From Candidatus Limadaptatus stercoripullorum (GTDB taxonomy: Bacteria > Bacillota > Clostridia > Christensenellales > CAG-917), in assembly GCA_018713795.1 (NCBI GenBank), contig DVOE01000057.1, positions 1 to 40,534 on the forward strand: DNA of 40,534 bases, written 5' to 3'. This document shows positions 1 to 40,534 of this stretch, one piece after another (position 1 is the stretch's first letter; every line of letters starts with the position of its first letter). A model generated the notes under the pieces. That model saw only the letters and a program-made list of their open reading frames with translations. It had not been told where the DNA came from and searched no databases. The position numbers and the translations under genes were made by a program.

Positions 1-1
1 C

Positions 2-244
2 CGCGGCGAAGTAGTCGCGCGCGTAAAGGCGGAGGGGTTGAGTTTCCTCGAAGGCGTGAGGCTGGGCACCTTCACCGTCCCCGGCGACGGAGACCTTGAT
101 TTCGCGCCGCTGTTCGAACTGCTCGCGGAGAGCGGTTACGAGGGGTGGATGATCGTCGAAGCGGAGCAGGATCCCGCGATCGCCGATCCGCTGGAGTACG
201 CCATAAAGGCGCGCAAGTACATAAAAAAGACGGCGGGCATCTGA
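2..244 (+). CDS. iolE: myo-inosose-2 dehydratase (IolE), C-terminal part, truncated by window start
   Basis: Frame stays open back to base 2 ([58 protein letters not shown]...), typical IolE C-terminus; immediately upstream of iolG. Confidence 0.82.
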
Positions 245-275
245 CGCCCCGGCCGCGGCATAAAGGAGGCTTTGT

Positions 276-1289
276 ATGCTGAACATAGGTATCATCGGTG
301 CGGGACGCATCGGTAAAGTGCATTTACAGTCGGTCACGAGGTATGTGACCGACGCGAAAGTCATCGCCCTCGCTGATCCCTTCATGAACGCGGAGACCGA
401 GGAATGGGCGCGCTCGCTGGGCGTCGGGAAACTCACCCGCGACTACAAGGAGATCCTCTCCGATCCCGAGGTGGACGCGGTGTTCATCTGCTCGTCCACG
501 GACACCCATTCCGCCATCTCCCTCGAGGCGATCGCGGCGGGCAAACACATCTTCTGCGAAAAGCCCGTCGATCACGACCTTGGCAAGATCAAGGCGGTCA
601 TGCAGGCGCTCGAGGGGAGCAATGTCAAATATCAGGTCGGGTTCAACAGGCGGTTCGACCACAACTTCGCCGCCGCGCGCGAAGCCGTCGCAAACGGCAG
701 GATAGGCGAACTCGCCGTGCTCAAGATAACTTCCCGCGACCCCGGCGCTCCTCCCGTGGACTACATCAAAGTCAGCGGCGGGATATTCCTCGACATGACC
801 ATACACGACTTCGACATGGTCAGGTTCATCTCGGGCGAAGAGGTCACCGAAGTGTACGCGGCGGGCGGCGTGACCGTGGATCCCGCGATAGGGGAGGCGG
901 GTGACATCGACACCGCGGTGGTGACCCTGCGCCTCGAGAGCGGCGCGCTCGCCGTCATCGACAACTGCCGCCGCGCGAGCTACGGCTACGATCAGCGCCT
1001 GGAAGCCTTCGGCAGCAAGGGGCAGGTCGCCATATCCAACGACACCGCGTCCAGCGCCGTCGTCTCGGACGCGAGCGGCGTCACCGCCGAAAAACCGCTC
1101 TACTTCTTCCTCGAGAGGTATATGCAGGCTTACGCCGCCGAGGTGGAAGCCTTTGTCGCCGCGGTGAGGGACGACACCCCCGTGCCCGTCGGCATAGACG
1201 CGGGTCTGCAGTCCGTGCTCATCGGCGTTGCGGCGAAAAAGTCGCTCGAGCTCGGGCGCCCGGTCAAACTCTCGGAGATCGAGTTCTGA
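276..1289 (+). CDS. iolG: inositol 2-dehydrogenase (Gfo/Idh/MocA family)
   Basis: N-terminal Rossmann GIIGAGRIGKVH, CEKPVD motif, GGIFLDMTIHDFDM; RBS aaggagg upstream. Confidence 0.87.
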   Translation: MLNIGIIGAGRIGKVHLQSVTRYVTDAKVIALADPFMNAETEEWARSLGVGKLTRDYKEILSDPEVDAVFICSSTDTHSAISLEAIAAGKHIFCEKPVDHDLGKIKAVMQALEGSNVKYQVGFNRRFDHNFAAAREAVANGRIGELAVLKITSRDPGAPPVDYIKVSGGIFLDMTIHDFDMVRFISGEEVTEVYAAGGVTVDPAIGEAGDIDTAVVTLRLESGALAVIDNCRRASYGYDQRLEAFGSKGQVAISNDTASSAVVSDASGVTAEKPLYFFLERYMQAYAAEVEAFVAAVRDDTPVPVGIDAGLQSVLIGVAAKKSLELGRPVKLSEIEF

Positions 1290-1301
1290 AAGCAGAGCAA
1301 A

Positions 1302-1336
1302 CAAAAAAAACGGCCGCGCGTGCGGTCGTTTTTTTG
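1302..1336. terminator. Bidirectional rho-independent terminator between convergent iolG and PfkB kinase
   Basis: aaaaaaaACGGCCGC-gcgt-GCGGTCGTttttttt: 8-bp stem with one G:T, A-tract on one side and T-tract on the other. Confidence 0.85.
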
Positions 1337-1353
1337 TTTTCGTCAGTCCCGGC

Positions 1354-2241
1354 TCAGGCGTAAAAGCGGCGGATATACTCCTCAACATCCGCGCGCGTCT
1401 TGTCGAAGGGTCCCGTCTTCTCCATCTTGTAGGACACCGTCGCCGTCGCGATGAGCAGGGCGGAGGGGATATCGCCGTACATCCTCTCGGCGAGATAGGC
1501 GGCGAAGGTCGTGTCGCCGCGCCCCGTCCTGCCCGAGAGATTGCGTGCCTTTATGGGGCAGGTGAAGAACTCCTTGCCGTCGTAGGCGAGCACTTCGGTG
1601 TTGTGGGTTATGAGTATCTCGCGCGCGCCGAGGTCGAAGAGCGCCTTTGCGGCGTCGCGCCTGTCCGAAAGTCCGGTCAGTATCTCCGCTTCGGCGGCGT
1701 CGGTCTTGAGATAGCGGACGGAGGGGAGCACGCGCTTTCTGTCCGCCCAATTCTCGAAGAACATCTCCTTTCCCTCGCCGCCCGAGTGCCTGAGATAGCC
1801 CTGCACATCCACCGCGAGATCGCCGCGGCGCGCGAGCTCGTCGGTCAGCCCCTCCGCGAAGTCGCCGTAGATGAGCCCGCCGAGCTGCCAAATTCCGGCG
1901 GAGATATCGCCGGGGATATCGGCGGGCGTGAAGGGATCGCCCTGCGACAGACATACGCAGCGGCGCTTCTCCTTGTCCTCGGTGAAGTACTTGTTTTCGA
2001 TGGAAGTGGAGCGGGAGGAGGGCAGGCAGACTATGTCCTCGCGGGGGAGGGTGAACACGGACAGTCTGTCCTCGTCGGCGGGGGCGAGTTTGGTCAGCGC
2101 GACCACGCTCCTCCCCAAGGCGTGAGCCGCGGCGGAAGAGTAGACCACGGCGCCGCCCACCTGCACGGTGAGAAGGTCGCGGCAGTCTATGTTGTAGTCG
2201 AGAGACACATGCCCGATGACCGCAAGATCGTAAGTTTTCAT
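1354..2241 (-). CDS. PfkB-family carbohydrate kinase
   Basis: MKTYDLAVIGHVSLDYN...GGAVVYSSAAAHALG N-terminal substrate region; C-terminal GRTGRGDTTFAAYL in the position of the usual TGAGD motif. Confidence 0.8.
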   Translation of the reverse strand: MKTYDLAVIGHVSLDYNIDCRDLLTVQVGGAVVYSSAAAHALGRSVVALTKLAPADEDRLSVFTLPREDIVCLPSSRSTSIENKYFTEDKEKRRCVCLSQGDPFTPADIPGDISAGIWQLGGLIYGDFAEGLTDELARRGDLAVDVQGYLRHSGGEGKEMFFENWADRKRVLPSVRYLKTDAAEAEILTGLSDRRDAAKALFDLGAREILITHNTEVLAYDGKEFFTCPIKARNLSGRTGRGDTTFAAYLAERMYGDIPSALLIATATVSYKMEKTGPFDKTRADVEEYIRRFYA

Positions 2242-2342
2242 GTCGTTTTCGTCCTCTTAAACCCTCGTTTTGGCGTTTTGTCCGCATCTGCTCCCGGCGT
2301 GCCCAAAGCCGCCTCGTGGAGCGCGCGGACGCTTCCGGCACC

Positions 2343-2371
2343 AGTATAACACGAAGAGGCGCATCGGTAAA
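2343..2371 (-). promoter_or_regulatory. Sigma70-type promoter for PfkB kinase
   Basis: Minus strand TTTACC-17 nt-TATACT upstream of the 2241 start. Confidence 0.5.
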
Positions 2372-2400
2372 CTTCGTCAACCGATTTAACAAAATAATTG

Positions 2401-2429
2401 TTGCAAAACGCGGCGTTTACCTTTACAAT
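2401..2429 (+). promoter_or_regulatory. Sigma70-type promoter for the oxidoreductase/PHP/GDPD gene run
   Basis: TTGCAA-17 nt-TACAAT, upstream of 2475/2487. Confidence 0.6.
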
Positions 2430-2486
2430 ATTCTCAGCGAACTATCGCGCGCGCCCGCGGTGCGGCGCGCATGAGTGAGGGAGAGA

Positions 2487-3773
2487 ATGATCAGGATAGC
2501 GGTGCTGGGTCTCGGCAGCAGAGGCAAGAATTACGGCGGGCATTTGTCCCGCGATCCCGGCGTGCGGATAGTTTCGGTCTGCGACAAATTTCGTGCCAAG
2601 GTGGACAAGGTCAAAAATGCGTGGGGAGTGCCCGATAGCGGTTGCTTCACCGACGACGAGGCTTTTTTCGCGCAGGGCAAGATCGCGGACGCCATGATCA
2701 TCGCCACGCAGGACCGCGACCATTACGGGCACGCCATGCGCGCGCTCGATCTGGGTTACGATCTCATCCTCGAAAAGCCGGTCAGCCCCTTCATCGAGGA
2801 GACGCTCGCGATAGAGAAAAAGGCGTGCGAGAAGGGAGCGAGGGTGCTGGTGTGCCATGTGCTCCGCTACGCGCCCTATTACCGTCGCATAAAGAAGATG
2901 ATAGACAGCGGCGCGCTCGGCGACATCGTGTCCATAAAGCACGACGAAAACATCTCTTATTGGCATTTTGTTCACAGCTATGTCCGCGGCAATTGGCGGC
3001 GGGAGGAGGAGACCTCTCCCATGCTGCTCGCCAAGTGCTGCCATGACATGGACCTGCTTTATTGGTACACCGGCAGCAAGTTCGCGAAGGTGAATTCCTA
3101 CGGCGACCTCAGATATTTCAAGGCGGAGAACGCCCCCGAAGGCAGCGCGGAGAGATGCGCGGACTGTCCGCTCTCCCGCACCTGCATCTACGACGCGCGC
3201 TATCAGTACATAGGGCGCAGGAAGGGGCTCATCTTCAAGAAGAAGTTCCCTTGGGGCACCTATGCTTTCTCGCAGTCGTCCTCCAAAAAGGCTGTCGCCG
3301 AAGCGCTCGAGAGCGGAGAGAAGGGCAGGCTGTTCGGCAGGTGCGTGTTCCGCTGCGACAACGATGTGAACGACAATCAGGCGGTGAATATCGAGTTCGA
3401 AAACGGCGTCAAATGCGTCATGACGGTGACGGCGTTCAACGAGAAGAACCATCGTCACACCGAGATACGCGGCACCAAAGGCGAGCTCATCGCCGACGAC
3501 AGCCACAGCATACTCGAGTACCGTCCCTTCGACGGCAGGAAGCGCCGCATAAGGGTGAATCTCATCCCCGTCATCCGTGGACACTACGGCGGCGATCAGG
3601 GGCTGATGCGCACTGCGTCCGCCATGCTCGCGGGCAAGACCGATCCCGGCATACTCTACACCTGGATAGCCGACACCGTGGAGAGCCACCGCATAGTCGC
3701 GGCGGCGGAGCTTTCGCGGAAAGAGGGCGGCAGGCTTGTGACTTCGGAGGAGATCCCCGACATCGAGAAATGA
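2487..3773 (+). CDS. Gfo/Idh/MocA family oxidoreductase
   Basis: MIRIAVLGLGSRGKNYGGHL Rossmann start, LEKPVSPF motif, Cys cluster RCADCPLSRTC. ATG at 2487 (track uses GTG at 2475). Confidence 0.82.
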   Translation: MIRIAVLGLGSRGKNYGGHLSRDPGVRIVSVCDKFRAKVDKVKNAWGVPDSGCFTDDEAFFAQGKIADAMIIATQDRDHYGHAMRALDLGYDLILEKPVSPFIEETLAIEKKACEKGARVLVCHVLRYAPYYRRIKKMIDSGALGDIVSIKHDENISYWHFVHSYVRGNWRREEETSPMLLAKCCHDMDLLYWYTGSKFAKVNSYGDLRYFKAENAPEGSAERCADCPLSRTCIYDARYQYIGRRKGLIFKKKFPWGTYAFSQSSSKKAVAEALESGEKGRLFGRCVFRCDNDVNDNQAVNIEFENGVKCVMTVTAFNEKNHRHTEIRGTKGELIADDSHSILEYRPFDGRKRRIRVNLIPVIRGHYGGDQGLMRTASAMLAGKTDPGILYTWIADTVESHRIVAAAELSRKEGGRLVTSEEIPDIEK

Positions 3774-4240
3774 CCTTAGAGCTGCTCCGGAAGACGCTGA
3801 CGGCGACAAATGCCGAAAATCACACTCATCTTTACATCCCGTTCACCGTTCCCGAGGGGATGAAGGAGATACGCGTCTTCATGGAGTACGCCCCCAAGTT
3901 CTTTGACGACAGGGAGAAGAGCCTCGAGATAATACGCGAGGTGCTGGCGCGGGACGCGTGGTACACCTCTTTCACCGAAGAGGAGACGGAGGCGTTCCTG
4001 CCCCTTTGCAATCACATTTCGGTGTCGCTGGATTCGCCGGCGGGGTGGCTCGGGACCGCGCACAGGCACGCGCCCAAGCAGACTTATTTCGTGAACGAGC
4101 GGGATGCGGCGTACGGGTTCAGACCCGCGCCCGCCGAGAGCGGGGAGTGGCGGCTGACGCTTTCGTTTAATTGCGTTGTTACGGGCAGCGTGACTGTGGA
4201 TATAAGGGTGGAGGCGGACGATGAGATATCTCAGATGTGA
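3770..4240 (+). CDS. Small beta-sandwich-like protein, resembles the accessory N-terminal domain of CehA/McbA-type PHP proteins
   Basis: ATGA overlap with the upstream gene; 156 aa MTLELLRKTLTATNAENHTHLYIPFTVPEGMKEIRVFMEYAPKFF...; overlaps the downstream PHP gene by 20 bp. True start is 3770, not the 3062 start in the track. Confidence 0.7.
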   Translation: MTLELLRKTLTATNAENHTHLYIPFTVPEGMKEIRVFMEYAPKFFDDREKSLEIIREVLARDAWYTSFTEEETEAFLPLCNHISVSLDSPAGWLGTAHRHAPKQTYFVNERDAAYGFRPAPAESGEWRLTLSFNCVVTGSVTVDIRVEADDEISQM

Positions 4241-5171
4241 GCTGCACACCCACACCGTGTGGAGCGACGGGAGCATGACTCCCGAGGAACTCGCCGCGAA
4301 CGCGGCGGCGCGCGGCTACGACGCGATCGCCCTCACCGACCACAACACCGTGTTCGCCTATCCGAGGGTGCGCGCGGCGGCGGAAAAGCTCGGGCTGACA
4401 GTCGTACCGGGCATCGAATGGACGACATTTTACGGGCACCTCACCGTACTCGGCGGCAGGAGCCCGGTGGACTGGCGGGAGGTGGCTCCCGAGACCGTGA
4501 ACGCGGAGATAGTCCACGCGACGGAGGCGGGGGACGCGGTGGTGCTGTGCCATCCCGCGAGGATAGGCGGCGCGATATGCTGCGGCTGCCACAACGACTT
4601 TGACATCGCGCCAGGGGTGCTCTCGGGCATGGAAGTTTGGAGCAGATACCGCGAGAGCCGCGATCCCGCGAACGCGGAAGCGGAGAGGATGTGGCTGGCG
4701 CGGCTGGATGCGGGCGAAAAGATCGCCGCCGTCTACGGGCTGGATTGGCACCGCATCGAGAAGGGCGATCGGTCCTACGCGGCGACCTATGTGGGCGCGG
4801 ACGCCTGCACCCCGGACGCCATCGTGGAAGGTGTGCGCCGTGGACGCACATATATCTCGGCGGGGGTGGAACTCGACATCCGTCTCACCGCCGGCGGCAG
4901 AGCGTTCGAGCTCGGAGACGGCGTCCCCGAAGGCGAAGTCCGTCTCACGGTCAAGGCGACGCCGAACGCCGACTACGCCCGGGAGTTCGGCGTGGAGATA
5001 GGCGGCATCGAGGTCGCGGGCAGCAGTTTCACGGCGGCTGCGGCTGGCTGCGAACTCGACATTACGGCGCACGCGCGGAAGGGTTACTTTTTCGTCAGGG
5101 TGCGCGGCAGGATAGACGGAGAGGAGAGCGAACTCGCGCTCACTTCGCCGTTTTATACGGAGGGAAGATGA
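4221..5171 (+). CDS. PHP-domain metallohydrolase, CehA/McbA-like
   Basis: PHP metal motifs ELHTHTVWSDGSMTPEELA, ALTDHNT, PGIEWTT, LCHPAR, GLDWHR. Confidence 0.8.
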   Translation: MRYLRCELHTHTVWSDGSMTPEELAANAAARGYDAIALTDHNTVFAYPRVRAAAEKLGLTVVPGIEWTTFYGHLTVLGGRSPVDWREVAPETVNAEIVHATEAGDAVVLCHPARIGGAICCGCHNDFDIAPGVLSGMEVWSRYRESRDPANAEAERMWLARLDAGEKIAAVYGLDWHRIEKGDRSYAATYVGADACTPDAIVEGVRRGRTYISAGVELDIRLTAGGRAFELGDGVPEGEVRLTVKATPNADYAREFGVEIGGIEVAGSSFTAAAAGCELDITAHARKGYFFVRVRGRIDGEESELALTSPFYTEGR

Positions 5172-5812
5172 TCATCACGGCACACGGCGGCGCCATGGGT
5201 ACGGGGCGCAACAGCCAAAAATATTTTGAAAGGACGGCGGATTACCGCGCCGACGCGCTCGAGATAGATGTCAGGAGCCGCGGCGATCTGCTTTACATAT
5301 CCCACCTTCCCGCTCTTTTCCCGGGGAAGTGCATACCGCTCGCCCGCGCCTTCGATATGGTGGCGGAGAGCGGACTCATGGTCAACTGCGACATCAAGGA
5401 AAGGCGGCTCGTTAAGCGGGTGCTCGACCTTGCAAAGAGCGCGGGCATAGCGGACAAGGTCTATTTCACGGGGGCGGTTACCCTCGAGGACAGCGACGAC
5501 ATAGACGCGGGCGCGGTGTGGCTCAACGCCTTTAATTTTTCGGAGGTGGGAGTGACTCCCGCGAGCGCGGCGCGCATCAAGGTGATGATAGGCGCGACGG
5601 GCAATCCCGCCTACCGCGGCATCAACATAGACAAGCGCAGGGCGACGGACGAGTTCATGCGCGCGGCGGCTGCCGCGGGGCTTGGCGTGTCCGTGTACAC
5701 GGTGGACGATCCGGCGGAGCAGAGGAGGCTCGCCGCCTTCCGTCCCGACAACATCACCACAAACCGTCCTCTCGAGCTCAGGAGGCTCCTTGAGGCGGAG
5801 GCAGAGAAATAA
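5168..5812 (+). CDS. Divergent glycerophosphodiester phosphodiesterase-like (GDPD) protein
   Basis: MIITAHGGAMGTGRNS...DALEIDVRSRGDLLYISH resembles the GDPD HRG/ENT/ElDV/HD pattern; C-terminal VYTVDDPAEQRRL...DNITTNRP typical of GDPD. ATGA overlap start. Confidence 0.7.
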   Translation: MIITAHGGAMGTGRNSQKYFERTADYRADALEIDVRSRGDLLYISHLPALFPGKCIPLARAFDMVAESGLMVNCDIKERRLVKRVLDLAKSAGIADKVYFTGAVTLEDSDDIDAGAVWLNAFNFSEVGVTPASAARIKVMIGATGNPAYRGINIDKRRATDEFMRAAAAAGLGVSVYTVDDPAEQRRLAAFRPDNITTNRPLELRRLLEAEAEK

Positions 5813-5842
5813 TTGCTGCGGCGACTGCCGCACGGAGGAAAT

Positions 5843-6796
5843 ATGCAGGCAAATGTCAGGATATCGGGTTTCTATGACGAGGTGAGTTCGGATCTCGAGA
5901 CCCAGCTCAAGCTCATGAAAAAGCTCGGCGAGAGCTATATCTGCCCGCGCGGCGTGAACGGCAGGAACATCTCCTCCTACACCGCCGCCGAGTTCGAGAG
6001 GGACATCAAACCCGTGCTCGACTCTTACGGCGCGAAATTCTCGTCCATAGGCTCGCCGATAGGCAAGATAGGGCTTTACGACGACGAGGCGTACGAGAGG
6101 CAGAAGAAGCAGCTCGAGGAACTCATCGGCATATGCAAGCTCATGGACTGCCGTTACATAAGGATGTTCAGCTTCCATGTCGATCCCAAGGGCGACTACT
6201 CGGAGTACAGACCCGTGGTCATGAAGAAACTGAAGGGATTTGCCGAAGTCGCGGCGGGCAGCGGCGTGACCCTCCTGCACGAGAACGAGAAGAAGATCTA
6301 CGGCGACATCTCTTCGCGCTGCCTCGAGATCTACGAGGAGCTCGGCGGCGACGGCTTCGAGCTCGCCTTTGACGCCAGCAACTATATCCAGTGCTCGGAA
6401 GATCCGTGCGAAGCGTATAAGGCGCTCGGCGACAAGTGCGTCTATTTCCACATAAAGGACTGTTCGCCCGAGAAGGTGGAGGTGCCTCTGGGCATGGGCG
6501 ACGGCGGCTACAAAGAGATGCTTTCCGACCTCATCCTGCGCCGCGGCTACGACGGATTTTTCACTCTCGAGCCGCACACGGCGAAGTACGCGGTGCTCAA
6601 AAACGCGTTCAACATCCTTTTCCCGATCACGGCGCTCGTCCCGCCCGTCAAGGAGTTCCACAAGGTGTTCAGGCGCATCGACGAGGCATACGGCATTTCG
6701 AGATTCGGCAAGGTCAGCCGCGAGCAGGTGTTCGTGTGGCAGTACGAAGCCCTGAAAAAGATGCTCGCCGAGATCGCGGCGGAAGCCGGCGAATGA
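5843..6796 (+). CDS. Sugar phosphate isomerase/epimerase (xylose isomerase-like TIM barrel)
   Basis: ATG at 5843 with cggaggaaat SD; LLHENEKKIYGD...FELAFDASNYIQ...YFHIKD TIM-barrel metal ligands. Confidence 0.78.
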   Translation: MQANVRISGFYDEVSSDLETQLKLMKKLGESYICPRGVNGRNISSYTAAEFERDIKPVLDSYGAKFSSIGSPIGKIGLYDDEAYERQKKQLEELIGICKLMDCRYIRMFSFHVDPKGDYSEYRPVVMKKLKGFAEVAAGSGVTLLHENEKKIYGDISSRCLEIYEELGGDGFELAFDASNYIQCSEDPCEAYKALGDKCVYFHIKDCSPEKVEVPLGMGDGGYKEMLSDLILRRGYDGFFTLEPHTAKYAVLKNAFNILFPITALVPPVKEFHKVFRRIDEAYGISRFGKVSREQVFVWQYEALKKMLAEIAAEAGE

Positions 6797-6812
6797 CGGA
6801 GCAAAGGGGGAG

Positions 6813-8747
6813 ATGATGGGAGACAAAAGGGAAGTCAGCTGTCAGGGAGGCAAACTGACCGTCACCGTGCCCTTCCGCGAGAAGGTGTGCTACGACGCGG
6901 GCAACAACCGTATCACGGCGCAGTTCGACGGCAGAGGCGGCATTTCGCGCTATGCGGTCATGAACAAGTTCTCGGTCTTTTCCGCGTTCTACTCCATGTA
7001 CGAGATAGACGGCAGGGCAGTGGGCTGGGACACCGGCAAGAGGGTGATCATGCTTGGAAGAGAGCAGGTGATCTCCTTCTCCGCACCCGAGGCGGACATT
7101 ACGGTGAGCTGTTTTCTGGACGGCGGCTCCAACGCCGTGTTCACCGAGATCGCGGTGTCCGCAAAACGCGCTCTCACCTTCCGCAATGTCATCAACTTCG
7201 GCATAGATTTCGCCTCTTATCTCCAGCAGCTGCTCGCCAACAGGCTGTCGGTCGGCAACCTGCTCAGAGTGGCGGGCGGCGCGATAAGGAATCGCGCGCC
7301 CCGCGTCACCGCGTCGGGAAAGGCGTGCGTGGTCAGGAACGATGTCATGGGCGACTTCTATCTCGACTACGCGCTGGGCGAAGGGGCGGAGCTGCTCGAA
7401 AAGGAACGCAATTTCTACAATCAGTTCGCCTTCGGCGGCAAAGTGGCGGCGGGAGAGAGGAAGGTGTTCCGCTATGTCATAAGCGCCGGCACGCGCACCG
7501 ACTTCACTTACACGGATGTGGCGGCGGCTCTCGAGAGATTTGACGACGCCCGCGCCGAGTGCAGGGCGTACCCCGCCTCCTTCGGCTGCCCCGAAGGATT
7601 GGACGATTTCCACCGCGCCTACTACAATTCTCTCATCAACTGCATTCTTTCGAACTACAAACAGCTCGGCGAATTCAAAGGTTTCCTTGCCGGCATAGTC
7701 TATCAGTTCCCCGCGCGCACCTACTACCGCGACTCCTATTGGACGGTGCTGCCCCTCATGGACCTCCGCCCCGACCTCGTGCGCGATCAGATACTCACCC
7801 TCTGCCGCGGCATAAACGCGCGGACGGGGGAGTGCCCTTCGGCGGTCAAGTTCAATTTCAGGAACTATTGGGGCAACCACTACGATTCCCCGAGCTTTTT
7901 CGCGATCATGGTCTACGACTATGTGGCACACACCGGCGACTTCTCCGTGCTCGACGAAAAGGCGGGCGGGAAGACGGTGCTCAAAGCCGCGCGGCTGGTC
8001 ATGGACAGACTGTCCGCCGAGACCGACGAGACGGGACTTTTGGTCAAAGGCGGCAAGTATAACCGCAGGGACTGGTGCGACAATGTCTTCCGCAGCGGCT
8101 ATGTCACCTACGACGAGGGGCTGTATGCCCGCGCCCTCTATGCGCTCTCCGAACTGCTCCGAGGCAGGGACGACGCGGCGGCGGACAGGTACGCCGCGAT
8201 GTTCGCGAAGGTCAAGGCGTCCATAAACAGGCTGCTCTGGGACGAGGACAAGGGCTGGTTCGTCAACTACCGCGACGGCGAGTTCACCGAGGACAACCTT
8301 TCGGTGGACACCGTGGTCGTCCCCCTCTTCGGACTGACCGACGAGGGCAGGGCGAAGCGTATGCTCTCCGCCATGGAACGCCTGCTCGAGAGCAGATCCA
8401 ACACCGAGCAGCAGGCGGGCGACTTCGGCGTGCTGTCCGTCTGGCCGTTCTACAAGCGCCTCACGGACACCGTGCAGAAATCCACCCTGCCGTACTACTA
8501 CCACAACGGCGGCGACTGGCCCTATCTTTCCGCCATGTACGCCTACGCCAAACTCATGTACGGCATGGACGCGGAGTATCCGCTCACCCGCTGGTTCGAG
8601 TTCAACCTTGCGCGCGGCAACTACACCCCCGTGGAATTTTTCAGCCCCGTGCATCCCGACGGATCGCTGCTCCAGGCGTGGAGCGGAGTGGGCGCGCTGG
8701 CGCTCCGTCACCCCTCGGGCGACTTCTTCAGGAAGAAGCTCAACTGA
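6813..8747 (+). CDS. Six-hairpin ((alpha/alpha)6-barrel) glycosidase-like protein, glycogen-debranching/trehalase-like fold
   Basis: ARTYYRDSYWTVLPLMDLRPDLV, NRRDWCDNVFRSGYVTYDEGLYARALYALSEL, YYYHNGGDWPYLSAMYAYA motifs. Confidence 0.7.
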   Translation: MMGDKREVSCQGGKLTVTVPFREKVCYDAGNNRITAQFDGRGGISRYAVMNKFSVFSAFYSMYEIDGRAVGWDTGKRVIMLGREQVISFSAPEADITVSCFLDGGSNAVFTEIAVSAKRALTFRNVINFGIDFASYLQQLLANRLSVGNLLRVAGGAIRNRAPRVTASGKACVVRNDVMGDFYLDYALGEGAELLEKERNFYNQFAFGGKVAAGERKVFRYVISAGTRTDFTYTDVAAALERFDDARAECRAYPASFGCPEGLDDFHRAYYNSLINCILSNYKQLGEFKGFLAGIVYQFPARTYYRDSYWTVLPLMDLRPDLVRDQILTLCRGINARTGECPSAVKFNFRNYWGNHYDSPSFFAIMVYDYVAHTGDFSVLDEKAGGKTVLKAARLVMDRLSAETDETGLLVKGGKYNRRDWCDNVFRSGYVTYDEGLYARALYALSELLRGRDDAAADRYAAMFAKVKASINRLLWDEDKGWFVNYRDGEFTEDNLSVDTVVVPLFGLTDEGRAKRMLSAMERLLESRSNTEQQAGDFGVLSVWPFYKRLTDTVQKSTLPYYYHNGGDWPYLSAMYAYAKLMYGMDAEYPLTRWFEFNLARGNYTPVEFFSPVHPDGSLLQAWSGVGALALRHPSGDFFRKKLN

Positions 8748-8804
8748 CACAAACAGGCATTTCACCGTGCGAAACGGCGAGATAAAACGGTAAAGGAGAA
8801 AATT

Positions 8805-10532
8805 ATGGCAGCAGAGCTGACCTTGGAAAGCGGCGTTAAGATCACCGTGAGGAAGTACCTTAAACCAAAGGATTACATCACCTTCTCGATGGCGCGTTTC
8901 GCCACCGCAGCCATCACGGGCCTGGTGTCCGGATACCTGCTCATCTTCTACACCTCGGTGCTCGGGATAGACCCGCTCAGCGTCGGGACGATGTTCCTCA
9001 TCTCCAAGATATGGGACGGCGTCAACGACCCCATCATGGGCGTCATCATCGACAAGACGAGGAACAAGATGGGCAAGATGCGTCCCTATCTGCTCTATGG
9101 CGCGGTGCCGTTCGGGCTGGTCATCATAGCGATGTTCCTGCCGCTGGGCAATGTGTTGTCGTCGCTGGGCAAGGTGGTGTTCATGTACGCCTCCTACCTG
9201 CTCTACGACTTCATGAGCACGCTGGTCGGGGTGCCGCTCGACGGGCTTCCCGCCGTCGCTTCGCCGAACTCCGAGGAAAGGGCGAAGATAATCTCGGTCA
9301 GCCGCATAGTCGGTTCGATAGGCGAGCAGTCGGGGCTGGTGCTTTACTCCTTCTTCATCATGTTCATGAACATGAAGACGACCTTCCTGCTCATGGGCAT
9401 CGTCATAGGCGTGCTCGCGCCCGTGTTCATGATCCTCGGCGGCATAAATGTTAAGGAGCGCATCCAACCCATCACCGAAAATGTCAGGGTGCTCGACGGG
9501 TTCAAGTACATGTTCCAAAACAAGCAGTTCCTTGTGCTCATCCTGGGGCTGCTCCTGACATTCTTCCGGAATCTGGTCTCCGCCATGCAGATCTACATGG
9601 TGACCTACATCTACGGCAACGGCTCGCTCAACATCGCCTTCGCCTTGCCGGGAGCCGTGGCGTCCATGATAGGCATGTTGTTCGCGCCATGGCTGAAAAA
9701 GCGGATGGACGCCAAGAAGCTGTTCATCCTCTCGACGCTCGTGCACTCGGCGGTGCTCATCCTCGTCTGGTTGGTGGGCTACGAAGTGCATTGGGGGCTG
9801 ACGGCGGCGCTCATGTTCTTCGCAATGCTGCCCGTCGGCATAATAAATGTCGCCCCGCACCTCATGGTCATCGACACCCTCGACTACTGGGAGGACAAGA
9901 CGGGCAAGCGTCAGGAGGGCATAGCTTTCGCGATAGTCTCGCTGAGGAGCAAGGTCTCGAGCGCCTTCAAGGACTACTTCATGGCGTTCCTGCTCGCGAC
10001 CTTCCTCTTCGCGACCCCGCTGACCAGCGCGGTCAACGATCACAGCCCCTGGCAGCTCCAGACCACTCTCGACGGTCTGTTCATGATGTTCACGCTCATC
10101 CCCGCGGTGCTCAATCCCGTGTGCATCATCCCCTTCCTGTTCTACACCCTTTCGGGCAAGCGCATGGCGGAGATCAACGCCCGCCTCAGCTACAAGCGTA
10201 TGCTCGAGGGGCACGGAGGGGAGTTTGAGGGTCTCGAGAGCGGAGAGGGCAAGACGGTCGGCTGGCTGTCTCTCGAAGATATGCTCCGCACTCCGACGCT
10301 GTTTGCGAAAGTCGGCGCCGAGCCCGGCGAAGTGGGCGGCATGAGCCTCGAACAACTCATCGCCTATCCCGCGTCCGCCGCGGCAGAGAAAGATAACGAA
10401 GAGGAAAAGGAGAGCGGTTTCGTCGCCGCCGAACGCGCGGCGCTGGACGGAGAGCCGCTCACCGATGAGCAGAAGACCGAGGTCGCGGTGAACGAGGCGC
10501 TCGGCGAATACGACGAGGGAGGTGAACTGTGA
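8805..10532 (+). CDS. GPH-family (MelB-like, MFS) glycoside/cation symporter with acidic C-terminal extension
   Basis: ITFSMARFATAAITGLVSGYLLIFYTSVLGIDPLSVGTMFLISKIWDGVNDPIMGVIIDKTRNKMGKMRPYLLYGAVPFG is classic GPH; about 120 aa hydrophilic tail follows the last TM. Confidence 0.85.
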   Translation: MAAELTLESGVKITVRKYLKPKDYITFSMARFATAAITGLVSGYLLIFYTSVLGIDPLSVGTMFLISKIWDGVNDPIMGVIIDKTRNKMGKMRPYLLYGAVPFGLVIIAMFLPLGNVLSSLGKVVFMYASYLLYDFMSTLVGVPLDGLPAVASPNSEERAKIISVSRIVGSIGEQSGLVLYSFFIMFMNMKTTFLLMGIVIGVLAPVFMILGGINVKERIQPITENVRVLDGFKYMFQNKQFLVLILGLLLTFFRNLVSAMQIYMVTYIYGNGSLNIAFALPGAVASMIGMLFAPWLKKRMDAKKLFILSTLVHSAVLILVWLVGYEVHWGLTAALMFFAMLPVGIINVAPHLMVIDTLDYWEDKTGKRQEGIAFAIVSLRSKVSSAFKDYFMAFLLATFLFATPLTSAVNDHSPWQLQTTLDGLFMMFTLIPAVLNPVCIIPFLFYTLSGKRMAEINARLSYKRMLEGHGGEFEGLESGEGKTVGWLSLEDMLRTPTLFAKVGAEPGEVGGMSLEQLIAYPASAAAEKDNEEEKESGFVAAERAALDGEPLTDEQKTEVAVNEALGEYDEGGEL

Positions 10533-11509
10533 TGAAAAAAGTGCTTCTTGCGGCGGTACTTGTCGTCATCATCGCGCTCGCGCTCGCGGGCTGCAACCCC
10601 ACCCGGGACGAATTCATCCGCGATCTCGACGCCGGCATAACCAAGGCCGGCGGCAGATACGACGAGGTGTACGAGAAGTTCCTTTCCCTCGACCGCTACG
10701 CCTACGACGCCGAGGTCTATCTCGAGGAGATGGCGAACTACGACGCCGAGAAAAGGCGTTTCCCCGACGAAGACAGCGGCGGCAAGAATTGGTACAAGCC
10801 CTCCTTCTCGTACGGTTTCGTCAAGAACGGCGGGGCGGAGTATGTGCGCCTGACCTACACGCCCCATCTCAAAAACGGGGAGGGTTTCTACGAGTCTTAC
10901 GGCGCGGAGGTCTTCTACGAATTCTGGTATGAGGGCGGCGAGCTCAAGCAGATCAAAGTTGACGGAGCCGTGGTCTCCGAGGTGCCTGCGGACAAGAGTG
11001 AGGGCTACGATCTCTTCCGCGAATACTTCACCGTGAACGGCAGCGTGGAGAACATCGCCGCGAGCATCATGGCGGAGTATGCGGACATGGAAGAGAGAAA
11101 GTCGTCCATCGCGGCGGCGAGGGCGGAGGATATCCTCGGCAAACACCTGGTCAATTATCTGACCTACGACTTCCGTCTCCGCGGCAGCGAGGAGTGGCAG
11201 GGCTGGCGCGCCCTTTCCGAGGACGAGAGCGAATCCGCGGTCACGGGCTTCGACGAGGATCTCAGAGTGGACTGGGAACACGCCGACTATATGCGGCTCG
11301 GCAACATGTGCGTGACCGTTCAGAAGGAGAAGATCACCATGATCGAGCTGTACAACGAGATCATAGGCGCCTATCACAAGACCGAAGAGCAGGCGTGGAA
11401 CAACATCTCGGCGGACAACTGGTACGGCGACAGGGTGGAGGCGGACAGCCTCATCCTGACTTTCCGCTATGACGGCAAGGACGGGTCGGTCACCGTGCCC
11501 GCGAAATAA
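10532..11509 (+). CDS. Hypothetical lipoprotein
   Basis: MKKVLLAAVLVVIIALALAGCNP lipobox (LAGC); starts in ATG/TGA overlap with the transporter. Confidence 0.75.
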   Translation: MKKVLLAAVLVVIIALALAGCNPTRDEFIRDLDAGITKAGGRYDEVYEKFLSLDRYAYDAEVYLEEMANYDAEKRRFPDEDSGGKNWYKPSFSYGFVKNGGAEYVRLTYTPHLKNGEGFYESYGAEVFYEFWYEGGELKQIKVDGAVVSEVPADKSEGYDLFREYFTVNGSVENIAASIMAEYADMEERKSSIAAARAEDILGKHLVNYLTYDFRLRGSEEWQGWRALSEDESESAVTGFDEDLRVDWEHADYMRLGNMCVTVQKEKITMIELYNEIIGAYHKTEEQAWNNISADNWYGDRVEADSLILTFRYDGKDGSVTVPAK

Positions 11510-11527
11510 AAGCGTCTCCCGAACGAC

Positions 11528-11560
11528 GCCCCGCCCCTCGCGGCGGGGCTTTTCTTTTTG
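11528..11560 (+). terminator. Rho-independent terminator
   Basis: GCCCCGCC-cctcgc-GGCGGGGC followed by ttttcttttt. Confidence 0.9.
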
Positions 11561-11651
11561 AGCCGACCTCTCGTGCCGAAAAGAATTTGAGAAAACTCGG
11601 GAAATACGCTAAAAACGATGGACAAATCGCAGCCTCCCGAGCCCTTCCGTA

Positions 11652-11680
11652 TTGATTTCGGCGGCGGACCGTGTTATAAT
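11652..11680 (+). promoter_or_regulatory. Sigma70 promoter for the comM-dprA-topA operon
   Basis: TTGATT-17 nt-TATAAT, 31 nt before the comM ATG. Confidence 0.8.
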
Positions 11681-11711
11681 GTATAAGTATTTTAATATAT
11701 AGGGGGCATAT

Positions 11712-13238
11712 ATGCTCGCTTGTGTCAAAAGTTTCGCCCTCGAAGGGCTGAGCGGCTACGCGGTGTCCGTCGAAGTGGACATCGGGAGCGGTCTGCCGAG
11801 CGTGGAGACGGTGGGTCTGGCGTCCACCGCCACCAAGGAATCCAAGGAGCGCGTCAGAGCAGCCATACGCAACAGCGGCTACCCCTATCCTTCGGGGCGC
11901 ATAACCGTCAATCTCGCTCCCGCCGACACCAAGAAAGAGGGCGCTTCCCTCGACCTGCCCATAGCGGTGGGCTTGCTCGTGTGCGCGGAAGCGGTCGCGG
12001 GGAACCTTTACAAGGACTATGTGATGATAGGCGAGCTGGCTCTCGACGGGTCGCTGAGGTCGGTGAACGGCGTCATGCCGCTGCTCATCTCGGCGATGCA
12101 GCAGGGAGAGAAAAAGTTCATCGTCCCCGCCGCAAACGCCAAAGAGGCGAGCTACATCGAGGGCATAGAAGTGCAGGCGTTCGCGACTCTTCACGAGACG
12201 GTGGATTTTCTTTCGGGAGGGGCGCACGAGCCCGTGCCCGTGACAGGCTACCGCTCTCGCGGCGGAACGAGCGCGTACGGCGTGGATATGTCGGATGTCA
12301 AGGGGCAGACCGCGGCAAAACGCGCCATAGAGATCGCCGTCGCCGGCGGACACAACATCCTCATGTGCGGCGTGCCGGGAGCGGGCAAGACCATGCTCGC
12401 CAAGTGCATCCCCACCATAATGCCGGATATGTCGTTTGAAGAGGCGGTGGAAGTGACCAAAATACATTCGGTGGCGGGGGTGCTGGATCCCGCCGTCGGC
12501 ATAGTGGAAGCGCGCCCGTTCAGGACGCCGCATCACACCACCACCGTGCCCGCGCTCGTGGGCGGAGGCGCAAAGGCGCGTCCCGGCGAGGTCAGCCTCG
12601 CGCATCACGGCGTGCTCTTCCTCGACGAGATGCCGGAGTACAACCGCCGCACCCTCGAGACGCTGCGCCAGCCCCTCGAAGACAAGAAGGTGACCGTCGC
12701 GCGTGTCATGCGGTCGGTGGAATATCCCGCCGATTTCATGCTGGTCGCGAGCATGAACCCCTGCACCTGCGGCAATTACGGGTCGCGCACGCAGGTCTGC
12801 CGTTGCTCGGCGGCGCAGATACACTCATATATGTCCAAGCTCAGCGGTCCGCTGCTCGACAGGATAGATCTTCGCATCGAAGTGGACGGCGTGGAGTACG
12901 CCGAACTGCGCGGCGAGGGCGGGGGAGAGACCTCCGCGGTGGTCAAGGAGAGGGTGGAAAAGGCGCGCGCCATCCAGCGCGAACGCTACCGCGATTCCGC
13001 CACCGCCACCAATGCCGCAATGACCGCCAAAGAGCTGGAGAAGTACTGCGCTCTCGACGCCGACGGGGAGAGACTGCTCGCCAAGGCGTTCGACAAAATG
13101 GGCTTGACGGCGCGCGGCGCCACGCGTATACTCAAAGTCGCGCGCACCATCGCCGACCTTGCGGGGAGCGAGAGCGTGCTGCCCGCGCATGTGGCGGAGG
13201 CGATCCGCTACCGCGGCATCGAGAGGAAATATATCTGA
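11712..13238 (+). CDS. comM: YifB/ComM-family Mg-chelatase-like AAA ATPase
   Basis: MLACVKSFALEGLSGYAVSVEVDIGSGLPSVETVGLAS; Walker A GVPGAGKTMLA; FLDEMPEY; NPCTCGNYG. Confidence 0.93.
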   Translation: MLACVKSFALEGLSGYAVSVEVDIGSGLPSVETVGLASTATKESKERVRAAIRNSGYPYPSGRITVNLAPADTKKEGASLDLPIAVGLLVCAEAVAGNLYKDYVMIGELALDGSLRSVNGVMPLLISAMQQGEKKFIVPAANAKEASYIEGIEVQAFATLHETVDFLSGGAHEPVPVTGYRSRGGTSAYGVDMSDVKGQTAAKRAIEIAVAGGHNILMCGVPGAGKTMLAKCIPTIMPDMSFEEAVEVTKIHSVAGVLDPAVGIVEARPFRTPHHTTTVPALVGGGAKARPGEVSLAHHGVLFLDEMPEYNRRTLETLRQPLEDKKVTVARVMRSVEYPADFMLVASMNPCTCGNYGSRTQVCRCSAAQIHSYMSKLSGPLLDRIDLRIEVDGVEYAELRGEGGGETSAVVKERVEKARAIQRERYRDSATATNAAMTAKELEKYCALDADGERLLAKAFDKMGLTARGATRILKVARTIADLAGSESVLPAHVAEAIRYRGIERKYI

Positions 13239-14323
13239 TGAACGGACGCGACCGTGATACGGCGGCGCTTGTCGCACTTCAATACACCGAACGCATTTCC
13301 GCGAGAAAGAGAGACGCGCTGATAAGGCGGCTGCCCGTTCCTTCCGAGCTGTTCACGGAGGAGGGAGCGACCCTTCTCCGCACTCTTTCGCCGGAAGCGG
13401 CGGACGAATTCAAGGCGGTCTCCGAGCGTATCGACGGCGTGTTCGACGCTCTCGAACGCGCGGGAGCGAGCTGGGTCACCTGTCTCGACGACGAGTTCCC
13501 GGAGCTGCTCCGCGAGATAGAACCCATGCCGGCGGCGCTGTTCGTCAAGGGCAGCGTATCCGCGCTCGGCGGGTTCGCGCTCGGCGTGGTCGGCACGAGA
13601 AAACCCACGCGCTACGGGCTCAAGCTCGCGGACATGTTCGCAAGGGAGTTCGCGAGGGCGGGCATAACCGTGGTCAGCGGCTTCGCGCGCGGCGTGGATA
13701 CGGCGGCGCACAAGGCTTGCATAGAGGGCGGCGCGCCCACCGTCGCGGTGTTCGGCTGCGGGGTGGACATCTGCTATCCCGGCGAGAACCGCGCGCTCTA
13801 CGACGCGATAATCGGCGGCGGCGGAGCGGTGGTCTCCGAGTATCCGCTCTCGACCAAGCCCGTGGGCTATCATTTCCCCGAGCGCAACCGTCTGATAAGC
13901 GGTCTTTCGCGCGGGATATTCCTGCCCGAAGCCGCAAAGAAGAGCGGGTCGCTCATCACGGCGGAACTTGCATTGGAGCAGGGGCGCGACCTCTTCGTCA
14001 CGCCGGGCAGCGTGTTTTCGGAGGAGAGCGGCGGCACGAATGCGCTGCTGAGGAGCGCGCCGCACGCGCTCGTGCTGTCTCCCGACGATGTGCTCGCTCA
14101 CTACCGCATGACGGCTGCCGAGCGGGTGAGGGAAGGGGACACCGGACAGATGACCATCGAGGAGACGACGGTGATAGAAGCGCTCCGCCGCGGCGAGATG
14201 CACTTCGAAGAGCTCATCGCAGAGACGGGGCTCGGCGCGTCCGAGCTCTCGGATATCCTCGTCAACCTCGAACTTTCGGGAATAGCCGAACAGACGGGCG
14301 GCAACCATTACGCCCTCTGCTAA
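13238..14323 (+). CDS. dprA: DNA-processing protein DprA
   Basis: VVGTRKPTRYG, VSGFARGVDTAAHKACIEGGAPTVAVFGCGVDICYPGENR, VSEYPLSTKPVGYHFPERNRLISGLS; C-terminal winged helix. Confidence 0.95.
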   Translation: MNGRDRDTAALVALQYTERISARKRDALIRRLPVPSELFTEEGATLLRTLSPEAADEFKAVSERIDGVFDALERAGASWVTCLDDEFPELLREIEPMPAALFVKGSVSALGGFALGVVGTRKPTRYGLKLADMFAREFARAGITVVSGFARGVDTAAHKACIEGGAPTVAVFGCGVDICYPGENRALYDAIIGGGGAVVSEYPLSTKPVGYHFPERNRLISGLSRGIFLPEAAKKSGSLITAELALEQGRDLFVTPGSVFSEESGGTNALLRSAPHALVLSPDDVLAHYRMTAAERVREGDTGQMTIEETTVIEALRRGEMHFEELIAETGLGASELSDILVNLELSGIAEQTGGNHYALC

Positions 14324-14333
14324 AGGAGAATAG

Positions 14334-16487
14334 ATGAAACAACTCATAATCGTCGAGTCACCCTCAAAAGCCAAGACCATCCAGAAATATCTGGGCGGCG
14401 ATGTCGTGGTGCTCGCGTCAAAGGGACATATCTGCGATCTTCCCGCCCGCAGTCTCGGCATAGATGTCGAGGACGGGTTCAAGCCGCAATATGTCGTCTC
14501 TCCCGAAAAAAAGGAGACCATAGACAAGCTCGCGCAGGCGGTTGGCAAGTACAAGAGCGTTTATCTCGCGACCGACCCCGACCGCGAAGGCGAAGCCATA
14601 AGCTGGCACCTCAAAAACATCCTCGGCATAAAGGGCGACAAGGTGCGCATCGAGTTCAACGAGATATCCCCGAAGGCGGTGCGCGCCGCCATGCAGAGCC
14701 CTCGCGCCATCAACATGGACCTCGTGGATTCCCAGCAGGCGAGGAGAGTGCTGGACAGGCTGGTGGGCTACAAGATATCCCCCATCCTCGCGCGCAAGCT
14801 GGCGCCCGCGGGCAGCAAAACGGGCATGAGCGCGGGACGAGTGCAGTCCGCCGCTCTCAAAATGATCGTCGACCGCGAGAACGAGATCCGCGCCTTCGTG
14901 CCCGAGGAGTACTGGACCATCCTCGCCGATCTGTACAAGCCCGGCGACCGCAGGGTGAAAGCCAATCTCATAAGGGCGACCTTCAACGATCTCGGCGGCG
15001 ACAAGATCAAGATCACGAATGCCGCGGACGCCGAGGCGATCACCGAGCGTATGCGCCGCGCCTCTTACCGCGTTGATGAGGTCAAGAAGGGCGTTTCCAC
15101 CACCAAACCCGCCCCGCCGTTCACCACCAGCACCATGCAGCAGGAGGCGAACCACAAACTCAACATGACCGCCGAGCGCTCCATTCGCGTGGCGCAGCAG
15201 CTCTACGAGGGCGTCAATGTCGGCGGCGAGGGTCTGCACGCGCTCATCACCTATATAAGGACGGACAGCGTGCGCGTGTCTCCCGACTTTGCCGCGGGCG
15301 CGCTGGAATTCATAAAGAAAAATTACGGCGCGGAGTACGCTCCCTCCGTTCCCAATTCCTACAAGACGAGCAGCAACGCGCAGGACGCGCACGAGGCGAT
15401 AAGACCCATCTCCCTCGAGCGCACGCCCGAGTCGCTCGAAGGCAAGCTCGAACGCGATCAGTTCCGCCTTTACAAGCTCATCTACGAGCGCTTCCTCGCC
15501 TCGCAGATGAAACCCGCGCAGTACAACACCATGCGCGTGCATATCGCGGGCACCGACGACAAGGGCGTCATGGGATTCACCGTGCACGGCAGGAGCGTCA
15601 GGTTCAAGGGGTTCACCGCCGTCTATTCCGCCACCGCCGAAAAGGAGAAGGAGGACGCGGATGTCGAGCTCGACACCATGCCCGATCTCAACGAAGGGCA
15701 GCCCCTCGAGTTCGCGGAAGCCTCCGCGGAGCAGAAGTTCACCAAGCCCCCCGCGCGCTACACGGACGCCAGCCTCGTCAAAGCCATGGAAGAGAACGGC
15801 ATAGGCCGCCCCAGCACTTACGCCACCATAATCTCCGTGCTCGCCAAGCGCGAGTACACCGAGAAGGACGGCAAAGCCATGAAACCCACCGTCCGCGGCG
15901 AGAAAGTGTGCGAGTACATGGAGAAGAATTTCCCCGACATAATGAGCCTGGATTTCACGGCTCGTCTCGAAGGCGCGCTGGACAAGATCGCGCTCGGCGG
16001 CTACAAGTGGCAGGAGCTCATCGGGGCGTTCTATCCGCGTCTTCAGAGGTTCATCGACCGCGCAGTCAAGCAGAGCGGCGGCGAAAAGCTGCCCGACGAG
16101 GTCAGCGATGTCGTCTGCGACAAGTGCGGCGCAAAGATGGTGATCAAGGAGGGACGCTACGGCAAGTTCCTCGCCTGTCCCAACTATCCCGATTGCAAGA
16201 ACATCAAAAAGCTGGTCGAAGTGGTCGGCAAATGCCCGAAGTGCGGCGGCGACATCCAGAAAAAGCGCTCGCGCACGGGCAAGATATTCTACGGTTGCGG
16301 CAATTATCCGGGGTGCGATTTCACCTCGTGGGAGCTGCCCGCGCCCAAACTGTGCCCCGAATGCGGCGGTGCGATGAGGGTGCTGAAAGGCGCGGCGGGT
16401 ACATCCTATGTATGTATGAACCGCGAGTGCAAACACCGTGAAAAGGCGCCCGTTCAGCCGACGGGCGGCGAAGGCGGCGGCGAATGA
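14334..16487 (+). CDS. topA: DNA topoisomerase I with three C-terminal zinc ribbons
   Basis: MKQLIIVESPSKAKTIQKYLG, DPDREGEAISWHL, TYIRTDS, IGRPSTYA; three CxxC zinc-ribbon repeats at the C-terminus. Confidence 0.97.
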   Translation: MKQLIIVESPSKAKTIQKYLGGDVVVLASKGHICDLPARSLGIDVEDGFKPQYVVSPEKKETIDKLAQAVGKYKSVYLATDPDREGEAISWHLKNILGIKGDKVRIEFNEISPKAVRAAMQSPRAINMDLVDSQQARRVLDRLVGYKISPILARKLAPAGSKTGMSAGRVQSAALKMIVDRENEIRAFVPEEYWTILADLYKPGDRRVKANLIRATFNDLGGDKIKITNAADAEAITERMRRASYRVDEVKKGVSTTKPAPPFTTSTMQQEANHKLNMTAERSIRVAQQLYEGVNVGGEGLHALITYIRTDSVRVSPDFAAGALEFIKKNYGAEYAPSVPNSYKTSSNAQDAHEAIRPISLERTPESLEGKLERDQFRLYKLIYERFLASQMKPAQYNTMRVHIAGTDDKGVMGFTVHGRSVRFKGFTAVYSATAEKEKEDADVELDTMPDLNEGQPLEFAEASAEQKFTKPPARYTDASLVKAMEENGIGRPSTYATIISVLAKREYTEKDGKAMKPTVRGEKVCEYMEKNFPDIMSLDFTARLEGALDKIALGGYKWQELIGAFYPRLQRFIDRAVKQSGGEKLPDEVSDVVCDKCGAKMVIKEGRYGKFLACPNYPDCKNIKKLVEVVGKCPKCGGDIQKKRSRTGKIFYGCGNYPGCDFTSWELPAPKLCPECGGAMRVLKGAAGTSYVCMNRECKHREKAPVQPTGGEGGGE

Positions 16488-17791
16488 CAAAGTGCCGCGT
16501 CACCGTCGTCGGGGGAGGACTTGCCGGGTGCGAAGCCGCCCTGCAGCTGCTTTCCCGCGGCTACGGCGTGGACATGTACGAGATGCGCCCCGGGAAGAGC
16601 ACGGGCGCGCATACGACCGGCGACCTTGCCGAGCTCGTCTGCTCAAATTCCTTGAAGTCCGAAGTCGGCGACACCGCCTCCGCGACGCTGAAAGAGGAGC
16701 TCGACGCGCTCGGATGTCGTCTGCTCGCGCTCGCACGCGAAGCGCGGGTGCCCTCGGGGGCGGCTCTTGCCGTGGACAGAGCGAGGTTTTCGGCGCTGAC
16801 GACGGAGGCGCTCGCCTCTTACGACGCGTTCAGGCTGATACGCGAGGAAGTGACTTCTCTCCCGTCTCCGCCCGCCATAATAGCGGCGGGACCGCTGATG
16901 TCCGCGCCCCTTGCGGAGGCGCTCACCGCCGCGGTCGGAGGCAGCAGGCTTTGGTTTTACGACGCCGTGGCTCCCATCGTGGACGGCGACAGCATAGACT
17001 ATTCCCGCGCCTATTTTGGCGGCAGATACGGCAAAGGCGACGATTATCTCAACCTTCCCATGGAACGCGAGGAATACGCGGCGTTCAGAGAAGCGCTGGT
17101 GACCGCGCGCACGGCCAAGCTCCACGATTTCGAAAAGCGCGAACTGTTCGAGGGGTGTATGCCCATCGAGGAGATAGCCCGCCGCGGCGAGGACGCCATG
17201 AGATTCGGACCGCTGCGTCCCGTGGGACTGAGAGATCCCCGGACGGGCAGGGGAGCCTACGCCGTGGTGCAGCTCAGGCGCGAGCACGCCTCGGGCGAGT
17301 GCTACAACATGGTGGGTTTCCAGACCAACCTCGCCTTCCCCGAACAGGACAGGGTGTTCCGCATGATCCCCGCCCTCGAAAACGCGGAGTTCCTGCGCCG
17401 AGGGGTCATGCACCGCAACACCTACATAGGACCCGGAGTGTTAGGCGCCGATTTCGGACTGCGCGCCGCGGAGGGACTGTACGCCGCGGGGCAGATCTCG
17501 GGGGTGGAAGGCTATGTGGAGAGCATCATGAGCGGGCTGATCGCGGGCGTGTCGCTGGCGCGCAAGCTGTCGGGACTTCCCGCCGCGCTGCCTCCCGCGA
17601 CCACCGTGACGGGCGCTCTCACCGCGTATGTGGCGGGAGCCGGCGAACCTTTCCAGCCCATGAACGCGAACTTCGGATTGCTGCCCCCTCCTCCCGAGGG
17701 CGTGCGCGGCAAGGAACGCAAAAAATACTATCGTGAAAGGGCTGTCCGTGATATAATACACTTTGCGGACACCGCGGATTTCCGCGCCTGA
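16484..17791 (+). CDS. trmFO: Methylenetetrahydrofolate--tRNA-(uracil-5-)-methyltransferase TrmFO
   Basis: [71 protein letters not shown]. Confidence 0.96.
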
Positions 17792-17814
17792 AAGAGCGCG
17801 GGAAGGAGAACAGA

Positions 17815-18348
17815 ATGGAATTCAGAGGTACGACCATCTGCGCCGTCAAGAGAGGCGGCATGACGGCTATCGCGGGCGACGGTCAGGTCACCATGGGCGA
17901 GAGCGTCATCATGAAAGGCAACGCCGTCAAAGTCAAGCGCATCTACAACGACAAAGTCGTCATCGGCTTTGCGGGGTCGGTGTCGGACGCGTTCGCGCTG
18001 TCCGAGAAGTTTGAGGAGATGCTGCAAAAGTACAGCGGCAACCTCATGCGTTCGGCGGTGGAACTTGCCGAGCTTTGGCGCAGCGACAAGATGTACCGCA
18101 AGCTCGAAGCGCTGCTCATCGTTGCGGACGCGAACTCGCTTTACATCGTGTCGGGAAGCGGTGAGGTCATCGAACCCGAGAGCGGGATATGCGCGATAGG
18201 CAGCGGCGGCAACTACGCCCTCGCGGCGGCGCGCGCGCTCGCTGCGGCGACCGACCTCGACGCAAAAGAGATCGCCGTCCGGGCGCTCAAGATCGCGTCC
18301 GAACTGTGCGTGTTCACGAACGACCATATCACGGTCGAGACCGTATGA
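17815..18348 (+). CDS. hslV: ATP-dependent protease subunit HslV
   Basis: [42 protein letters not shown] with the catalytic Thr. Confidence 0.96.
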
Positions 18349-19679
18349 GGCAGACTATGGAACTCACCCCAAAACAGATCGTCAAGGAACTCGACAGGTT
18401 CATAATAGGGCAGCACGACGCCAAAGTCGCCGTCGCCATTGCGCTCAGGAACCGCTATCGCAGGAGCCGTCTTCCCGAGGAGATGCGCGAGGAGATCACT
18501 CCCAAGAACATCCTCATGAAGGGACCGACGGGCGTGGGCAAGACCGAGATCGCGCGCAGGCTCGCGCGCCTCGTCCGCGCGCCTTTTGTCAAGGTGGAAG
18601 CCACCAAGTTCACCGAGGTTGGCTATGTCGGCAGGGATGTTGAGAGCATCATCCGCGATCTCGTCGAAGTCGCCATCCGCATGGTCAAGGACGAGAAGTT
18701 CAAAGAGGTCATGCCCCGCGCGACAGAGATCGCCGAAAACAAGCTCGTCGATGTGCTGCTCCCTCTGCGCAAAAAGGCGGACACCGGCGAGAAGTCGGAC
18801 GCCCAGCTCAAAGAGGAACTGCTCAGCGAGATCAGAGCGGGGCACCTCGACGGCATAACCATCGAACTCGAAGTCAAGCAGGAGCCCAAGCCCATCCAGA
18901 TCGCTCCCGGCAATCAGCCCGGCGGCGAGATAGATATCGGCAACATCTTCGGCGGCATGTTCGGCGGCGTAAAAAAGAAAAAGCGCAAGCTCTCCGTCAA
19001 ACAGGCGATGGATTTCATGGTCAACCAGGAGGCGGAGAAGATGGTGGATCAAGACGCCATCGTCACCGAGGCGCTCGCGCGCGCGGAACAGGACGGCGTG
19101 GTCTTCCTCGACGAGATAGACAAGGTCGCCGCGAGAGCGGGCAGAGATCAGGGGCACGATGTCTCCCGCGAGGGCGTTCAGCGCGATATCCTGCCCATAG
19201 TCGAAGGGAGCACCGTGCAGACCAAGTACGGCTCCATCCGCACCGACTTCATCCTCTTCATCGCAGCCGGCGCCTTCCATATGTCCAAGATGGAGGACCT
19301 CATCCCCGAGCTGCAAGGGCGCTTCCCCATCAGGGTGGAGCTCGACAACCTCACCGAAGAGGATTTCGTCAAGATCCTGACCGAGCCCGACAACGCCGTG
19401 CTCAAACAGTACCGCGCGCTGCTCGGCGTGGACGGGGTCAGCCTCGAGTTCGACGACGACGCCGTGAGAGAGATCGCGAGAGCCGCGTTCTACGAGAACG
19501 AGAACAGCGAGAACCTCGGTGCGAGAAGGCTGCACGCCGTGCTCGAAAACCTCCTCAAAGACATCCTCTACGAGGCGGACGACAACGAGACCAAAGAGAT
19601 CAGGATAGACAAAGCATATGTCGAAGAGCACCTCGCTCTGTCGCTGAGGGCGGCGAACCTCAGGAAGTATATCCTGTAA
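18345..19679 (+). CDS. hslU: ATP-dependent protease ATPase subunit HslU
   Basis: [71 protein letters not shown] overlap with hslV. Confidence 0.97.
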
Positions 19680-19765
19680 CAAAATGAAGTTAATCGAGCG
19701 TTTCCGTGCGGATAAAGGCGGTGTTTGTCTGCCAGGGCCCGCGCGGACGCGCCCGGGAGGCATGA

Positions 19766-21013
19766 ATGATTTCCATCCCTAAGGGCACCAAAGACATGCT
19801 GCCCCGCGACGCGGCGGCGTGGCATTATGTGGAGCAGAAGGCGCGCGAGACGGCGGCGCTTTTCTCCTTCCGCGAGATCAGGACGCCCATGTTCGAGCAC
19901 ACCGAACTCTTCACCCGCGGCGTCGGCGAGACCACCGACATCGTGACCAAGGAGATGTACACCTTCGAGGACAAGGGCGGCAGGAGCATGACCCTGCGTC
20001 CCGAGGGCACGGCGGGCGTCGCACGCGCGTTCATAGAGAACGGACTCGGGCAGGATGTGATGCCCATGAAGGCTTACTATCTCGCTTCCGTGTTCCGTTA
20101 CGAGCGTCCGCAGAGCGGCAGGCTGCGCGAGCATCATCAATTCGGCGTGGAGCTGTACGGCAGTTCTTCTCCCTACGCGGACGCCGAGGTCATATCTCTC
20201 GCGCACACCTTCCTTTCGTCCGTGGGCATAGGCGGGCTGACCCTCCACCTCAACAGCATAGGCTGCAAGGAGTGCCGCCCGAAGTTCAATGCCGCTCTTC
20301 GCGGGTATATCGGCGACAACCTCGACCGCATGTGCGGCAAGTGCCGCGAACGCTTTGACAAGAACCCTCTCCGCATACTCGACTGCAAGGAAGAGAAGTG
20401 CAGGGAGATCGTGAAGGCGGCGCCTTCGATCACGGATTTCCTCTGCGACGATTGCAGAGCGCACTTCGAGCAGCTTCAGGGCATTCTGGAGCGGCAGGGC
20501 GTCCCCTTCGTCGTCGATCCTTCCGTCGTGCGCGGGCTGGACTACTACACCCGCACGGTGTTCGAGTTCGTGTCCGAGGACATAGGCGCGCAGGGCACCG
20601 TCTGCGGCGGCGGCAGATACGACGGCTTGGTGGAGGAAGTGGGCGGCAAGTCCACTCCCGCCGTGGGCTTCGGTCTGGGGCTGGAGAGGCTGCTTTTGGT
20701 GCTTCAGAACACGGGCAGGCTTGACGCTCCCCGGGAGCGCGCGGATGTCTATCTCGCTCCGCTCGGCGAGCGTGCGGCGGGCGAAGTTCCCGCGATAGCC
20801 GCAGGGCTGAGGCGCGCGGGCGTGTCCGCGGACTATGATATGATGGGACGCGGCGTCAAGGCGCAAATGAAGTACGCCGACAAGTCGGGCGCGAGGTTTG
20901 TCGTCGTCATCGGCGACAACGAGCTCGAAAGCGGCGCCGCCGTGCTCAAGAACATGGACACGGGCGAGGAGAGGAGCGTGGCGCTCGGCGACATCGCAGG
21001 TGCGCTGAAATGA
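19766..21013 (+). CDS. hisS: Histidyl-tRNA synthetase
   Basis: IPKGTKDMLP, LRPEGTAGVARAFIEN, FRYERPQSGRLREHHQFGVELYG, VVRGLDYYTRTVFE. Confidence 0.97.
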   Translation: MISIPKGTKDMLPRDAAAWHYVEQKARETAALFSFREIRTPMFEHTELFTRGVGETTDIVTKEMYTFEDKGGRSMTLRPEGTAGVARAFIENGLGQDVMPMKAYYLASVFRYERPQSGRLREHHQFGVELYGSSSPYADAEVISLAHTFLSSVGIGGLTLHLNSIGCKECRPKFNAALRGYIGDNLDRMCGKCRERFDKNPLRILDCKEEKCREIVKAAPSITDFLCDDCRAHFEQLQGILERQGVPFVVDPSVVRGLDYYTRTVFEFVSEDIGAQGTVCGGGRYDGLVEEVGGKSTPAVGFGLGLERLLLVLQNTGRLDAPRERADVYLAPLGERAAGEVPAIAAGLRRAGVSADYDMMGRGVKAQMKYADKSGARFVVVIGDNELESGAAVLKNMDTGEERSVALGDIAGALK

Positions 21014-21537
21014 CCGAGAAAGGGGTGGTCACGGCTGTCAAAGGGCGGAGAGCCACCGTGGAGTTCGACCGGAAATCGGCGTGCGACAGCTGTCATATGT
21101 GCGCCGTCACCCGCGACGGGATGAAGGTGAAGATCGTCATCGAGAACACCCTCGGAGCCGAGCGCGGCGACATCGTCACCGTCTCCATGGGGGAGCGGTT
21201 TGTGTTGACAGCGGCGCTCGTTGTCTATATAATACCCCTTGTACTCGTCGGCGTCGGGATAGGCGTCGGCAGCCTGTTCGGAGAGACTTTGCAGATAGTT
21301 CTCGCCGTGGTCGGACTGGCGCTCGGGCTGGGGATCGCGATGGTGCTGGACAGGTGTGTCATCAGAAAGCGTAAGGGTTTCGTGCCCGAGATGACGGAGA
21401 TAGTGCGCGTAAGTCCCGTGGTCACGGGCGGCGGCGCGGCGGCAGCCGCGGAAGTTACGGATAACGCGGAGACGGAGCAGCCGCCGGAGCCCGGGGAAGA
21501 TCATCCCGGCGAAGGCGGGGACGCGCGTCCCGAATGA
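21010..21537 (+). CDS. RseC/MucC-family (SoxR-reducing system) membrane protein
   Basis: N-terminal CDSCHMC cysteine cluster, two central TM helices, RseC layout. Confidence 0.82.
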   Translation: MTEKGVVTAVKGRRATVEFDRKSACDSCHMCAVTRDGMKVKIVIENTLGAERGDIVTVSMGERFVLTAALVVYIIPLVLVGVGIGVGSLFGETLQIVLAVVGLALGLGIAMVLDRCVIRKRKGFVPEMTEIVRVSPVVTGGGAAAAAEVTDNAETEQPPEPGEDHPGEGGDARPE

Positions 21538-21553
21538 TATCGGAGGAAGGATA

Positions 21554-21877
21554 ATGGAAAGTAATTGCAAGCATTTTACGGCTGACAATTTCGACGCTGC
21601 GAGAAACGCGGGCGGAGTGCTGCTCGTGGACTTCTGGGCAAGCTGGTGCGGTCCCTGCCGTATGCTGGGTCCGGTCATCGAAGAGCTCGCCGACGACTTT
21701 GCGGGCAGAGCGGTCGTGGGCAAGATCAATGTGGACGATTGCCCCGCCATCGCCGAGAAGTACGGCATCATGACCATCCCCGCCGTGTTCATCTTCAAGA
21801 ACGGCGAGATAGTCGAAAAGATGGTGGGTCTGCGCCAGAAAGTGCAGCTCGCCGCAGCGCTCAACAAGTATCTGTGA
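21554..21877 (+). CDS. trxA: Thioredoxin
   Basis: [38 protein letters not shown]. Confidence 0.95.
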
Positions 21878-21881
21878 AAGC

Positions 21882-21916
21882 AAGCGGACCCGTCGCGAGG
21901 CGGGTCTTCGCTTTAT
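21882..21916 (+). terminator. Hairpin/terminator between trx and glyA
   Basis: AAGCG-GACCCG-tcgcgagg-CGGGTC-tt-CGCTT then TATAA; short T-tract only. Confidence 0.55.
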
Positions 21917-21935
21917 AAAGACGAAGGAGAAACAA

Positions 21936-23192
21936 ATGGTCGATCTCAAAAGCATAAAGGCGGTTGATCCCGAACTTTACGATTCCATGGTGGAGGAGCT
22001 CCACCGCCAGCAGCATAACCTCGAACTCATCGCCAGCGAGAACATCGTCTCGCCCGCGGTCATGGCGGCTGCAGGCACCTTCTACACCAACAAATACGCC
22101 GAGGGTTATCCCCGCAAGCGTTACTACGGCGGCTGCCAATATGTCGACCGCGCGGAGGAACTCGCCATCGAGCGCGCAAAGCAGCTCTTCGGCGCGAAGT
22201 ACGCCAATGTCCAGGCGCACAGCGGCTCCAACGCCAACTTCGCCGTCTATTACGCCATCCTGAAACCCGGCGACACCGTGCTCGGCATGTCCCTCTCCGA
22301 GGGCGGACACCTCACCCACGGCTCTCCCGTCAACCTCAGCGGCAGGCTGTTCAAATTCGTGTCTTACGGGCTCAGCCGCGAGACGGGTATGATCGACTAC
22401 GACGATGTGCGCGCCAAGGCGCTTGAATACCGTCCCAAGCTCATCGTCGCTGGCGCGTCGGCGTATGCACGCGTGATCGACTTCAAGAAGTTCAGGGAGA
22501 TCGCCGACGAGATCGGCGCCTACTTCATGGTGGATATCGCGCATATCGCGGGTCTGGTCGCGGCGGGAGTGCATCCCTCTCCCGTGCCCTATGCGGACTT
22601 TGTCACTTCCACCACTCACAAGACCCTTCGCGGACCCCGCGGCGGTCTCATCCTCACCAACAACGAGGAGCTCGCCAAGCTCATCGACAAGAACATCTTC
22701 CCCGGCTCGCAGGGCGGTCCGCTCATGCACATCATCGCCGCCAAAGCCGTCGCCTTTAAGGAGGCGCTCAGCCCCGAGTTCAAGGCGTATCAGGAGCAGG
22801 TGGTGAGGAACGCCAAGGCGCTCGCGGCGACCCTGCTTTCGCGCGGCGTCAACCTCGTGTCCGGCGGCACCGACAACCATCTCATGTTGCTCAATCTCGT
22901 GGGCACCGGCGTGACGGGCAGACAGCTCGAGATATGGCTGGACGAGGCGCATATCACCGTCAACAAGAACGCCGTTCCCGACGATCCCGAGAAGCCCTTC
23001 GTCACCAGCGGCGTGCGCATCGGCACCCCCTCGGTCACCACGCGCGGCATGGACGAGAAGGACATGGAAGTCATCGGCAACTGCATCGCCGATGTCATCG
23101 AAAAGGGCGAGGCGGCTCTCCCCGAAGTCACCGAGAAGGTGCTCGCGCTGTGCGCCGCGCATCCCCTCTACGAAGACGATGTGATCTTCTGA
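21936..23192 (+). CDS. glyA: Serine hydroxymethyltransferase
   Basis: [60 protein letters not shown]. Confidence 0.97.
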
Positions 23193-23209
23193 GCACGGGT
23201 TTATCCGTT

Positions 23210-23244
23210 AAAAACGCGCCCTTTACGGACGCGTTTTTGTTTTA
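23210..23244 (+). terminator. Rho-independent terminator after glyA
   Basis: AAAAACGCG-(11 nt)-CGCGTTTTTgtttt. Confidence 0.75.
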
Positions 23245-23278
23245 TCCCAAAAAAAAATGATCAAGGAGCGGGTGATAT

Positions 23279-23671
23279 CTAAACCCGCCGCCTGAGCCGC
23301 CACAGCTTTTCCATGAACGAGGTGACTTCCGCTCCCGCAAAGCCGATGTCGGCAAAAGGGGACAGCCCCTCTCTTCTTTCCCGCGGCTCCTCTCTCGCGT
23401 ACGCCCGGGCGGGTCTTTCGGGCTCGGGCGGAGGGGCGCCGGCTGCCGAGGCGCCTCCTCCTCCGAACGCGGCGGCGAAGGGCGAACTCCCGCCCATCAG
23501 TTTCATGAGCAGGGGGAGCATCTCCGCTCCGCCGCCCGCGCTTTTTCCCTGCATGAGCAGAGGGAGGAGCGCAAGGAGAGAGCTGCCTCCCGTTCCCGTT
23601 TGCGTGTCTGCACCCGCGCTCCCGCCGCCTTTTAGTACCGCAAGCAGTCTCAGCAGCATTTCGGCATCCAT
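23279..23671 (-). CDS. Hypothetical protein, Gly/Ala/Leu-rich, low complexity
   Basis: ATG at 23671 with SD ggaggagcagga on the minus strand; 130 aa MDAEMLLRLLAVLKGGG...LLALLPLLMQGKS...EMLPLLMKLMGG. Confidence 0.6.
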   Translation of the reverse strand: MDAEMLLRLLAVLKGGGSAGADTQTGTGGSSLLALLPLLMQGKSAGGGAEMLPLLMKLMGGSSPFAAAFGGGGASAAGAPPPEPERPARAYAREEPRERREGLSPFADIGFAGAEVTSFMEKLWRLRRRV

Positions 23672-23734
23672 TTCCTGCTCCTCCTTCGCACGACCAGTAT
23701 ATGCCGTCATATTATGTTTGTGACGGAGGTGTGG

Positions 23735-24037
23735 ATGGACTACGAGGGCTTTTCTTACGGCGGCGGCAAACGCTACGGCGGGTTCGGGCAGGTCTACGGC
23801 GGAGAGGATGACGCGGCGGCGAACGAGCGGCGTATGCGCGAGGACGCGGAGAGGTATGCGGGTATGAGTCCCGACGCTCTCGAGAGCGAGCTCATCGCGC
23901 GGGCGGGAGCGCTGAGGGCGGAGGGCAAGCTCGACACGACGAAACTTCGCGAGTTCGCCCGGGGTGTCGCGCCGTTCATGTCGGCGGCGGAGCAGCAAAG
24001 GCTGCGGCAGCTCATCGACATGCTCGATCGTGTTTAG
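23735..24037 (+). CDS. Hypothetical protein (100 aa)
   Basis: ATG at 23735 with GGAGGT SD; MDYEGFSYGGGKRYGGFGQVYGG...LREFARGVAPFMSAAEQQRLRQLIDMLDRV; overlaps the start of the protease gene. Confidence 0.6.
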   Translation: MDYEGFSYGGGKRYGGFGQVYGGEDDAAANERRMREDAERYAGMSPDALESELIARAGALRAEGKLDTTKLREFARGVAPFMSAAEQQRLRQLIDMLDRV

Positions 24038-25148
24038 GATAGACGGCGCGCTGGTAAAGGCGCTCGAAGCCGAAGATTTCGCGTACGCGTTGGTGCGGGT
24101 GTCGGGGAAGTTCGCCCTTCGCTCGGTCGCGCGCAGGATGGACACCGTCGCGGTGTTCCCGTTCATAAACGCCGTCGGCATTCGCTGCGACATGAAGGAC
24201 GCCGAACGCCTCTCGGGTATGCCCGGCGTGGAGTCCGTGACCGCGCAGGCGCGCGTTACCGCGCTCTCGGACGACGAGGCGGGGACGGAACGGGGCGCGC
24301 CCGCGTATGCGGAGAAGGAAGCGGAGAAGGAAGAGGGAGACGCCGCCGTGCTCGGCGCGGCACGGCGCATGACGGGAAGAGGGGTGACGCTGTGCGTCAT
24401 GGACACCGGCGTCTCGCCGCACTCGGACCTCTCGCTGCCGAGGGACAGGATAGTCGCCTTCGAGGACAGGATCGCGGGTCGGGAGTTCCCGTATGACGAC
24501 AACGGGCACGGGACTTTTGTCGCGGGAGTGGCGGCGGGCAGCGGGTTCCTTTCGGGCGGTCCGCCCAAGGGACTTGCTCCCGCGGCGTCCGTGGTCGGCG
24601 TAAAAGTGATAGGCGAGAGCGGCGAGACGGGCGCGTTCAAGATCCTCGAAGGGATGCAATGGCTGTTCGACAACTGCGGGCGGCTGGGGGTAAAGGTCGC
24701 GGTAATGAGCTTCGGCGCTCAGCCCGCCGAGACGGCGGATCCGCTGAAACTCGGCGCCGAAATGCTCGTAAGACGCGGCGTCACCGTGGTGTGCGCGGCG
24801 GGAAACAGCGGCATAGGCGGATTGAGATCGCCGGGCATAAGCCCCGAAGTCATCACCGTCGGCGCGGTGGACGACGCGCTCGCGGTCGCGCCGTTCTCGT
24901 CGTCGGGGGTGTATCAGGGCGTGCGCCGCCCCGATGTTTATGCGCCCGGCGTGCACATAAAGGGCATAGAAGCGGGCGGTACATATTCGCATATGACGGG
25001 GACTTCGGCGAGCGCGCCGCTGGTGGCGGGAGCGTGCTGTCTGCTTCACGAGGCGTTCCCGCGGCTGTATCCGAGGGACTGCAAGCGCCTGCTGCTGTCC
25101 GCCTGCCGAAAAGTGAACGGCATAAGGGTGTTCACCGGGTTCGGTTGA
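24030..25148 (+). CDS. S8 family (subtilisin-like) serine peptidase, no evident signal peptide
   Basis: Triad motifs VMDTGVSPHSD, DDNGHGTFVAGVAAG, GTSASAPLVAGACC; short I9-like N-terminal region; GTG start overlapping the previous ORF. Confidence 0.85.
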   Translation: MFRIDGALVKALEAEDFAYALVRVSGKFALRSVARRMDTVAVFPFINAVGIRCDMKDAERLSGMPGVESVTAQARVTALSDDEAGTERGAPAYAEKEAEKEEGDAAVLGAARRMTGRGVTLCVMDTGVSPHSDLSLPRDRIVAFEDRIAGREFPYDDNGHGTFVAGVAAGSGFLSGGPPKGLAPAASVVGVKVIGESGETGAFKILEGMQWLFDNCGRLGVKVAVMSFGAQPAETADPLKLGAEMLVRRGVTVVCAAGNSGIGGLRSPGISPEVITVGAVDDALAVAPFSSSGVYQGVRRPDVYAPGVHIKGIEAGGTYSHMTGTSASAPLVAGACCLLHEAFPRLYPRDCKRLLLSACRKVNGIRVFTGFG

Positions 25149-26283
25149 GAGCGTCCGAGCGGCGGAGACGGGCGGATATGGCTTCGAGGCGCGCCGCGAA
25201 GGTGTAGATGTCCCTCTCCGTCGTGTCCGCGCCTATGCTCGCGCGCACCGCGCCGCGGTTTTGAGTCCCGAGAGCTCGGTGCGCAAGAGGCGCGCAGTGC
25301 AGCCCGCCGCGCACGGCGATGTCCGCCTCGGCGAGTTTGTCGGCTATCTCGCCGCTGTCCCGCCCCGGGAGATTGAACGAGATCACCCCGAGCGAGGTGT
25401 CGCGGGTGTAGAGCTCCGCGCCCATAGCTTTGAGGTAACCCGCAAGTTCGCCGCCCAGCCGCGCCGTGTGCTCGCGGAGCGCGGCGGCGTTTTCAAAGCT
25501 CCATTTCGCGCCCGCGTGCAGGGCGGCGATCCCTCCCGCGAACAGCGTGCCCGCCTCGAACGCCTCGGGCGGCTCGGAGGGCTGATAGGTGCTGTCCGAC
25601 GCAGTGCCCGTCCCGCCCATGAGAAGGGGCATGAGCCCGAGATCGCGGCGGAACACCAACACGCCCGTGCCTTGTACGCCGTGAAGTCCCTTGTGCCCGG
25701 GGAGCGCGAGCATATGCGCGCCGAGTTTTTTCATGTCCACGGGAACGAGGGGGACGGCTTGCGCTCCGTCGAGCAGCAGCGTCACACCCGACCGCCTGAC
25801 AGACTCCGCGAGCAGGTCGAGGTCTATGCGCGCGCCGGTGACATTGGACGCTATGGACAGGGCGGCGAAATCGGCGTTCGCGAGCGCGCTGTCCAGGTGC
25901 TCGGGAGTTATCCTGCCTCCCGCGGGCTCCACGACCATGAGCGAGATCTTGCCGCGCTTTTCCAGTTCGAAGAGGGGACGCAGCACGGAATTGTGGTCGA
26001 ACGCCGTGGTCACCACCCGCATCCCTTCCCGCAAAAATCCGAATATGCCGAGATTGAGCGCCTCCGTACAATTTTTCGTGAACACCGCGGCGTACCCGCC
26101 GCCGTCCGCCCCGAGCGCCGAGAGCAGATATTCCCTGCAATTTTCTATCTTGACCGCCGCGTCGAGGGCGTAGCGGTGCCCGCTCCTTCCGCTGTTGGCG
26201 CTGTGCGCGAGGTCGTAGAGCAGGGCGGCTTCCACGCCCTTGGGCTTGAAACCGCTGGTCGCGGCGTTGTCGAGATATATCAT
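25132..26283 (-). CDS. Cysteine desulfurase-like aminotransferase class V protein
   Basis: MIYLDNAATSGFKPKGV, SANSGRSGHRYALDA, ALPGHKGLHGVQGTGVL, RGGLHCAPLAHRALGT..GAVRASIG with the catalytic Cys. Confidence 0.85.
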   Translation of the reverse strand: MIYLDNAATSGFKPKGVEAALLYDLAHSANSGRSGHRYALDAAVKIENCREYLLSALGADGGGYAAVFTKNCTEALNLGIFGFLREGMRVVTTAFDHNSVLRPLFELEKRGKISLMVVEPAGGRITPEHLDSALANADFAALSIASNVTGARIDLDLLAESVRRSGVTLLLDGAQAVPLVPVDMKKLGAHMLALPGHKGLHGVQGTGVLVFRRDLGLMPLLMGGTGTASDSTYQPSEPPEAFEAGTLFAGGIAALHAGAKWSFENAAALREHTARLGGELAGYLKAMGAELYTRDTSLGVISFNLPGRDSGEIADKLAEADIAVRGGLHCAPLAHRALGTQNRGAVRASIGADTTERDIYTFAARLEAISARLRRSDALNRTR

Positions 26284-26394
26284 ACTGCACTATATGCCCG
26301 CGCGCGCGGATGTTGCGGGAGGGTGTAACAAAAGAAAAATTCCGGCAGTATTGTATATTGGCGGACGGATACATACAAATACTCGGAGGGGAAA

Positions 26395-26643
26395 ATGAGA
26401 GAGTTTTTCGTTGCGTTCCGTTCGCGGTCGGATGCACTGCGCTTTTATGAGGAGATCTCGACCTATCGCGTGCCCGCCAAACTCATCAACACGCCGTCGT
26501 CTGCGGGAGTGGGGTGCGGGCTTTCGGTCAAACTGCTCGCAAAGAGCATGGGCGATGCGCGGAGGGTGCTGGAGAGGATGCGCCTCGGCTCGGTCATCGG
26601 CTTTTTCCGTATCGCGGAAAACGGAGCGGCGGTCAGACTGTGA
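26395..26643 (+). CDS. DUF3343 (putative Se/S carrier-like) protein
   Basis: 82 aa MREFFVAFRSRSDALRFYEEISTYRVPAKLINTPSSAGVGCGLSVKL with the conserved CG motif; SD cggaggggaa. Confidence 0.7.
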   Translation: MREFFVAFRSRSDALRFYEEISTYRVPAKLINTPSSAGVGCGLSVKLLAKSMGDARRVLERMRLGSVIGFFRIAENGAAVRL

Positions 26644-26702
26644 CCCCGCCCCGCCGCGAGCGGAAATAGTGCGGAAAACGCACGGAAAACGCCCTTAGAA
26701 GA

Positions 26703-26731
26703 TTGCTTAAATCGCGAACTCGTGCAATAAT
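26703..26731 (+). promoter_or_regulatory. Sigma70-type promoter for nth
   Basis: TTGCTT-17 nt-AATAAT, ending 6 nt before the GTG start codon. Confidence 0.5.
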
Positions 26732-26737
26732 GTAGCC

Positions 26738-27367
26738 GTGAACGCGAAAGATGTCAAAACAATTGAACTCCTCGAAAAGATGCACCCGGACGCCGAGTGC
26801 GAACTTCACTTCGGCTCGCCCTTCGAACTGCTCGTCGCGGTCATCCTTTCCGCGCAGTGTACGGACAAACGGGTGAACGAGGTGACGAAGCATCTTTTCA
26901 AGCGCGCGAACACTCCTCGCGGCATCGTCGAGATGCCCCTCGAAGAACTCGAAAAGGAGATCTTCTCCTGCGGGTTTTATCACAGCAAGGCGCGCGCGCT
27001 CAAAGAGATGTCCGCCGCCGTGCTCGAGCGCGGGGGAGTGCCCGAGACGAGGGAAGAGCTCATGAAGCTCCGCGGCGTGGGCAGAAAGACGGCGAATGTG
27101 GTGACGGCGGTCGCCTTCGGCGGAAACGCCATAGCCGTGGACACCCATGTCTTCCGCGTCGCGAACAGGCTGGGGCTTGCCGAGGCGAACACCCCGGAGA
27201 AGACGGAAGAGCAGCTCGAGGCGCGTTTTGACGAGAGTCTTTGGAGCAGACTGCATCATCTCCTCATCTTTCACGGGCGCTACACCTGCCACTCGCAAAA
27301 GCCCGATTGCGCGGCTTGTTTGCTGAAAGAGGAGTGCAAGTACTACAATAAAACGCAAAAAGTATAA
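26738..27367 (+). CDS. nth: Endonuclease III
   Basis: PFELLVAVILSAQCTDKRVNEVT, LRGVGRKTANVV, VDTHVFRVANRLGL, C-terminal 4Fe-4S CHSQKPDCAACLLKEEC. Confidence 0.95.
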   Translation: MNAKDVKTIELLEKMHPDAECELHFGSPFELLVAVILSAQCTDKRVNEVTKHLFKRANTPRGIVEMPLEELEKEIFSCGFYHSKARALKEMSAAVLERGGVPETREELMKLRGVGRKTANVVTAVAFGGNAIAVDTHVFRVANRLGLAEANTPEKTEEQLEARFDESLWSRLHHLLIFHGRYTCHSQKPDCAACLLKEECKYYNKTQKV

Positions 27368-27443
27368 TACTTTTGGCTGTTTTCGAGAATACTTCGGCGT
27401 TCGGAGCGTCTGCTCGGCGCCGAGATCAACGGACGGACGAGAG

Positions 27444-28280
27444 ATGGAAAGGTTCGAGATAGTGTCAAAAAGAGTGCTCGCGGAGCGCGTGAACGAATAT
27501 GTCGTCTACGCTCCCGATGTCGCGCGCCATGCGCGCGCGGGTCAGTTCGTCATCCTGCGCACCGACGACGAGGGCGAGAGGGTGCCGTTCACCGTGTGCG
27601 ATTACGACCGCGGGGCGGGCACCGTCTGCATACTTGTGCAGGAAGTCGGTTATACAACGAAGAAGCTCGCGGAGATGAACGCCGGCGACAGGCTCGCCGA
27701 CTTCGTGGGACCGCTCGGCAATCCCACCGATCTTTCGGGATACGAGCGCATTTTGCTCATAGGCGGCGGCATAGGTTCCGCCGTGGTTTATCCCCAGGCA
27801 AAGCAGCTTGCGGCGGAAGGAAGACCCGCCGATGTCATAGTCGGGGCGAGGAATGTCTCGCTTGCCGTCTACACCGAGGAATTCAAAAAGCTCGCTCGCT
27901 CGTTCACGCTCATAACCGATGACGGTTCGAGCGGTAAAAAAGGGTTCGTCACCGATGCCGCGAGAGAGCTCTTCGAGGCGGGAGAAAAGTACGATTGCGT
28001 GTTCGCGGTAGGTCCTCTGCCAATGATGAAGGCGGTCTCGGCGCTCACGAGAGAGTTCGGCATCCCCACCGTGGTCAGCATGAATTCGCTGATGGTGGAC
28101 GGAACGGGGATGTGCGGCTGCTGTCGTCTCACCGTGGGCGGAAAGGTGCGCTACGCCTGCATACACGGTCCCGAATTCGACGGGCATCTCGTGGACTTCG
28201 ACGAAGCCATCTCGCGTTCCAAGATGTACGCCGCCGACGAAAAGCGGCATATGTGCAGGCTGACCGGGGAGGTGAGATGA
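27444..28280 (+). CDS. Sulfide dehydrogenase/NfnA-like FAD and [2Fe-2S] NAD(P)H-ferredoxin oxidoreductase subunit
   Basis: FNR-like FAD domain and C-terminal DGTGMCGCCRLTVGGKVRYACIHGPEFDGHLVDF. Confidence 0.88.
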   Translation: MERFEIVSKRVLAERVNEYVVYAPDVARHARAGQFVILRTDDEGERVPFTVCDYDRGAGTVCILVQEVGYTTKKLAEMNAGDRLADFVGPLGNPTDLSGYERILLIGGGIGSAVVYPQAKQLAAEGRPADVIVGARNVSLAVYTEEFKKLARSFTLITDDGSSGKKGFVTDAARELFEAGEKYDCVFAVGPLPMMKAVSALTREFGIPTVVSMNSLMVDGTGMCGCCRLTVGGKVRYACIHGPEFDGHLVDFDEAISRSKMYAADEKRHMCRLTGEVR

Positions 28281-29650
28281 TGGACAAGACTTTGAGGAAT
28301 GCGCTCCCCGCGAGGGAAGCGTCCGAACGCATAAAGGACTTTTTCGAGGTCTCGCCGGGATTTTCGGAGCAGACCGCGCTCGCCGAGGCGGCGAGATGTC
28401 TCTCCTGCAAAAACGCTCCCTGCATGAAGGGCTGTCCCGTCGGGGTGCATATCCCGGATTTCATCGCCGCGCTGAGGACGGAGGGCGCGCAGGCGGCTGC
28501 CGCCGTCATCTCCGCCGACAACAATCTGCCCGCGGTTTGCGGCAGGGTGTGTCCGCAGGAGAATCAATGCGAAAAGTTCTGCATAAGGCGGGAGAAGCTG
28601 GGCGGTTCGGTGTCCATAGGCGCGCTCGAGAGGTTTGTCGCCGACCACGCTCCCGAGACCGAGAAGAGGAGACCCGCGCCCTGCGGCATAAGCGTCGCGG
28701 TGGTGGGATCGGGTCCCGCGGGACTGTCCTGCGCGGCAGATCTTGCCAAGGCGGGTGCAAAAGTCACCGTCTTTGAGGCTCTGCACAAGGCGGGCGGCGT
28801 GCTCGAGTACGGCATACCCGAGTTCAGACTGCCCAAAGCCGTCGTGGACAAGGAGATAAAGGCGCTCGAGGCGCTCGGCGTGGAGATAAGGTGCGACGAA
28901 GTTGTCGGCAGATCGGTGACTCTTCCCGAGCTCATGGAAACTCACGACGCCGTGTTCATAGGTTCGGGCGCGGGGCTGCCGCTCTTTCTCGGCATAGATG
29001 GGGAGACTCTGTGCGGCGTGCTGTCCGCGAACGAGCTCCTGACCCGCGTAAATCTCATGAAGGCTTACCGCGAAGACGCGGTGACGCCCGTCCCGCGCGG
29101 CAAGAATGTCGTGGTTGTGGGCGCGGGCAATGTCGCCATGGACGCCGCCCGCACCGCGAGAAGGCTGGGGGCGGAGGTCACTCTTGTCTACAGAAGGAGC
29201 AGGGCGGAGATGCCTGCCCGCGCGGAGGAGATAGCCCACGCCGAAGAGGAGGGGATAAAGTTCGAACTTCTGACAAATCCCGTCCGCATACACGGCGACG
29301 AAAAGGGATTTGTCTGCGGGGTGACCTGCGTGCGTATGCGCCTCGGCGAACCGGGGAAGGACGGCAGGCGCCGTCCGATAGTCGTGGAAGGCAGCGAATT
29401 CGACATCCCCTGCGACGAGCTCGTGGTCGCCCTCGGCACCACTCCCAATCCGCTCATCAAGAGCAGCTATCCGGATCTTCCGACCACCGAGAAGGGCACC
29501 GTTATCGCGGACGAGAACGGCAGGACGCCCATACCCCGGTTGTACGCGGGCGGAGACGCCATGACGGGAGCGGCGACGGTCATACTCGCGATGGGCGCGG
29601 GAAAACGCGCGGCGAAGGCGATACTCGAAGACTGCGCGCCGCGCGCCTGA
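28277..29650 (+). CDS. NfnB/GltA-type NADPH-dependent oxidoreductase (glutamate synthase small-chain-like)
   Basis: CLSCKNAPCMKGCPVGVHIPDFI, CGRVCPQENQCEKFCIR, VVGSGPAGLSCAADLAKAGAKVTVFEA, VVVGAGNVAMDAARTARRLGA. Confidence 0.88.
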   Translation: MMDKTLRNALPAREASERIKDFFEVSPGFSEQTALAEAARCLSCKNAPCMKGCPVGVHIPDFIAALRTEGAQAAAAVISADNNLPAVCGRVCPQENQCEKFCIRREKLGGSVSIGALERFVADHAPETEKRRPAPCGISVAVVGSGPAGLSCAADLAKAGAKVTVFEALHKAGGVLEYGIPEFRLPKAVVDKEIKALEALGVEIRCDEVVGRSVTLPELMETHDAVFIGSGAGLPLFLGIDGETLCGVLSANELLTRVNLMKAYREDAVTPVPRGKNVVVVGAGNVAMDAARTARRLGAEVTLVYRRSRAEMPARAEEIAHAEEEGIKFELLTNPVRIHGDEKGFVCGVTCVRMRLGEPGKDGRRRPIVVEGSEFDIPCDELVVALGTTPNPLIKSSYPDLPTTEKGTVIADENGRTPIPRLYAGGDAMTGAATVILAMGAGKRAAKAILEDCAPRA

Positions 29651-30937
<1,287 letters not shown>

Positions 30938-30958
30938 AAGACGGGAAGAGGGGGAATA

Positions 30959-31162
30959 ATGACGACGAAAGCAAAGAAGATAGTCAAGATCACCGCGATC
31001 GCCGTCATCACCAACCTCGAAAAGTGGGTGTACTTCGGCGTCAAATTCCGCCTCGTAATGAACTCGCGCTCGGCGGTCTACACCACGGGCGAGTGCGGCG
31101 GCATAATCGCCGTGATAGGAGAGGACAAGGGCGACATCACCCTGCTTTCGGACATCCATTAA
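30959..31162 (+). CDS. Hypothetical protein (67 aa)
   Basis: SD agaggggg before ATG; MTTKAKKIVKITAIAVITNLEKWVYFGVKFRLVMNSRSAVYTTGECGGIIAVIGEDKGDITLLSDIH; followed by a terminator. Confidence 0.5.
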   Translation: MTTKAKKIVKITAIAVITNLEKWVYFGVKFRLVMNSRSAVYTTGECGGIIAVIGEDKGDITLLSDIH

Positions 31163-31191
31163 AATCGCATTATATGTCTGATCGGCATATG

Positions 31192-31225
31192 AAAACGGAG
31201 CGGGACATCCGCTCCGTTTTTGTTT
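31192..31225 (+). terminator. Rho-independent terminator
   Basis: AAAACGGAGCGG-gacat-CCGCTCCGTTTTTgttt. Confidence 0.88.
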
Positions 31226-31238
31226 CGCATTGCAGCTC

Positions 31239-31910
31239 TCAGCCCTCGTCCGCGGGCTTCTCTTCGGCTGCGAGCCCAGCTCCGCACTCCGGGCAGAACT
31301 TCGCGTCCCCGCAGGCGGCGCCGCACGAGGGGCAGATCTTCTCGTCCGCGCTCTCCTCGGGCTGTTCGGCGGGCAGAGTTGCCGACGGGGTCAGGAACAG
31401 GCGCTGCGCCGCCGTGAGGTCGCGCGAGCCCCACGCTCCGCGCAGGATCTCCTCCTCGCGCGCAGCGTAGACGGCGGCAACTTTCAGCATCTCGGGAGAC
31501 ATGTTTTCTGCGGAGAGTCCCGCTGCCGCGGCAGCGGCGGGGCTGTACAGGGCGGCGGTGCATTCCACCGCTTCCTGCTCGGTCATCTCCACGCCGTTTT
31601 TGACCAGCACCAGCCCCGCCACCAGCCGGTGATCGGGGAGATTGCCCGTCTCGATGAGCTTTTCCGCCGCCTCTTTCGCGTTCGGGGCGTAGCCGAACAC
31701 GGAGATGAGCGGCACCGCGTTGCGCAGCGATACCGCGTCGACGATGGCGCAGAGCTGGCGGCAGTAGCCGTATTTCGACATCACGATCATCGCGGGTATC
31801 GCCGGGATGAACAAAAAAGTCATGGGGAAGAGTATCTTGTAAGCGCGTTCGAGACGCTTGCATCGCGCGTGCAGATCGGGGACTATGGCTTTAAGTCTGA
31901 CGCCTCTCAT
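31239..31910 (-). CDS. Zinc-ribbon-containing hypothetical protein
   Basis: C-terminal CPSCGAACGDAKFCPECGAGL zinc ribbon, N-terminal hydrophobic segment; SD gggagga before ATG at 31910. Confidence 0.7.
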   Translation of the reverse strand: MRGVRLKAIVPDLHARCKRLERAYKILFPMTFLFIPAIPAMIVMSKYGYCRQLCAIVDAVSLRNAVPLISVFGYAPNAKEAAEKLIETGNLPDHRLVAGLVLVKNGVEMTEQEAVECTAALYSPAAAAAAGLSAENMSPEMLKVAAVYAAREEEILRGAWGSRDLTAAQRLFLTPSATLPAEQPEESADEKICPSCGAACGDAKFCPECGAGLAAEEKPADEG

Positions 31911-31946
31911 GTCGTTTCCTCCCGCGCCCGCTCGGGGCACGGTCAA

Positions 31947-31975
31947 ATTCTACCACATACTCCCGCCGTTGTCAT
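31947..31975 (-). promoter_or_regulatory. Sigma70-type promoter for the zinc-ribbon gene
   Basis: Minus strand ATGACA-17 nt-TAGAAT. Confidence 0.55.
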
Positions 31976-32035
31976 CACGGTTCGGCACAAAACGCGGCGG
32001 ACGCCGCCCGAGACGGGAAGGGAGAAAGTGCGGGA

Positions 32036-32069
32036 TAAGAAAAGCGGACTTCGCGATCGAAGTCCGCTT
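32036..32069 (-). terminator. Terminator for tRNA-Leu
   Basis: Minus strand AAGCGGACTTCG-atcg-CGAAGTCCGCTT followed by TTCTTAT; 12-bp perfect stem. Confidence 0.85.
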
Positions 32070-32071
32070 GC

Positions 32072-32154
32072 TGGTGCGGCCACCGAGACTTGAACTCGGA
32101 CGGTCTCCCATACGCCCCTCAAACGTACGCGTCTGCCTATTCCGCCATGGCCGC
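32072..32154 (-). tRNA. tRNA-Leu (anticodon GAG), CCA encoded
   Basis: Minus strand GCGGCCATGGCGGAATAGGCAGACGCGTACGTTTGAGGGGCGTATGGGAGACCGTCCGAGTTCAAGTCTCGGTGGCCGCACCA: 7-bp acceptor, AC loop TTGAGGG, long variable arm, T arm CCGAGTTCAAGTCTCGG. Confidence 0.95.
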
Positions 32155-32164
32155 AAGTGAGGTC

Positions 32165-32193
32165 ATTTTACCCCTACCTCGGCGGTTTGTCAA
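32165..32193 (-). promoter_or_regulatory. Sigma70 promoter for tRNA-Leu
   Basis: Minus strand TTGACA-17 nt-TAAAAT. Confidence 0.8.
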
Positions 32194-32237
32194 TTGTTTG
32201 AAAGGCAAATTATCAACATTCTCGGGGAGGCGGAATA

Positions 32238-32393
32238 TTGTGTGTTATGACGCCCCTCCCGAGCCGCCTGAACTGCCTTGCCGCCATCGCCGCCGAACTT
32301 GTCTGCGAAGGTAAGAGCAGGGCGGAAGTGGAGATGACCTTGCAGTTCCTCGCCCTCATGACGGCGGCGGTCAGGAGCTATCTCTATGCATAG
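32238..32393 (+). CDS. Tiny ORF (51 aa), possibly DUF6774-like
   Basis: TTG at 32238 preceded by GGGGAGG with 7-nt spacing; MCVMTPLPSRLNCLAAIAAELVCEGKSRAEVEMTLQFLALMTAAVRSYLYA; too short for the ORF track. Confidence 0.4.
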   Translation: MCVMTPLPSRLNCLAAIAAELVCEGKSRAEVEMTLQFLALMTAAVRSYLYA

Positions 32394-32452
32394 ATCCGAC
32401 TCGGCGAGGATTGGGCGCGGGCGCACACATAGGTATATTTGCGCACATGGTA

Positions 32453-32481
32453 TTGAAATTCCCGAGTCGGCGTGATATAAT
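32453..32481 (+). promoter_or_regulatory. Sigma70 promoter for the SARP-like regulator
   Basis: TTGAAA-17 nt-TATAAT. Confidence 0.75.
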
Positions 32482-32660
32482 TTGTCCGCTACACATCCAA
32501 ATCGGGCTTCCGAGCCTTCGCCCGGAGGCCGCTCCGAGGGTTTAGTTTTGACCCGCGGCGGATGTGAGCCGGCGCCCGAAAACGGAGAAATGCGTGCCGT
32601 TCGGCTTGTGCGATATGCCTCTTTGGCGGGCGCGTATGAGGATTACCGTGAGGTGGGGAA

Positions 32661-33161
32661 ATGCATATGACAAAGGAAACGGGGACGGAGGACGATCTCG
32701 TCGCTTCGCGCGCAGGGGCGCCGGGCGGCGACGCGTATGTTCGCACCTTCGGCGCATTCTGCCTCTTCGTGAACGGCGAAGAGGTGAAGTTCCGGCTCAG
32801 GAAGTGCAAGGAGTTCCTTGCGTATCTCGTGGACAAGAGGGGAGCGGTCGTGCCCATGTCCGAGATGATCGCCGCGCTCTGGCCGGGTCATCCCGAGGAC
32901 AAGGCGAAACTGCTTTACAGGAACGCCAAATGCCGCCTGTGTATGCTGCTTCGCGGGCTGGGGCTGAACGACGCCCTCATCCTCGGATATGCGCGCGCAA
33001 GCCTGGATCCGGCGGCGCTCGCCTGCGACATGTGGGACTATCTCGACGACGAGACGGACAGTAGCTACGCCGGGGAGTACATGACGGACTACGCCTGGCC
33101 GGCGGCGACGAGGTCCCGCCTCGACATAGTCGCTCTGCGCCGCGGCTTTGCCGTGAATTGA
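32661..33161 (+). CDS. SARP/winged-helix transcriptional regulator lacking a receiver domain
   Basis: RTFGAFCLFVNGEEVKFRLRKCKEFLAYLVDKRGAVVPMSEMIAALWPG...GEYMTDYAWPAATRSRL matches the output half of Clostridial SARP-type response regulators. Confidence 0.72.
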   Translation: MHMTKETGTEDDLVASRAGAPGGDAYVRTFGAFCLFVNGEEVKFRLRKCKEFLAYLVDKRGAVVPMSEMIAALWPGHPEDKAKLLYRNAKCRLCMLLRGLGLNDALILGYARASLDPAALACDMWDYLDDETDSSYAGEYMTDYAWPAATRSRLDIVALRRGFAVN

Positions 33162-33173
33162 CTCGGCTAAAAA

Positions 33174-33205
33174 GAAAAAAGCGCCCCCGAGAGGGCGCTT
33201 TTGCT
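33174..33205. terminator. Bidirectional terminator between convergent genes
   Basis: aaaaaaGCGCCC-ccgaga-GGGCGCttttgcttttt. Confidence 0.85.
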
Positions 33206-33212
33206 TTTTGTC

Positions 33213-34859
33213 TTACTTTTTCTTCTTTCTGACCGTGGCGGCGCGTCTCACGATACGCCCCGCGCCCTCCGCGCTCTCCGCGGGATCCGCCTTGACGACT
33301 TCCTTGGTGCACATGTCCGCCATCTCGTCGCAGAACGAGGTGATGAACGCCTCGCTCGCGTTGCGCTTGGCGAGCATGCTGAACGACATGTTCTCGGCGT
33401 GCGGGACGATCATGGTGAACTCTTTGGTGAACGCGTCGGTGTCCAGCCCCTCGAACCCGGTCTCGAGCACGGTGGCGTACCTGTTTTCGGGGGTGAGGGT
33501 CTGGGTGATGAGCGTGAAGCGGTCGAAGTCCTTGACCTTGGTGCCCGAGAGCACGATGGCGCGCAGGGCGAGGACATCGTAGCCGTAGTGGTCGAGGGAA
33601 GGGGTCTCCCTGAGCAGATCGGCGCGCACCTGCTGCCACTTGGAGATCTTGTGCGACTCGGCGAGCAGCCATCTGATGACATTGCCGGGCAGGTTGCGCA
33701 GGTTGTTGAACATATACCAGAACGGACCTATCGGGAAGGTGCTGTCCTCGAGGGACTTGTAGATTATGTTCAGCTTGTACGCGGCGTCGGGGTAGACCTT
33801 GACGGACACCTTGAACCCGCTGTGGTCGTCGTTTTCCTTGACGATCGCGATGGTCTTGCTCTTGTACTTGAACACCCAATTGAGAGTGCCGCGCCGCTTG
33901 ATGCAATGCACGCCGTCCAACCCGAAGAGGTAGTCGATGACTTCCTGCATGGACAGGGTCTTCTCCTTGTGCGGATTGAGGATGAGGTTCTCGAACTCGG
34001 CGTTGCCGACCATGTTCATCTTGATGACATCCATGTCCGAGGCGCCGTATTCCTCGAGCTCGGGCACCGCTTCGGTGTACTTCTTGACCACCGTGTACAC
34101 CTCGCCCTCGTGCAGCCTGACCGAACCGTAGTAGTTGGTGTTGCCGGAGCCGGGCAGGATATTTTCGTCGCGGTCGAGGGGCTGGATGTTGTCGTCGGTG
34201 GAGATATACTTCATGATGAGCGAAGCGTTGTCCGCCGAGTAGGCGACGGGCAGGGGAGCCGCGCTCTCGCCCGTCTCGTCCTTCTTCTCGAACTTCTTGG
34301 CGCCGCGAGGGGAGACCAGGAAGTAGACGAGAGCTGCGAGCACGCTCAGCACCACGAACACCACCGAAAGTATGATCATGAGCGCGGGATCGCCTATGAC
34401 CGCGAGCACGAACGCGTTGGTCTCTTCGCCCTCGTAGACGCCGAGCACGCTGCCCGCGACGGAGTAGTCGTCCTCAAAATGCACGCCGCCGAGCTCCTCG
34501 ATGTTCGAGACCACGCGCAGCGTAACGCGGGGTTTGCCGTCGTCGCCGGTGAAGACGAAGCCGACGGTGTCGCCCTCGCCGAAGCTGTCGGTGACGCGTA
34601 TGCGCGCTCCGTTTTCGAGCAGGTGACCGTTCGCGTCCGAGAGGGGGACGGTGAGGGTGTCGCCCGCGCCGTAGAAACCGCCGTTCGCCGCCGCATTCGC
34701 GGTGAAGTAGACGATGACGATGCTCGTGGCGAACGCCAGCGCGGTCAGCACAATGAGGAAAACGCGCACGACGCGCGCGATCGCGGGATCGCGCAGTCCC
34801 AGCGCTATCTCGAATTTCTTGGATTCTTTTTTGCCGTTTTTGCTGTTTTTGTCTCCCAT
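33213..34859 (-). CDS. Hypothetical 548-aa membrane protein; S26B signal-peptidase-like N-terminal region lacking the expected catalytic residues
   Basis: Two TM segments flanking GDTLTVPL...EGDTVGFVFTGDDGKPRVTLRVV, then a large hydrophilic C-terminal domain and a Lys-rich end. Confidence 0.55.
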   Translation of the reverse strand: MGDKNSKNGKKESKKFEIALGLRDPAIARVVRVFLIVLTALAFATSIVIVYFTANAAANGGFYGAGDTLTVPLSDANGHLLENGARIRVTDSFGEGDTVGFVFTGDDGKPRVTLRVVSNIEELGGVHFEDDYSVAGSVLGVYEGEETNAFVLAVIGDPALMIILSVVFVVLSVLAALVYFLVSPRGAKKFEKKDETGESAAPLPVAYSADNASLIMKYISTDDNIQPLDRDENILPGSGNTNYYGSVRLHEGEVYTVVKKYTEAVPELEEYGASDMDVIKMNMVGNAEFENLILNPHKEKTLSMQEVIDYLFGLDGVHCIKRRGTLNWVFKYKSKTIAIVKENDDHSGFKVSVKVYPDAAYKLNIIYKSLEDSTFPIGPFWYMFNNLRNLPGNVIRWLLAESHKISKWQQVRADLLRETPSLDHYGYDVLALRAIVLSGTKVKDFDRFTLITQTLTPENRYATVLETGFEGLDTDAFTKEFTMIVPHAENMSFSMLAKRNASEAFITSFCDEMADMCTKEVVKADPAESAEGAGRIVRRAATVRKKKK

Positions 34860-34895
34860 AAAATCCCACTTTCGCGGATAAAATCCGCTCTTTCT

Positions 34896-34924
34896 ACTTT
34901 AATGTATCGGCGGCGTTTTGTCAA
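34896..34924 (-). promoter_or_regulatory. Promoter for the 548-aa membrane protein
   Basis: Minus strand TTGACA-17 nt-TAAAGT. Confidence 0.6.
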
Positions 34925-35046
34925 TCGCCGCCCGGAATTCGCCCATCTATTCCCGAGTTAAACGACAGGTGTACCGCAAACGCCGCGAAAAATGTCGGAT
35001 TTCGGCACACAACTGTCTAAAAACGCCCTCCCGCGCCATGTGGATA

Positions 35047-35075
35047 TTGCCAAACCGGGAGCGCGGTGGTACAAT
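35047..35075 (+). promoter_or_regulatory. Promoter for the pilus-type cluster
   Basis: TTGCCA-17 nt-TACAAT. Confidence 0.65.
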
Positions 35076-35151
35076 CGAAGCGTGAATATTTCGTAATTGT
35101 CAAGTCGTGTGAAAGACCCGGAATGAGAAAATAAGGAGGGAAGGGACTCTT

Positions 35152-36354
35152 TTGCAGAAATACAGTTACCGTGCGTACGACTCCGCAGGCAAGGCGGTGA
35201 AGGGAACTCTCGTCGCTCAGGACGAGAAGAATTTCCGCGACCTCTTGCACGAGCAGGGGATGCGCTTGTACGAGTACCGTCTCGTCAACCAGGCGAAGAA
35301 GGTCGCGAACAAGCCTCTCAAGGTCGGCGAACTCATCGCGTTCAGCCGTCAGCTCTCTTCCATGCTCTCTTCGGGTCTTGATCTCAGCCTCAGTCTCAAG
35401 ATGCTCTACGAGCGCACCGAAAAGAACAAGAAGCACCTGAAGCAAGTCGAGGCGCAGCTTTACGAGGAGATTCAGAAGGGCGAGTCGCTGGCGTCCGCCA
35501 TGTACAATCTGGACAACACTTTCCCCGCTCTTTACATCAGCATGGTCAAGTCGGGCGAGCTCAACGGCAAGATCGACGAGTCTCTCGTCACGCTCTCCGA
35601 CTACTTTGAAAAGGAACACAAGCAGCGCAACCAGATAAAGAGCGCCATGAGCTATCCCATCATCCTGCTCGTGATATGCGCGCTTGTTGTGGTGCTGATG
35701 TCCGTGGTCGTGCTGCCGAGGATGGCGGCGATGATCCCCGAGGGACAGCCGCTCCCCGTGCCAACGCAGATACTGCTCGGACTCAAAGATTTCGTGGTCG
35801 AACAATGGTTCGTGGTGCTGATCGTGATATTCGCGCTCGTGGTGTGCGTCCCGATAATCAAGCGCATCCCCGCGGTGAGTATGCTGACCGGCAAGCTCGC
35901 GACAAAACTCCCCGTGATAGGCAAGCTCCGCAAGATGCTTTATACGGCGACTTTTGCGCGGTCGCTGTCCACGCTGTACGCGACGGGCATACCTCTTCTC
36001 GACGCGATATCCATGGGCGGGGAGATCCTCGGCAACAAGTTCATCGAGACGCAGGTGAGAGAGGCGGTCATCGCCATCCGCAAGGGCAGTTCGATCGCGG
36101 AAGCGTTCTCCATCGTCACATCGTTCGATCCCATGCTCATGACGATGATATTCGTCGGCGAGCAGTCGGGGACTCTTGACGACATCCTCATACAGACGGC
36201 GGGTTATTTCGAAGAGGAAGCGCAGGGCGCGCTGAAGAGGCTCATCGGGATGATCTCGCCCATCATGCTCATGATCATGGCGGTGGTCATAGGTTTCGTG
36301 CTCATCGCGGTCATGATGCCGATGATGACGCTCTACCAGTCCATCGGCGTTTAA
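35152..36354 (+). CDS. Type II secretion/type IV pilus inner-membrane platform protein (GspF/PilC family)
   Basis: YSYRAYDSAGKAVKGTLVAQDEKNFRDLL, FSRQLSSMLSSGLDLSLSLKML, FPALYISMVKSGELNGKIDESL, TFARSLSTLYATGIPLLDAI; TTG start with strong SD taaggaggg. Confidence 0.92.
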   Translation: MQKYSYRAYDSAGKAVKGTLVAQDEKNFRDLLHEQGMRLYEYRLVNQAKKVANKPLKVGELIAFSRQLSSMLSSGLDLSLSLKMLYERTEKNKKHLKQVEAQLYEEIQKGESLASAMYNLDNTFPALYISMVKSGELNGKIDESLVTLSDYFEKEHKQRNQIKSAMSYPIILLVICALVVVLMSVVVLPRMAAMIPEGQPLPVPTQILLGLKDFVVEQWFVVLIVIFALVVCVPIIKRIPAVSMLTGKLATKLPVIGKLRKMLYTATFARSLSTLYATGIPLLDAISMGGEILGNKFIETQVREAVIAIRKGSSIAEAFSIVTSFDPMLMTMIFVGEQSGTLDDILIQTAGYFEEEAQGALKRLIGMISPIMLMIMAVVIGFVLIAVMMPMMTLYQSIGV

Positions 36355-36376
36355 GGGAGAAACAAGGGAGGGATAT

Positions 36377-37291
36377 ATGTACATCCTGCATCTCAGCGGA
36401 GACACGGTGAAGATACTCGAAGGCGCGTTCACGCGGCGGAAGCTGGTCATAAACAGCCTCTATTCCGTCGCCATGCCCAGCGACTATCTCGACGCACCCG
36501 ACGAAAAGGGCTACGAGAAGCTCGAAGCCGTCGTCACCAACGGGCTTCGCGATCTCGGCGAGGAATTCAAGAACAAGAAGATCCGCATCGTCCTCGACAA
36601 CATCAACATCCCCTTCAGGGAGATGCTGGTGCCCGCGCTCCCGCGCAAACGCACCGTCGCGCTCATAAAGAACGAGATATTCAGCGACGAGAAGCTCGCG
36701 GACGGCAACACCGTGGATTATATCGAGATAGAGCGCAAGGTCGACGAGCACAAGCAGACGCGCATCATGGTCACCTATGTCGACAACATCATCCTCGCGG
36801 ACATGCAGAAACTTTGCAAGAACCTCATGTTCAAGCTGCTTTCGGTGGATGTGGGGCAGAACTGCACGGCGAAACTTCTGCGTTACACGGCGGCGGCTCT
36901 TCCCGCGAGTTATGTGTTCGCCGAGCTGCGCGAGAGCGTGGTCATGATAAGTCTGGTCATAGACGGCGCGTTCAAGTACTCCATGTCAAAGAGCATCGTC
37001 TCCCTGGAATCCATGCGGTTCAAGAGCGAGCGGACATATTTCGTCAACGACATAACCAACACCCTCCGCGGCGCGGTGGAGGTGTTCAGGAAACAGTACC
37101 CCGACTTCGTGTGCACGGATGTCGTGGTGGCTGCCTCGCCCGAGAAATACGAGCTCATGCGCAAGCCCGTCGCCGAAAAACTCGGCGTCAATGTCAGGCA
37201 GGTCACCGTGCCCGCCAATGTGGACAGCATCTCGGACGAGGATTACAACGAGTTCTTCTGCACCATCGGCGGGCTCATAAGGGAGGGATGA
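36377..37291 (+). CDS. PilM-like actin-fold pilus assembly protein
   Basis: Position between PilC and PilN-like genes; RIVLDNINIPFREMLVPALPRKRTVALIKNEI... SVDVGQNCTAKLLRY. Confidence 0.72.
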   Translation: MYILHLSGDTVKILEGAFTRRKLVINSLYSVAMPSDYLDAPDEKGYEKLEAVVTNGLRDLGEEFKNKKIRIVLDNINIPFREMLVPALPRKRTVALIKNEIFSDEKLADGNTVDYIEIERKVDEHKQTRIMVTYVDNIILADMQKLCKNLMFKLLSVDVGQNCTAKLLRYTAAALPASYVFAELRESVVMISLVIDGAFKYSMSKSIVSLESMRFKSERTYFVNDITNTLRGAVEVFRKQYPDFVCTDVVVAASPEKYELMRKPVAEKLGVNVRQVTVPANVDSISDEDYNEFFCTIGGLIREG

Positions 37292-37978
37292 ATGAGACGC
37301 AAGGATATCAACCTGCTTTACAGCCTCACGCAGGCGACCAAGAAAAAGAGTTCCTCCAACATCATGGTGGTGCTCGGTGTGTTGGTGCTTGCGGTGATAG
37401 GCGTCATGGTCTTCTTGTTCGTGGACGCGAAAGGGGAGGTCAGCGATAACGAGGCGCTGATCAAGGATCTGGACTCCAAACTGTCGGGTTCGCTGCTCCT
37501 TGGCAATCTCCAGCGCAAGTACGACGCCATGAAGGCGGCATACGAGAGCGATATCGCGGATGTCATCGCCGAGATCGCTCCCTCCGAGTACGCGGGGCAG
37601 TCGGGCAAGATGAGCGCAGCGCTGCTCGACATTCTCATGCTCACCGACGAGGAGAACGCGGAGGACTCCGGCTACGACGCCGACGGCGAGGCGGACAATG
37701 TGTTCGATGTCGACATAAAGAGCATTGCCATCTCCGGCACTTCGGTCAACATCACCTGCGCGGTCGTCGACTATCTCGCCGCATGGGATTTCACCGACTA
37801 TCTCGCGGGGATCGCGACCGACCTTCCCGAGGCGCTCGGCGAGCTCGTCGAGCGCAACGCCCGCCTGTTCGCGGGAGTGCAGGACAACTACTCGGGTCTG
37901 CCGCAGCTGCCGGGGAACGGTGAACCCATCGAGTTCACGCTGCGGTTCGTCGTTGCCGATTGGGGGGCGCTGGTATGA
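37292..37978 (+). CDS. PilN-like membrane protein
   Basis: Short cytoplasmic RRKDINLL motif, a single TM, then a periplasmic-type domain; between PilM- and PilO-like genes. Confidence 0.68.
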   Translation: MRRKDINLLYSLTQATKKKSSSNIMVVLGVLVLAVIGVMVFLFVDAKGEVSDNEALIKDLDSKLSGSLLLGNLQRKYDAMKAAYESDIADVIAEIAPSEYAGQSGKMSAALLDILMLTDEENAEDSGYDADGEADNVFDVDIKSIAISGTSVNITCAVVDYLAAWDFTDYLAGIATDLPEALGELVERNARLFAGVQDNYSGLPQLPGNGEPIEFTLRFVVADWGALV

Positions 37979-38970
37979 ATCTGAGCCTTAACTTCACGAT
38001 GAGAGACAAGATACTGCTCGCCGTGCTCGCGGTCGTTCTGTTCGTGGGCATGATGTACCTCTACGGCGTCATGCCGGCAAACGAGGAGGCGGAGCAGCTG
38101 GCGAAGCAGGCTGCCGAGAAACAGCAGCAGCTCAACGCCCTGAACGCGCAGATCGCGGGCATAAACATCGACGCGCTGGAAGAGGAGTACGACATCCTCC
38201 TCGACTACTACTACGACGCCAAGGCGGAGATAGAGGCGGCGGGCGCCGCGACGCTCCCGGACAGAGTGCAGATCGTCGCCATAGAAAGGCGGGTGATCGG
38301 TATGCTCGACGAAGCGGGGATAGAGGGCTACAGCACCCAGGGCTGGGCGATAGCGGAGGAGACCTTCGTCAGGGAATATAACGGCTACGAGGCGAATTAC
38401 AGCATCGCCCGCGCCGTGTGCCCCACGCCCTTCAGGTGCGATCCCGACAAGGTGGGAGCCTTCATCGACCGCGTGGCGGAAGAGGAGTTCTTCACGCTCA
38501 CCGACATCAGCATAAGCTACACGACGGAGAATGTGACCGTGGAGGACGGCACCGCGGGAGAGGACGGGCAGGAGCCCGTTACCGAGACCCGTGAGATAGC
38601 CGAAGGCTCGCTCACTCTCGAGTACTATATGATCGCGCGCGATGTGACGGCAGCCGTGCCCGCGCTGCTCCCCGAAGTCACGGGGCTGGAAGCGGACGGC
38701 GCGACGATCTCCTTCGACTCGGTGGAGAACGCCGAGGGGTACGAGTTCTACACCCGCGGCGCGGACGGCACTTTCACCCTCGTCCCGTCCCTCGCGGTGA
38801 GCGCGACAGCGGACGGAAGAGTGACGGTCAAACTGTCGGACGCCTACCTCACGCCCGGCACCCACGAGATAGCCGTGCGCGCGGTGGGCGACAAGATGGC
38901 GGCGGGAGGCGGCTGGTTCAAGTCGCCTAAGCCCGGAGCGGATACCGCCGTCGTTACGGTGACGATCTGA
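37975..38970 (+). CDS. PilO-like protein with C-terminal FN3-like domain
   Basis: N-terminal MNLSLNFTMRDKILLAVLAVVLFVGMMYLYGVMPANEEAEQLAKQAAEKQQQLNALNAQI (TM plus coiled coil); C-terminal FN3-like sheet VTGLEADGATISFDSVENAEGYEFYTR...GTHEIAVRAVGD. ATGA overlap with PilN. Confidence 0.68.
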   Translation: MNLSLNFTMRDKILLAVLAVVLFVGMMYLYGVMPANEEAEQLAKQAAEKQQQLNALNAQIAGINIDALEEEYDILLDYYYDAKAEIEAAGAATLPDRVQIVAIERRVIGMLDEAGIEGYSTQGWAIAEETFVREYNGYEANYSIARAVCPTPFRCDPDKVGAFIDRVAEEEFFTLTDISISYTTENVTVEDGTAGEDGQEPVTETREIAEGSLTLEYYMIARDVTAAVPALLPEVTGLEADGATISFDSVENAEGYEFYTRGADGTFTLVPSLAVSATADGRVTVKLSDAYLTPGTHEIAVRAVGDKMAAGGGWFKSPKPGADTAVVTVTI

Positions 38971-39054
38971 CAAAAAAGCGGGTTTACCGAGCAATAAACG
39001 CGGTATAAAACCTGTGTATGACAAATTAAGGCGTTAAGGGCGCCGAGAGGGAAG

Positions 39055-40534
39055 ATGAGAGGCAGCAGGATAAGGCGGATGTTCGGCAGGAAGTCGAAGA
39101 GGGGAGCGTCGCTCGCGACGGTCCTCGTGTCCATGGCTATCCTCGCCATAGTCGCCACCATGTTCACCGCCATCGCCATGCGCTCTTATCAGTACTCCTA
39201 CGCCAAGCTCTGCAAGCAGCAGGCGTATTACACGGCGACCTCCACTATCGAGAGCTACTATCAGACCATACGGCAGTCTTCCGAACACCTCTCGAGCATG
39301 ATCAACGCGCTCGAGGCCGCGTATCAAGACGCGGTCGAAGAGGAGAACGGACTGCATGTCGATCCCACCCGGGTGAGCGTCAAAGTGGGCTCGTCGGGCG
39401 GGGCGGACTCCTCGGGAATGCTGGTGGACGGCGGCTTTTTCGACACCTATCTCGGGGAGTGCGAACTCTATGTGCGCTACGCCAACAGCGACCGCTCGGA
39501 GATCAGCATAGAGGCGCACGCGACCTACAACGGCTACACCGAGACCGCGCGCGCAAAGGTGGCGCGCACCAATCTCGCCGCTTCCGAACTCAAAAAGATA
39601 TTCGACAATGTCTTTTGCCTGCAATCTCCCATAACCACCATCGTCGCGGACGCGGCTTACGGGGATGTCTATGTCTCCCAGCCCATGGTGTCCTACTTCC
39701 TGGATGAGAGCGGTAACAAAGTGACCGCCGGCAACGAAGGAGCATACAACACGGTCCTTGCCTCGCTGGAAAAGGATGGGAGCTTCGGCGGCTACTCGGC
39801 GCAGCCGGGGCAGTATCTCAGGGACGGGGGCGGCACCATACTCACGGGCGACAGCATCGCGGGGAAGTACAACGCGGTGCTCCGCGACTATGTCTACGCC
39901 AATGTGCAGGCGAGCACGGAGGAGGGCGGTCTCACCGGTCACACCAAGCCGCTCGACATGGACAACACCCCGCTTTACAGATCAAGCGCGCTCGAAGATA
40001 AAGACCGCTGGTACAACGACTGGGTGGAACTGTACATGTTCTCCGCCTCGACGGGCGGCACGACGCTCGACGGCAATCTTTACGCCGACTCCCGTGTGCT
40101 CGTGGGGCTGCTCGACAGAAACGAAGCCATGCGCGAATATGTCCGCTACTGGGACGACACCGTCAAGCGCTCCGTCTACTCCAAGGACAACGATTCGGAC
40201 ACGCTGACCAACTACTTGCAGGACAACACCTTCGTTGAGCTGTCGCTGGAGGCGGGATTCGAGCACGGGTTTGGGAAGGATGTCTTCTTCGATCACGAGA
40301 GTACGACGCTGGACAGAGCGCTTTCCAAGTTCCGCATCAACGGCAACTGTTACTTCTGGGAAGACGCGCGCATCGAGAACTTCGACAGCACTCAGACCGA
40401 GAACGCCCTCAGCGGCATAAAGAACAACATCTACGCCCACAAAGATCTCTACATAGACGGGCTGTACATTTACGAGTGGATCACCGCCACTCCCGAGACC
40501 TCTTCCGAGGTCAGCATTTACGGCGATGTGGTGG
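39055..40534 (+). CDS. Large pilin-like (PilX-like N-terminus) protein, 3' end beyond window
   Basis: ATG at 39055 after gagaggga; frame open to the window end (493+ codons). N-terminus RKSKRG|ASLATVLVSMAILAIVATMFTAIAMRSYQYSYAKLCKQQAYYTATSTIE. Absent from the ORF track because no stop lies in the window. Confidence 0.75.
   Translation, partial: MRGSRIRRMFGRKSKRGASLATVLVSMAILAIVATMFTAIAMRSYQYSYAKLCKQQAYYTATSTIESYYQTIRQSSEHLSSMINALEAAYQDAVEEENGLHVDPTRVSVKVGSSGGADSSGMLVDGGFFDTYLGECELYVRYANSDRSEISIEAHATYNGYTETARAKVARTNLAASELKKIFDNVFCLQSPITTIVADAAYGDVYVSQPMVSYFLDESGNKVTAGNEGAYNTVLASLEKDGSFGGYSAQPGQYLRDGGGTILTGDSIAGKYNAVLRDYVYANVQASTEEGGLTGHTKPLDMDNTPLYRSSALEDKDRWYNDWVELYMFSASTGGTTLDGNLYADSRVLVGLLDRNEAMREYVRYWDDTVKRSVYSKDNDSDTLTNYLQDNTFVELSLEAGFEHGFGKDVFFDHESTTLDRALSKFRINGNCYFWEDARIENFDSTQTENALSGIKNNIYAHKDLYIDGLYIYEWITATPETSSEVSIYGDVV

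Follow-up and report, generated by a model that had tools for sequence, protein, structure and literature searches.

The divergent gene pair near one end of contig DVOE01000057.1 of Candidatus Limadaptatus stercoripullorum raises the question of what a 548-residue protein, for which Pfam and NCBIfam HMM searches and PDB sequence searches identified no credible family, does next to a pilus-type operon. In the window (the whole 40,534-nucleotide stretch of DNA that was analysed) its ORF lies exactly where the original prediction had placed it, on the minus strand, which that prediction had not given. The motifs reported for it are also at the places noted, i.e., GDTLTV at residues 66–71, GDTVGFVF at 96–103, VTLRVV at 112–117 and SPRG at 183–186. 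The gene and its parts are as follows:

33213..34859, minus: whole gene, 548 residues; putative pseudo-S26B ectodomain between two transmembrane (TM) helices, then a predicted cytoplasmic, YjbR-like region
34686..34787, minus: TM helix 1, residues 25–58 (AlphaFold helix, hydrophobic, preceded by a K-rich N-terminus)
34416..34685, minus: S26B/LexA-fold ectodomain, residues 59–148, without catalytic Ser/His (hhalign, Foldseek)
34311..34391, minus: TM helix 2, about residues 157–183, then SPRGAKKFEKK (AlphaFold and sequence)
33981..34247, minus: conserved segment, residues 205–293, poorly modelled
33642..33980, minus: MmcQ/YjbR-like domain, residues 294–406 (Foldseek match to 2fki; hhalign against PF04237 members)
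33306..33629, minus: C-terminal alpha/beta segment, residues 411–518

The AlphaFold model was built with 13 sequences (all homologue alignments were shallow, at 11–13 sequences) and placed TM helices at residues ~25–58 and 158–182 on either side of an all-beta domain (residues 63–146) with a pLDDT of about 76–88; residues 186–285 fell below a pLDDT of 50. As positively charged residues follow the second TM helix, the positive-inside rule would put the half of the protein after it in the cytoplasm.

A signal-peptidase-like ectodomain

The N-terminus had been likened to the S26B (SipW/archaeal-type) layout, and both profile and structure comparisons bore this out. In hhalign the N-domain (residues 20–192) matched a set of 23 S26B proteins, picked out within the order by TIGR02228, at a probability of 94.4% and a score of 54.5 over 134 columns; the hhalign controls were 60 column shuffles, kept within the TM and ectodomain blocks, and the shuffled N-domain profiles scored 15.7 on average (sd 2.7) with a maximum of 25.5. 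The ectodomain by itself scored 29.3 (shuffle maximum 23.5), so the case for S26B ancestry depends on the complete TM-beta-TM unit. A Foldseek search with the whole model identified the LexA C-domains 6a2q, 6a2s and 6a2t (probability 0.96–1.00, E-values of 0.02–0.1) and also the lambda repressor C-domain. LexA and lambda repressor C-domains form the sister branch of the LexA/signal-peptidase fold, the superfamily of which is treated in PMC12984324. The S26-like fold, whose absence had been named beforehand as a finding that would count against the prediction, was in this way recovered by LexA-type structural matches as well as by profile. Like the SipW/archaeal S26B proteins (TIGR02228), the protein has a TM-beta-TM order, a GD strand, an xTxRVV strand and a (V/I)LG strand before the second TM helix, but it lacks the SGSMEP Ser and the THRVV His and carries a long cytoplasmic extension. 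A TIGR02228/NCBIfam search with the protein itself gave no match at E ≤ 1.

How the catalytic residues were lost differs in part from the original prediction. Its reading of the catalytic Ser-Met as Gly-Phe was wrong: in the profile alignment the SGSMEP box aligns to ~L73-S-D-gap-A-N-G78, and the catalytic Ser of S26B falls opposite the gap between D75 and A76. The His of THRVV is indeed Leu (L114); in homologues this site is L, E, S or V, and never His. Neither catalytic residue was found in any of the 11 full-length homologues, and no homologue has an S-M. Because the Ser position is gapped and the His replaced, the ectodomain is, as judged from sequence, a degenerate S26B domain and a pseudo-enzyme, and the inactivity that had been predicted is upheld at that level for all homologues.

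A YjbR-like domain in the C-terminal half

The ~330 C-terminal residues had been described as without a recognised family, which held for residues 205–293 and 411–518, to which no family could be assigned, and did not hold for residues 294–406. The top Foldseek match was E. coli YjbR (2fki), both with the full model and with a separate model of residues 200–519 (E-values of 5.1e-4 and 1.4e-3 in the two models, probability 1.00), and DR2400/DUF419 ranked second in both runs. Run against 24 YjbR proteins from this order, hhalign gave probabilities of 71–81, with a top score of 44.9 where the shuffles reached 25 at most. The Pfam YjbR model (PF04237) was matched below threshold in two of 13 members, with a best E-value of 0.031. 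These models and profiles support a YjbR-like fold for residues 294–406. The protein and MmcQ/YjbR (DUF419, PF04237) thus share the fold (2fki, 2a1v) and the profile match; the protein differs in being membrane-tethered, in having conserved extra residues (about 90 before the core and 110 after it), and in that single sequences of its family stay below the Pfam threshold. The domain is basic (17 K/R versus 11 D/E). A passage of PMC7641849, citing Singarapu 2007, presents YjbR-type proteins as proposed DNA binders via a 'double wing', and there the DNA binding of YjbR is a prediction from structure only.

Two further assignments in this half were rejected. A second YjbR copy in residues 420–520 was tested by profile comparison and discarded. 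Residues 268–318 (window 33906–34058, minus) resemble helices II–IV of acyl carrier protein (EEYGASDMDVIKMNM vs DLGADSLDIVEMLM), with a sequence score well above shuffles and above those of 50 sequence windows from other proteins. The stretch has SDM where DSL is expected, so that the phosphopantetheine Ser is Asp, and the invariant G285 breaks the would-be helix II; acyl carrier protein was also absent among the Foldseek matches listed.

Linkage to the pilus operon

We identified homologues to the protein in seven further genomes from the genus (56–68% identity) and in four MAGs that carry the label Christensenellaceae and belong to another family (genus g78; 48–51% identity), and two distant same-family relatives (L029 and L030, of genera g2 and g9) share the C-terminal half only. 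Their spread through the genus and into a second family of the order, with the location unchanged each time, shows that the gene is not a chance ORF. The family is narrow, with four genera found: across 391 class-level and 399 phylum-level genomes the only matches were that of the window itself and a single weak, partial one, and viral contigs and plasmids yielded no homologue. Weak or chance matches (L031/L011, 27% identity over 139 residues; L012–L013; L045–L046) were not used. The ectodomain is the least conserved part, with 25–39% identity to the window protein within the genus and 20–22% in g78, and the YjbR-like domain the most conserved, with 79–85% and 74–76%, respectively. The g2 and g9 relatives have 43–54% identity in the YjbR part and occupy the same position beside pilC, with a different N-terminus that apparently has two TM helices and no beta domain. 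Based on this pattern we read the cytoplasmic part as probably carrying the conserved function and the ectodomain, variable or missing, as a likely variable input.

The divergent gap of roughly 290 bp facing the operon is confirmed, at 292 bp to pilC. The features of this region and its flanks are:

34896..34924, minus: promoter-like site of the target gene, TTGACA-17-TAAAGT, 36 bp upstream of the gene
35047..35075, plus: promoter-like site of the pilC operon, TTGCCA-17-TACAAT
35152..36354, plus: encodes a pilC/GspF-type platform protein and heads the pilus operon (T2SSF, E-value 2.8e-50)
36377..38970, plus: PilM-, PilN- and PilO-like genes (T2SSM match for the PilO-like; the PilM and PilN labels follow gene order and look, Pfam having given no match)
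33180..33199, no strand: hairpin between A/T runs, a likely terminator shared with the convergent gene at 32661–33161 (from sequence)

All 14 loci have the gene divergent from pilC, and no homologue was found apart from pilus genes, as the suggested link to the cluster had required. In the window and the 13 homologue loci pilM follows pilC; in the full-length group the series goes on with pilN, pilO and a large protein whose N-terminus is prepilin-like. The G003 cluster further on encodes N_methyl pilins, PilD (Peptidase_A24), PilB (T2SSE plus MshEN) and more pilins. The very large protein after pilO has a prepilin-like hydrophobic N-terminus (window 38973–40534; L061:3258-6701); it is 1147 residues long in G003, with a weak DUF7305 match, and the copy in the window is truncated where the contig ends.

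Within the family, a close pilC was found in exactly the ten genomes with the gene, and two genomes of the same genus (G002 and G004) have neither the gene nor the pilus operon. PilC is 69–71% identical to that of g78, from the other family, versus 47–49% to those of the same-family genera g2 and g9. Obg does not follow this pattern (59–61% to g78 versus 61–63% to g2/g9), which points to a joint transfer of gene and operon; the two were apparently gained, lost and transferred together, as far as sequence comparison can tell. On the other flank, no window gene has an orthologue beside the target in any homologue locus, whereas the pilC side is conserved in every one. The small protein at 32661–33161 (plus), convergent with the target, looks like a winged-helix regulator by eye; it has no Pfam match and no counterpart in the homologue loci. 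The association runs in one direction: related pilC-pilM-pilN-pilO clusters in family f16 (L141–L144) have no homologue, so the protein would not be needed for every pilus of such a type. In these four loci a co-oriented giant protein of about 2300–3200 residues as called, some of these lengths being cut by the locus edge, lies directly upstream of pilC.

TTGACA at 17-bp spacing also turned up in the remaining full-length homologue loci that were scanned. TTGC(C/A)A-17 bp-TRYAAT precedes pilC in most loci, the TTGC core being common to both genera; this pilC −35 is off-consensus yet conserved. Beyond the promoter-like sites, the intergenic alignment revealed by eye no conserved operator-like palindrome. 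Regulation is compatible with this pattern but not proven by it. The target-pilC gap of each of the four g78 loci (L018–L021) contains the identical 18-bp GTGCTCTAGCCCGCTAAT, within 700–1000 bp that otherwise diverge.

Candidate function and alternatives

As the gene is found only beside such pilus clusters, its product probably controls or helps build pili, here those of one type IV pilus lineage in Christensenellales-related Clostridia. We lean, tentatively, towards a membrane-tethered, non-enzymatic regulator dedicated to this one pilus lineage that would tune the divergent pilC operon. The SipW-type (S26B) ectodomain, its catalysis lost, would probably keep a binding role only, with a fast-evolving pilin or a PilX-like protein at the pilus base as a possible ligand. 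We infer that the YjbR-like 'double-wing' domain inside the cell is the output, with DNA as its target, such that the state of the pilus might be signalled inwards through the membrane to tune the pilC operon. This reading is favoured by the exclusive pairing of the gene with pilC, their shared absence and apparent co-transfer, the S26B ancestry without catalytic residues, the highly conserved, basic domain resembling the proposed DNA binders of the YjbR type, the conserved promoter-like sites in the gap and the SipA precedent described below. It weighs against a regulator that signals must cross the membrane via two TM helices only, and the step to DNA is weakened by the missing operator. The most far-reaching form of this proposal would be a new class of transmembrane pilus regulator, in which a dead signal peptidase serves as an extracytoplasmic sensor and acts through the membrane on a DNA-binding output of the YjbR type, which in turn controls the operon of a type IV pilus; we consider this rather unlikely to hold in full.

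An assembly or motor accessory, its cytoplasmic domain docked on PilB, PilC or PilM and its ectodomain holding or ordering pilins, is a serious possibility, if one we rank as less likely than a regulator. Strict co-inheritance with the operon and the lack of a conserved operator suit it, and the identity of the YjbR-like domain across genera resembles that of PilC or PilM (62%), as would fit a partner of the core machine. There is also a precedent in SipA of Streptococcus pyogenes, a dead signal peptidase essential for sortase pilus assembly in which the catalytic Ser and Lys are replaced by Asp and Gly (PMC4049620); by analogy, a role similar to that proposed for sortase pili may apply here. 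Both proteins have a signal-peptidase fold with lost catalytic residues, are extracytoplasmic and dedicated to a pilus cluster, and occur in Gram-positive-type bacteria. SipA is however a type I (E. coli-like) protein with an N-terminal TM and serves sortase-built pili, whereas the target is S26B-like with two TMs, belongs with a type IV pilus operon and adds the large cytoplasmic YjbR-like region; to our knowledge, no cytoplasmic domain is known in SipA. Against an accessory speak the position of the gene, which is never inside the pil operon and always diverges from it behind a promoter-like site of its own, the dispensability of the ectodomain in g2 and g9, and the nearest solved folds, YjbR/DUF419, which are those of proposed DNA binders.

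That the gene is a neighbour with no functional link to pili, placed there by chance or recent descent, is improbable: common descent within so narrow a family does explain part of the shared gene order, but an unlinked neighbour fits poorly with the one-sided retention of the pilC flank, the co-absence in G002 and G004 and the apparent joint transfer between families. Less probable still is a signal peptidase that remains active and uses a non-canonical catalytic site to process secreted pilus proteins, for despite the full S26B-like layout with two TMs, box-B Ser and box-D His are missing in every homologue with the His site varying freely, the ectodomain is the fastest-evolving part, and prepilins are processed by PilD, itself encoded in the G003 cluster.

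Our literature searches found nothing that joins YjbR, a transmembrane protein and pili, which at their partial coverage is weak evidence of novelty. The work names an unannotated type IV pilus accessory gene in uncultured Clostridia and joins two puzzles, the dead signal peptidases of pilus loci and the role of YjbR-like domains, in one testable system. If a sensor with a DNA output is the true reading, YjbR-like domains would gain a function, and SipA would be joined by another, independent case of a dead signal peptidase recruited to pilus biology. The theme would then have arisen twice, in sortase and type IV pili, from different branches of the signal peptidases.
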